Virus record (IMG/VR): IMGVR_UViG_3300032240_001042
Coordinates: 1 to 49,068 of that record
From: a virus
Reading direction: 5' to 3' (one strand)
Length of the DNA: 49,068 nucleotides
Shown: piece after piece, positions 1-49,068 of the stretch
Numbering within the stretch: position 1 is the stretch's first letter
Layout of the letters: every line of letters begins with the position of its first letter
The notes under the pieces: generated by a model
What the model saw: only the letters and a program-made list of their open reading frames with translations
The model's database searches: none
Told to the model about the DNA's origin: nothing
Position numbers and translations under genes: made by a program

Positions 1-9
1 ATTGCTGCA

Positions 10-825
10 ATGATAATGAGTTTGTCATTGGAATTCGGTAAATTAACCGCTACAAGTTATCTGTTTAGATTTTGGAAAAAAACTCAAATATTCTTGAAAA
101 TATATTTGATAATTGCTGTGGTCGTATTGAGTGTTATTACTTCACTTGGTATATTTGGTTATTTAAGTGGTGCATATCAAACTTCTGCTATTGAGAATAC
201 TATGGCTGAACAAAAAATATCGGTTATAGAAAACCAAAAAACTTATTCACAGAGTAAAATTGATGATGCTCGTAAAAGAATAGCACAAATTACTGAATTG
301 AGAAATCAACAAGAATCCAGACTCAATCAATCCATGACTAATAGTTTAATTACACGAAACCCAATACAGTTGGCGCAAATTCAACAACAGACTCAAGACA
401 TGATTGAACAAAGTCATAACGACATTGATAATCAAAATCAAATTATACAAAAAAGTATTGGTGAATTGCAAACATTTGATGGACAGATATCGGATATTAA
501 ATTAAAAACCAGCGGCAAAAAAGATATTCTTACTTTCAAATTTGTAGCAGATGCTATTCATTTAGATTTAAATACCACAGTCAAATGGTTTATTGTATTA
601 TTGATTACGGTATTTGACCCATTGGCATTATGTTTACTTTTGGCATATAATACAGCAACTGTAAATAAACAACCAGAACCAAAACAAGAAATTGAGAAAG
701 AAAGTGTTCTTCCAGAAACAAAAGAAACTCCTGCTGTTGTTCCAGAACCACCAAAACCCGTAGAAACTGCCAAGGAAGACCGCAGAAAAAAACCAAGTGG
801 AATAAGAGGAATGTTTCATTTTTAA
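10..825 (+). CDS. Two-span membrane protein with coiled coil, unknown function
   Basis: Not assigned to a named family. The 271-residue reading shows a hydrophobic segment at about residues 28-52, a Gln/Asn-rich helical stretch at about 65-170 that looks like a coiled coil, a second hydrophobic segment at about 192-214 containing FDPLALCLLLAYN, and a Pro/Glu/Lys-rich tail ending with basic residues. An FDPLA-type motif in the last membrane span is something I recall from hypothetical membrane proteins of other large myoviruses, which is memory only. The topology suggests a coiled coil held between two membrane spans with a soluble tail. The frame is open to the left edge of the window (three codons before this ATG), so the true start may lie outside; another ATG lies at position 16. 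A role in lysis timing or envelope modification is possible but unsupported. Confidence 0.75.
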   Translation: MIMSLSLEFGKLTATSYLFRFWKKTQIFLKIYLIIAVVVLSVITSLGIFGYLSGAYQTSAIENTMAEQKISVIENQKTYSQSKIDDARKRIAQITELRNQQESRLNQSMTNSLITRNPIQLAQIQQQTQDMIEQSHNDIDNQNQIIQKSIGELQTFDGQISDIKLKTSGKKDILTFKFVADAIHLDLNTTVKWFIVLLITVFDPLALCLLLAYNTATVNKQPEPKQEIEKESVLPETKETPAVVPEPPKPVETAKEDRRKKPSGIRGMFHF

Positions 826-896
826 AATATAAAAAATCTTTCACAATTTCCAAATCTATATAATATGTATTATATTAATTATTCTTATTGACAATC

Positions 897-1034
897 ATGA
901 ATGAATCTGATATTATAGAAATAATAAAGCTATTGAAAAGAGCGTCTAAAACTGCTGATTGGAACGATGTGGATGAAGCCATCGAATATTTGCAGGAACA
1001 TTTAGACGAATATGACGATAGCGAAGACTATTAA
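897..1034 (+). CDS. Small acidic protein, 45 residues
   Basis: A 45-codon ORF fills the gap between the two membrane-protein genes. It begins MNESDIIEIIKLLKRASKTA and ends in an acidic tail (DEYDDSEDY). The protein is predicted to be helical and strongly acidic. Its stop codon is followed five bases later by the next start, as in the tightly packed neighbours, which supports it being real. No Shine-Dalgarno sequence is visible. Function is unknown. A spurious ORF of this size is possible, but the sensible composition and the fit between genes argue for coding. Confidence 0.55.
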   Translation: MNESDIIEIIKLLKRASKTADWNDVDEAIEYLQEHLDEYDDSEDY

Positions 1035-1039
1035 ATTTT

Positions 1040-1306
1040 ATGTTAATTACAGTTATACTTTTATCGGTGCTATTAACTATAGCCGTTTGCGGATTAATTG
1101 CGTGTTATATTATAATTGGTATTCAATCTGAGAAGATTAATACTTATGAAAATTGGGTGATTGAATTTAATAAAAAAGTTCAAGATACATATCAGCAATT
1201 AAAACAAGTGGACAACAGGAATATTTTTTCAAGGGATGATGATGTAGGTTTTGCTTTTTCTCAAATTCTATCAATAATAGAAAATCTAAAGGACAAGACC
1301 AAATGA
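1040..1306 (+). CDS. Small single-span membrane protein
   Basis: An 88-residue protein with one N-terminal hydrophobic segment (about residues 2-28, LITVILLSVLLTIAVCGLI and following) and then a polar helical region of about 60 residues. This is the architecture of a signal-anchored inner-membrane protein with a cytoplasmic or periplasmic helix. The stop overlaps the gp55 start as ATGA (1303-1306), so the two are probably translationally coupled. The family is not recognised. Its position before the late sigma gene may only reflect the operon. Confidence 0.65.
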   Translation: MLITVILLSVLLTIAVCGLIACYIIIGIQSEKINTYENWVIEFNKKVQDTYQQLKQVDNRNIFSRDDDVGFAFSQILSIIENLKDKTK

Positions 1307-2145
1307 GAAAAAAGTCACACGCTGTTAAAAATAAAAAAACAAAAAACAAGCAAGAAGTATCGAAGTTGGTCAAGAAACCAACTAATAATAAGTTATTGAC
1401 CACCAAATCCACAAAAAAGGATAATGCTGTTGATGATGTTAACACTCCGGTTAAGACCAAACCTAAAATGTATTTTACAAAAGATACAGAAATTGCCATT
1501 ATCGAATATAACAAGGAAACCGATAACACTATAAGAAATCGTATTTATGAAGATAAAATTAAATACGCTTTCGAGAAATTGGCGGAAAATATATTTAATA
1601 CTTTCAAATTTTCATATTTTGATATTAGTCCATTGGACGTTCAAAAGGAAACGGTATCACATTTAGTATCTAATATGCACAAATTTGAGGAAGGTAAAGG
1701 CAAAGCGTTCGGATATTTCAGTGTAATCGCTAAAAACTACTTGATATTTCATAATAACAACAATTACAAAAGATATAATCAACAAGTTAATATTTCCGAA
1801 ACCCCTTGTGAATCATCTGTATGTTTACAAACTAGCGATTCATACCATAAAGACGTTGAATTAGACGAATTTATGAATATGATGATAAAATATTGGGAAA
1901 CCAATATAACCAAAGTATTCACCAAAGAACGTGATTTATCAATTGCAAATGCTGTTGTGGAATTATTCAGAAACTACAGAAGAATTGACTGTTTCAATAA
2001 AAAAGCACTATATTTTTATATTAGAGAAATGAGTGATTGTAGAACACAGCAAATCACTAAAGTCATAAATAAATTCAAATCTCATCAAGATAATATCACT
2101 AGGTTATATAGGGATACTGGCACTTTTTCCGAAAAAATGATATAA
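1303..2145 (+). CDS. 55: Late-transcription RNA polymerase sigma factor, gp55-like
   Basis: Likely the phage late sigma factor, which binds host RNA polymerase core and recognises late promoters, as gp55 does in T4. The middle of the 280-residue protein (about residues 60-150) has the sigma region-2-like pattern of this family: an acidic/aromatic stretch (DTEIAIIEYNKETD), a helix with YEDKIKYAFEKLAENI, and GKAFGYFSVIAKNYLI, which matches the conserved core-binding and -10-recognition helices. T4 gp55 is about 185 residues, so this protein is longer. The extra length includes a Lys/Thr/Asn-rich N-terminal tail of about 50 residues and a longer C-terminal half. The start overlaps the preceding gene as ATGA. 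It would control the structural genes that fill the rest of the window. The assignment rests on motif recognition, not alignment. Confidence 0.75.
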   Translation: MRKKSHAVKNKKTKNKQEVSKLVKKPTNNKLLTTKSTKKDNAVDDVNTPVKTKPKMYFTKDTEIAIIEYNKETDNTIRNRIYEDKIKYAFEKLAENIFNTFKFSYFDISPLDVQKETVSHLVSNMHKFEEGKGKAFGYFSVIAKNYLIFHNNNNYKRYNQQVNISETPCESSVCLQTSDSYHKDVELDEFMNMMIKYWETNITKVFTKERDLSIANAVVELFRNYRRIDCFNKKALYFYIREMSDCRTQQITKVINKFKSHQDNITRLYRDTGTFSEKMI

Positions 2146-2151
2146 TTTTCC

Positions 2152-2159
2152 TATTTATT
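2152..2159 (+). promoter_or_regulatory. TATTTATW motif, candidate late promoter or initiation signal
   Basis: TATTTATT lies 4 bases before the ATG at 2164. It is one of about 14 sense-oriented copies placed just upstream of genes in this window. If it works as a -10 element like the T4 late motif, transcription would start at about the ATG. Confidence 0.4.
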
Positions 2160-2163
2160 ATAT

Positions 2164-2547
2164 ATGGATACGGATTTTGAAATATATAAAAATAAGAAAT
2201 TTTCTGGTTTATTAAAAGACGTTGTTGTTAATAGTGAACAAAAACGTGGTCAAATTGACGTTTTAATTTCAGAATTAAGAACAATGATAAAAACTCCCCA
2301 AGATGCCATTGTTATAGTTCCAATGATTAAAGACTATCTTGATGTTGGCGTTAAAAATGATGAACAACTTATAAAACTCGCTGCCATTGTGCAACGCTTG
2401 CAAGCTGCTCAATCTACAGGAGAAGGCAATGGTGGTTTCGGTTTAACCGAAGATGAAAGAAAATCTTTGATGGCCGAGGCTGAAAAAATCACGGAAGAAA
2501 TGAACAAACCGATTGATATCAAAAAAACCACGGAAATTGAGAATTAA
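2164..2547 (+). CDS. Small helical protein upstream of the baseplate genes
   Basis: Family not recognised. The 127-residue protein is mostly helical: MDTDFEIYKNKKFSGLLKDV, then a helical domain to about residue 80, a short Gly-rich hinge (TGEGNGGFGL) and a charged helical C-terminus rich in Glu and Lys. It is preceded by a TATTTATT motif 4 bases from the ATG and followed by the spike-like gene with only two bases between (TAATTATG). That places it at the head of the baseplate operon, so it may be a structural or chaperone protein for the tail. This is position-based inference only. Confidence 0.65.
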   Translation: MDTDFEIYKNKKFSGLLKDVVVNSEQKRGQIDVLISELRTMIKTPQDAIVIVPMIKDYLDVGVKNDEQLIKLAAIVQRLQAAQSTGEGNGGFGLTEDERKSLMAEAEKITEEMNKPIDIKKTTEIEN

Positions 2548-2549
2548 TT

Positions 2550-4181
2550 ATGTCATATTTCGCAAATAAAACTGGAATGGGTAGTAATTCCAAATTAAAT
2601 GACACTGGATTAGGGTCATTAGGGGGAACATCACATACTACAGTTTCAGAATTTTATGAATTTGAGCCAGCCGTGGTGCTTGATATAATTTTAGATGAAA
2701 ACCATCCATTATTAAAAAACAAACAATTGGATGTATCGTCTTTTCCTGAAAATTATAAAGATGCAATTCCTTCCCCAAAATCAATTGATTTTACATGGAT
2801 TGGTAGGGCATTGGTTAGACAATGTTTTAGTCAACAAGGTGTTGCTAAAGAAAAATTAAATTGGGCAATGCCATTGGATGTGACGGGGGTAGTTGAATAT
2901 CCTCTTATTAATGAACCTGTAGTCGTTGTAAAATATTTCGGTAATTTATATTATACAAAACGTTTAAATTTCCGAGGATTTGTCAACAATAGCGGTGATT
3001 ATAAATTGGAAAAGGTATATGGTATTAACACCGGTAGTGGCGTATTTGGTCCACAATCTTTATTGACTAATAAACAATTTAAAACTTCCGATTACATTGG
3101 TAGTTTGGGTAGTTATTTCCTAACAAACAATAAAATAAGAAGATTGAAAAAATATGAAGGAGATACCTCAATAGAAAGCAGATTTGGGCAATCTATTCGA
3201 TTTTCATCATATGATAGTGAAAGATTGAATTACCAAGGCAATTATATTGATTATAGAGGAGACAAGACATTAAATCCTGCAACCGTTGGCGGTGGAAATC
3301 CAATGATTTTGATTAGAAATCGCCAACGAAAATTGGCATCGGATAAAGCTGTATCTGTTCATCCAAAATTACCACCCATACCTTTTATATCCGAATCTGA
3401 AAAAAATGTCGGCGGATTGATAAGTGAAGATATAAATCATGATGGTAGTTCAATTTATATTACATCTGGATTAACCACGAGTAATTGGCAAACTACCGTA
3501 TATAAGTCAATGTTTGCAGATGGCAAAGAAGAACAACCATTTTATTCTCCTAAACAATGTAGTCAATTTGTATTTCCAACGTTAAATGGTGACCAGATTG
3601 TTATTAATTCTGATAGATTAGTGTTCAGTTCACGATTCGGTGAAACATTCCATTATAGTAAAAAGAAATATGGTGTTGTCACCGATGAAGAATATACAGT
3701 GGATGCTCAAGACCAAATCATATTTAGTACTAATAACAAAACTGTAATTAATAGTCCAGTTATTTATTTAGGCCAATATGGAGAAACCAATGAACCCGCT
3801 TTATTGGGACAAACTTCTGTAGATTGGTTATACGATTTATGTAATTGGTTACTCGACCATGTTCATTGGTATAATCACGTTCATCCAGATAATGATGGTG
3901 GAGGTGGTGGAAATGTTGGTAACGCAGACAAAAATATAACCCAATTAAGTGTTCAACAACAACAATTGAAAATTATGCGGGACAATTTGAACAAATTGAT
4001 GAGTCGCAGAGTGTTTATGACGGGCGGTGGTTATGCTCATGGAGCCGATGGAAAAATCCCAATAGGGTATGACGGCACTTCCAAACCAATTACAATTAAT
4101 ACGGCCAATGGTGATGGTGTTCCGGGAGATTTTAAGGGGGCTAATAGGCGAGAAGGTCCAGTAACCAAAATATATTCATAA
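2550..4181 (+). CDS. Baseplate central spike or hub-like protein with HxH pairs
   Basis: A 543-residue protein that probably forms part of the baseplate hub or membrane-piercing spike. The N-terminal half looks like a beta-rich OB-fold hub region (FTWIGRALVRQCFSQQG; then VVEYPLINEPVVVVKYFGN). The region at about residues 350-430 has short beta repeats of spike type (DQIVINSDRLVFSSR, DQIIFSTNNKTVINSPVIYL). Next come two His-x-His pairs (H437/H439 and H443/H445, in DHVHWYNHVHP) and a Gly-rich linker. In spikes such as P2 gpV and phi92 gp138, an HxH motif binds iron at the tip. A short coiled coil and a Gly-rich tail follow. No lysozyme domain is visible, unlike T4 gp5. Downstream gp25 and gp6 support a baseplate role. 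The exact T4 equivalent is uncertain. Confidence 0.65.
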   Translation: MSYFANKTGMGSNSKLNDTGLGSLGGTSHTTVSEFYEFEPAVVLDIILDENHPLLKNKQLDVSSFPENYKDAIPSPKSIDFTWIGRALVRQCFSQQGVAKEKLNWAMPLDVTGVVEYPLINEPVVVVKYFGNLYYTKRLNFRGFVNNSGDYKLEKVYGINTGSGVFGPQSLLTNKQFKTSDYIGSLGSYFLTNNKIRRLKKYEGDTSIESRFGQSIRFSSYDSERLNYQGNYIDYRGDKTLNPATVGGGNPMILIRNRQRKLASDKAVSVHPKLPPIPFISESEKNVGGLISEDINHDGSSIYITSGLTTSNWQTTVYKSMFADGKEEQPFYSPKQCSQFVFPTLNGDQIVINSDRLVFSSRFGETFHYSKKKYGVVTDEEYTVDAQDQIIFSTNNKTVINSPVIYLGQYGETNEPALLGQTSVDWLYDLCNWLLDHVHWYNHVHPDNDGGGGGNVGNADKNITQLSVQQQQLKIMRDNLNKLMSRRVFMTGGGYAHGADGKIPIGYDGTSKPITINTANGDGVPGDFKGANRREGPVTKIYS

Positions 4182-4183
4182 TT

Positions 4184-5731
4184 ATGGCAGACCAATTGTT
4201 TAACATAAGCGACTATCCCCTGATACAATGGCATGATGCCATTTCTAATCCAGAGGTCTATTATTCCGATATATTAAAGGAATTAGATGCTAATCCAAAT
4301 GCCCTGTATTATAATAAAGTTTCTTTAGATGAATTTTACGGGTTTAGACCCTATGCACCATCTATAAATACCAAAAATACTGAAGCTGCTTCGAATATAC
4401 GAAATATAGTAATTCCAAATATAAAAAAAGTAAACGCATTAAGTAAAGATGATGATAAGACTCATTATGTAGCATTTGTTAATAGGTCAATTACCGAAAT
4501 CAAATTATTAAATGTCGATTCTGAAAAAAATTATGTTTCTCCTTTACATGCCAAAGTCAAGCCGGGAGTATCAATTGGACTTTCTTCTTTATTTGGAAAT
4601 GATGATTATAGTTATGTGTCACTTAAAAAGTTTGATGTTAAAATAGAAGTATTTAGACAATATGTTGGTGGGTATATAGATTTTAAAGTGAGTGTACCAA
4701 ATTGGGGGTCATGGAAAATAGTTCATTATGATGGTCGTATTATAAAACCTAAAGAAATTTATAGTGAAATTATTCGGCATAAACTTACCGGAGTAAATTT
4801 GTCTGATGGTTTCATAACCACGGGCGACCCAAATTTTAAATTTTTTACCGGATTTTTTACGTATTATCCTAAAAATGATAAACCATTTGTTGACCCTGCT
4901 CCATCATTGCCCGGCCCTAACACGTCTACTGTATCGGGACTATCACCGAATCCACCAAAGGCTGATGCATTAGTTGCATCAGCACGGAGTTCATTACCAT
5001 CAGCACCTTCCATACCGTCGTTACCACCCGCACCGTCATTACCATCCGCACCGTCATTACCATCAGTGGGAGCTATACCATCAACACCATCAACACCATC
5101 ATTGCCGTCTGGTGGTAGTATAAATGGTGTTATACAAGGTTCTATAGGAACCGTTAGTAACCTAGCTAGTGGAAATGTGATTGGTGCGGTGGGCAGTATT
5201 GTTGGTGGTTCCGCTGGAGTGGCTTCTAGTTTGATTGGTGGAATTATGAAATCTGCAACATCAATTGCATCTAAATGGTCAGCTTTTCATTTTTCAGCAG
5301 CATCTACAGTTAAATCGTCGGTGGCCGCTGACACAGGTAAAATTACGTCATTGGCATCATCCGCAACTAAAGGATTGCCATCGGTTAGTAGTATAACAAG
5401 TCAAGCTCCTAGCGTTTCTTTACCAGCTAATCCGGCTAGTAACATATCAATTCCATCAGTATCACTGCCCTCGGCTCCGTCAGTTTCTATACCAGTATCT
5501 GCGGTTCCGTCAGGTATTCCTACTATATCGGCACCTTCGGTATCTATGAATATTCCAAATCCATCATCCGCAATTAGTTCGGCAGCTAATAGTGCAATAT
5601 CTAAAACAAAAAATTTAACGGCCAATGGATTGGATAAAGTGAAAGGTGGAGTCAATAGACTGCAAACTATAAAATTACCAAAAATGCCTACTGCACAAGA
5701 TGTAAATGATAAATTTAATAATCTTGTGTGA
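4184..5731 (+). CDS. Baseplate-region protein with long Ser/Pro/Ala repeat tail
   Basis: Not recognised by family. The first 225 or so residues look globular (MADQLFNISDYPLIQWHDAI; later beta-rich with KVSVPNWGSWKIVHYDGR). The rest is low complexity: a stretch of repeated APSLPS / TPS units at about residues 265-310, a Gly/Ala/Ser-rich hydrophobic segment (about 315-385), another run of PS-rich repeats (about 400-465) and a helical C-terminus. The gene starts two bases after the spike gene and is followed by a protein sharing a similar Pro/Ser-rich style. A role as a flexible linker or tape-like scaffold at the baseplate hub is possible but speculative. The hydrophobic Gly/Ala stretch could also interact with a membrane. 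Confidence 0.65.
   Translation: MADQLFNISDYPLIQWHDAISNPEVYYSDILKELDANPNALYYNKVSLDEFYGFRPYAPSINTKNTEAASNIRNIVIPNIKKVNALSKDDDKTHYVAFVNRSITEIKLLNVDSEKNYVSPLHAKVKPGVSIGLSSLFGNDDYSYVSLKKFDVKIEVFRQYVGGYIDFKVSVPNWGSWKIVHYDGRIIKPKEIYSEIIRHKLTGVNLSDGFITTGDPNFKFFTGFFTYYPKNDKPFVDPAPSLPGPNTSTVSGLSPNPPKADALVASARSSLPSAPSIPSLPPAPSLPSAPSLPSVGAIPSTPSTPSLPSGGSINGVIQGSIGTVSNLASGNVIGAVGSIVGGSAGVASSLIGGIMKSATSIASKWSAFHFSAASTVKSSVAADTGKITSLASSATKGLPSVSSITSQAPSVSLPANPASNISIPSVSLPSAPSVSIPVSAVPSGIPTISAPSVSMNIPNPSSAISSAANSAISKTKNLTANGLDKVKGGVNRLQTIKLPKMPTAQDVNDKFNNLV
4991..5112 (+). repeat. Degenerate coding repeat for Pro/Ser/Ala units
   Basis: In-frame imperfect repeats of about 9-18 bases (for example ccgtcattaccatcagcac-like units) encode alternating Ser-Pro-Ala/Leu residues. 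The third codon positions vary while the amino-acid pattern is kept. A second, weaker block lies at about 5395-5560. Confidence 0.6.
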
Positions 5732-5751
5732 TTATTATATATTTTGACTGA

Positions 5752-5759
5752 TATTTATG
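5752..5759 (+). promoter_or_regulatory. TATTTATG motif upstream of 5765
   Basis: A one-base variant of the TATTTATW motif, 5 bases before the ATG at 5765. The short spacing matches that seen at 2164, 34314 and 38527 and supports the choice of the 5765 start. Confidence 0.3.
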
Positions 5760-5764
5760 TATAT

Positions 5765-6310
5765 ATGAAACCCGAAGATTTTAAAAAACTTGTAAAAATA
5801 GCCGTTCAAGAGGAATTAAAAAGACAATTACCTCAATTAGTTCCACAGATTTTGGCAGAAGCTTTAACAGGAAAACCTAAATCTGTAACTCGTGTGCCGT
5901 CAGTCTCCGCACCAAAAACACAATCTGCCCCACAGATTCCATCAAAACCAAAGGAAGTAAAAAAATACTCAAACAATCCTTTGTTAAATCAAATTTTGAA
6001 TGAAACTGTGGTTAAAATTAAACCGGAAAACAGTCCATATGTTGGATATTCTGAACGTCCGACATCAACTTATACTTCGGATTTCAATGTCACCGAAGAA
6101 GTTGCAGAAGAAAGTGTCGATTATTCAGAATTAAATGAATTGGTGGCTCCGTCAGAACCCGTAGTGGCAGACATTCAACCCGCCACAGAAGAACAAGCTA
6201 AAGTTTTAAGTAAAATAAATAGAGATTTTCGTTCTATAATGAAAGCCGTTGATGCTAAGAAAAAAGGTGGCGTAAATCCATTTGGTGGTGGTTTGGAATT
6301 TGATTCATAA
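5765..6310 (+). CDS. Baseplate-region protein with Pro/Ser-rich middle, unknown
   Basis: Family not recognised; 181 residues from the ATG at 5765. An in-frame TTG at 5744 would add seven residues, but the ATG fits better because a TATTTATG motif stands 5 bases upstream and the protein then begins with a regular helix (MKPEDFKKLVKIAVQEELKR). That amphipathic helix is followed by a Pro/Ser/Lys-rich linker (about residues 50-80), a short segment around NPLLNQILNETVVKI, an acidic disordered region and a basic helical end. The gene ends two bases before gp25 with the recurrent TAATTATG junction, so it is probably translated together with the baseplate wedge genes. It may be a small tail assembly factor, by position only. 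Confidence 0.6.
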   Translation: MKPEDFKKLVKIAVQEELKRQLPQLVPQILAEALTGKPKSVTRVPSVSAPKTQSAPQIPSKPKEVKKYSNNPLLNQILNETVVKIKPENSPYVGYSERPTSTYTSDFNVTEEVAEESVDYSELNELVAPSEPVVADIQPATEEQAKVLSKINRDFRSIMKAVDAKKKGGVNPFGGGLEFDS

Positions 6311-6312
6311 TT

Positions 6313-6744
6313 ATGCCATTGTATATAAATCCAAATTCAAATACGGCACCCTATCCTATTGGTCTTAATATTCCAATACAGAGAGGTAAAGCGGGATATT
6401 TTGATTTGAATTATGATACGGTATCACAAACAAAGACGAATATAGTGAATCTTTTAAATACTGCCCGTGGCGAAAGGAGATTTCAACCGTTGTTTGGTAG
6501 CGGATTACATAGTGCATTATTTGAACAAAATTTGGATACTACGCCAGATGTCCTAAAACAAATTATCGTTGACGATATACATAATTGGATTCCTAATGTT
6601 ACCGTGGTAAATGTAGATTTATCACTATCTAATGCAGATAATAACCAACTTAAAGATACTTATATAGTATATATCAAAGTGACATTTTCTGTAAATAATA
6701 TCACAGATAGTGTCGATTTGGTATTGCAGCAAAATAGCATTTAA
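6313..6744 (+). CDS. 25: Baseplate wedge subunit gp25-like
   Basis: Matches the gp25 / GpW family of contractile-tail baseplate proteins, which join the wedge to the tail tube and sheath and are shared with type VI secretion TssE. Length is typical (143 residues against 132 in T4). The hallmark is the segment at about residues 48-66, LNTARGERRFQPLFGSGL, corresponding to the conserved Glu-Arg core (EPR-type) motif of the family. A helix then leads to an IVDDIHNWIPNVTVVNVDLS strand. It lies two bases from the upstream gene and two bases before gp6, keeping the T4 order 25-6. Confidence 0.9.
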   Translation: MPLYINPNSNTAPYPIGLNIPIQRGKAGYFDLNYDTVSQTKTNIVNLLNTARGERRFQPLFGSGLHSALFEQNLDTTPDVLKQIIVDDIHNWIPNVTVVNVDLSLSNADNNQLKDTYIVYIKVTFSVNNITDSVDLVLQQNSI

Positions 6745-6746
6745 TT

Positions 6747-8723
6747 ATGGCAAACATTACACCAAAGAATTTTTCAAAAGTGACTCAAAAAGATATTCAA
6801 TATCTTAATAGAGATTTTGGCACATTAAAGAGTCAACTTTTAAATTACGCACAGACATATTTTCCAAAAACCTATAAAGATTTTAGCGATGCATCTCCAG
6901 GAACAATGTTCATAGAAATGGCAGCATATGTTGGGGATGTATTGTCGTATTATACCGATTATCAATTTAAAGAAAGTTTGATGCCATATGCCCAAGAGCG
7001 ACAAAATGTTATTTCTTTGGCAAAATTTTTAGGATATAAACCATCAGTATCCAAATCAGCCAAAGCTAAATTGGATATATATCAATTGGTTCCTGCCATT
7101 AAAAACGATTCAGATGAATATGTTCCAGACACAACATATTGTTTAAATATTCGAGAATTCATGCAGGTTCAAAATTCAGCAGGAATAAATTATATTACTA
7201 CAACATCCGTAGATTTTTCTGTAAATACTGCACTCGACCCACGAACGGATTCAATTTATAGTAGAGATTCATACGGCATTCCTCAATTTTTCTTGTTGCA
7301 AAAATCTGTAGATGTGATTGCTGGAACAGTGATTTCGAGAAATTTTTCAATCGGAACTCCCGTTCCTTTTTATCAATTATCATTGCCAGAAAACAATGTT
7401 TTGGAAATATTAAATGTTGTTGATTCTGACAACAATAAATGGTATGAAGTTGATTATCTCGCTCAAGATTTGGTGTTCACCAGCATTGATAATACTTCGA
7501 CCAATGATGGTGATTATTATGTATATAAAACACAAGTTCCGAAATTGATTAAAAGTTTAAGAACAAATAAAAAATTCACTGTGAATATTACTGCAAATAA
7601 TGCTACTTATTTGGAATTTGGGCCAAACGTAGATTCTGTTTCCGACGAGCTTATCTATCCGAGTGCGACATTATTAGGTGTTGGATTGAATAATTTAAGT
7701 AAATTGGGCGTATCATTGGATTCTTCCACGTTTTTAAATTCTAGCACGTATGGTCAATCTCCATCTAATACAATATTGACTGTAAATTACATTGTTGGGG
7801 GTGGACTTGCATCTAATTGTCCAGTGGGAGATATTACAAACATTATTGGTGTTCAATTCTCAAACAATTATTCCGCATTGAATCAAAGCCAACTTGCTTT
7901 ATTTCAAACTGTAAGAAACTCATTAAGAATTTCAAATCCTGAACCAGCCACGGGAGGTGCTGACCAAGAAAGTATTGAACAAATTAGGCAAAATGCATTG
8001 ATGAATTTCACATCACAAAATAGAACAGTTACCGAAGATGATTATATTGTTAGAGTATACAGTATGGCTCCTATTTATGGGTCTATAGCTAAAGTAACGG
8101 TAAAATCCGATGCTAAAATGACGGTGCAAGATGTTTCAAATGGATATGTTGATTATACCGATAAAGCCACTTTAATTGATAATGCCAAAACGAATTATTA
8201 TAGAAAAGTCAGTTTTGATAAAAATAGTCCATTTGGTGTGAATCTTTATTTGTTGGGATATGACCAAAATAAAAACTTGACCAAATTAAATGATGCTACT
8301 ACTGAAAATTTAAGAACATATCTATCATCATATAAAATGTTAAATGATGGTATAAATTTGATTGATGGATATATTATTAATATTGGTATAGATTTCCAAA
8401 TATTAACATATTCAAATTATAATAAACAAGATGTATTGAATAATTGTATTGCCGTTGTTCAAAACTTTTTTAATATTGATAATTGGTATTTTGATATGCC
8501 TATTAATATAGGACAATTGCAACTGGCAATTGCTCAAGTTGATGGTGTTCAATCTGTTACCAAGTTAAAAATTAAAAATTTGACAATCAATGATGGTAAT
8601 TATTCACCACATGAATATAATATTGATGATGCAACAATCAATAATATCGTATATCCAAGTTTAGACCCATCTATATTTGAGGTTAAATTCCCAAATGAAG
8701 ATATAAAAGGTTCGGCTATTTGA
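6747..8723 (+). CDS. 6: Baseplate wedge protein gp6-like
   Basis: Baseplate wedge component of the gp6 / baseplate-J type, which dimerises to form the inner ring linking six wedges. The length of 658 residues is close to T4 gp6 (660). The N-terminus has the family pattern: a DIQYLNRDFGTLKSQLLNYA helix, then FSDASPGTMFIEMAAYVGD and YYTDYQFKESLMPYAQERQN. The middle contains the gp6-like ATGGADQESIEQIRQNALMN and FTSQNRTVTEDDYIVRVYSM segments typical of baseplate J proteins. Directly downstream of gp25 as in T4. The gene is followed by a short AT-rich gap containing a TATTTATA motif. Confidence 0.92.
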   Translation: MANITPKNFSKVTQKDIQYLNRDFGTLKSQLLNYAQTYFPKTYKDFSDASPGTMFIEMAAYVGDVLSYYTDYQFKESLMPYAQERQNVISLAKFLGYKPSVSKSAKAKLDIYQLVPAIKNDSDEYVPDTTYCLNIREFMQVQNSAGINYITTTSVDFSVNTALDPRTDSIYSRDSYGIPQFFLLQKSVDVIAGTVISRNFSIGTPVPFYQLSLPENNVLEILNVVDSDNNKWYEVDYLAQDLVFTSIDNTSTNDGDYYVYKTQVPKLIKSLRTNKKFTVNITANNATYLEFGPNVDSVSDELIYPSATLLGVGLNNLSKLGVSLDSSTFLNSSTYGQSPSNTILTVNYIVGGGLASNCPVGDITNIIGVQFSNNYSALNQSQLALFQTVRNSLRISNPEPATGGADQESIEQIRQNALMNFTSQNRTVTEDDYIVRVYSMAPIYGSIAKVTVKSDAKMTVQDVSNGYVDYTDKATLIDNAKTNYYRKVSFDKNSPFGVNLYLLGYDQNKNLTKLNDATTENLRTYLSSYKMLNDGINLIDGYIINIGIDFQILTYSNYNKQDVLNNCIAVVQNFFNIDNWYFDMPINIGQLQLAIAQVDGVQSVTKLKIKNLTINDGNYSPHEYNIDDATINNIVYPSLDPSIFEVKFPNEDIKGSAI

Positions 8724-8752
8724 TTTTTTAGCCTATTTCTTTTAAAAATATC

Positions 8753-8760
8753 TATTTATA
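8753..8760 (+). promoter_or_regulatory. TATTTATA motif upstream of 8771
   Basis: TATTTATA lies 10 bases before the ATG at 8771, in the 47-base gap after gp6, at the start of a new gene group. Confidence 0.4.
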
Positions 8761-8770
8761 TCATATAGAT

Positions 8771-10204
8771 ATGCATACTTTTATTTATCCAAGTCGAAAT
8801 ACCTACATAACCAACGAAACTGGCTATGAGAGCAGCAATTTTAGTTTAGACTCCACTTTGGAAGTTAAGGCCGTAAACAGCTTTATTCCAATTTCAAACT
8901 TGTATGCGACCCAATCAATTTCAGGGTCAACTCCATGTAGAACAACTCTTATTGGATTTTATGGGTCATTCAACGGACAATTGACAGGGTATGCATCGAA
9001 TGTAGTTGCATTTTTCACGGGTTCTGCAAGTTTTTCCACATCCAATTTTACAGGAACAGTTGCAAGTGTTAGCTATACTAACTATAGCGGTTCGTTGATT
9101 GGAACTGGAAGTGGGAATATTCAAGGAGTTTTTAGTGGCTCAATATATCAAATCAGTAATAAAGTTTCATATTTAAGTGGAAGTTTATCGGGATTCACAG
9201 GAAGTATTTCATCAGGGAGTGCATATATCGGCACATCAAGCTATTATAGTCCAACGGTCACATATCAAATTGTTTCTACAGTATCAAGAACATTAATGAG
9301 ATTTGATTTATCTGCAATTTCAAGTTCAATTGTAAATGGTGATATTTCCAACACAGGTTCACTGAAATATTACTTGACATTGAAAAATGCACAAGCATCT
9401 GAATTACCAATATCCTATACAATTTATGCATATCCATTAAGTAGTTCATGGCAAAATGGAGATGGTCGTTATCAATTGGGTGGTTCGGCAACGGGGGTTA
9501 GTTGGAATTATCGAGATTATTATAATGGAACTGTGTGGAATAACGCTGGAGCCGACTATATTACATCAAGTAATTATATGGCATCACAATCATATAATAA
9601 TACAAACTCGGATATCAAAATGAACATTGGGAATATTGTAAATGCTTGGTTGAATGGTAGCATTGCAAACAACGGATTGATTTTGGTTACATCATTGGAA
9701 ACATCTGATTTGGCATCAAATAATACTTTGAGATTTTTCGGCACACAAACCAATACAATATATTCACCATATTTGGATGTATCATGGGATGATAGTGTTT
9801 ATAACACGGGAAGTATGCTTCCAGTGGCTCATCCATATGGAGTCGTGTTACAAGATGTTAAAAAGTCTTATTCTTTTGGTAGTATTGCTCGCATTGATGC
9901 ATTTGCTCGTCCAAGAAATCCATTGAAAAATTTTGTAAAAGGGACACAATCAAACTATTATTTATCATCAAGTTACTTGCCAACTTCTTCATATTATATG
10001 ATAAAAGACAATGAAAGTGAAGAAATATTGATTGATTTTTCAGAAAATTCCAAGTTAAGCTGCGATGGTTATATTAATTATTTTATGTTGGATACCACGG
10101 CTTTTCCACAAGAAAGATATTATAAAATTTTGATTAAGACAATTAACAGCAATGGTGAGACTATTGTTTTCGACCATAACAATATATTTAAAATAACAAG
10201 ATGA
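8771..10204 (+). CDS. Virion protein with DNRLRE-like beta domain
   Basis: A 477-residue, Ser/Thr/Gly/Tyr-rich protein, probably exposed on the baseplate or a fibre. Residues about 165-345 resemble the DNRLRE (disaggregatase-related) beta-sandwich: RTLMRFDLSAISSSIVNG near the start, then a KYYLTL strand, SSWQNGDGRYQLG, GVSWNYRD, and an ending FFGTQTNTIYSPYLDVSWDD. This layout is common in extracellular bacterial proteins. A poorly conserved, Ser/Gly-rich stretch at about residues 50-150 comes before it, and a C-terminal beta domain (FVKGTQSNYYLSSSYLP to the end) probably docks to the virion. The stop overlaps the next start as ATGA. In T4 the corresponding position is held by gp7/gp8, but I see no clear similarity to them. 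Confidence 0.7.
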   Translation: MHTFIYPSRNTYITNETGYESSNFSLDSTLEVKAVNSFIPISNLYATQSISGSTPCRTTLIGFYGSFNGQLTGYASNVVAFFTGSASFSTSNFTGTVASVSYTNYSGSLIGTGSGNIQGVFSGSIYQISNKVSYLSGSLSGFTGSISSGSAYIGTSSYYSPTVTYQIVSTVSRTLMRFDLSAISSSIVNGDISNTGSLKYYLTLKNAQASELPISYTIYAYPLSSSWQNGDGRYQLGGSATGVSWNYRDYYNGTVWNNAGADYITSSNYMASQSYNNTNSDIKMNIGNIVNAWLNGSIANNGLILVTSLETSDLASNNTLRFFGTQTNTIYSPYLDVSWDDSVYNTGSMLPVAHPYGVVLQDVKKSYSFGSIARIDAFARPRNPLKNFVKGTQSNYYLSSSYLPTSSYYMIKDNESEEILIDFSENSKLSCDGYINYFMLDTTAFPQERYYKILIKTINSNGETIVFDHNNIFKITR

Positions 10205-10644
10205 ACGATTTACAAACATATATAAACACGTTTCTGGTTACTCGTCAATTTGACAACAATTTGGACGATATGGGAAATGTTAATTTGAATTCCAGTGGAA
10301 GTAGTGCTAATCAAATTTTTATAGCATTTGATTTGACCAACAATAATTACGACACTACTAAAATTGAGAATTTGTATGATGTAAACATTACTACCGTGAA
10401 CACTCAAAATAATAATGAAATAGTTGCTATAAATCAAGAAATGCAAACATCATACAATAATGCAATTGCAGAAAATCAAGCACTTCGAGATAGTTTGGCG
10501 GATTTGGTCAATGTAGTAGAGGCAAATCCATCTCAAGCAGAATCTATGGCACAAAAAGATTTGATAATAAATTTAAGAATACAATTGGGACAAGGAAAAA
10601 CCGCAGCAGATTTTAGCTCGGACTTTCCATACCAAGCATTATAA
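10201..10644 (+). CDS. Small Asn/Gln-rich virion-associated protein
   Basis: Family not recognised. The 147-residue protein begins MNDLQTYINTFLVTRQFDNN, continues with an Asn-rich beta-like region (IFIAFDLTNNNYDTTKIENL) and ends with a helical segment (NEIVAINQEMQTSYNNAIAE and following) that may form a short coiled coil. It overlaps the preceding virion protein by four bases and is followed three bases later by the 1338-residue protein, so it is probably made with both. It may be a connector or assembly partner of the large neighbour. Confidence 0.6.
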   Translation: MNDLQTYINTFLVTRQFDNNLDDMGNVNLNSSGSSANQIFIAFDLTNNNYDTTKIENLYDVNITTVNTQNNNEIVAINQEMQTSYNNAIAENQALRDSLADLVNVVEANPSQAESMAQKDLIINLRIQLGQGKTAADFSSDFPYQAL

Positions 10645-10647
10645 TAT

Positions 10648-13600
10648 ATGGCATATCCATTTGCAACAATATCAACAAACACTGACACATTAAATTCGGG
10701 TTCTTATTATTCCAGTAATGATTTATCGGTTTTTAATGTTAGTCAATCACTTGATGGATTTTTTGGCAATTCCAATCAAGATGTAATTGAATTTTCGACT
10801 TATGATATAACCGGAAATCTCAATAATTGGTCTGTATTGCCTAAAACCGATACCTATAATGTATTATCAGGAACTTATAAAGATGTTGACCAAAACACTC
10901 TCACTTACAATTATTATAAATACAATTCAAGTTATATAATTTCCAGTGACCGAAATATATTGTTAAATACTGTGTCGCATTTAAATAATGTGGGTATATC
11001 AAGTGGTAACCAAGTGGTTAGTTATAATTTTCTAAGAAATATTGCAGGAAATCAAAAATATCCACTCATAATCAAATCAATTTCAGTTGACCGTAAAGAG
11101 GTTCAATTAATTCCATCATTTACATTGGATACAACCAATCCAGAAAATCTACTCAATAGTCTAGGATTTGAGGGGGTTGCTCGCAAAATGTTGTTGGTTA
11201 ATGACTTGATTCCAATGATTAATGCCGGATTGAAAAAGTTTAATGCATCGGATTATTATACATCATTAGCTCAAAGCAATCCAGACGCAGTATCTAATTT
11301 AAAAACAATATTTGGTTTCAAATCGGATGCGGATATTATAAAATTTTTAAATGATTTATATACAGGATATTCCATCACGGCAATTACCACAAATAATATC
11401 ACCACCAATATAACTTATACTGGAATACAGAATTATATAATTTATTGGTTGCAAACTTATTATCAAAATTTAGTAGGTTTATCCGATTTACAATCACAAT
11501 TTAATTACATTATAACAACTAGTGTATCAAATAGTTTATTAAAATTAAATCACAATTATAAAAATTTAGATGTAAATAATACTGTAACAAATTTTATAAA
11601 TGAAATTTTTTATGATAGTTTTATATCACCGATGTTGATTGATGTGGTTGATGAATACAACATCAAATATTTATCATATTTAAAAAATTCATTAAATTTT
11701 GGAAATAATGAATTTTTTCCAATTTTAAATCATTCTTTCATCACAGATACGAATAATAATACAATATTGGTGGTTAAATTATTTGATTATTTACCACAAA
11801 ACATTGGGTTGAGAGATACATGTTGGGTTTCAAATATTGCCATGAATCCAATAATTCAAAAGGTAATATTGAGTCAACCAATTGTAAAACCAAAATATAA
11901 AATTGCTGGGCCTAATTTCAATACAAATCCGAAAATAAAAAGCAAACCCGTAACCAAATCTTCGGAATATACAAATCAGACACAATTAAATTCTAATAAT
12001 TCACAAAATCAAATTGAATTTAACAAAAAATTACAATCATTGAGTGTTGATTATAGTAATTTTTCAAATTTTATATTGTTTTCCTCGGCTCAGTTGCGGG
12101 TTAAATTGTTTGTTAATAAGTTGAATCAATTAAAAACATTGGATGATTCATTATCTACTATTCAATCTGCTACTTATGGAAATTCAGCTATCAGTGCATC
12201 ATATTCATATGATATAAATTCTATAAATTCTCAAATAAATTCAATCTATCAATCGTTTGATGGTTATGAATCATATTTGTATAACAATCAATCATTGGTT
12301 AGTGGTGATAATTATCAGACATATTTAAGTGGGGCTATTGATTATGATTTTACAAATAGAGATAGTCTTGTAAATAATACTCCTGAATATATAAACGCAG
12401 ACGACAACAATTCTGATTATTTGGTATTTTTATCAATGGTTGGTCATTTTTTTGACAATATCTATTTATATATTCAGAATTTCCCAACAACACAGTATTT
12501 GAACAATGCTGCTTCAAATTCTTTTGTAAGCACAATTGCAAATAATCTTCTTGAACATTTTGGTTGGCACCCAATTAGTTCTGCGGAAAATTCGTCATTA
12601 GATTCTTTCTATTTAAATAATGCCCAATATAGTGGTTCACAAACAATATCGCAAAAAAATAAAATGGATATTATTTGGAACAGATTATTAAACAATCTGC
12701 CTATAATATATAAAACCAAAGGAACCGAAGAATCTGTCAGATTATTGGCAAACATATATGGAATTCCACATAGTTTTTTGACTGTAAAAGAATTTGGCGG
12801 AAATAATATATCTACAGACGACAATAGTTCGTATTCATTCGAAAATAGATATTTTTTAACGAAATATAGTGGTAGTAATGAATATGTAAAAATTCCATTT
12901 AATTCAAACATACAATCTATAGAATTCAAATTCGCATTCAATACATTTAAAAAATATGAAAACACAAATAGAGTGTATTTAGTTTACAAAGACGATGATT
13001 TTAAAGTGTATATTGATAAAACCCAAACCGATTTAATGGGAACTTTAACATTTCAATTGCATGACCAGTTCATTGTTACAGACGAATTACCATTATTTAA
13101 CGGAGACATTTTTAACGTATTAATACAGAAACAGCCAGCTATTGGCCAATATACGGACATAATTCCTTCAATGTATTATGTGGAGGTAAATTCTGTAGAT
13201 AATGACCGAATCATTTTCCAAAGTTCGGCAGAATTGTTATTGGATGATTCATATGCTACATATTTTTCCAATCAACAAAATATATATTTTGGCAATACAT
13301 TTAATGGAACTAATAATTTTTATGGTAATATTGATAAAATAAATCTTTGGAATACCACGCTTTCCCATGATGCATTTATTGACCATTGTAAAAATTTCAA
13401 TGCATATGATGATTATGATGTGGAAAATACATATACCAATCTTTATTTCAGATATAATTTTGAATATCCTATAAATTTGGCGGCGAGTAGTTCTGTGTCT
13501 ATACCAAATGCGAGTAAATTGTATAATAATACAGCCTCTGCGATAAATTTCCCAAATGCTGTATTATTTAATTCAGAAACATGTCAATATTATACGGGGT

Positions 13601-14664
13601 CGGTATATCCATTTCAATTTACCGAATTAGATTTGACACAGAATATCTCTTTTTCAAATTTTGGTCCCAACAAATTGAAAAATTTAAAGATTAATAAAGT
13701 AAGTCAAACAGCTTTGGCTAGATTGATGCCTACTGAATTAAGCACTACACCAGTCACTACAAATAATGATTCTAATTTAATTGCGGCATGTGTGTCTCCA
13801 TTTTCCGTAAGAAATGATGACATGTTAAATTTTGTGGGTAATTATGATGTGATGGACATAATTGGTGACCCATCTTACATATACAGTTCTAGTTATGAAG
13901 GGTTGACCACATTGAGGCAAAATTATAATAATTATAATGCCGCAGAACCAGTTTTGTATCAAGAATTTTTCACCATCTATAAAAATTATATTGATAGTTC
14001 ATTTTTTGATTCGGTTAAACAATTATTTCCAGCAAGAAGCAAGGTTATAGTTGGCACAATAATTGAACAATCATTGCTCGAACGAAATAAATATCAAAAT
14101 AGGCCAATAGATACTCAAAACGTTAATGTGATTGAGATTTCTCCGAAAAATCCTATTTATACAACAACTGGATTATCTATTGCAATGCAATCATCGTCAT
14201 TGAAAGCCCCTATTCAAAAAGAAAAGGAAATGTTTACAGATTCTGTGAAAACCACATATATTAGCAATGATTCTATGGACACAAGATTGTCTATATTATC
14301 TATAAATGGTGGATATTTTAGTTATAAAGCAGGTAATGGATATAATGCTCAATTTGTATTTAAAAATCAAAAATCTTATTATTATCCAAACTATGTGACT
14401 TTGACCTCAACAACAAATTATGTGACGGAATCCAGATATGAGTATAATTTTACCACAAATCCGTCATATTTCTCAAATGATACATTGGATACCACATTAT
14501 ATCCAGTTGGCCATTATTCGCTCAATAAAAACAGAAATGGCAATTCTTTTACAACAAATAGCACAAATACTATAAATTCAAGTGGTAGTTTGGATGGGTC
14601 GTCTCCCGTTCAATTAATTGCCGTAAATCAGAATCCGTCTATCAAAAAATTAGTGTCAATCTAA
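10648..14664 (+). CDS. Very large baseplate/tail protein with gpI-like segment and LamG-like domain
   Basis: A 1338-residue structural protein. Residues about 670-720 (KMDIIWNRLLNNLPIIYKTK, then GTEESVRLLANIYGIP) resemble the segment of P2 gpI / tail protein I and related wedge proteins that packs into the baseplate wedge. Residues about 730-920 look like a LamG / concanavalin-type beta sandwich (FKFAFNTFKKYENTNRVYLV; YFGNTFNGTNNFYGNIDKIN; LWNTTLSHDAF). The C-terminal 250 residues contain an ISFSNFGPNKLKNLKINKV strand and the motif FFDSVKQLFPARSKVIVGTI, then a Ser/Asn-rich tail. Its size and place after gp6 suggest a functional equivalent of T4 gp7 (1032 residues), the wedge core. That is inference, as I cannot align the two. 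The LamG-like part may bind sugars or be purely structural. Confidence 0.7.
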   Translation: MAYPFATISTNTDTLNSGSYYSSNDLSVFNVSQSLDGFFGNSNQDVIEFSTYDITGNLNNWSVLPKTDTYNVLSGTYKDVDQNTLTYNYYKYNSSYIISSDRNILLNTVSHLNNVGISSGNQVVSYNFLRNIAGNQKYPLIIKSISVDRKEVQLIPSFTLDTTNPENLLNSLGFEGVARKMLLVNDLIPMINAGLKKFNASDYYTSLAQSNPDAVSNLKTIFGFKSDADIIKFLNDLYTGYSITAITTNNITTNITYTGIQNYIIYWLQTYYQNLVGLSDLQSQFNYIITTSVSNSLLKLNHNYKNLDVNNTVTNFINEIFYDSFISPMLIDVVDEYNIKYLSYLKNSLNFGNNEFFPILNHSFITDTNNNTILVVKLFDYLPQNIGLRDTCWVSNIAMNPIIQKVILSQPIVKPKYKIAGPNFNTNPKIKSKPVTKSSEYTNQTQLNSNNSQNQIEFNKKLQSLSVDYSNFSNFILFSSAQLRVKLFVNKLNQLKTLDDSLSTIQSATYGNSAISASYSYDINSINSQINSIYQSFDGYESYLYNNQSLVSGDNYQTYLSGAIDYDFTNRDSLVNNTPEYINADDNNSDYLVFLSMVGHFFDNIYLYIQNFPTTQYLNNAASNSFVSTIANNLLEHFGWHPISSAENSSLDSFYLNNAQYSGSQTISQKNKMDIIWNRLLNNLPIIYKTKGTEESVRLLANIYGIPHSFLTVKEFGGNNISTDDNSSYSFENRYFLTKYSGSNEYVKIPFNSNIQSIEFKFAFNTFKKYENTNRVYLVYKDDDFKVYIDKTQTDLMGTLTFQLHDQFIVTDELPLFNGDIFNVLIQKQPAIGQYTDIIPSMYYVEVNSVDNDRIIFQSSAELLLDDSYATYFSNQQNIYFGNTFNGTNNFYGNIDKINLWNTTLSHDAFIDHCKNFNAYDDYDVENTYTNLYFRYNFEYPINLAASSSVSIPNASKLYNNTASAINFPNAVLFNSETCQYYTGSVYPFQFTELDLTQNISFSNFGPNKLKNLKINKVSQTALARLMPTELSTTPVTTNNDSNLIAACVSPFSVRNDDMLNFVGNYDVMDIIGDPSYIYSSSYEGLTTLRQNYNNYNAAEPVLYQEFFTIYKNYIDSSFFDSVKQLFPARSKVIVGTIIEQSLLERNKYQNRPIDTQNVNVIEISPKNPIYTTTGLSIAMQSSSLKAPIQKEKEMFTDSVKTTYISNDSMDTRLSILSINGGYFSYKAGNGYNAQFVFKNQKSYYYPNYVTLTSTTNYVTESRYEYNFTTNPSYFSNDTLDTTLYPVGHYSLNKNRNGNSFTTNSTNTINSSGSLDGSSPVQLIAVNQNPSIKKLVSI

Positions 14665-14688
14665 TTAAAAAAAACTAAAACTCGACTA

Positions 14689-14696
14689 TATTTATA
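14689..14696 (+). promoter_or_regulatory. TATTTATA motif upstream of 14720
   Basis: TATTTATA in a very AT-rich 55-base gap, 23 bases before the ATG at 14720. The following run of TA repeats should melt easily. Confidence 0.4.
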
Positions 14697-14719
14697 TATA
14701 TATATAATAAAATCATATT

Positions 14720-15355
14720 ATGGCATACCTAGATAACACAGCAGTAACTGTTCAGGCATTAGTAACAAATAAAGGCCGTCAATTACTTGCAAAAAATGGA
14801 ACATTAAGCATCAACTCCTATGCATTAGGCGACGATGAAATTAATTATAATTTATACCAACCAAATAATCCACTTGGTAGTGCATATTATGATTTGGCAA
14901 TTAGAAACACCCCAATTATGGAACCATTGAGTGATGAAACTCAAGCGTTGAAACATAAATTGGTTACATTACCCGCAGGTGTAACAAGCATTCCTGTGGT
15001 ATCTGTATCACAAACCAGTATCATTACAGATAAAAACTATTCCGCACAAATACTCATTATTCCTAGCACAAATCCAACATATGATACCACATTGGGATAC
15101 ACCGCAATTCTCGTTAATAAAAATGTTGGAAGCTTAACGGTGACTCAAACCAATAGTTTAAATAGCACTTCCGCAACAGTTCCGGCTTTTTATGGTTCTG
15201 CCGTAACTGAAGCATCTCAAGTTGTAGTCGGTCTACAGTTTCAATTTATACCAAATTCAACGTTGGTCACTACAACGTCTACCCAAATTATAATTGTGGG
15301 TAATGAAAGTGGTGGAAGTGTTACAATTCCTGTAACCGTAACCGTAGCAAATTAA
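14720..15355 (+). CDS. Virion structural protein, Thr/Val-rich beta protein
   Basis: Not a named family, but the first 50 residues (MAYLDNTAVTVQALVTNKGR, then a helix-strand with YALGDDEINYNLY) have the look of a small attachment domain. The rest is beta-rich and Ser/Thr-rich, with short strands such as IPVVSVSQTSIITD and VTIPVTVTVAN at the end, which resembles an Ig-like fold. The 211-residue protein starts a new gene group after a TATTTATA motif and precedes several large, exposed proteins. A role as a fibre base or decoration on the baseplate is plausible. Confidence 0.6.
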   Translation: MAYLDNTAVTVQALVTNKGRQLLAKNGTLSINSYALGDDEINYNLYQPNNPLGSAYYDLAIRNTPIMEPLSDETQALKHKLVTLPAGVTSIPVVSVSQTSIITDKNYSAQILIIPSTNPTYDTTLGYTAILVNKNVGSLTVTQTNSLNSTSATVPAFYGSAVTEASQVVVGLQFQFIPNSTLVTTTSTQIIIVGNESGGSVTIPVTVTVAN

Positions 15356-15363
15356 TTTAATTT

Positions 15364-16503
15364 ATGATATATCAAACATTCAATAGCGGTGATATTGTGG
15401 CAGGTAGAACACAAACGGTTTCTTCCGGTTTTTTTGTAGATGGAAATTATTCAATAAGCCAAAATTTGTTTACTACAAGTTCGACTCAAGCAGTTCCTTT
15501 TGGTAGTGGAGCATATGCCGTTCAAAACGGATTGTATTATTTAAATGTCTATTATCAAAATCAAGTGCATTTTTCAATTGCATATGGAAATCAATTCGGA
15601 AATGGTAGTTCACAAAACGATTTATCAACTTCTCAAATTTTACCATTTGTATCCAATTATCAATCATATGTAAATTTGTTGTTAGACCCATCACAAAAAG
15701 CATTTTCTTTTTTATCGGGGTCATACAACATAAGTTCTAATTCGATGGTATCATCGACGAGCACTGGTTCATCCATATTTGCCATTACGTTTGAGGCAAA
15801 TTTATTTAAAAATCAAATTAATCCAGGTCAATTACAATTTTCATTATCCGGTTCTAATGGAGTGTTCACTTTTATTGATGATTCTGGAATTGCAAATACC
15901 ACTTCTCCAGTATATAACATTATTTCAGGGTCTATTATTAATAGTGTCCCAACTCCATACAATGTAAATGGCCAAGTCGCATATCAATCTCTGGGATTGT
16001 TTTATCCTAAAAATGGAATTGTAATTTTGAATGTGGATGCAATTAATAATTTAATTGGTTTACCACAAGGTGTTGATTCCAATGGAAACGGCACTGTAAT
16101 GCCATATAGTTCAACACTTTGGAATGACCTATATACCAATCCTGTAAATGCATTTCAATTATATCAAAGTTGTTTGTTTAATTCAATTGTTGGTGCAGGT
16201 GCATATGGAGCAAATATGTATGTGGTAAAATCAGAAGCTATACCAACCACTCAATATTATGTAAGAGTTCAAAATGCAAATTTTAATTATACAAATAATC
16301 CAACATTTGTGTCAGATGGAACCGATGGTTTAACCAAAGGAACTATTAAAATTCCTGCATTGAGAACTAATCCTACAACCTACATTACAACAATTGGATT
16401 GTATGATGCATCAAACGAATTGGTAGCAGTCGCTAAATTGAGTCAACCGCTTCCAAAAAGCTTTGACAACGAATATCTCATAAAAGTAAATTTGGCGTAT
16501 TAA
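15364..16503 (+). CDS. Virion protein with shared C-terminal docking module
   Basis: A 379-residue beta-rich protein starting MIYQTFNSGDIVAGRTQTVS, a type of N-terminus that looks like a plug-in structural element. The C-terminal 43 or so residues (about 337-379; TTYITTIGLYDASNELVAVA then KLSQP) are closely similar to the C-terminus of the 1199-residue protein at 19265-22864 (TTIGLYSGTDLVAVAKLAQP). The shared module probably docks both proteins to the same virion site or partner. The middle contains beta repeats and SGSYNISSNSM-like Ser-rich loops. Enzymatic motifs are not visible. Confidence 0.65.
   Translation: MIYQTFNSGDIVAGRTQTVSSGFFVDGNYSISQNLFTTSSTQAVPFGSGAYAVQNGLYYLNVYYQNQVHFSIAYGNQFGNGSSQNDLSTSQILPFVSNYQSYVNLLLDPSQKAFSFLSGSYNISSNSMVSSTSTGSSIFAITFEANLFKNQINPGQLQFSLSGSNGVFTFIDDSGIANTTSPVYNIISGSIINSVPTPYNVNGQVAYQSLGLFYPKNGIVILNVDAINNLIGLPQGVDSNGNGTVMPYSSTLWNDLYTNPVNAFQLYQSCLFNSIVGAGAYGANMYVVKSEAIPTTQYYVRVQNANFNYTNNPTFVSDGTDGLTKGTIKIPALRTNPTTYITTIGLYDASNELVAVAKLSQPLPKSFDNEYLIKVNLAY
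16376..16503 (+). repeat. C-terminal module copy 1 (shared with 22738-22864)
   Basis: Encodes TTIGLYDASNELVAVAKLSQ and following. The DNA is also alike: tacattacaacaattggatt here against tatattactacaattggctt in the other copy, suggesting duplication or recombination between virion genes. Confidence 0.7.
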
Positions 16504-16530
16504 AATAATCTGAAATTGTAAAATCATTAC

Positions 16531-16538
16531 TATTTATT
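16531..16538 (+). promoter_or_regulatory. TATTTATT motif upstream of 16546
   Basis: TATTTATT lies 7 bases before the ATG at 16546, in the 42-base gap after the 379-residue protein gene. Confidence 0.4.
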
Positions 16539-16545
16539 AGTAATA

Positions 16546-19248
16546 ATGATTAAGTCTTTGAGCAAAACAGATATTTTGATTAGTCCATTTTCCGCCCAAA
16601 AAAATTGGGAAGTGGACAATTTAAATCCATCCGATTTAATTCTTTGGATGTCACAATCAATAGACCCCATCACGGGCATAACTTCCTCAATCACGGGCGG
16701 CATATCATTAACATATATTGATTATGGAGATAATTCTATACAATATCCAATAACTAATAGTTATTGTGATATCGCATTACAACAACAGACGCAAGGATAT
16801 GTTACATATCAAAAAGGTGTATATAATAAAAATCTTATTTATCCTACCGCAAGTAACGTAGCATCTACTCCACAAAATTTGGATGGCACTTATACAAATT
16901 TGATATATGCCCAAAATCAACATTTGTATTACAATCCATATAACAATTTCACACAAACTTTTGGCATGGAATCTGCGGATTTAGCCCAAACTAATAGAAC
17001 AATCACAGACACAATGGATGTGTTTACCGTTCCTCAAAACAAATTTGGTGATAAAATCGTTCCAAATTCCGTAATGATAGTGGATGATAGTTTGGATAAA
17101 CCTTATACTATTGTAGATGATGGCAATTGTAATTTAATTTTTTCGGGTAGTGTATTTACTGTAGTGGAAAAAGATAGTATGTTGGATAGTATTCAACAAG
17201 GTTTGGTGGCCAAACTCCAGTCATATGACATTACTGGTAGTATAAACGGTCAAATATCAAATTTATTGTTTCAAACCGCTGGCGATATTTCAATTGTCAG
17301 TTCCTCGCTTATTTTTGCTGATATAGTTGGGGGCATTGCACCATATACAATTAATTGGTATATTGGTGGAGATTATAAAGATAGTTGGACATTATCATCA
17401 AATGGACAACCAAGTGTTACGGTTAAATATAACACGGTGGTCAGTCTAGTCAATCCATTGTATTATGCAAATACTTATATAGTTTGCAGTGTGGTTGATA
17501 CTGACGATAATCAAACATTTTCAAATTTAATATATCTGACATCAGGAAGTATTCCATATATTCCCCCACCAATAACAGGAAGTCCAATTCCAACTGGAAG
17601 TTCATTTCCACCATTGCCTCCAACGGATGCAATTCTTCATTTGGCTAACACTGGAAAAAATACAACAATAACACCATCTGGACAAACAATAGATTCACGA
17701 TATGTTTTATATAATTATGTTCCGGATTCAAAAGTTGTTAGTAGTATTTTAGGGGTGCCATCTGATATATCACCATATTCAAGCAGTTATATTGGTGGAG
17801 AAAGTGAATTATGGTATACACCAGATACATCCATCGCAGATTGGATTAGTCCTGTAAATCCAACCAAACATGGATATGGAAACTCTTATGCAGGAAACTT
17901 TACTTATAGAATATATTTTGATTTAGTTTCTCCGAATAACATTGCATTGTCTCCTAGCGGATTTGCTTTAAGTGGTTCTTGGGCAGTGGATGAAACCGCT
18001 TCAATTTCTATAAACGGAATGGATTCAAGTAACAGTTTAACTGGGTCACAAAATTTTTCATCAAAAACAGCATTTAATATAACTGGGGGATTTGTTTCTG
18101 GTAGGAATTATATAGATTTTAAAATTTACAATTCTTTTTACGGTAATACGATTTATGATACATATGAAAATCCTTGTGGATTATATGTTGAATTTGACCC
18201 AACAAATGATTTATTTGTGACACACACTCCTCCATCTATAACAGGTTCGTTGTCACCAATAATTATTCCTCTCGGTAGCCCAATTTCGTTATCTACGACA
18301 GTCAGTGGAGACAATCCAATTTCATATCAATGGTATTTAAATTCCGTACCAATACCAAACGCAACATCAAACATTTATACAAAAGCATTTAGTCAAAACG
18401 AAGATGTTGGTATATATACAATGAGCGCATCTAATGCATATGGTGTTGCAAATTCTTCTCCTATAAATGTGTTAATTTCACAACCTGGATTGTCATCTCT
18501 TGTATTGGGTCAAGTGACATCTACTACAATTGCAATGTCATGGTCACCAGTTGATGGAGCTACAGCTTATAACATCAAACGTTCCAATTATACATCGGGA
18601 CCATATACAACTGTTGCTACGATAACGCCATATACACATGGAGTTTTAAGTGGTTCTTTGAGAACTCATTACACCGATTCTCAATTATCATACAATACTT
18701 CTTATTATTATGTTGTTAGTGCCGTAACTTCCTTGGGTGAAACCAACAATAGTAATGAAATATCCGCTACAACACTTTGCCAAATTGGTGTAAATTGGTA
18801 TGATAGAGAATATGATAATGTTTCAAACATTGAATGGAAAGGAAATACTTCTTCTCCAACAATTGTTAAAAAATATACGTATGTGGTTAATAATCCAAAT
18901 TCGAATGGAGCGTCCGATTTTTATCCTATAAGTTGGGCATTATTAGGGGGAGTATCAATATCATTACAAAATTTTTCAGATTATTTAAATTATGAAAATT
19001 TGTATACGGAATCGGAGGTACATGGAAATACTTTCATAGGTTGGACAACTATTGATTCACATCAAAATGTTTCACCATCTTATTGGTTGCCAACAGGAAG
19101 TGTGCAAACAATTAATTTGCCATATAATAACACGGCATATCAGCTATATAAAATGCATTTTTATAATGCATCAGGAGCATATACTGTTGGCGGGGGCAGT
19201 CCTAATGCATTTCAATCTGATAATTTAGCATTATATGCATGTAATTGA
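16546..19248 (+). CDS. Adhesin-like virion protein with Ig-like and FN3 domains
   Basis: A 900-residue protein whose parts suggest host or surface binding. The N-terminal part (about residues 1-240) has features of baseplate-attached proteins (MIKSLSKTDILISPFSAQKN; YIDYGDNSIQYPI). Residues about 246-333 look like a PKD/Ig-type domain (GGIAPYTINWYIGGDYKDSW, then NTYIVCSVVDTDDN). A Pro-rich linker (PYIPPPITGSPIPTG) follows. About 562-643 is an Ig-like domain with NPISYQWYLNSVPIPNATSN and DVGIYTMSASNAYG. About 647-745 is a fibronectin type III domain (TTIAMSWSPVDGATAYNIKR; SYYYVVSAVTSLGETNNSN). The C-terminal 150 residues are a separate beta domain. Ig and FN3 domains are common accessory modules on tailed-phage structural proteins and often help weak binding to carbohydrate. 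Confidence 0.75.
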   Translation: MIKSLSKTDILISPFSAQKNWEVDNLNPSDLILWMSQSIDPITGITSSITGGISLTYIDYGDNSIQYPITNSYCDIALQQQTQGYVTYQKGVYNKNLIYPTASNVASTPQNLDGTYTNLIYAQNQHLYYNPYNNFTQTFGMESADLAQTNRTITDTMDVFTVPQNKFGDKIVPNSVMIVDDSLDKPYTIVDDGNCNLIFSGSVFTVVEKDSMLDSIQQGLVAKLQSYDITGSINGQISNLLFQTAGDISIVSSSLIFADIVGGIAPYTINWYIGGDYKDSWTLSSNGQPSVTVKYNTVVSLVNPLYYANTYIVCSVVDTDDNQTFSNLIYLTSGSIPYIPPPITGSPIPTGSSFPPLPPTDAILHLANTGKNTTITPSGQTIDSRYVLYNYVPDSKVVSSILGVPSDISPYSSSYIGGESELWYTPDTSIADWISPVNPTKHGYGNSYAGNFTYRIYFDLVSPNNIALSPSGFALSGSWAVDETASISINGMDSSNSLTGSQNFSSKTAFNITGGFVSGRNYIDFKIYNSFYGNTIYDTYENPCGLYVEFDPTNDLFVTHTPPSITGSLSPIIIPLGSPISLSTTVSGDNPISYQWYLNSVPIPNATSNIYTKAFSQNEDVGIYTMSASNAYGVANSSPINVLISQPGLSSLVLGQVTSTTIAMSWSPVDGATAYNIKRSNYTSGPYTTVATITPYTHGVLSGSLRTHYTDSQLSYNTSYYYVVSAVTSLGETNNSNEISATTLCQIGVNWYDREYDNVSNIEWKGNTSSPTIVKKYTYVVNNPNSNGASDFYPISWALLGGVSISLQNFSDYLNYENLYTESEVHGNTFIGWTTIDSHQNVSPSYWLPTGSVQTINLPYNNTAYQLYKMHFYNASGAYTVGGGSPNAFQSDNLALYACN

Positions 19249-19264
19249 TATTTAATTATATACC

Positions 19265-22200
19265 ATGAATACATTTAACGTTTTAATTTACGGAAATTTC
19301 GATGATATTAGAGGGGATACAGCAATATATCTTCTTGAGCGAGCACAGTCTGGGTCATGTAATGTATATTTTTCGGGATTTACTGGCAGTGTTTCTGGAA
19401 AACAAATAATCAACCATACCCAAGGTAATTTTACTGCTAGTATTGGTCAAATGAGGTGGACATCTCGTGGAAATAGTTTAATCAATCAAGCATGTTTATC
19501 GACAAATCCCAAATTTGATTTAATTATATATCCAACGCTTGAAAATGACTGGGTAAACTTTAAAAATGGGTCTATTACTGCGTCAAATTATGGTATTCCA
19601 TTGATTTGTCCACATTATAATGATAGTTTTTGTTCTATAAACACTGGAAGTTTTTATGGTTTTTTACCGACGATAATCACAGGATGGGGAAATTATTCTA
19701 CAAATAATACAGCATCCTATGGAAATCAATTAGAATTCTTTGATACTGTTATTGACGGAAAAAGTGTATCAGCGTCGATATTATTATATGGGGATTCTAA
19801 AGGATTAGTTCAAAGTGAAAACTCATCATATTTAAATACGATGGATATAAGCACCAACGAACTTAATGCCGTTTCATCTGTTGCGGCGAAATATATTAAT
19901 TTAGTTCAAGCATTGAGTTCAAGTTATGTAGCTAATAGCGGTAATCAAAATACTCAAATATATACAAATTACGTCAATTATAAAATATCAAACAATCCTA
20001 AATTCAGACAAAATTTTTATTTTGATGTTAGACAATATTTGCGAGAAGCTTCAACGTTTTCATCCAGTGGTTGGACACCACAACAAGGTTTTGGCATGAT
20101 TCAGGTGCAAAATTACACCGGAAGTTCACCATTAATGCCTAATTTAACATCTAGTTTTAATTATACAAATTTGGGAACAGGAACTCCGATGTTCATTAAT
20201 GTTACCAATAACTCAGGAACATATAAGTTCACTTGGGTTAATTATACACAAACAAATTATAAAAATACTAGAATAGAAATAAATGGAAGAACGGTATATC
20301 AAGGAGCCGATACAATGTTTAATTGGGTGCCTAATATAACTACAGATAATGCCATTGTAAAATTTTATACAGTATTACATGATGGTTCCGAATCTACTCC
20401 AGAATCAAATTCTATAATATATTTGGGCGCAGTTACCAATCAAACCGGCATCTTTTCCAAATTATGGTATGGTTATAGTTGTGCAAATGACGGAACATAT
20501 ATTGCGATTGGCAGCGCAAATCCAGACGAATCTTTATCAGGAGTAGTAGATATATTACAATATGATAAAACCACTAATACCTATAAAAACAAATTATTAA
20601 TAAAAAAATTAGTAAATCCTGTAGATTATTCATTGCTTTTAGCCACGGAAGATAATACACTCGATATTAATGATAATCCTATTGGTGATGTATTTTTGAC
20701 AACTGAATTATCATCTTCATTTGATGTATATGCATCAGTATCATTAGGCACCGAGCAAGTTGGTATATCCGAACCACACAAAGAAATTCAAACCGAAAAT
20801 GGTTTGGATTTATATGCAACATCTATTACGAAACCATATACCAATGACCCAATGGATTTAGAGGTAGATTCGGTATTTAATTTGATAAGTTCTCATACAG
20901 ACAATTTTGGAAAATCGGTGTCATTAAATAATAGTTTATTAGCAGTAGGTTGTCCAAATTTTACAATAACCTTCACAAATGGAGATATGTATGATGGCGG
21001 CAGTGTTGATATTTTTGATTTAAATTCTTGGGTTTCTGGAGAACCGTATTATCCAATAGCGTCATTATCCGCAGATAATGATGGCACTTTTGGTGAAAGT
21101 GTATCACTATCACAAGTTTCTACGGATTCAGGCTCTTTATATTTAGCTATCGGTTCAAGCACCGCTTTTAGTGGTTATGGAGCGGTATATATTTATCAAC
21201 GTAATGGCACAGATAATACCGATTGGTCATTAATTCAAACAATTTATGGACCATCAGTTGGTAGTGGTTTTGGTGGCAAAGTAAAATTTGAACAAAGTGG
21301 TGTAGATTATACATTGGTAATTGGCAATTCAAACCAAACAAATAATTCAACTGCGGTGTATATATATGAGTTGAACAATTCATGGTCTTTGGTTGCTACG
21401 CTTTATCCAAATAATACTATTCCACAGACATTGCCATATTTAAACGATTTATCTCCTATAATTCAACCAAATATTTGTGATGGATACGGCAATTCAATTG
21501 CTATATATGGAAATAATTTAATTGTGGGTGCGCCAACAGACACGTTGTATTCTGAATTTACTGGAGGAAATACGAAAACACGAGGAGCGGTATACTTCTA
21601 TCGTAAATGTGTTGGTGAGCTTGGAAGCTCTTGGACTTTCACTCAAAAATCGTGGGGAAATATTGATACATTAATAGATAACAATTTTGGTTATGATGTA
21701 GATATAAATAATGTTTTTTCAGTGGTGTGTGTTCCTAAAAACATCATAAACTTTACGGCAAATTACATACTCAATACATTGAATAAGAAATTAAATTGTA
21801 ATCCAAACGATTCTTATTACGATACAATGGGACAAGTTCAAATATATGATTATGATATTTCATCGAGTCAATGGAATATGTATTATACCCAACAAAAAAC
21901 CAAAGATTACAATTATCCATATTTGAATTATGGAAATTGTATTGCGTTGCATGATGAAATTTTTGTGGTAGGTGCTCCATGTTTCATATCAGATTACACG
22001 AATTTAACCACGGTCTTTCCTGCTGAAATACAAGGATATTCCTATGTTTATAACATGAACAATTTAATTTCAAATTGTCCAGTAGGAAATGTGTTTTATA
22101 GAGATGGTAAAATAATTCTTTCAAATAGTGGGTCAATATTTGATTCATTGATGAAAAATAAATTCGATGATAGATTTTCCGCATATGATTTGACATATCG

Positions 22201-22864
22201 TAGCACGATAAATTTATATGAAAAACAAATTGTATGCACCATTAATCCGGGAGAATTTAACTATTCAACAAATCCAACAGCAATTGTAAATAAGCGATTT
22301 TTTGGATTTAAAGATGTTGATTTATTATTAAAATATGCTAATAATATCATAAACGGCGATGTTTATTGGTGGAATTATCTCAATTTCAATGTTGTGGAGC
22401 AATCATTGTTTAACATGTATACGGAAAAATATGACATCATCAATACGTCTATTACTCCATATTATACACAATTATCCAGTTCATATTTGTCATGGGACGT
22501 TGATGGTAATGATAAAATCAATCTGAAAGATATGACGTTAATTTGGAAATATTTCACGGATACGTTGACTCAAGACGATGTGTTTAGATGTGTGGAAACC
22601 AAATCTAAAAGAAAAACATTAACCGACATCCAAAATTATATTGAAAACAACGTTATTGTTAGAAATTATGGTGAAATAAACCCAAATTTCTTCCAATACG
22701 ACTATAGTTCATCAATTGATGTTACTGGGTCATATTTGGCACCATATATTACTACAATTGGCTTGTATAGTGGCACAGATTTGGTTGCCGTGGCTAAATT
22801 AGCACAGCCAATTAAAAATGGTGGTGAATTTCCATTGAATATTTTGGTGAAATGGGATTTTTGA
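19265..22864 (+). CDS. Large virion protein with FG-GAP propeller, dockerin-like loop and shared C-terminal module
   Basis: A 1199-residue protein, probably an exposed fibre or adhesin. The N-terminal 200 or so residues look like an alpha/beta domain (TFNVLIYGNFDDIRGDTAIY; PKFDLIIYPTLENDW). Next comes an FN3-like stretch at about residues 310-390. Residues about 395-930 carry FG-GAP-type beta-propeller repeats: FGKSVSLNNSLLAVGCPNF, FGESVSLSQVS, FGGKVKFEQSGVDYTLVIGN, YGNSIAIYGNNLIVGAPT and YGNCIALHDEIFVVGAPC. At residues 1078-1089, DVDGNDKINLKD followed by MTLIWKYF matches one type-I dockerin calcium-binding repeat. The last 44 or so residues match the C-terminus of the 379-residue protein upstream. 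No TATTTATW motif precedes it exactly (TATTTAAT is close), so it probably shares the upstream transcript. Confidence 0.75.
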   Translation: MNTFNVLIYGNFDDIRGDTAIYLLERAQSGSCNVYFSGFTGSVSGKQIINHTQGNFTASIGQMRWTSRGNSLINQACLSTNPKFDLIIYPTLENDWVNFKNGSITASNYGIPLICPHYNDSFCSINTGSFYGFLPTIITGWGNYSTNNTASYGNQLEFFDTVIDGKSVSASILLYGDSKGLVQSENSSYLNTMDISTNELNAVSSVAAKYINLVQALSSSYVANSGNQNTQIYTNYVNYKISNNPKFRQNFYFDVRQYLREASTFSSSGWTPQQGFGMIQVQNYTGSSPLMPNLTSSFNYTNLGTGTPMFINVTNNSGTYKFTWVNYTQTNYKNTRIEINGRTVYQGADTMFNWVPNITTDNAIVKFYTVLHDGSESTPESNSIIYLGAVTNQTGIFSKLWYGYSCANDGTYIAIGSANPDESLSGVVDILQYDKTTNTYKNKLLIKKLVNPVDYSLLLATEDNTLDINDNPIGDVFLTTELSSSFDVYASVSLGTEQVGISEPHKEIQTENGLDLYATSITKPYTNDPMDLEVDSVFNLISSHTDNFGKSVSLNNSLLAVGCPNFTITFTNGDMYDGGSVDIFDLNSWVSGEPYYPIASLSADNDGTFGESVSLSQVSTDSGSLYLAIGSSTAFSGYGAVYIYQRNGTDNTDWSLIQTIYGPSVGSGFGGKVKFEQSGVDYTLVIGNSNQTNNSTAVYIYELNNSWSLVATLYPNNTIPQTLPYLNDLSPIIQPNICDGYGNSIAIYGNNLIVGAPTDTLYSEFTGGNTKTRGAVYFYRKCVGELGSSWTFTQKSWGNIDTLIDNNFGYDVDINNVFSVVCVPKNIINFTANYILNTLNKKLNCNPNDSYYDTMGQVQIYDYDISSSQWNMYYTQQKTKDYNYPYLNYGNCIALHDEIFVVGAPCFISDYTNLTTVFPAEIQGYSYVYNMNNLISNCPVGNVFYRDGKIILSNSGSIFDSLMKNKFDDRFSAYDLTYRSTINLYEKQIVCTINPGEFNYSTNPTAIVNKRFFGFKDVDLLLKYANNIINGDVYWWNYLNFNVVEQSLFNMYTEKYDIINTSITPYYTQLSSSYLSWDVDGNDKINLKDMTLIWKYFTDTLTQDDVFRCVETKSKRKTLTDIQNYIENNVIVRNYGEINPNFFQYDYSSSIDVTGSYLAPYITTIGLYSGTDLVAVAKLAQPIKNGGEFPLNILVKWDF
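22738..22864 (+). repeat. C-terminal module copy 2 (shared with 16376-16503)
   Basis: Encodes TTIGLYSGTDLVAVAKLAQP near the end of the 1199-residue protein. Paired with copy 1 by both protein and DNA similarity. Confidence 0.7.
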
Positions 22865-22867
22865 TTA

Positions 22868-22875
22868 TATTTATT
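22868..22875 (+). promoter_or_regulatory. TATTTATT motif upstream of 22894
   Basis: TATTTATT lies 18 bases before the ATG at 22894, directly after the stop of the 1199-residue protein gene. Confidence 0.4.
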
Positions 22876-22893
22876 ATATAGAAAGATTAATAT

Positions 22894-23157
22894 ATGGCAA
22901 ACAATACAATTGATAGACAATCTTTAAGTACCGATTTAGTTGGTAAATATAATTCCTCCAAAGTAGGAGGAGCTTATGACGCCAAGAAAGCAGGAACATC
23001 TACAGCTGGAGCATCCATTCAAGCTTCTAATTACGATAAAAATCCAAATTTCGTAGTAAAACAAAGCACTACTAACTTTAAAGGTGCCGAATCAAACAAT
23101 TATAACGAAATATCTTTATATTCTAAAAATGTTGATTTGAGAAAATATAAAGGTTAA
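22894..23157 (+). CDS. Small repeat protein, paralogue of next gene
   Basis: Family not recognised. The 87-residue protein is one unit of a repeat also found in the 207-residue neighbour: NRQSLSTDLVGKY, then a GGAYDAKKAGTST element, then NPNFVVKQSTTNFKGAESNN and YNEISLY. Aligned to the neighbour, the order of elements is the same. Composition is polar with Gly, Ser, Asn and Lys. A single-unit paralogue followed 12 bases later by a longer version points to local tandem duplication. A structural or virion-associated role is suggested by location only. Confidence 0.6.
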   Translation: MANNTIDRQSLSTDLVGKYNSSKVGGAYDAKKAGTSTAGASIQASNYDKNPNFVVKQSTTNFKGAESNNYNEISLYSKNVDLRKYKG

Positions 23158-23169
23158 TTTTAAACTTTT

Positions 23170-23793
23170 ATGGCTGATAATGCTAATAGACAGTCGTTAA
23201 TTACAAGTTTAGCCGATAGATATAAAAATCAGAATATTGGTGGAGCCTATAATGCTAATAAAGCGGGTACATCTACATATCATAATGATAATCCAGTATC
23301 TTTTAAAGCACAAACGGTTGACAATAGTGGCGAATTTTTTGTAAACCAACCGATAGGTATATCTAATTTCAAGGGAACCGAAGGACAAACTTATAATGAA
23401 ATTTCTGAATATGGTAAAGGAGTGGGAACTTCTACATATAATGCTCTCAATCTAAAGTCTCAAAAATCTATTGACTTTAACAAAAATTCCGAATTTCAAT
23501 TAAGCATCAATCAACAAAGTCCTTCTAATTTTAAAGGTATTGAGCACGAATTTGATTCTGCAACTATTAAAGAACAATCCAGTTTGGCGCAAAAAATAGG
23601 TACATCAACGTATGCACCTGATTCAAAATATATAAGTTATAATGCAAGAACATTTGCTAAAACTCCAAACTTTGTAGTGAAACAACCACTTAAAGTTACA
23701 AATTTCAAAGGTATTGATGATAATAAAAGTTTAAGATATAATGAAATTTCAAATTTAGCACAAGGGTTTAATAATAATAAGTATAAGCCTTAA
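23170..23793 (+). CDS. Repeat protein with about three SNFKG/YNEIS units
   Basis: A 207-residue paralogue of the preceding gene. It opens with NRQSLITSLADRY and GGAYNANKAGTST, then carries repeating elements: NSGEFFVNQPIGISNFKGTE with YNEISEYGKG; then NSEFQLSINQQSPSNFKGIE, whose YNEIS part is lost; then TPNFVVKQPLKVTNFKGIDD with YNEISNLAQG. GTSTY recurs at the unit borders. Its TAA stop (23791-23793) overlaps the stop of the convergent minus-strand gene through a TTAA palindrome. No known domain was recognised. The repeats may bind a partner in several copies. Confidence 0.6.
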   Translation: MADNANRQSLITSLADRYKNQNIGGAYNANKAGTSTYHNDNPVSFKAQTVDNSGEFFVNQPIGISNFKGTEGQTYNEISEYGKGVGTSTYNALNLKSQKSIDFNKNSEFQLSINQQSPSNFKGIEHEFDSATIKEQSSLAQKIGTSTYAPDSKYISYNARTFAKTPNFVVKQPLKVTNFKGIDDNKSLRYNEISNLAQGFNNNKYKP

Positions 23794-24188
23794 ACTTTTC
23801 TTATTCTAACTCTACCACCAACATATTCATTATAATAACTTGCATCGTATAAAGCATTAGCTAATATAATTTGTTTCATTTCTTCATAACTCAAATCTGA
23901 TTTACATTTACACCAAGATAGAATCTCAAATTTAAAGTCTTGTTTTCCTTGTTTAGCGACATCTTCATTTAATTGGTTGCAACTACCAGTATATGTACGC
24001 CAATCTGATTCTTTTGTTCCCCTGCGTTTATTAACTCTACCTTTAAGTGGTTTTTTAGAAGTTTTAAATTTGAGTAGTTTTTTACCTATGTATTTACGAT
24101 TATTTATATTATTGGTAATTTTATAAATAAATCCTATACATTCTTCTGGTATATCACCAGCGGTATTTGTCCAATGTCCATAATCCAT
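23790..24188 (-). CDS. GIY-YIG-type endonuclease, small
   Basis: A 132-residue minus-strand protein with the N-terminal signature GFIYKITNNINNRKYIGKK (residues 19-37), which matches the GIY ... YIG strand pair of GIY-YIG nucleases; the GIY half reads FIY here. A conserved-looking region follows: RRGTKESDWRTYTGS, then a helix ending DFKFEILSWCKC, and a C-terminal NALYDASYYNEYVGG that resembles the Asn/Glu end of Seg-like phage nucleases. It is smaller than T4 SegA (about 221 residues), so it lacks a long DNA-binding tail. It lies opposite to its neighbours between virion and replication genes, as expected of a free-standing homing endonuclease. Catalytic Arg and Glu candidates are visible but unproven. 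Confidence 0.7.
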   Translation of the reverse strand: MDYGHWTNTAGDIPEECIGFIYKITNNINNRKYIGKKLLKFKTSKKPLKGRVNKRRGTKESDWRTYTGSCNQLNEDVAKQGKQDFKFEILSWCKCKSDLSYEEMKQIILANALYDASYYNEYVGGRVRIRKV

Positions 24189-24234
24189 ATATAATAACTT
24201 TACTTTTAAAGGTTTTTAATATATAGTATACCAA

Positions 24235-25182
24235 ATGTCTTTACAGCAGGAAAAAATACTAAGCGTATTGAATAAGCTATTGAAACAAACACCTAAATTG
24301 AGAAAGGGTGGCACTCAAGCTATGTATTTTTGTCCAAATTGCAAACATTACAAAAGAAAATTAGAAATATTGCTTACCGAAGGAAAATATAATTGTTGGG
24401 TATGTGAATTTGCCGGAATTAATTTTGGAACATTGTTGAAAAAACTCCATGCACCAAAAGAATCATATGAAATTGTCGGTGAAATTAAAAAAATTAAAAC
24501 TCAAAATGAGTTTGATGAATTTTTAAATCCTAGCGAGGAAGAAGAAACCTCTATAAAAAGCTTACCTGAAAATTTTAAATTTTTATCCGAACACAATAAA
24601 TCAATAGAATATAAACACGCATTACACTACTTAAAAAGTCGTGGAATCACGGAATGTGATATTTACCGATATAATATTGGATATTGTGATGCTGGGGCTT
24701 ATAGGCACAGAGTTATTGTTCCGTCATATGATATAGATGGTAATTTGAATTTTTTTAGTGGGCGAGATTTTTTTGACACGTCATGGTTGAAATATGTAAA
24801 TTGTGATTTCACTAAGAATACTATTGGTTTTGAAATGTTGGTAGATTTTACTGACGAAATAACATTAGTCGAAGGAGTGTTTGATGCAATCGCAGTTAGA
24901 AAAAATTGCATTCCTTTATTCGGTAAAACAATGTCAGAAAAATTAAAATTAAAATTACTTGAAAATCGACCAAAATCTGTTAATATTCTACTTGACAATG
25001 ATGCACTTAAAGATTCCATTAGAAACTGTGAGTATCTTATGAAAAACGGAGTAGAAGTGAAATTGGTCGAGTTGAAAGAAAAAGACCCATCCGTGCTAGG
25101 ACATGATAAAACATGGGAATATATAAATCAAACTAAAATCCTATCTTTTGATGATTTGTTTAGATATAAAATGAATTTATGA
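24235..25182 (+). CDS. 61: DNA primase, gp61-like
   Basis: Likely the primase that makes RNA primers for lagging-strand synthesis with the phage helicase. The N-terminus has a zinc-binding domain with C33, C36, C54 and C57 (YFCPNCKHYK ... KYNCWVCEFAG). The TOPRIM catalytic core is shown by LVEGVFDAIAVRKN (E213) and NILLDNDALKD (D254, D256), the acidic residues that bind metal. Length of 315 residues is close to T4 gp61 (342). The gene overlaps the fused gp47-gp46 gene by ATGA (25179-25182), placing replication and recombination functions in one operon. It lacks any TATTTATW motif, consistent with a different, possibly earlier, promoter. Confidence 0.85.
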   Translation: MSLQQEKILSVLNKLLKQTPKLRKGGTQAMYFCPNCKHYKRKLEILLTEGKYNCWVCEFAGINFGTLLKKLHAPKESYEIVGEIKKIKTQNEFDEFLNPSEEEETSIKSLPENFKFLSEHNKSIEYKHALHYLKSRGITECDIYRYNIGYCDAGAYRHRVIVPSYDIDGNLNFFSGRDFFDTSWLKYVNCDFTKNTIGFEMLVDFTDEITLVEGVFDAIAVRKNCIPLFGKTMSEKLKLKLLENRPKSVNILLDNDALKDSIRNCEYLMKNGVEVKLVELKEKDPSVLGHDKTWEYINQTKILSFDDLFRYKMNL

Positions 25183-28100
25183 TACAATTAGAAAATGATA
25201 TTAAGACCTTTACCAATGTGTTACATGTTGGTGATATACACATCAGATTGACACAACGCCATCAGGAATATGTCGAAGCGTTTGATAAACTATACAAAGC
25301 CGTAGATGAAACGCCTATCTCTACCTTGATATTGGTTGCAGGTGATATATTTCATAGCAAATCGGATTTGAGTCCAGAGGCAGTGAATCTTGCCGCAGAT
25401 TTCCTTAAAAATCTTGCTGACCGTCGCCCAACAATATTGATTGCAGGGAATCATGATGCCACATTAACTAACAAAAACCGAATGGATAGTTTGAGTCCAG
25501 TTGTGCAAGCATTAAATCATTCTAATTTATATTATTTAAAGGATACAGAAATATATTTGATTGGTAATGTGTTATTCAATAATTATTCCGTATTTTCCGA
25601 ACCAGAGACATATATACACTTTAATAAAATTCCAAATATTTATAAAAATAAAGTAGATTATACAATCGCTTTATATCATGGACCAGTAAATAATGCACTC
25701 ACTGACATGGGATATTCTGTAGTCAATAAACATGTCACTGTTAGCACGTTTGATGGACACCAGATGGTAATGTTGGGGGATATTCACAAACACCAAGTAT
25801 TGCAAGAATATGACCATCAAAATGATAAACCAATAATTGCATTTTGCGGCAGTTTGGTTCAACAAGACCACGGGGAAAATTTGTTAGGACATGGTTATCT
25901 TTATTGGGATTTGAAAAACAAATCATTTAAACACTTTGAAATTTCAAATGATTATGGATTTTTCACGGTAGAAGTAAATAAAGGAACATTGACCACCGAC
26001 GTAAAAAACATTCCTAAAAAGGCTAAATTACGAATCAAGTGTGTTGAAACTGTTCCCTCTGAAATAAAAACAATATTATCTGATATCAAGACCAAATCCG
26101 ACATTACTGATATAACATATGTTAGAATTGAGGCACCATCTAACAAAACCGATATAATCGACGCTTCTGAATTTAATTTATCAGGCATCAATGATGTGGA
26201 ATATCAAAACTCTTTAATTAAAACATATTTAGAGAAGAAAAAAATAGAGGTATCTGATGAAGTATTATCTGGAATATTTGCATTGAATAAAGAATTTAAC
26301 GTTGAGTTGAAAAAGAAATCCCCACCAAAAAATATTAGATGGAAACCCAAAAAATTTGAGTTTGATAATATGTTTAGTTATGGTGAATGTAACGTAGTAG
26401 ATTTTAGTAAAATGAACGGAGTCATGGGGTTATTTGCTAGCAATGCCAGTGGCAAGAGTAGTGTTTTTTCCGCATTAAGTTTTTGTTTATTTGACAAATG
26501 TGAAAGAGCACATAAAGCTGTTAACATTTTAAACAGTCAAAAAATGTCATTCAAATGCAAATTTAATTTTGAAATTGATGGCGTTGATTTCTTCATTGAA
26601 CGAAATGCGGTTGCAGATAAAAAAGGTAATGTTAAAGTTGATGTGAAATTTTGGAAAACCGTAGATGGTAAAGATGTAGATTTGAATGGTGAGAAAAGAG
26701 CAAACACGAACGATGTTATCAGGGATTATATTGGTAGTTATGATGATTTTATTTTGACTGTATTATCCGTCCAAAATAACAAAGCCGTGGGATTTGTAGA
26801 TATGGGTCATACTGATAGAAAAGATTTATTGGCACAATTTATTGGGCTGAATGTGTTTGATAAATTGGACGAACTTGCTTCTAAAAAAGCAAATGAAATT
26901 GCTGTTTTATTGAAAAACTTAAATAAAGAAGATTACGTAACAAAAATTCGAAATTTAGAAGAACGTATTGAGAATTACAAACAATCAATTTCAATCACTA
27001 CCAAAGAGAGTGATGCCGCCGCCGAAAAAAAAGAGAAATTGGACGCAACCTTGTTGGAATTAGTCGGAAAATTGGTCACAATAAATTCATCCATTTCTGA
27101 TATAAAAGGATTGGAGAAATTAAAAATTGATTTGACAAATTCGATTTCAACTGATGAAAATTCGGTGAGGCAATTAAAAAATCAAATTGTGGAATGTGGA
27201 GAAAAACTTTCAAAAGCGCAACTTCAAATTGATGAATTGACGAATAAAAATATCATCAAAAATTCGGAATCTTTAAAAAAGTTGACGTCAAAATATTCTA
27301 CATTGGAACATGAAATTAGATTGAAAATGTCCGCATTGAAGGCGAAAACTGAAAAGTTGGATAAATTAAATGAACATAAATATGACCCAAATTGTAATTT
27401 TTGTGTCAATAATATATTTGTAAAAGATGCATTCAATACTAAAACTGAAATTGAACACGATAAAAATGAACTAAAATTGTTAATGGACGATTTTAAATCC
27501 ACTAAAAATGATGCAGAAAACTTGGCGTGGGTAGAAAAAGAAATGGTAAATTATCAAAAATTACAAAATGATAAAATTACCATAGAATCTAACACATCGA
27601 AATTGAATAATGACATTTTGAGAATAGAAAATGTAATTGGCCAAAATAAAAATAAATTGTCTAAAGTAGAAGATAGTATTATAAAGTTCTATCAAGAAAA
27701 AGAAACCATTCAAAATAATAACGCTATCAATGTTGAAATAGGGGCAGTAAAACTTCGTATTGCTGACATTGTGTTGATATATAAAACCAAAAATAACGAT
27801 TTGATGGCTTTAAATGCACGTATGCAAAGTTGTATCACGGAAAAAACTACTATAGAAACTACCGTGGAAAAGGTCAAAGAGTTAGAGGCAAAATCCGAAA
27901 ATTATAAATATTATTTACAAGCTATTAATCGTAATGGTATTCCATATGAATTAATTTCTCAAACAATGCCCGTAATTGAAAAGGAAGTTAATGATATACT
28001 ACATCAAATTGTTGACTTTACCATATCTTTCAATGCTGATGGTGAAAATATTTATGCATATATAGTATATGAAGATAAAAAATGGTTGGTGGAAATGGGC

Positions 28101-28373
28101 AGTGGTATGGAGAAATTCATAAGTTCATTGGCTATACGAGTGGCATTGACCAAAATAAGTAATATTCCACGTCCAAACTTCGTTATATTCGATGAAGGGT
28201 GGGGAACTTTGGATTCACATCATATTAGCGAAGTCAAGTTAGTATTTGACTTTTTAAAGACACAATTTGACTTTATAATGATTATTTCGCACATTGATTC
28301 TATAAAAGATACTGTGGATAAAGTTTTGGAAATCAATAAAAACAACGGATTCTCACAAATTAAATACCTCTGA
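25179..28373 (+). CDS. 47-46: Fused Mre11-type nuclease and Rad50-type ATPase (gp47-gp46)
   Basis: One 1064-residue ORF joins what are two proteins in T4. Residues about 1-385 are the SbcD/Mre11 phosphoesterase: D19 and H21 (VGDIHIR), D56 (VAGDIFH), N91-H92-D93 (GNHDA), YHGPVN and D201/H203/H205 (LGDIHKHQ) would bind two metal ions. Residues about 386-1064 are the SbcC/Rad50 ATPase: Walker A LFASNASGKSS (K426; its first Gly is Ala420), two long coiled coils flanking a zinc hook with C739 and C742 (DPNCNFCVNN), an ABC signature GSGMEKF (974-980), and Walker B VIFDEGWGTLD (D1005, E1006). The complex processes DNA ends for recombination-dependent replication. The order matches gene 47 before 46, so loss of an intergenic stop would explain it. 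No frameshift is needed and the frame is open throughout. Confidence 0.9.
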   Translation: MIQLENDIKTFTNVLHVGDIHIRLTQRHQEYVEAFDKLYKAVDETPISTLILVAGDIFHSKSDLSPEAVNLAADFLKNLADRRPTILIAGNHDATLTNKNRMDSLSPVVQALNHSNLYYLKDTEIYLIGNVLFNNYSVFSEPETYIHFNKIPNIYKNKVDYTIALYHGPVNNALTDMGYSVVNKHVTVSTFDGHQMVMLGDIHKHQVLQEYDHQNDKPIIAFCGSLVQQDHGENLLGHGYLYWDLKNKSFKHFEISNDYGFFTVEVNKGTLTTDVKNIPKKAKLRIKCVETVPSEIKTILSDIKTKSDITDITYVRIEAPSNKTDIIDASEFNLSGINDVEYQNSLIKTYLEKKKIEVSDEVLSGIFALNKEFNVELKKKSPPKNIRWKPKKFEFDNMFSYGECNVVDFSKMNGVMGLFASNASGKSSVFSALSFCLFDKCERAHKAVNILNSQKMSFKCKFNFEIDGVDFFIERNAVADKKGNVKVDVKFWKTVDGKDVDLNGEKRANTNDVIRDYIGSYDDFILTVLSVQNNKAVGFVDMGHTDRKDLLAQFIGLNVFDKLDELASKKANEIAVLLKNLNKEDYVTKIRNLEERIENYKQSISITTKESDAAAEKKEKLDATLLELVGKLVTINSSISDIKGLEKLKIDLTNSISTDENSVRQLKNQIVECGEKLSKAQLQIDELTNKNIIKNSESLKKLTSKYSTLEHEIRLKMSALKAKTEKLDKLNEHKYDPNCNFCVNNIFVKDAFNTKTEIEHDKNELKLLMDDFKSTKNDAENLAWVEKEMVNYQKLQNDKITIESNTSKLNNDILRIENVIGQNKNKLSKVEDSIIKFYQEKETIQNNNAINVEIGAVKLRIADIVLIYKTKNNDLMALNARMQSCITEKTTIETTVEKVKELEAKSENYKYYLQAINRNGIPYELISQTMPVIEKEVNDILHQIVDFTISFNADGENIYAYIVYEDKKWLVEMGSGMEKFISSLAIRVALTKISNIPRPNFVIFDEGWGTLDSHHISEVKLVFDFLKTQFDFIMIISHIDSIKDTVDKVLEINKNNGFSQIKYL

Positions 28374-28389
28374 TATCGTTGGCCATATA

Positions 28390-28397
28390 TATTTATA
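28390..28397 (+). promoter_or_regulatory. TATTTATA motif upstream of 28410
   Basis: TATTTATA lies 12 bases before the ATG at 28410, in the 36-base gap between the recombination gene and the fibre-like gene. Confidence 0.4.
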
Positions 28398-28409
28398 TTA
28401 AGATTATAT

Positions 28410-30944
28410 ATGGCCAGCTTTACGTCTAATACACAAAATATTGATTTATCCAGTATTTCTGTGGATATTGAGGATTCATCCTTTTTATCCACTTATTTTA
28501 ACATTACGGAATTCAATTCAACGCTTGGAGCGGGTAAAAATTTATTGATTGTCAATACTACAAATCTTTTATCATCCAACCCGAATATAAAAATACAAGC
28601 ATTAGATGGTAATGGAACTCCACTTTTTATAGATTCGGCTATAATTAACAATTCGGTTTCTGGAAAACAAGCATATTATTATTCTCTATATGTCGATGAT
28701 AGTTTGGTTTCTGGTGCAGGTAAATTGGTGATTGTTGGCTTAACTGCGGATAACAAAGTAGTCCGATGGACTGCAAACATAGTAATATCAACTACTACAG
28801 AAACGACATCTAAAATTGTGTTTGTTAATAAACCACAATTATCGGTCATCCCAATAATAACAAACGCCTTATCCACATTTGTAGATATAAATCCAAAAAC
28901 AATTTCAGGTAGTTTATTTTCTAATGCAATTAATCCCCCAAAAGATTTTGATATAACCAACGATTATAATAAAAACAAATTGGATTATAGACTTGTGGAT
29001 TCAAATGCATCTTTTTCTAAAGCATTGGTAAATTTTCCAATAACTTTGAACGTAACTGCAATAAAAGGGTTTGGTTCTTCAATCACACAATACGTGACTG
29101 CATCCACTTCAGTATTGGTTGGCGATGTTATAAATAATACAACGCTGAAATTGGCTGACCCGTTTATTTATCAAAATAATAAAATTTTAGAAATAGTTGC
29201 AGGAACATATACATGTTCATATAACAATGTAAATTATTCATCTGCATCATTTTTTACATCTAGTTATGCGACTCAATCAACTGATTTGGCTAATGGATAT
29301 CGATATGTTAAAAACTCTTATGCTTTAATTGGATATACCAATTTAAACACCTTTTCTGGTAAAATTCAACGACATAAAATTTATAAAAAAGATTTATCTA
29401 CAGCAGGTGGGTTTGAATTAGTTACAGATGAATTGTTTTCAAAATATGAAATGTTGACAGATATTACGACTCCGAACAAAACATTTGAAAATCTTGGCAC
29501 ATTTTATTCACAATTTCATATAAACAATTTTTGGTTTACAAGTTCAAATGCATTTAGTTTACAATATGATACAAAAACATTTGTAGATGCAATGGTGATA
29601 TCTGCAAGTAGTCCAATTACAGGGGGTTATATAATAACCAAACCAAACTCATCATTCACGGATAGAAATTCCACATATATTCCATATGATGCTGCACAGA
29701 GTATTAATTTTTCAGGGAGTGCTTTTGATTCAAATTTTTTACATTTTCATCCAAATACTTCGTATAATATATCATTTAATGCAGCATTTTTGAACAAATT
29801 GCTTTCATCTACAGCGACTTTAGATTTTTATATAACCAGTAGCAATCCTAGTGCTGCAAACGAAATGGGGTTTGTTGCAGGTAAAGGAATAAAAATTGGT
29901 TCTTTATCATTTGCGGATAACGCAACATCAAAACTATATGATGATTTACAATCGTTTGATTTTAGTTTTTTAAATGAAACATATGGTGCATTAGTTATAT
30001 ATCCAAATAATTTCAACATTGCATTACTGGCAAATTTATCTATACATCCATCGGAAAAATATGGATTTTCACAAGGAACATATTTTTCAAAATTTCCATT
30101 CGATGTTACTAAACCAAATGATATATTTGAAATCAAATCTGAATTATATGACAAAGACGGTGTATTAGCATATGATGATTTAGACACTGTTCAATATTTT
30201 GACCCATCTGGTAGCACAAGTCCTGTAACACTTAAAATCGGAACATCTATTATAGTTGAAAATATAAGTGCATCATCTCTGACTGTAACGGGTAATTCAA
30301 TTTTATCTGGTGCGGTTAGCGGAATAACACAATTAACCGCAATTGGTGTGACATCAAGTTTATATGGAACCGCAAGTTGGGCAAATAATGCAATTTCTAC
30401 AAGTTATTTAATATATCCAAACTATTCCACGGCAAGTTTTGCTATTACTGCAAGCTATGCTATGAATGGCGGCGGCTCAGGCGGATTAATTACAGGCGCA
30501 ACATACCCAATAACTAGTAGTTGGGCGTTAACAGCATCATATTCATTAAATGGTGGTAGTGGAAGTTCGTTAATTACGGGAGCAACATATCCCATAACAA
30601 GTAGCTGGTCAAACAATTTAAACTTAAAAAACAGCGTATTGTTTGATTATAGTTCGTCAAATACAACAACTACAAGTAGCATCATTATACAGCAAAATAC
30701 GGGGTCTTATAATTCTGCATTTTTCGATTATGTGATAGTTAGTGCTAGTAATTTCCGAGCAGGGACATTACTGTGTGCTTTTTCGGGAAGTAATTTAACA
30801 TATACCGAATATGCTACCACGGATTATGGAAACACGTCTCCAATAACAATGTCTGCATTATTATCAAATTTTAACATACAACTTCGGGCAAGTTCTCCAA
30901 TAGGGCAAAACTGGTATATTAAAGCTTTTGGTAGATATTTATAA
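28410..30944 (+). CDS. Fibre-like virion protein with Ser/Thr/Ala-rich repeat tail
   Basis: An 844-residue structural protein between replication genes and the sheath. The N-terminal 150 residues look like a beta domain (MASFTSNTQNIDLSSISVDI; KNLLIVNTTNLLSSNPNIKI). A long middle part is beta-rich with KIQRHKIYKKDLSTAGGFEL, typical of tail-associated proteins. From about residue 640 it carries tail-fibre-like repeats: SSLYGTASWANNA, TASFAITASYAMNGG, SSWALTASYSLNGG, and two copies of LITGATYPITSSW. Such TASYA/TSSWA repeats are common in phage fibre and tail proteins, where they probably form trimeric spiral segments. A C-terminal beta domain of about 110 residues ends WYIKAFGRYL and could be the tip or a docking knob. 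Receptor binding is possible but unproven. Confidence 0.65.
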   Translation: MASFTSNTQNIDLSSISVDIEDSSFLSTYFNITEFNSTLGAGKNLLIVNTTNLLSSNPNIKIQALDGNGTPLFIDSAIINNSVSGKQAYYYSLYVDDSLVSGAGKLVIVGLTADNKVVRWTANIVISTTTETTSKIVFVNKPQLSVIPIITNALSTFVDINPKTISGSLFSNAINPPKDFDITNDYNKNKLDYRLVDSNASFSKALVNFPITLNVTAIKGFGSSITQYVTASTSVLVGDVINNTTLKLADPFIYQNNKILEIVAGTYTCSYNNVNYSSASFFTSSYATQSTDLANGYRYVKNSYALIGYTNLNTFSGKIQRHKIYKKDLSTAGGFELVTDELFSKYEMLTDITTPNKTFENLGTFYSQFHINNFWFTSSNAFSLQYDTKTFVDAMVISASSPITGGYIITKPNSSFTDRNSTYIPYDAAQSINFSGSAFDSNFLHFHPNTSYNISFNAAFLNKLLSSTATLDFYITSSNPSAANEMGFVAGKGIKIGSLSFADNATSKLYDDLQSFDFSFLNETYGALVIYPNNFNIALLANLSIHPSEKYGFSQGTYFSKFPFDVTKPNDIFEIKSELYDKDGVLAYDDLDTVQYFDPSGSTSPVTLKIGTSIIVENISASSLTVTGNSILSGAVSGITQLTAIGVTSSLYGTASWANNAISTSYLIYPNYSTASFAITASYAMNGGGSGGLITGATYPITSSWALTASYSLNGGSGSSLITGATYPITSSWSNNLNLKNSVLFDYSSSNTTTTSSIIIQQNTGSYNSAFFDYVIVSASNFRAGTLLCAFSGSNLTYTEYATTDYGNTSPITMSALLSNFNIQLRASSPIGQNWYIKAFGRYL
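30486..30608 (+). repeat. Two 39-base units, 84-base period, coding LITGATYPITSSW twice
   Basis: Unit 1 is 30486-30524 and unit 2 is 30570-30608. Both encode the same 13 residues, but third codon positions differ (aca ggc against acg gga, for example), so the duplication is old and kept by selection on the protein. Confidence 0.75.
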
Positions 30945-30951
30945 AAAATTC

Positions 30952-30959
30952 TATAAATA
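30952..30959 (+). promoter_or_regulatory. TATAAATA, possible T4-type late promoter before the sheath gene
   Basis: A perfect copy of the T4 late promoter octamer, 76 bases before the gp18 ATG. It also pairs with ATATTTATA at 30935-30943 as an inverted repeat, so it may instead be part of a weak hairpin after the upstream gene. Confidence 0.3.
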
Positions 30960-30983
30960 TATCATCTTTGAGATTTTAGGATA

Positions 30984-30991
30984 TATTTATA
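30984..30991 (+). promoter_or_regulatory. TATTTATA motif upstream of gp18
   Basis: TATTTATA lies 44 bases before the gp18 ATG. Unlike the other copies, it leaves room for an untranslated leader that contains a Shine-Dalgarno sequence. Confidence 0.4.
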
Positions 30992-31021
30992 TTTAGATTT
31001 TTATATCTATTTTTAACTTTG

Positions 31022-31028
31022 AAAGGAA
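31022..31028 (+). promoter_or_regulatory. Shine-Dalgarno sequence of gp18
   Basis: AAAGGAA, with AGGA ending 8 bases before the ATG at 31036. Only gp18 and gp23, usually the most abundant virion proteins, have such a site in this window, with identical spacing. Confidence 0.65.
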
Positions 31029-31035
31029 ATAATAT

Positions 31036-34000
31036 ATGCCAATAACCGAAGGTGGAAGATTTACTCCAGATAATGTAATTGTAAGTCCGGGTGTGTTCAC
31101 TCGTGAAAATGATTTAAGTGGCGTCACACAAGGCGTTGCCGACATTGGTGCAGTCGTAGTTGCCCCATTTGCCAAGGGACCTGGTTTTAGTCCAACATTG
31201 GTGACTAGCACCGCCGAATTGCAAAGCAAGTTTGGTGTGCCAGATGGCGTTTATTATGGCCTATATACCGCAAATGAATATTTGAAACAAAAAGGTTTCG
31301 TAACCGTTTGCCGTGTTGGTGCATTAACAGGATATAATCAAAATCATCCATTGGTGATTTATGCTGACCAAGGCGAATGGACAAGAAATGCCGATAGCGC
31401 ATCTGTTTTGAGTGCAAATTCTTTTATTGTTCCAAGTGGTTCTTATTCTACGGGATATTCTGCTGGCATAGTTTTTGCAACATCATCATTGTCGTCTTCA
31501 ACGTTGGTATTTAAAAATCCATTTACATTACAATTCACATTAAGTGGTAGTAAATTATGGGACGGAACACCGATTACGTTTAATTATACTTCCGCACTTT
31601 CTGCAAGCAATGTATATTATAGTGCATCATCTGCTGGTGCAAGTTTTTCTGCAATTCTTGCTTCTGGTAAATTAAGTGGCAGTTTGACTGCTTCTGGAAC
31701 ACCAAACTTGTTGAAATTGGAGTATCCAGGCGAAGCACTTGAAACTGGTGAAGCACTAGATGCTGATGCTTGGTTGGTGAGTGGTTCTTTCTTATTAGAT
31801 AATACCAATGGCTGTGCAACTCCTGTTCTTAGACTTTCTGGAACATTGAGTGGTAGTTTTGGCAAATTTAATGGCGGATTCAACGTTACTGGCACTGCCG
31901 CTTCTTTAGACAGTTGTGGAAATCTTGTGACGGGTAGCGGCACAAGAAGAATCTTGGCAATATTAAATGATACGATGGCTGGTGGAATAGATTCTACGTT
32001 GACTGCTCCAGGTTTTTTAGGGTCTATATTAAATTCAACAGTTTTCACTACGATTGCATCCAGTAGTATTGTTCCATCGTATACATTGGCATTATCATCC
32101 AGTAATGGTTTTGGTTGGGGTGCTTATAATTTTAGTTTGACTCAAGGTGCTAATGATTATATTACAAACGTATTTGGCAAATCTGCAACGGCTGGCAATC
32201 CAGCAAAACAAGTAACCGGACAAAAAATTGATGCGGCATACATATATTCTATTTTTGAAGATAGTATCGCAGAAATTACTGCAAACCCACCAGATTGGAA
32301 AGTGTTTATTGCTGCACCAATTGATATCAATAATACTGCATTTACTGGTTCAATTCAACCGTTGCAATTCACCGACCAATATTCATTGAGTCCAACAACT
32401 GGTGATAGTGCATTCTCGTTGACAAATGCATTGACTCCTTGGATTACATCTCAAGCGGTTGCTGGCGTGAATGGTCAATCTTACAGATTCGAATTATTTC
32501 AAGTGGCAACTTTGAATGATGGAACTAATGCCAATACTTCTTACAAAATTGAAATTAGTAATGTGAGATTGGCAGGAACTGTTCCAGGAACAAATTGGGG
32601 AACATTCACATTGAGTGTTCGTGATTATAGTGATACTGAAAATCGTCCAAAATATTTGGAAACTTATCAAAACTTGACTCTTGACCCAACTTCTCCTGAT
32701 TATATTGCTCGTAGAATTGGTGATAGATATAATTTCATCAATGCTGCTGGTAAAGTTCTTGAATTTGGAACATTCAATAATATTAGTAAATATGTTAGAA
32801 TTGTAATGTCCACTGTTAACTATCCAGTTAGTGCTGTTCCTTATGGTTTCGAAGCATATTATGTCCCACTCGGTGGAACTGTTATTGATACAATAACTCC
32901 AACGATGAAATATAGCAAAGCCTCGACTTCAACAAATAGCCCAGGTAAATTTGCATCTGGTATTGTGTTTGGTTCAATATTGACCGCAGATTCAGAAATT
33001 CTTGGTTTGTATCCAACTGGTTCCGCAGGAACTTATATATACAAAGATAATATTCAATATTTTGCTCCACTTCCAGCAAATGTCTCTGTGGGTGCAAATA
33101 CTGGATTCTATCTTGATACTGAATATTCTGCAAGTGGTGTTGGCACATCTACATTTATTAGTTCGTCTGTTTCTGGTTCGTCAAATGCAATTCCTGCAAC
33201 ACTTACAGCAAATGAAACAACTTACGTAAAAATGCGTAAATTTGTTCTTGGTTTCCAAGGCGGATTTGATGGACAATCTCCAGCAATTCCAATTAACATT
33301 GGAAGTGATATTATAGCTGGTAATACTCAAGGTTTGAATTGTGCTACGGTGTCTTCCGCAGGAAGTGTAGCATACAATCACTGTATCGGAGCATTGAGCA
33401 ATGCTGATGTGTTTGATATTAACTTGATTGCAATGCCAGGTATTTTCCACAGTTTACATTCTTATGTTGCTCAATTAGCAATTGATTTGTGTGAACAACG
33501 TGGTGACTGTTTCTATATCATGGATAACGTGGTGTTCCCTAACAGTAACCAAAGTGTGAGCTTGATTAATGCCGCAATTAACGACGTATCCACAATTGAT
33601 AGCAACTATGTTGCAACATATTATCCTTGGGTCAAGATTCTTGATACCAATATCAATCAAATTGTTACGGTTCCACCATCTGTGTTGATGCCATCTGTTT
33701 ATGCTTCAAGCGACAATGCTGCGGCTGAATGGTTTGCACCAGCAGGGTTGAATCGTGGTGGTATTCCACAAGCTGTTCAAGTTGTTGACAGATTGACTAA
33801 TGCCGATAGAGATTCTCTCTATGCTGCAAGAATCAATCCTATTGCAACGTTCTCTGGACAAGGTATTGTTGCTTGGGGTCAAAAAACCCTTCAAGTAAAA
33901 CATAGTGCTCTTGATAGAATCAACGTTCGTAGATTGTTGATTACTTTGAAGAAATTCATTGCAAGCACAAGTAAATACTTGGTATTTGAACAAAATGTTT

Positions 34001-34233
34001 CTGATACTCGCAATCGTTTCTTGAGTGTGGTCAATCCATATCTTGAAAGTGTCCAACAACGCAGTGGTTTATATGCATACAAAGTGGTAATGGATGCATC
34101 TAACAATACTGCGGACATCATTGATAATAATATTCTTTATGGTCAGATTTATTTGCAACCCGCAAAAACTGCCGAATTTATTGTTCTTGATTTCAATATT
34201 CTCCCAACCGGAGCTACATTTCCAGGAGCATAA
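31036..34233 (+). CDS. 18: Tail sheath protein gp18-like, enlarged
   Basis: Contractile tail sheath. The start has the family N-terminus (VIVSPGVFTRENDLSGVTQG; GAVVVAPFAKGPGFSPTLVT; SKFGVPDGVYYGLYTANEYL), and the end has the conserved sheath C-terminus (RINVRRLLITLKKFIASTSK; FEQNVSDTRNRFLSVVNPYL; DIIDNNILYGQIYLQPAKTA). At 1065 residues it is much larger than T4 gp18 (659). The extra mass is a Ser/Gly/Thr-rich beta region at about residues 115-400 and more around 630-730, presumably protruding domains on the tail surface. A Shine-Dalgarno site, an 85-base leader and a strong terminator at 34256-34285 suggest a highly expressed, nearly monocistronic unit. No tail tube gene (gp19) follows. Confidence 0.93.
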   Translation: MPITEGGRFTPDNVIVSPGVFTRENDLSGVTQGVADIGAVVVAPFAKGPGFSPTLVTSTAELQSKFGVPDGVYYGLYTANEYLKQKGFVTVCRVGALTGYNQNHPLVIYADQGEWTRNADSASVLSANSFIVPSGSYSTGYSAGIVFATSSLSSSTLVFKNPFTLQFTLSGSKLWDGTPITFNYTSALSASNVYYSASSAGASFSAILASGKLSGSLTASGTPNLLKLEYPGEALETGEALDADAWLVSGSFLLDNTNGCATPVLRLSGTLSGSFGKFNGGFNVTGTAASLDSCGNLVTGSGTRRILAILNDTMAGGIDSTLTAPGFLGSILNSTVFTTIASSSIVPSYTLALSSSNGFGWGAYNFSLTQGANDYITNVFGKSATAGNPAKQVTGQKIDAAYIYSIFEDSIAEITANPPDWKVFIAAPIDINNTAFTGSIQPLQFTDQYSLSPTTGDSAFSLTNALTPWITSQAVAGVNGQSYRFELFQVATLNDGTNANTSYKIEISNVRLAGTVPGTNWGTFTLSVRDYSDTENRPKYLETYQNLTLDPTSPDYIARRIGDRYNFINAAGKVLEFGTFNNISKYVRIVMSTVNYPVSAVPYGFEAYYVPLGGTVIDTITPTMKYSKASTSTNSPGKFASGIVFGSILTADSEILGLYPTGSAGTYIYKDNIQYFAPLPANVSVGANTGFYLDTEYSASGVGTSTFISSSVSGSSNAIPATLTANETTYVKMRKFVLGFQGGFDGQSPAIPINIGSDIIAGNTQGLNCATVSSAGSVAYNHCIGALSNADVFDINLIAMPGIFHSLHSYVAQLAIDLCEQRGDCFYIMDNVVFPNSNQSVSLINAAINDVSTIDSNYVATYYPWVKILDTNINQIVTVPPSVLMPSVYASSDNAAAEWFAPAGLNRGGIPQAVQVVDRLTNADRDSLYAARINPIATFSGQGIVAWGQKTLQVKHSALDRINVRRLLITLKKFIASTSKYLVFEQNVSDTRNRFLSVVNPYLESVQQRSGLYAYKVVMDASNNTADIIDNNILYGQIYLQPAKTAEFIVLDFNILPTGATFPGA

Positions 34234-34251
34234 CAAATAGTATAAAAAATC

Positions 34252-34291
34252 AAAGAAACCCCTTGGCTTTAAAATCAAGGGGTTTTTCTTT
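34252..34291 (+). terminator. Rho-independent terminator after gp18
   Basis: A 10-base-pair stem, AAACCCCTTG (34256-34265) with CAAGGGGTTT (34276-34285), a 10-base loop and a T-rich tail (TTTTTCTTT). The left flank AAAG can also pair, so it may act on both strands. Confidence 0.9.
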
Positions 34292-34301
34292 ATATTCCAC
34301 A

Positions 34302-34309
34302 TATTTATA
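34302..34309 (+). promoter_or_regulatory. TATTTATA motif upstream of 34314
   Basis: TATTTATA lies 4 bases before the ATG at 34314 and just after the gp18 terminator, where a new promoter would be needed. Confidence 0.5.
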
Positions 34310-34313
34310 ATAT

Positions 34314-35018
34314 ATGATACGATTAAAAGACTTACTTTTGGAGAAAATGACATTTAATCAATTAATGTCTGTTTCCGATAAAAACCGTATTAGTAGGTCA
34401 AAATCAATGAATGTCAAGTCATTGAGAATTGTATCTAGTAAAGATGGTGAATCTTGGACATTTTCTTACAAAAGTAACCCCTCCACAACCGGACAAAGAC
34501 ATCAAGGATATATTAAATTTTTAAAAGGTGAATTAAAATCTGGTAAATCTGCTGATGATATGGAATGTATTGTTGACTGCACTTGTCCAGATTTTAAATA
34601 TAGATATGCATATAATGACGCCAAAAAGGGTGCTAGTATAACTGGAAACAAGTCGTGGAATAAAAACAATGGGCAAACCCCACTTCCTATCAATAGAAAT
34701 GTGGGATTATGCAAACATTTGATTGCATTGGCCCGTTATTTAAATACCAAAATTAATACCAAGCGTGGATTGAAAGAATCTATAGCACCATCGGTTTTAG
34801 ATGAATTAACCAATGAATGTAACAATAAAATTTTGGTTGTTGAAGGTGTGTTAATTGATTATATAAAAAAGCGGTTGGCATTTCTTGAAAAAAGAATTCC
34901 TGAATTAGAAAATGAATATGATAAACTGGAAGATAAAAGTATGAATACTTATCGTGTCAGAAAAGAATTATATGCTGCCCGAAAAGAATTGGCAAATCTA
35001 AAGAATATTGAATTATAA
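34314..35018 (+). CDS. SWIM-type zinc-finger protein, possible head-internal protein
   Basis: A 234-residue protein with a SWIM zinc finger: C89-T-C91 followed by C133-K-H135 (DCTCPDF ... NVGLCKHLIALARYL), the CxC-x(n)-CxH pattern known in DNA- or protein-binding SWIM domains. C85 is a further nearby cysteine. The N-terminus MIRLKDLLLEKMTFNQLMSV resembles the short T4 capsid-targeting peptide (a basic start with a hydrophobic-x-Glu site near residue 10). If so, it could be packed into the head and trimmed by gp21. The C-terminus is a charged coiled-coil helix (FLEKRIPELENEYDKLEDK). It opens the packaging module directly before the terminase genes. The function is unknown; DNA binding during packaging or ejection is a speculation. 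Confidence 0.7.
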   Translation: MIRLKDLLLEKMTFNQLMSVSDKNRISRSKSMNVKSLRIVSSKDGESWTFSYKSNPSTTGQRHQGYIKFLKGELKSGKSADDMECIVDCTCPDFKYRYAYNDAKKGASITGNKSWNKNNGQTPLPINRNVGLCKHLIALARYLNTKINTKRGLKESIAPSVLDELTNECNNKILVVEGVLIDYIKKRLAFLEKRIPELENEYDKLEDKSMNTYRVRKELYAARKELANLKNIEL

Positions 35019-35054
35019 AAACACTTCGAAATTCATAAAAAATAGTTATAATAT

Positions 35055-35795
35055 ATGAAAAGAGCCTCTGGAAAATCGAATTTATCTATTATCAAAGATT
35101 ATGTTGAAGGTAACAGACCATTTACTCAAATTAGCATGGCGGGTTCCGATGAACTAAAAAAACGCAAAGAAGGTGAAGAATGGGAAGATGGTGCTGGAAA
35201 AAAATGGAAAAAACAAAACGGTAAAAAAGTTGCAATTAATAATATCAAAACGACAGTTCTTGATGCTGTAAAGGAATCTCATATTTGTAGAATTTGTAAT
35301 ACAGATACCAGATTTAGTTCTAAAAACATGCAGCGGTATGATAATCAAGTTATTTTAAAAACCGGAAAATGCTATGATTGTTTTGTTGAATTTGAGACTG
35401 TATTAAAATCCAAAGGATTGTATGATGCATATATTCGTCGTAGAGATTTGAAATATCTTCGAGGCTATTTAAAAGATTTTAAGGCAAAATTGGAAGATAC
35501 TATAAATTGGTGCAATTCACCAAATTCAAAAAAACTTGAATCGTTTACCGAATTGGGACCAGAAATGGTAGAGATGGAAGTCGAACATGATAACACCGAT
35601 AGAGTGGATGTCATCAAAGCTGATGCAACTAAAGATTTGGAATTAATTTCCGCAAGATTAATTGAAGTAAACGATGAATTAAATAATAAAAATTTTAATG
35701 AAAATGAAATTGTCAAAATTGAATCGGATTTAAAAAAGAAATATAAAAAAGGAAGAACCAATTCAGAATTTAGAATTAAGATGGGAAAAGCGTAA
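35055..35795 (+). CDS. Zinc-binding protein upstream of the terminase, candidate small terminase
   Basis: A 246-residue protein with two Cys pairs: CRIC (in ESHICRICNTD) and CYDC (in GKCYDCFVEFE), a probable zinc ribbon at about residues 75-115. The N-terminal 50 residues are very basic and Glu/Lys-rich (KRKEGEEWEDGAGKKWKKQN). A helix (YIRRRDLKYLRGYLKDFKAK) and a C-terminal coiled-coil-like region follow. It ends one base before the terminase start (TAATATG), the place usually held by the small terminase (gp16 in T4). The domain order is unlike T4 gp16 (164 residues), so this is position-based. It could instead be a DNA-binding partner of the terminase. Confidence 0.55.
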   Translation: MKRASGKSNLSIIKDYVEGNRPFTQISMAGSDELKKRKEGEEWEDGAGKKWKKQNGKKVAINNIKTTVLDAVKESHICRICNTDTRFSSKNMQRYDNQVILKTGKCYDCFVEFETVLKSKGLYDAYIRRRDLKYLRGYLKDFKAKLEDTINWCNSPNSKKLESFTELGPEMVEMEVEHDNTDRVDVIKADATKDLELISARLIEVNDELNNKNFNENEIVKIESDLKKKYKKGRTNSEFRIKMGKA

Positions 35796-35796
35796 T

Positions 35797-38502
35797 ATGG
35801 CAAATGACCCAAAAAATTTGAGAGAAGTAATAAAGGAAGAGTATCGAAAATGTTTACTCGACCCGATGTATTTCATGAAAAAATACGTAAAAATCCAACA
35901 TCAAACTCGTGGTATTATTCCATTTGAATTATATCCATTTCAAGAAAATGCTCTTCAAGAATTTATTGATTTTGATAGAACGATTGTGTTAAAATCTCGT
36001 CAAATGGGTATATCAACTTTATGTTCTGCATATGCGTTATGGACAATGATTTTTAATCCAGGTAAAAATGTATTAATTATTTCCACAAAGCAAGATACTT
36101 CAAAAGAAATTGTATCAAAAATCAGACTAGCAAATAACAATTTACCAAGCTGGTTGAAAATTCAAACTGTCGAAGATAATAGATTGTCGTTGAAATTTAA
36201 AAATGAATCCAAAGTTGAGGCGGCGTCTTCTTCTTCCGATTCCGTTCGTGGTAAATCTGCATATTTATTGATATTGGACGAATGTGCATTTATTGATGGT
36301 ATTGAAGATATTTGGACTTCTGCTCAACAAACGATGGCAACAGGTGGTAGAGCTATTTTATTATCTACACCAAATGGAGTAGGTAATTTTTTTCATAAAA
36401 CTTGGGTAGATGCTGTAGCTAAAAAAAATCAATTTCATACTATCAATCTTAGATGGAATTTACATCCTGACCGTGACCAAACTTGGCGTGATAGACAAAC
36501 TATTGAATTGGGTGCGAAAAAAGCAGCACAAGAATGTTTTAGTAGTGATGTTATTGTATATACTTATAATGGACCCAAAAAAATATCAGATATTAAAATT
36601 GGCGATAAAGTTTTGACTCACAATGGGCGATTTAAGAATGTAAATTATTTATTTAAACATTCCAAATTGACAAAAAAAATATCTTCAACCAATAATTATA
36701 TAGAAAAATTTGTAACAGAAAATCACCCTTTTTTAACTGATGATTCGTGGAAACCCGTTGGGAATATCACAGATTCGGATATAATTTTTACATTTCCAAC
36801 AGAAAACACAATATCATCTTCGGAACAGACACTGGATATATACAATATCATGGAGCCTAAATATTTTAAAAAAATATTATGTGAAAATGATTCTAAGTTT
36901 TACATCAATGATAGAAAACATAAAACAGTATGCAATCGATATATAAAAATTGGATATGATTTTGGTTATATATTGGGACTTTATTTGGCTGAAGGAAGTG
37001 GAAATAGATTAAGAAAAACTTTCAATTTCGATTATAAAAAAGAAAAAAATGGATGGCCGGAAAAAATTAAAATTATGATTGAAAATTTATTTGGATTATC
37101 AAATCATAATTTTCGTCTTTTGGGTAACACTGGACATTTATCATTTTGTTCTGAAGTGTTTTCTTATATGGTCGATATGTTTTGCGATGGGGGAGATTGT
37201 TATTCAAAAAAATTGTCAAAATTTTCATATCAAGTAATGAATAAAGAATTGGCCAAGGGAATTGTGGATGGCGTATTTCGTGGCGACGGTTGCCTTAAAA
37301 AAGAATATAATAAAAAATTTGTCACGAGCAGCGAATCATTGTTTTATGATGTATCATATCTTTTAAATTTATTGTCCATTACGGATTTTTCAATGCGAAA
37401 AAGTAAAACTGGAGGAAATATTGGATTTATAGAAGGAAGAAAGTATGTCGAGAGTCCTATGTGGGAAATATCCGTTCGAAAAACAAAAAATATTGATGTT
37501 ACGGAGTTGTCCGATATTGTTAATATACCAATTTCAAATCAAGCATCTGTGACACTATCGGATGGACAAATACGAGATGTATATAATTTATCAGTGGAGG
37601 ATGATAATTCATATGTTACCGAATATGGAATTGTTCATAATTGTGATTGCGAATTTCTTTCATCTGGTAATACTGTGGTCGAAATAAATTTAATTGAAGA
37701 ACTTAAAAAGAATGCTATCGACCCTATTGAGACTCGTGGTAGTGATTATAGTTTTTGGATATGGGAACGTCCTGATATGTCAAAAAATTATTTAATAAGT
37801 GCTGACGTTGCTCGTGGCGATGGTAATGATTATAGTGCATTTCAAGTGATTGAGCCTGAATCTATGGCACAAGTTGCTGAATTTAAAGGCGTGATAGGAA
37901 CAAAAGAATATGGTAATATGTTGGTAGCCGTTGCCACCGAATATAATACTGCATTGCTTGTTATAGAAAATTCGACATATGGATGGGCAGTTATTCAGCA
38001 GGTTATAGACCGAGGGTATCCAAATTTATTTTATAGTAGTGCAGATTTGCAATATGTGGATGTGGAGCAACACGCAACAAATAGATTAAATGCTTTGGAT
38101 AAAAAAATGGTTCCTGGATTCACAAACAGCACAAAAACCCGACCACTTGCTATTGAAAAACTTGAGACATGTATTCGTGAAAAAGTATTTAATATTCGTT
38201 CTAATAGATTGTTAGATGAATTAAGCGTATTTGTTTGGCACAATGGTAAGGCCGAAGCGATGCGAGGATACAATGATGATTTGGTTATTAGTGCTGCAAT
38301 TGGGTTGTGGATTAGAGATACCGCATTAAGATTACGACGAGAAGCAATGGATGTCAATCGAGTTATATTGAGCGGTATAAAAAGAACGGGATATGACAAT
38401 TCTAACAGCTTGAAATACACCAAAAACTCCGAAATGGCTCAAAAATCATGGACTTTTGAGACGGGTCGTGAGAAAAATCAATCATTAAATTGGTTATTAT
38501 AA
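35797..38502 (+). CDS. 17: Terminase large subunit gp17-like, interrupted by an intein
   Basis: The packaging motor ATPase and nuclease. The ATPase part has the Walker A region LKSRQMGIST (residues 65-74; a deviant form without the usual GK), Walker B LLILDECAFID (157-167), and LLSTPNG (188-194). The nuclease part has D670 (ISADVARGDG), E724 (LLVIENSTYG) and a late Asp in GYNDDLVISAA. Residues 247-615 are an intein inserted between QE and CDCEF, a conserved stretch in T4-like terminases. After splicing the protein would be 532 residues (T4 gp17 is 610). Lack of splicing would destroy the enzyme, because the ATPase and nuclease would be separated by 369 residues. It follows the upstream gene by one base and is followed by the portal gene. 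Confidence 0.95.
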   Translation: MANDPKNLREVIKEEYRKCLLDPMYFMKKYVKIQHQTRGIIPFELYPFQENALQEFIDFDRTIVLKSRQMGISTLCSAYALWTMIFNPGKNVLIISTKQDTSKEIVSKIRLANNNLPSWLKIQTVEDNRLSLKFKNESKVEAASSSSDSVRGKSAYLLILDECAFIDGIEDIWTSAQQTMATGGRAILLSTPNGVGNFFHKTWVDAVAKKNQFHTINLRWNLHPDRDQTWRDRQTIELGAKKAAQECFSSDVIVYTYNGPKKISDIKIGDKVLTHNGRFKNVNYLFKHSKLTKKISSTNNYIEKFVTENHPFLTDDSWKPVGNITDSDIIFTFPTENTISSSEQTLDIYNIMEPKYFKKILCENDSKFYINDRKHKTVCNRYIKIGYDFGYILGLYLAEGSGNRLRKTFNFDYKKEKNGWPEKIKIMIENLFGLSNHNFRLLGNTGHLSFCSEVFSYMVDMFCDGGDCYSKKLSKFSYQVMNKELAKGIVDGVFRGDGCLKKEYNKKFVTSSESLFYDVSYLLNLLSITDFSMRKSKTGGNIGFIEGRKYVESPMWEISVRKTKNIDVTELSDIVNIPISNQASVTLSDGQIRDVYNLSVEDDNSYVTEYGIVHNCDCEFLSSGNTVVEINLIEELKKNAIDPIETRGSDYSFWIWERPDMSKNYLISADVARGDGNDYSAFQVIEPESMAQVAEFKGVIGTKEYGNMLVAVATEYNTALLVIENSTYGWAVIQQVIDRGYPNLFYSSADLQYVDVEQHATNRLNALDKKMVPGFTNSTKTRPLAIEKLETCIREKVFNIRSNRLLDELSVFVWHNGKAEAMRGYNDDLVISAAIGLWIRDTALRLRREAMDVNRVILSGIKRTGYDNSNSLKYTKNSEMAQKSWTFETGREKNQSLNWLL
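36535..37641 (+). mobile_element. Intein with LAGLIDADG homing endonuclease inside the terminase
   Basis: A 369-residue intein. It starts with Cys (C247, block A CFSSDVIVYTYNGPKKISD, then IKIGDKVLTHNG), has the block B ENHPFLTDD, two LAGLIDADG-type motifs (YILGLYLAEGSG and LAKGIVDGVFRGDGC), block F (DVYNLSVEDDNSYVTEYGIV) and ends in HN before the Cys+1 of the host protein (C616). These are all residues needed for splicing, so it should be active. The insertion site lies in the strongly conserved QECDCEF stretch, which fits homing into a slow-changing site. The endonuclease motifs are not obviously damaged, though the catalytic Asp positions read Glu (LAEG) and Asp (RGDG). Confidence 0.93.
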
Positions 38503-38513
38503 TACATTTACAC

Positions 38514-38521
38514 TATTTATT
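38514..38521 (+). promoter_or_regulatory. TATTTATT motif upstream of the portal gene
   Basis: TATTTATT lies 5 bases before the portal ATG at 38527, in the 24-base gap after the terminase. Confidence 0.45.
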
Positions 38522-38526
38522 TTTAT

Positions 38527-40407
38527 ATGCCAGATGCAGAATTTCAAAATTTGAAACAACGTTCGCTTTATGCGAGACTTAAAAAACTTTTTAGCACAGA
38601 TGTAATAGTCAGAAACATTGGTGGTAAACAGTTAAAAGTGGTGGATACGGATGAGGCAATGTATGCCACAGACCGCAATACATTACGTGACCGTTTTAAT
38701 CGTATCAGAACTTCGGCATTTAATCAATATAGCCGTGATTTTTCTCTTAGTTACCAAGCATCCCGTATCGAATTATTTCGTGATTATGATACTATGGATA
38801 TGGACCCAATCATTGCGTCTGCATTAGATATTTATGCCGATGAATGTATAACAAAAAACGAATTGGGGGATATATTAACCGTGCATTCGGACAATGGTAA
38901 CATTAAACAAATTCTTGAGAATCTATTTTATGATATTCTCAATATCGAGTTTAACCTTTGGTCTTGGACTAGAAATTTGGTAAAATACGGAGATTTTTAT
39001 CTCAAATTGTATATTTCACCAGAATATGGTGTATACATGGTAGAACCAATGAGTGCTTATAATGTAACTCGTGTTGAAAATAGTGATTTGAATAACAAAG
39101 CATATGTTAAGTTTCAAGTGAATCTTCCTGAAGGTGGTAAGATTGAAAATCTCGAAAATTACAATGTAGCACATTTTAGATTATTAAGCGATAGCAATTT
39201 TCTTCCGTATGGCAAAAGCATGATTGAAAATGGTCGTCGTGTTTGGAAACAACTTTCTTTGATGGAAGACGCAATGTTAATCCATCGTATTATGAGAGCA
39301 CCAGAAAAGCGTGTATATAGAATTGACGTGGGTAATTTACCTCCTCAAGAAATTGACGCTTATATGGAAAAATTGACGTCTAAAATTCAAAAAGCTCCAT
39401 ACATTGATGAAAAAACAGGTGATTATAATTTACGATTTAATCTTCAAAATTTTGCCGAAGACATTTGGATTCCGGTTCGTGGTGGTGATAGTGGAACAAG
39501 CATTGAGCCTCTTTCTGGTATGGAATTTACAGGCATTGATGATGTTGAATATCTTCGCAATAAATTGATGGCAGCATTGAAAATTCCAAAGGCGTTTTTA
39601 ACTTATGAAGAAGATTTGAGTGGTAAGGCAACATTAGCTGGCGAAGATGTTAGATTTGCCAAGACAATTTTAAGAATTCAAAGAATTTTGGTTAGTGAAT
39701 TGACTAAAATTGCAATTGTTCATTTATATGCACAAGGCTATAAAGATGCTGCATTGGTCAATTTTAGTTTGGAACTTACAAATCCATCTGTAATATTTGA
39801 AAAAGAAAAAATTTCCATGTGGACGGATAAAGTTGGTGTTGCCAAAGACATGATGGAGCAAAAATTGTTTAGTAAAAAGTGGATATATGATAAAATATTT
39901 CATATGTCGGAAGATGATGCAATTGCAGTATCCAATGATGTTGTTGAAGATAGCAAACAACTTTATAGATTTAAACAAATTGAAGAAGAAGGTAATGACC
40001 CTGCTAAACCGTTTGACAAAATTAAACCACCAGGTCAAGAAAATGCTGGTGGTGGTGAAGAAGCTCCAACCGAGCCACCAATTGGTGGTGGTGAAGAAGA
40101 ACCTGCTGCACCAGAAGAACCTGCTGCTCCGTTAGCAGAAAAGTCTAAAAAGCCATATGTAAGACCATCACAAGCAGGTAAGAAAAAAGCTTCAGATTAT
40201 CCATATGGAGAAGATAGATTAGGTAAATTGGCTTTTAGCACACGAGACGATACAGACCCAATTAGACATGTATATAAAAACGATAGTCCATTGAATTTGG
40301 AAGGACTTGGCGTGTTTTTATCATCATTGGATGCTGATAAGAAAGATTTGTTATCAGAAAACAAAAAAACGGGGTCATATATGGACGAAAACAACATTGA
40401 AAGCTGA
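38527..40407 (+). CDS. 20: Portal vertex protein gp20-like
   Basis: The dodecameric head portal that nucleates prohead assembly and conducts DNA. The 626-residue length is slightly over T4 gp20 (524). Family patterns are clear: FRDYDTMDMDPIIASALDIY near residue 95, then ADECITKNELGDILTV, the stem-helix region (VYRIDVGNLPPQEIDAYMEK), and FTGIDDVEYLRNKLMAALKI with PKAFLTYEEDLSGKATLAGE, which leads to the wing. The C-terminal extension (residues about 500-626) is Gly/Pro/Ala/Glu-rich (GGGEEAPTEPPIGGGEEEPA) and then has a basic segment and a final LSSLDADKKDLLSENKK. That tail is unusual and may thread to the exterior or be removed by the protease. It is placed after the terminase as in T4, where gp18 and gp19 lie between. 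Confidence 0.93.
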   Translation: MPDAEFQNLKQRSLYARLKKLFSTDVIVRNIGGKQLKVVDTDEAMYATDRNTLRDRFNRIRTSAFNQYSRDFSLSYQASRIELFRDYDTMDMDPIIASALDIYADECITKNELGDILTVHSDNGNIKQILENLFYDILNIEFNLWSWTRNLVKYGDFYLKLYISPEYGVYMVEPMSAYNVTRVENSDLNNKAYVKFQVNLPEGGKIENLENYNVAHFRLLSDSNFLPYGKSMIENGRRVWKQLSLMEDAMLIHRIMRAPEKRVYRIDVGNLPPQEIDAYMEKLTSKIQKAPYIDEKTGDYNLRFNLQNFAEDIWIPVRGGDSGTSIEPLSGMEFTGIDDVEYLRNKLMAALKIPKAFLTYEEDLSGKATLAGEDVRFAKTILRIQRILVSELTKIAIVHLYAQGYKDAALVNFSLELTNPSVIFEKEKISMWTDKVGVAKDMMEQKLFSKKWIYDKIFHMSEDDAIAVSNDVVEDSKQLYRFKQIEEEGNDPAKPFDKIKPPGQENAGGGEEAPTEPPIGGGEEEPAAPEEPAAPLAEKSKKPYVRPSQAGKKKASDYPYGEDRLGKLAFSTRDDTDPIRHVYKNDSPLNLEGLGVFLSSLDADKKDLLSENKKTGSYMDENNIES

Positions 40408-40458
40408 ATATATATATATAAAAATCTAATTATTATATATTTTACGCAAATTTTTATA

Positions 40459-40466
40459 TATTTATT
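40459..40466 (+). promoter_or_regulatory. TATTTATT motif upstream of 40479
   Basis: TATTTATT lies 12 bases before the ATG at 40479. GAAGAAA follows 4 bases further on, a weak ribosome-binding sequence at best. Confidence 0.4.
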
Positions 40467-40478
40467 AATTGAAGAAAT

Positions 40479-41348
40479 ATGAGCAAACTCAAACATTCTA
40501 AGTTTAAAAATACAGGAATACTGTTCGAATTGTTAACTAGACAAATTACGGCGGATATTCTTGCCAATCGTGAGAACTCTCCCGCAAAAAATATTTTATT
40601 TAAATATTTTTCCGAGAGCAAAGAATTAGGCAAAGAATGGCAACTTTATCATTTTTTATTGAATGAAAAGGCGAAGAGCGAACCACAAGCAGAAAAATAC
40701 ATAGATATTGTAATGAGTAAACGCTCTAAATTAAATAATAAATCATTGTTGGAAGAAAAATACAATTTAGTTAAAGAAATAAGAGATACATATCCCATCG
40801 AAGATTTTTTAAAGTCATCCATTAAAAATTATAAAGTAAATGCATCCATTTGCAAATTATTTGAGGATGCAGCCAATTCAAAAGCCAAATTTGATGTAAA
40901 AGAAATTGTTCAATCGAGAAATTGCATCAGTGAACACTTGTGCGGTGCGAAGAAAGAACTCAAAGTTCAAGACGAAGACCAATTGGTTAATTTCTATAAA
41001 CAACAAAATGAAGAAATTAGACTATTGAGTTATAAGATTTTGGTCGATTCATTAAATGAAAAATACAAAAATTTAGATGACAATCAAAAAAATATATTAA
41101 GAGAATATATTAACAACATTTCTAATACTAACAATTTAAACGAAATCGTCACAAAAGAGTTTGAAAAAATCAAAAGTGCATTAGTTGAATTAAAAAGCAA
41201 AATTGATAATGAGGTTGTATTAATTAAAATTACTGAAACTATCAAACAATTGGATAAAATTAAACCAAAAAATATTAAAGACAATCATATAATGGCTATT
41301 TTATTGGGCTATGAATTGATTAAAGAAGTTAAAGGACAAACCGTATGA
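40479..41348 (+). CDS. Helical head-module protein after the portal, unknown
   Basis: Family not recognised. The 289-residue protein is almost entirely helical and rich in Lys, Glu, Asn and Leu. It opens MSKLKHSKFKNTGILFELLT, has a central helix (NLVKEIRDTYPIEDFLKSSI) and ends with a helical hairpin. A candidate role is prohead core or assembly factor because it sits between portal and protease, where T4 has gp67 and gp68. Its length and composition are not those of either. The stop overlaps the next start by ATGA. Confidence 0.65.
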   Translation: MSKLKHSKFKNTGILFELLTRQITADILANRENSPAKNILFKYFSESKELGKEWQLYHFLLNEKAKSEPQAEKYIDIVMSKRSKLNNKSLLEEKYNLVKEIRDTYPIEDFLKSSIKNYKVNASICKLFEDAANSKAKFDVKEIVQSRNCISEHLCGAKKELKVQDEDQLVNFYKQQNEEIRLLSYKILVDSLNEKYKNLDDNQKNILREYINNISNTNNLNEIVTKEFEKIKSALVELKSKIDNEVVLIKITETIKQLDKIKPKNIKDNHIMAILLGYELIKEVKGQTV

Positions 41349-41809
41349 GTAAATGCACAAACAAACCAACTTGTCAATGTTCCGATTGCAAAGAACCCGA
41401 ATATGATGATTACAAAAAGAAATTCGGTAAAGACTTTGATGGGATTCAAGCATCTAAATTTGGCGATAAAAAAGTAGATTTTAAACCAAAAACCGAAACT
41501 AAGCAATCAAAAAAATCCATATGCAAATGTGAAAAATGTGGTTGTAAATCCGACGCTAATGCCAAAGATAAAATTATTATCAGTAAACTCAAAGAAGTAA
41601 TTAAGAAATTGGTTAGAAAACAAATGAAAGAAGTCACTGGAACAGGTGCTGTTGGTGGTATTTCCACACCGTATGCTTTTGGTAAAACCGCAAGTGCTAC
41701 GGCAGGATTAAATGACCCCGATGATAAATCAGGCGGATACAAACAAATTGGTAAAAAAGATACGGGAACTTTGTTTGAGGAAGATAATGTAGATAAAAAT
41801 AAAAAATAA
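41345..41809 (+). CDS. Cys-rich small protein with TGxGAVGG motif, head module
   Basis: A 154-residue protein with two Cys-rich clusters: CTNKPTCQCSDC at the N-terminus and CKCEKCGC near residue 60-67. They may bind zinc or iron. Between and after them are Lys-rich segments and an amphipathic helix (KLKEVIKKLVRKQMKEVTGT) that leads into GAVGGISTPYAFGKTAS. A very similar helix, KLKEGIKKIIRQFLKED, is found in the minus-strand protein at 45528-46151. I recall GxVxG-x(n)-TPxAF-type sequences in other marine T4-like phage proteins of unknown function. It overlaps the upstream gene by four bases and ends one base before the next. Confidence 0.6.
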   Translation: MSKCTNKPTCQCSDCKEPEYDDYKKKFGKDFDGIQASKFGDKKVDFKPKTETKQSKKSICKCEKCGCKSDANAKDKIIISKLKEVIKKLVRKQMKEVTGTGAVGGISTPYAFGKTASATAGLNDPDDKSGGYKQIGKKDTGTLFEEDNVDKNKK

Positions 41810-41810
41810 T

Positions 41811-42338
41811 ATGTTTAAATTAAAAGCATTATTAGAGGCTGGTGAGGAACAAGTGGCTAATCCACAGGCTCCTCAAGCACAACCTGCTGCTCAACCAGCA
41901 CCTCCAGCACAACCAGCCGCACAACCTGCTGGACAAGATTCTTCTAATGAATATAGTCCCGCATTTGATTTTAACGATTTTGAAACCAAATTAGCACAAG
42001 CTACCGAAACTGCAAAGAACAATTTTCAAGAAAAATTAATGCAAAAAGTTGGTGGTAAAAAAGTGTTGATTAGAGCATCCAAAGGTTATGGTCAACCTAA
42101 AAAAGATTATACTATCAATGTAACGGGTGTAAGTATTGATTTTTATTACGAAAGATATGTTGTTATATTCAAGGATGAAAAGGAAAAGGAATATTTCTTA
42201 GAAACTGGCATGAAAATTAAAATTTTAGGCCAAGCTGATACAAAAACTAATAAAGCAGCCAAAGTTCCAACGCCAGCACAAAAACTTACTCCTGCTCCCG
42301 TTGAAAAAACGCCTAATACGGCAACACAAGGAATTTAA
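41811..42338 (+). CDS. Prohead core candidate with Pro/Ala/Gln-rich linker
   Basis: A 175-residue protein directly upstream of the prohead protease, the place where T4 has the core proteins gp67/gp68. It begins MFKLKALLEAGEEQVANPQ, a basic start with a LLEAGE-type site that resembles the T4 capsid-targeting peptide and gp21 cleavage consensus (Leu/Ile-x-Glu). A Gln/Pro/Ala-rich linker (about residues 20-45) follows, then a folded beta-alpha domain (VLIRASKGYGQPKKDYTINV; GVSIDFYYERYVVIFKDEKE) and a Lys/Pro/Thr-rich tail. It is separated by one base from the upstream gene and two from the protease. The core role is inferred from position and the N-terminus. Confidence 0.6.
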   Translation: MFKLKALLEAGEEQVANPQAPQAQPAAQPAPPAQPAAQPAGQDSSNEYSPAFDFNDFETKLAQATETAKNNFQEKLMQKVGGKKVLIRASKGYGQPKKDYTINVTGVSIDFYYERYVVIFKDEKEKEYFLETGMKIKILGQADTKTNKAAKVPTPAQKLTPAPVEKTPNTATQGI

Positions 42339-42340
42339 AT

Positions 42341-42958
42341 ATGAACAAGGAATTATTAATAGATTGCATATCATTTGAAGTATCAAGAGATATAATCAAT
42401 GAAGCTGCTTCTAAAGGTGGCCCATTTATTGTTAAAGGGGTATTGCAACGTGCAAATGCTAAGAATCAAAATGGCAGAATCTATCCAAAAGATGTGCTCG
42501 AACGAGAAGCTGCCAAATACATGGAAAATTTTATTAGAGAGCGTAGAGCTTTAGGTGAATTAGACCATCCAGAAAGCCAAGTAGTCAATCTTCAAAACGT
42601 TAGTCATAACGTTGTTGGTATGGCATGGCAAGGCGATGATTTGATTGGAACCGTTGAAGTATTAACTACTCCGAGTGGTAATATTTTAAAAGAATTATTT
42701 AAATCTGGAATCAAGTTGGGTATCAGTTCTCGTGGCATGGGAAGTGTCAAGAAAAATGTCAGAGAAAGTGCTGATGAAGTGCAAGACGATTTTGAATTGA
42801 TTGCGTTCGATTTCGTTAGTAATCCTTCAACTCGTGGAGCATTTTTATATCCAGATGGACAAGCTCCACTTCAAGAAGGAGTGGTTAAAAACCCCATCAC
42901 CAATAAATGGGAAAAGACCGAAACTATTATCCGAGATATTCTAAACAATTTAAATTAA
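42341..42958 (+). CDS. 21: Prohead protease gp21-like
   Basis: A serine protease of the herpes assemblin-like fold that cuts the prohead core and capsid proteins during maturation. The 205-residue length is close to T4 gp21 (212). H76 (GELDHPES) and S129/S130 (LGISSRGMG) are the likely catalytic pair. The conserved KGVLQRANAKNQNGRIYPKD stretch near residue 32 matches the family N-terminus. A Gln/Glu-rich C-terminal region ends with a helix. It lies directly after the core candidate and is followed by a terminator hairpin and a homing endonuclease gene before the next head genes, so insertion has split the usual 21-22-23 order. Confidence 0.93.
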   Translation: MNKELLIDCISFEVSRDIINEAASKGGPFIVKGVLQRANAKNQNGRIYPKDVLEREAAKYMENFIRERRALGELDHPESQVVNLQNVSHNVVGMAWQGDDLIGTVEVLTTPSGNILKELFKSGIKLGISSRGMGSVKKNVRESADEVQDDFELIAFDFVSNPSTRGAFLYPDGQAPLQEGVVKNPITNKWEKTETIIRDILNNLN

Positions 42959-42962
42959 ATAT

Positions 42963-42997
42963 AAAAACACAATATGATTAAAAAATATTGTGTTTTT
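42963..42997 (+). terminator. AT-rich terminator after gp21
   Basis: A 13-base-pair stem, AAAAACACAATAT (42963-42975) with ATATTGTGTTTTT (42985-42997), a 9-base loop and a T-rich 3' end continuing ATTTC. The stem is AT-rich, so its strength is uncertain, but the length and T run suit a terminator. Confidence 0.7.
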
Positions 42998-43042
42998 ATT
43001 TCAACCAATTTATAATTATAATCAAACTCGAATGCGATTAAT

Positions 43043-44716
43043 ATGAAAAATTGGATTGATAAAAATTTAATGGTTAATAATAAATTTGTAGCCAAACGAC
43101 TTAAAAAAGAGTGGTTTAGTAATAATGGATTTATAAATGAATATAATCAAATAATCGCCAAAACAGCTTTCCCCCTGTCTTCCGATAAATTTTCCGAAAG
43201 ATTGTGGCACATTTGTAATGATTCAACGTCGTCAATAAAATGTCATAATTCACAATGCAACAATATTCCAGCATTTACAGGATTTTTCACTGGATATTTA
43301 AAATATTGTTGTAATCGGTGTGCTCAAACGGATGATGTTGTAATAAACAAAATTAAGGTGACAAATTTAGAAAAATATGGAAATGAATATGGTTTACAAT
43401 CGACAATTATAAAAGATAAAATTAAAAAAACAAATCTTCAAAAATATGGTGTGGAAAATGTATCACAGATAGATTCGGTAAAATTAAAGAAAAAGAAAAC
43501 GTGTATGGAAAATCACGGAGTTGATTATTTTTTGGAAAAACAAAAGGAAAAAGAATGTGCGGTATATAAAAAATACGGAGTCAAAAATGTTCAACAGGTA
43601 TCGGAAATTAAAAATAAAACGGCAAAAACTCGCCGTTTGGATTTTTATGATAGTTTATTTTCTACAAATAGGTTGCAAGAATTGGCAACCCCGATGTTTT
43701 CTAAAAATGACTATGTTTCGGGCGGATTATTTGAAAAATATAAATTTAAATGCAATAAATGTTGCCATGAATTTTTAGATTGTTTGGAGGACGGTGATTT
43801 ACCACGGTGTCCGAAATGTTATAAATCCAATTCATATTTTCAAATGGAAATATATGATTATATTAAAACTCTGACCGACGAATCTAATTTGATTATGAAT
43901 TGTAAAACGGTATTAACAAATAAAGATATTGATATTTATATACCTCATTTAAAATTGGCGATTGAGTGTGATGGTTTATATTGGCACGGTGAAATAAATG
44001 GTAACAAAGATAAAAAATACCATTTAAACAAAACCATTGAGTGTGAAAATAAAAACATTCATTTAATTCATATATTTGAGGACGAGTGGATGTTAAAAAA
44101 AGATGTGGTTAAATCAAAACTGACTAATTTTTTTAAACAAAACGATTCTATATATGCCCGAAAATGTGTAATCAAACCTATTAATAACGATGAATGTCAA
44201 AAGTTTTTAATAAATAATCATATACAGGGAAAAGACAATAGTTCAATTCAATATGGATTGTATTATAATGATAAATTGGTTATGGCTGCGACATTTGGGA
44301 ATCTACGAATGATTATGGGAAATGCTCACCAAAAAAATGTATATGAATTATACAGATTATGTTCGAGTATAAACGTGGTCGGTGGAGCAAGTAAACTAAT
44401 TAAACATTTTATAAAACAACATAGTCCGATTAAAATCATAAGTTATGCTGATAGACGATATACGTATCGACATAATGCATTCTATGAAAAAATTGGATTC
44501 AAATTAATAAATGAGGGGGTGCCTAACTATTGGTATTATGGTAAATATACTAATTATAAAAGATTTCACAGATTTTCATTTTCCAAACAAAAATTATCAA
44601 CCAAACTGGAAAATTTCGATGAATCCTTATCTGAATGGGAAAATATGAAGAATAATGGGTATGATAGAATATGGGATTGTGGTAGTATAAAATATGAATT
44701 AAATGTGAATTTATGA
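43043..44716 (+). CDS. Free-standing homing endonuclease-like protein with Vsr-type nuclease core
   Basis: A 557-residue protein with the features of phage homing endonucleases. The N-terminal region has two Cys-pair zinc motifs (IKCHNSQCNN and YCCNRCAQT) and tandem DNA-binding-like repeats around residues 110-200 (NLEKYGNEYGLQ, NLQKYGVENVSQ, YKKYGVKNVQQV). A third zinc ribbon (FKCNKCCHEF ... RCPKC) precedes a nuclease core at about residues 290-350: DIDIYIPHLKLAIECDGLYW then HGE, HLIHIFEDEW, of the type found in Vsr-like (EDxHD) endonucleases. The C-terminal 190 residues have an acetyltransferase-like fold pattern (LVMAATFGNLRMIMG; NVYELYRLCSSINVVGGASK). It is inserted between gp21 and the next head gene. 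No TATTTATW motif precedes it. Activity is not certain. Confidence 0.8.
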   Translation: MKNWIDKNLMVNNKFVAKRLKKEWFSNNGFINEYNQIIAKTAFPLSSDKFSERLWHICNDSTSSIKCHNSQCNNIPAFTGFFTGYLKYCCNRCAQTDDVVINKIKVTNLEKYGNEYGLQSTIIKDKIKKTNLQKYGVENVSQIDSVKLKKKKTCMENHGVDYFLEKQKEKECAVYKKYGVKNVQQVSEIKNKTAKTRRLDFYDSLFSTNRLQELATPMFSKNDYVSGGLFEKYKFKCNKCCHEFLDCLEDGDLPRCPKCYKSNSYFQMEIYDYIKTLTDESNLIMNCKTVLTNKDIDIYIPHLKLAIECDGLYWHGEINGNKDKKYHLNKTIECENKNIHLIHIFEDEWMLKKDVVKSKLTNFFKQNDSIYARKCVIKPINNDECQKFLINNHIQGKDNSSIQYGLYYNDKLVMAATFGNLRMIMGNAHQKNVYELYRLCSSINVVGGASKLIKHFIKQHSPIKIISYADRRYTYRHNAFYEKIGFKLINEGVPNYWYYGKYTNYKRFHRFSFSKQKLSTKLENFDESLSEWENMKNNGYDRIWDCGSIKYELNVNL

Positions 44717-44727
44717 TTTTAACTTGA

Positions 44728-44735
44728 TATTTATT
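44728..44735 (+). promoter_or_regulatory. TATTTATT motif upstream of 44758 (distal copy)
   Basis: First of two motif copies in this 41-base gap, lying 22 bases before the ATG at 44758. Confidence 0.4.
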
Positions 44736-44746
44736 AATAACAACTA

Positions 44747-44754
44747 TATTTATA
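44747..44754 (+). promoter_or_regulatory. TATTTATA motif upstream of 44758 (proximal copy)
   Basis: Second copy, 3 bases before the ATG at 44758. Two motif copies before one gene are found only here. Confidence 0.4.
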
Positions 44755-44757
44755 ACT

Positions 44758-45150
44758 ATGAAGCTAAAAGAAATTATTACAGAATCCGGCATCGGTGGTT
44801 TTGGACAACCCGCTCAACCAGAAAAAATGACACCAGAAGCCAAGAAACAATTGCTTGGTATGGTTAATCAATATAATGAAGTGGGTAAAAAACTTTATGA
44901 ATACGGCGATGTAAGAGAAATTGCCGAAGCATTGTTGAAAGTAACTGAATTGGCGGAAAAATATGCATTGGAAGAAGCAAGTGAGGATATGTTGCAAACT
45001 GGTCGTATTGAAAAAGATATGAAAGAACTCAAAAAAGAAGCTTCTGACCTTCGTAAAGTTGCTTTGGAAGCATGGAAATCAAATGAAAGATTGAAAGCTT
45101 CTTATGAGAAAATTGGGAAAACATTGGAAAATTATTACGAAATAAATTAA
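44758..45150 (+). CDS. Small head-internal protein candidate with targeting-like N-terminus
   Basis: A 130-residue protein, helical and rich in Glu, Lys and Ala, with a likely coiled coil (about residues 85-128, ending YEKIGKTLENYYEIN). It starts MKLKEIITESGIGGFGQPAQ, which resembles the T4 internal-protein leader MKTYQEFIAEA: basic start, hydrophobic middle and an Ile-x-Glu-type site (IITE) followed by a small residue. This would be cut by gp21 after Glu9. It lies between the protease and the scaffold, so an internal head or core protein is plausible. A terminator hairpin follows. Confidence 0.6.
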   Translation: MKLKEIITESGIGGFGQPAQPEKMTPEAKKQLLGMVNQYNEVGKKLYEYGDVREIAEALLKVTELAEKYALEEASEDMLQTGRIEKDMKELKKEASDLRKVALEAWKSNERLKASYEKIGKTLENYYEIN

Positions 45151-45170
45151 TTTAGCTATACAACCACGAA

Positions 45171-45206
45171 AAACCCGTTAAGTTAGTTCTTAACGGGTTT
45201 TTCTTT
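45171..45206. terminator. Bidirectional terminator between convergent genes
   Basis: A 12-base-pair stem, AAACCCGTTAAG (45171-45182) with CTTAACGGGTTT (45189-45200), and a 6-base loop. The right side runs into TTTTTCTTTT for the plus strand, and the left side gives a T run for the minus strand. It separates the plus gene ending at 45150 from the minus gene ending at 45221. Confidence 0.9.
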
Positions 45207-45220
45207 TGTATAATAGTGAA

Positions 45221-45526
45221 TTAAATTTCTTGATTTCTAGTATCGATAAATTCAATCAATGCCTCAAATGTTTTGAATAAATGTTTTCTACCATTCATTT
45301 CCATAACATAATCTCCATTAGATTTCTTTTTGTAAATTTCAACATTTAATGTAGTGTCTACTTTTTTCTCAGTCAATTTAAAGCGTGTAGACTCTTCATA
45401 ACATTCAAATCCCATATCGGCAAGATGCATTGCATCTTTCCATTTCCAACTATCAGGATTATCAAAATCAACCTTATGTTCGTCCGAATCTGATTTTGGA
45501 TTTAAAAAATTACTTAATTTAGTCAT
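45221..45526 (-). CDS. Small minus-strand protein in the head module
   Basis: Family not recognised; 101 residues. It starts MTKLSNFLNPKSDSDEHKVD, has a central HLADMGFECYEESTRFKLTE, and ends in a beta-hairpin-like segment (DYVMEMNGRKHLFKTFEALI). It is the second gene of a two-gene minus-strand unit and begins one base after the upstream stop (TAATATG), so it is coupled to it. Possibly a regulator or anti-host factor, but nothing in the sequence proves it. Confidence 0.6.
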   Translation of the reverse strand: MTKLSNFLNPKSDSDEHKVDFDNPDSWKWKDAMHLADMGFECYEESTRFKLTEKKVDTTLNVEIYKKKSNGDYVMEMNGRKHLFKTFEALIEFIDTRNQEI

Positions 45527-45527
45527 A

Positions 45528-46151
45528 TTATTTATCTAATTGTTGTATAAAATCTCCAAGAATATCTAACTTTTCCGAACCTTTATCTTCAAAAGGTTGT
45601 GACAATTTTATATATGTTTTACTTGGTTCTTGTTCTGGTGCCGATTGTTGTGGCTGCTCGGTTTCTGGAGTTTCGGTATTTGTAGGAATTGATGAAAAGA
45701 AGTTAGCATATACAAGCGTATTTGGGTCACTCATGTTTTTTAATTTTTTAATAACATTAACTTTATTATTACCGAACATATCACTGGTTGAAAATTTAAT
45801 TTCTGTTCCATTTCGTTGAATAGTAGATTTAATTCCTAGTTCACCTTGTTTGAAAATAACTTCTTGTTTTTCCTTTGAATCAAATGGAATGCCCACATTT
45901 TTATTTAAAAGATTTTCAATTTTATCATTTTCAACTTTTGTTCTCATTATTACGTTCGCATCTTCTTTCAAAAATTGTCGAATGATTTTTTTAATACCTT
46001 CTTTTAATTTCTCATTTTTAGCATCAGGAACATTTGTGTGCAATGCAGCTAAATATTTTTTTATTGACCCACTAGTGCATCCAACTTTCTTTCCGGTATT
46101 CTTATTGTAGACACAATATTTGTCTCCAACTTTTTTGTATGTGTATGGCAT
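45528..46151 (-). CDS. Minus-strand protein with YCVYNKxTGKKVGC motif
   Basis: A 207-residue protein. The N-terminal about 40 residues (TYKKVGDKYCVYNKNTGKKV then GCTSGSIKKYLAALHTN) form a small Cys-containing motif that I recall from other marine phage proteins of unknown role. This is memory, not a search. A helix follows, KLKEGIKKIIRQFLKED, alike to one in the protein at 41345-41809. A beta-rich domain (residues about 75-145) and a Pro/Glu/Gln-rich linker with a C-terminal helix complete it. A minus-strand TATTTATT lies 5 bases before its ATG, like the plus-strand copies, suggesting its own promoter. Confidence 0.6.
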   Translation of the reverse strand: MPYTYKKVGDKYCVYNKNTGKKVGCTSGSIKKYLAALHTNVPDAKNEKLKEGIKKIIRQFLKEDANVIMRTKVENDKIENLLNKNVGIPFDSKEKQEVIFKQGELGIKSTIQRNGTEIKFSTSDMFGNNKVNVIKKLKNMSDPNTLVYANFFSSIPTNTETPETEQPQQSAPEQEPSKTYIKLSQPFEDKGSEKLDILGDFIQQLDK

Positions 46152-46156
46152 ATATC

Positions 46157-46164
46157 AATAAATA
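46157..46164 (-). promoter_or_regulatory. Minus-strand TATTTATT motif before the 45528-46151 gene
   Basis: On the minus strand this reads TATTTATT, 5 bases before the ATG at 46151. The motif is oriented with the gene it precedes, the key evidence that it is directional. Confidence 0.5.
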
Positions 46165-46208
46165 TTAATTTTTTTTCAAATAAATGACGTTTTTCTATTT
46201 TTTAATTA

Positions 46209-46216
46209 TATTTATA
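46209..46216 (+). promoter_or_regulatory. TATTTATA motif in the gp22 leader region
   Basis: TATTTATA lies 88 bases before the gp22 ATG, facing right, with the minus-strand copy at 46157-46164 facing left, so the two motifs are divergent. An AATAAATA sequence also lies at 46287-46294, nearer the ATG. Confidence 0.4.
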
Positions 46217-46225
46217 TTTCAGAAT

Positions 46226-46267
46226 ACAATATCTTCTATATTGTCCCAATAATAATCCTACTATTGG
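46226..46267 (+). promoter_or_regulatory. Two small hairpins in the gp22 leader
   Basis: ACAATAT (46226-46232) can pair with ATATTGT (46238-46244) over a 5-base loop, and CCAATA (46246-46251) with TATTGG (46262-46267). They lie in the leader of the scaffold gene and may stabilise or regulate the message. Too short to be typical terminators. Confidence 0.35.
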
Positions 46268-46304
46268 AGTTCCAAATAACTTCAGGAATAAATATAATAA
46301 CACT

Positions 46305-47417
46305 ATGTCAAAATTACTAGAACAAGCTATTGCTGATGCTAAAGCTGTAAGAGCTACTGCACTCGCAAATGCCAAAGCAGCATTGGAAGAAGCGTTCTTG
46401 CCAAAAGCCGAAGCAATGTTAGCTAAAAAATTAAAAGAAGAAGCTGGTATGGAAGAAGAAGCTGGTATGGAAGAAGAAGGTGTGTTTGACCCAACTGCCG
46501 CTGGCACGTCAACCTCTAAAACTACTTCCGCTGCCGCAAAATACAAATCAGCCGGTTCAATTGAAAAAAATAAAGGTCAAGAAACCGAAAAATGGTTGGA
46601 AGAAGCTCCAAAAGAAGAAGAAGAAGAAGCTGTCATGCACAATGACGAGGCTGCTACAGAAGAAACTATTTCCGATACCGAATTGGATGAAATCTTGGCT
46701 GAATTAAGTAAAGATTTAGAAGAAGAAGGCGATGCTGCTCCTGCTGCACCAGTTGCTCCAGAAGTTCCAGTTGCTCCAGATGCTGCTCCAGCAGTTCCTG
46801 CGGTTCCTGCTACTGATGAAGTTCCTGCTGCTCCAGTTGCTCCTGCTCCTGCTCCTGCTGCTCCTGCTGAAGAAAGCATGGAAGAAATCGACTTACAAGA
46901 ACTTCTCCAATCTTTGAATGAAGCTTCCGAAGAGGAAGAAGAAGAAGAGGAAGAGGAAGAAACTGTAAAAGAAGCTAAGGAAGAGGAAGAAGAATCCGTT
47001 TCTAAAGAATGCTATGAAGGCGTTATTAAAGAACGTGATGATGCTCTCGAAGCCATCGCTCATTACAAGAAACAACTCAACGAAGTTAGTTTGTTAAATG
47101 CCAAGTTGTTGTATACCAACAAATTGTTCAAGAACTATGGTTTGACAAACGAACAAAAGATGAAGATTGTAGAAACTTTCGATTTGACCCAAACTATTCG
47201 TGAAGTCAAAATCGCATATACAAGTTTAGCCGAATCGTTTAATTTTGGTAAATCAACAGTCAAAAAGACCAATACTGTTGCAAAAACTATTACCGAAGGA
47301 TTGGCAAGCAAAACGGTAGCATCAACGAAACCTGCTCCAGCAGTTATTGTTGAAAATACCAACGCACAAGCAACTAGATTCCAAACTCTCGCCGGAATCA
47401 AAGCTGTTAAAAAGTAA
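46305..47417 (+). CDS. 22: Prohead scaffold protein gp22-like
   Basis: The main scaffold that forms the prohead core and is removed by the protease. It is 370 residues (T4 gp22 is 269), starts with a helix MSKLLEQAIADAKAVRATAL and is strongly acidic with long Glu-rich runs. Residues about 144-187 are an Ala/Pro/Val-rich low-complexity linker, and another acidic run follows. The C-terminal helical half (DDALEAIAHYKKQLNEVSLL; NAKLLYTNKLFKNYGLTNEQ) resembles gp22 homologues. It directly precedes the capsid gene, as in T4. Several Leu-x-Glu-type sites (such as LLQSLNEAS) could be cut by gp21. No Shine-Dalgarno sequence is visible. Confidence 0.85.
   Translation: MSKLLEQAIADAKAVRATALANAKAALEEAFLPKAEAMLAKKLKEEAGMEEEAGMEEEGVFDPTAAGTSTSKTTSAAAKYKSAGSIEKNKGQETEKWLEEAPKEEEEEAVMHNDEAATEETISDTELDEILAELSKDLEEEGDAAPAAPVAPEVPVAPDAAPAVPAVPATDEVPAAPVAPAPAPAAPAEESMEEIDLQELLQSLNEASEEEEEEEEEEETVKEAKEEEEESVSKECYEGVIKERDDALEAIAHYKKQLNEVSLLNAKLLYTNKLFKNYGLTNEQKMKIVETFDLTQTIREVKIAYTSLAESFNFGKSTVKKTNTVAKTITEGLASKTVASTKPAPAVIVENTNAQATRFQTLAGIKAVKK
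46731..46868 (+). repeat. Degenerate coding repeat for Ala/Pro/Val-rich linker of gp22
   Basis: In-frame units such as gctgctcctgctg and ccagttgctc repeat through this region and code for Ala-Pro-Val blocks. Low complexity in the DNA also creates a long antisense open frame (46577-46879 on the minus strand), which is not a gene. Confidence 0.65.
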
Positions 47418-47441
47418 TGGTGAGAAAAAATTAAACTATAT

Positions 47442-47447
47442 AAAGGA
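47442..47447 (+). promoter_or_regulatory. Shine-Dalgarno sequence of gp23
   Basis: AAAGGA, with AGGA ending 8 bases before the ATG at 47456, the same site and spacing as before gp18. Confidence 0.65.
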
Positions 47448-47455
47448 AAATAAAT

Positions 47456-49068
47456 ATGAGTGATATTAAGTCATTATTGACAAATAATCAAAATCCACAA
47501 ACACGTTTGATGGAAGAAACCCGTCAATTGCGTGGTAAGTGGGAAAAGACAGGCTTGCTCGAAGGTCTTAAAAATATTGACCAAGCAAATATGTCTATCT
47601 TGCTTGAAAATCAAGCACAACAATTGTTGAGCGAATCTACCGCAACGGGAACTTCTGCAAACAGTGAACAATGGGCTGGCGTAGCTCTCCCTCTCGTTCG
47701 CCGTGTATTTGCTGAAATCGCTGCTAAAGAATTCGTCAGCGTTCAACCAATGAACCTCCCATCCGGTCTTATCTTCTACTTGGATTTCAAGTATGGCACA
47801 ACTGCCAATGGTAAAACCGCAGGTGATTCATTGTTTGGTGGTAACGGTATTAAGCTCGGTTCCACTGATGCAGCCGTAAAAGGTTTGTATGGTGCAGGAA
47901 CTGGTTATTATACTGCCAACCAAATTACCGCTTCTTTCACGATTAGTGGTTCTAACGGCGGTGATTCAACCGCTCAAGCTGCTGTTGCAAGTGACTTGCA
48001 ATTTGATGCTAATTATGTTAGCGCAAGTTCCGTAGGTGCTTCAACGGTAACCTACCCAGGTAATTACTGGAAAGTCACCCTTAACTTGGACGACAATAGT
48101 GCTAATAGCGGTTCTAACGGCGTGTTCAATGGTGATTTGAATGCTGTTCGTGGTTGGGTGTTGTCAGGTTCTGGCATTAACTCTACACTCGGTCAATTTG
48201 CCGAAGTGTATAATACTGGTAGTATCAGTAATCCATACTATCAAGCTGTTCTTATCGTGTCGGCATCTGCTACATGGCTCGGTCCTAACTCCGGTTCAGC
48301 TAACAACGTATTGGTTTACACGAAACAACCAACGGATTCAACCCGTGGTGACTTCGAAGATGGCGCAAGCAATCCTAACTCCAATAATAACTTTAACGGC
48401 GGTGCTAATACCTTAAACAGTATTGGTATTCCAGAAGTTAACTTGGAACTCAAGAGCGAACCTATCGTCGCTAAAACCCGTAAGTTGAAAGCCGTTTGGA
48501 CTCCTGAATTGGCTCAAGACTTGAATGCTTATCACAGTATTGATGCAGAAGCTGAGTTGACTGCATTGTTGAGTGAATATGTGTCTATGGAAATCGACCT
48601 CGAAATCCTCGACATGTTGATTAGTGCAGCACCTGCTGTCACAACCGAAGCATGGTCTGCTGCAATTGGTAACGAGTTTACCAAATCCCTCTCTGGGGCT
48701 AACAAGCAAACTGTGTCGTTCAACAGAACGATTGACAATACTGTTAAGACCGCATATGTCAAGCAAACTTGGTTCCAAACCCTCGGAAACAAGATTCAAA
48801 AGGTATCTAACAAGATTCACCAATTGACTCTCCGTGGTGGTGCTAACTTCTTGGTATGCTCTCCTGACGTGGCAACTATCTTGGAATCTATTCCAGGTTA
48901 TGTTGTGAACACTGACGGTGACAGTGCTAAGTTCGCAATGGGCGTGAGCCGTGTTGGTAGCTTCGCAAGTCGCTTCCAAGTCTATAAGAACCCATACATG
49001 ACTGAAAACGTCATCTTGGTTGGTTTCCGTGGAAATAACTTCCTCGAAACTGGTGCAGTGTATGCTCC
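47456..49068 (+). CDS. 23: Major capsid protein gp23-like (partial, cut by the window edge)
   Basis: The open frame of over 537 codons runs off the right edge. The N-terminus (MSDIKSLLTNNQNPQTRLME) is followed by a short propeptide ending LLSE60, then STATGTSANSEQWAG. In T4 gp23, cleavage occurs after Glu65, so E60 here is the likely site. The mature start WAGVALPLVRRVFAEIAAKE and EFVSVQPMNLPSGLIFYLDF match the capsid fold opening of T4-like gp23. Later sequence has TRKLKAVWTPELAQDLNAYH, then SIDAEAELTALLSEYVSMEI, as in gp23. Codon use is richer in C-ending codons (ctc, aac, acc, ggc) than in its neighbours, which fits strong expression. A Shine-Dalgarno site lies 8 bases upstream. An insertion domain with Ser/Gly/Asn-rich sequence lies at about residues 120-310. 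Confidence 0.95.
   Translation, partial: MSDIKSLLTNNQNPQTRLMEETRQLRGKWEKTGLLEGLKNIDQANMSILLENQAQQLLSESTATGTSANSEQWAGVALPLVRRVFAEIAAKEFVSVQPMNLPSGLIFYLDFKYGTTANGKTAGDSLFGGNGIKLGSTDAAVKGLYGAGTGYYTANQITASFTISGSNGGDSTAQAAVASDLQFDANYVSASSVGASTVTYPGNYWKVTLNLDDNSANSGSNGVFNGDLNAVRGWVLSGSGINSTLGQFAEVYNTGSISNPYYQAVLIVSASATWLGPNSGSANNVLVYTKQPTDSTRGDFEDGASNPNSNNNFNGGANTLNSIGIPEVNLELKSEPIVAKTRKLKAVWTPELAQDLNAYHSIDAEAELTALLSEYVSMEIDLEILDMLISAAPAVTTEAWSAAIGNEFTKSLSGANKQTVSFNRTIDNTVKTAYVKQTWFQTLGNKIQKVSNKIHQLTLRGGANFLVCSPDVATILESIPGYVVNTDGDSAKFAMGVSRVGSFASRFQVYKNPYMTENVILVGFRGNNFLETGAVYA

Follow-up and report, generated by a model that had tools for sequence, protein, structure and literature searches.

Positions 25179 to 28373 of the window (the whole 49,068-nucleotide stretch of viral DNA analyzed here) were occupied by one plus-strand frame, which opened with an ATG at 25179, ran to its stop codon at 28373 without internal stops, and encoded a protein with Mre11 and Rad50 domains (Table 1). 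The minus strand of this interval was rich in stops. Pfam assigned Metallophos to residues 13 to 203 (E = 9e-13) and AAA_23 to residues 396 to 604 (E = 2e-10), which bears out the earlier note's claim of one uninterrupted Mre11 and Rad50 frame. The PHROGs matches were the SbcC-like family phrog_77 and the DNA repair exonuclease phrog_7339, and a sequence search against solved structures returned Rad50, SbcC, Mre11, and SbcD chains. In addition, the structure was predicted from an alignment of 36 relatives, with Microcystis phage Mel-JY01 left out (mean pLDDT, 80.9; pTM, 0.42). The model contained, in order, the core, capping domain, helix-loop-helix, Rad50 head, and coiled coil with hook; the mutual orientation of its nuclease and ATPase halves is uncertain. 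Its structural matches in the PDB were Mre11-Rad50 complexes and SMC-type heads. The fusion is genuine, and its Mre11 and Rad50 domains are both complete.

Table 1. Features of the fusion gene and its neighborhood in the window
Feature	Position	Strand	Basis or remark
Homing-endonuclease-like gene, GIY-YIG SegE type, free-standing	23790-24188	-	Beside primase
DnaG-type primase	24235-25182	+	Upstream; stop overlaps fusion start (ATGA)
Single-chain Mre11-Rad50 (SbcD-SbcC, gp47-gp46-like) fusion, 1064 aa	25179-28373	+	ORF, domains, predicted structure, structural matches
Mre11 phosphodiesterase core, residues ~1-235	25179-25883	+	Domain, motif, and structure evidence
Mre11 capping domain, residues ~239-316	25893-26126	+	Predicted secondary structure; named after the analogous domain of T. 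maritima Mre11 (PMC3175470)
Rad50-binding helix-loop-helix, helices 340-353 and 360-376	26196-26306	+	Predicted structure, PMC3175470
Nuclease/ATPase linker, residues ~377-387, ELKKKSPPKNI	26307-26339	+	Relatives' alignment, predicted structure
Rad50 N-terminal ATPase lobe	26340-26846	+	Pfam, motifs, predicted structure
Walker A, A420-S-N-A-S-G-K-S427	26436-26459	+	Motif, inside Rad50 N-lobe
Antiparallel coiled coil, helices ~558-730 and 746-916	26850-27926	+	Motifs, predicted structure
Zinc hook, C739-N-F-C742	27393-27404	+	Inside coiled coil
Rad50 C-terminal ATPase lobe: S975-G-M-E978, Walker B D1005-E1006, D-loop D1012, H1038	27939-28370	+	Structure-chain matches, motifs, predicted structure
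Homing-endonuclease-like gene, HNH/DUF7487, free-standing	43043-44716	+	After head maturation protease

The primase was found directly upstream of the fusion in 147 of the 148 testable loci, some contigs being counted twice. In the window, the primase and Mre11-Rad50 pair (24235-28373) lies within a structural gene cluster, with tail sheath, terminase, and portal genes nearby. The terminase large subunit (35797-38502, 901 aa) carries an intein-like insert at approximately residues 246 to 637 (CFSSD...YGIVHN^C), for which the LAGLIDADG and intein-splicing matches were both weak.

The Rad50 half consisted of a bipartite ABC head (A420xxxxGKS on one side, SGME and DE1005-1006 on the other) split by a coiled coil with C739xxC742. 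The Walker A (residues 420 to 427), zinc hook, signature (S975 to E978), and Walker B reported earlier were thus all found. The general P-loop pattern is [AG]xxxxGK[ST], which A420 fits. An Ala in place of the first Gly had been pointed out at this position; the substitution is real but unremarkable, and an unusual lesion was ruled out because residue 420 was Ala in 36 of 36 relatives. Other phage Rad50 proteins likewise vary there. The ABC signature of the fusion family was SGME or SGLE, as opposed to SGGE/Q.

In the Mre11 half, we located D19xH21, G55-D56, G90-N91-H92-D93, H167, and G200-D201-I202-H203. When conservation was counted over 36 diverse relatives, the Mre11/SbcD motif set (DxH, GDxx[DH], GNHD, and the motif IV His) was complete and conserved, but GHxH was replaced by GDIH. 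The statement that all Mre11 metal-binding motifs are present therefore holds for DxH, GD, GNHD, and H167 and fails for GHxH. Asp201, whose aligned counterpart in T. maritima Mre11 is the first His of GHIH, was Asp in every one of the 36 relatives, and Gln replaced His21 in four of them. The exchange of a metal-ligand His for Asp, together with these Gln residues, could mean that the nuclease half has become a structural remnant and that the protein's main role is that of an ATP-driven factor for end tethering or clamping. However, the His21 cases aside, the remaining ligands and GNHD were invariant, Asp is able to bind metal, and the invariance of Asp201 suggests functional selection. In addition, GDLH is found in split T5-like SbcD proteins, and both residue changes recur in Mimivirus R555, where Asp takes the place of the first GHxH His and His that of the third Asp in GDxxD (PMC3175470). 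A remnant nuclease is therefore quite improbable, and Asp201, by its alignment, is a known metal-site variant and not a lost motif. The strands and helices predicted for the capping domain and the helix-loop-helix followed in order at residues 239 to 316 and 340 to 376. As far as its sequence indicates, the fusion belongs with the Mre11/SbcD nucleases, and it is predicted to have their Mn-dependent nuclease activity.

Next, relatives of the fusion were collected. In IMG/VR, 80 loci were retained from a scan with the single fusion sequence, and scanning with a profile gave at least 583 contigs with confirmed relatives. The fetched set comprised approximately 139 distinct contigs after duplicates were removed by name, and in 136 of these one frame spanned both domains. 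The exceptions were L044 (split in Mre11), L048/L125 (one contig, whose frame changes close to the hook), and L120 (which has a stop around residue 943). The cultured phage Mel-JY01, with a complete genome of 190 kb, has its sole AAA_23 match and its sole Metallophos match in its fusion. A genome-collection scan added three fusions on contigs binned as archaeal, Chloroflexi, and gammaproteobacterial MAGs, which are probably phage contigs in the bins, whereas a search of plasmids yielded just one weak, Rad50-only match. The fusion is the standard form in a large, mostly aquatic phage family. The rarity that the earlier note had attributed to it is thus contradicted by the number of related contigs, by the presence of the fusion in most relatives, which that note itself had named as grounds for refutation, and by the description of the class in 2011 (PMC3175470).

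These relatives also bear on the junction itself. Most phages of the reference collections have two genes, and the junction was judged by comparison with relatives; both points leave room for an assembly or sequencing error that merged two genes by deleting the stop of one and the start of the next. However, the linker leads into RNIxWKPKKFEFDNMFSYG, which is conserved among relatives, and the in-frame junction with RNIxWKPKKFEF was present in 136 of the approximately 139 contigs, in Mel-JY01, and in the three contigs from prokaryotic bins. No fetched contig had a break between the Mre11 and Rad50 domains. The error that had been considered for positions 26300 to 26400 is excluded by this comparison, as independent contigs keep the linker in frame, and its probability is close to nil. 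Another possibility is that the full-length protein is accompanied by a free Rad50 made from an internal start, or that the chain is cut after synthesis. Overlapping internal initiation occurs in other phage genes, and a TTG codon lies close to the linker. However, neither an ATG nor a start preceded by an RBS was conserved at the right place among the 36 relatives compared, and the search of the family gave no plausible start from which Rad50 could be made alone, which makes this possibility very improbable. The locus does not have the two separate genes of the T4 type. A fixed 1:1 ratio, as claimed earlier, follows from the single-chain fusion; close tethering of nuclease to ATPase would be consistent with the predicted structure.

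In a tree of Rad50 heads, all fused phage members and the two re-split ones were separated from ten split phage proteins with branch support of 100/99. This topology fits one fusion event in this phage lineage, although some branches were long. A more distant fusion of 1202 aa, with 27% identity and no primase beside it, was present in the 735-kb phage record LR756501.1, whose genome has additional AAA_23 and Metallophos genes.

In the two re-split relatives, L044 (5986-9335) and L083 (3935-8157), the fused gene was split again inside Mre11, directly after GDIHK[PR]Q. Their first chains ended in a similar tail of approximately 33 residues, and the second chains, of approximately 859 aa, had their own ATG. 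A 305-aa HNH/TnsA-like endonuclease gene lay between the parts in L083, and only a short gap in L044. Because the two were not sisters on the Rad50 tree, a homing element is suggested to have used one site twice or to have moved between lineages. A group I intron was rejected as the cause of the split, since an Rfam match was absent. In another relative (L137, 5001-9161), the fusion ORF was 1387 aa long and contained an in-frame insert of approximately 325 residues at Mre11 motif III (GNHD^C); its intein-splicing match fell below the threshold.

We compared the fusion with known systems. A 2011 study reported Mre11/Rad50 fusions from Mimivirus, eukaryotes, bacteria, plasmids, and Bacillus phage 0305phi8-36 and found that they were not monophyletic; in aquatic metagenomes, the viral fractions were enriched in R555-like sequences, for which a phage origin was suspected (Yoshida et al., PMC3175470). 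The fusion in this phage is real and of a kind already published, as Mimivirus R555. Like R555 and the Tupanvirus protein A0A6N1NVE8, it has Mre11 and then Rad50 in one continuous ORF, with a helix-loop-helix and a short linker, and it shares both residue changes of the metal site. In contrast, it is carried by tailed phages, and R555 is approximately 300 residues longer (1351 aa versus 1064 aa). Among viral proteins, the top structural matches ran the full length and were repair proteins from giant viruses, among them Tupanvirus and Yasminevirus; Tenacibaculum phages ranked next, and identity to the Tupanvirus protein was 26% over the structural alignment. Common descent with the R555 and giant-virus fusions may be considered in view of these full-length matches and the common residue changes, but the Rad50 tree covered phage proteins, and the published fusions were not monophyletic. 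Mel-JY01 WWT39521.1 belongs to the same fusion family and has primase and GIY-YIG neighbors but showed 36.6% identity, with a small ORF between primase and fusion. T4 gp47/gp46 come from these two protein families as well and presumably share the resection role; however, they are encoded by two genes with two small genes between them, have GHFH and a Walker A starting with Gly, and belong to the split type whose Rad50 heads lie across the supported branch. The T5-like D12/D13 (SbcD/SbcC) share the GDxH substitution but are two overlapping genes. E. coli SbcCD and the archaeal and T. maritima Mre11-Rad50 complexes have the same folds and motifs, with separate chains, GHxH, and SGGE/Q.

Altogether, the fusion is very probably the phage's own gp46/gp47-type DNA-end-processing nuclease in the form of one polypeptide. 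The role proposed for T4 Gp46/Gp47 is resection of double-strand ends in support of recombination-dependent replication (PMC3016280), and by family membership and analogy with them, end resection is the most likely role here. In T. maritima, the Mre11 C-terminus lies approximately 28 Å from the Rad50 N-terminus (Yoshida et al., PMC3175470), so a linker of 9 to 12 residues suffices; that of the fusion has approximately 11. We infer a dimer in which two chains would pair through their Mre11 domains and ATP-bound Rad50 heads, so that the usual M2R2 assembly would need two chains in place of four. The Rad50 part would gate the nuclease by binding and hydrolyzing ATP, and the nuclease would resect double-strand ends, serving repair and recombination-dependent replication. 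Translation of the fusion adjoins that of the phage primase and is probably coupled to it. With Asp in place of a metal-ligand His at residue 201 and SGME, as opposed to SGGE/Q, as its signature, the protein could differ in activity from the textbook complex. That GDxH and SGME, fixed together with the fusion, define a distinct single-chain class with another nuclease specificity or gating than two-chain complexes is unlikely. As the window is a 49-kb fragment, separate SbcC/SbcD genes may exist elsewhere in this phage.

Annotation often hides the fusion; WWT39521.1, for example, is named "AAA domain containing protein," which refers to the ATPase domain only. A compact single-chain complex of approximately 120 kDa with fixed stoichiometry could suit structural studies of Mre11 gating by Rad50. 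In addition, the fusion family supports the 2011 proposal that the R555-like fusions of aquatic viral metagenomes derive from phages.
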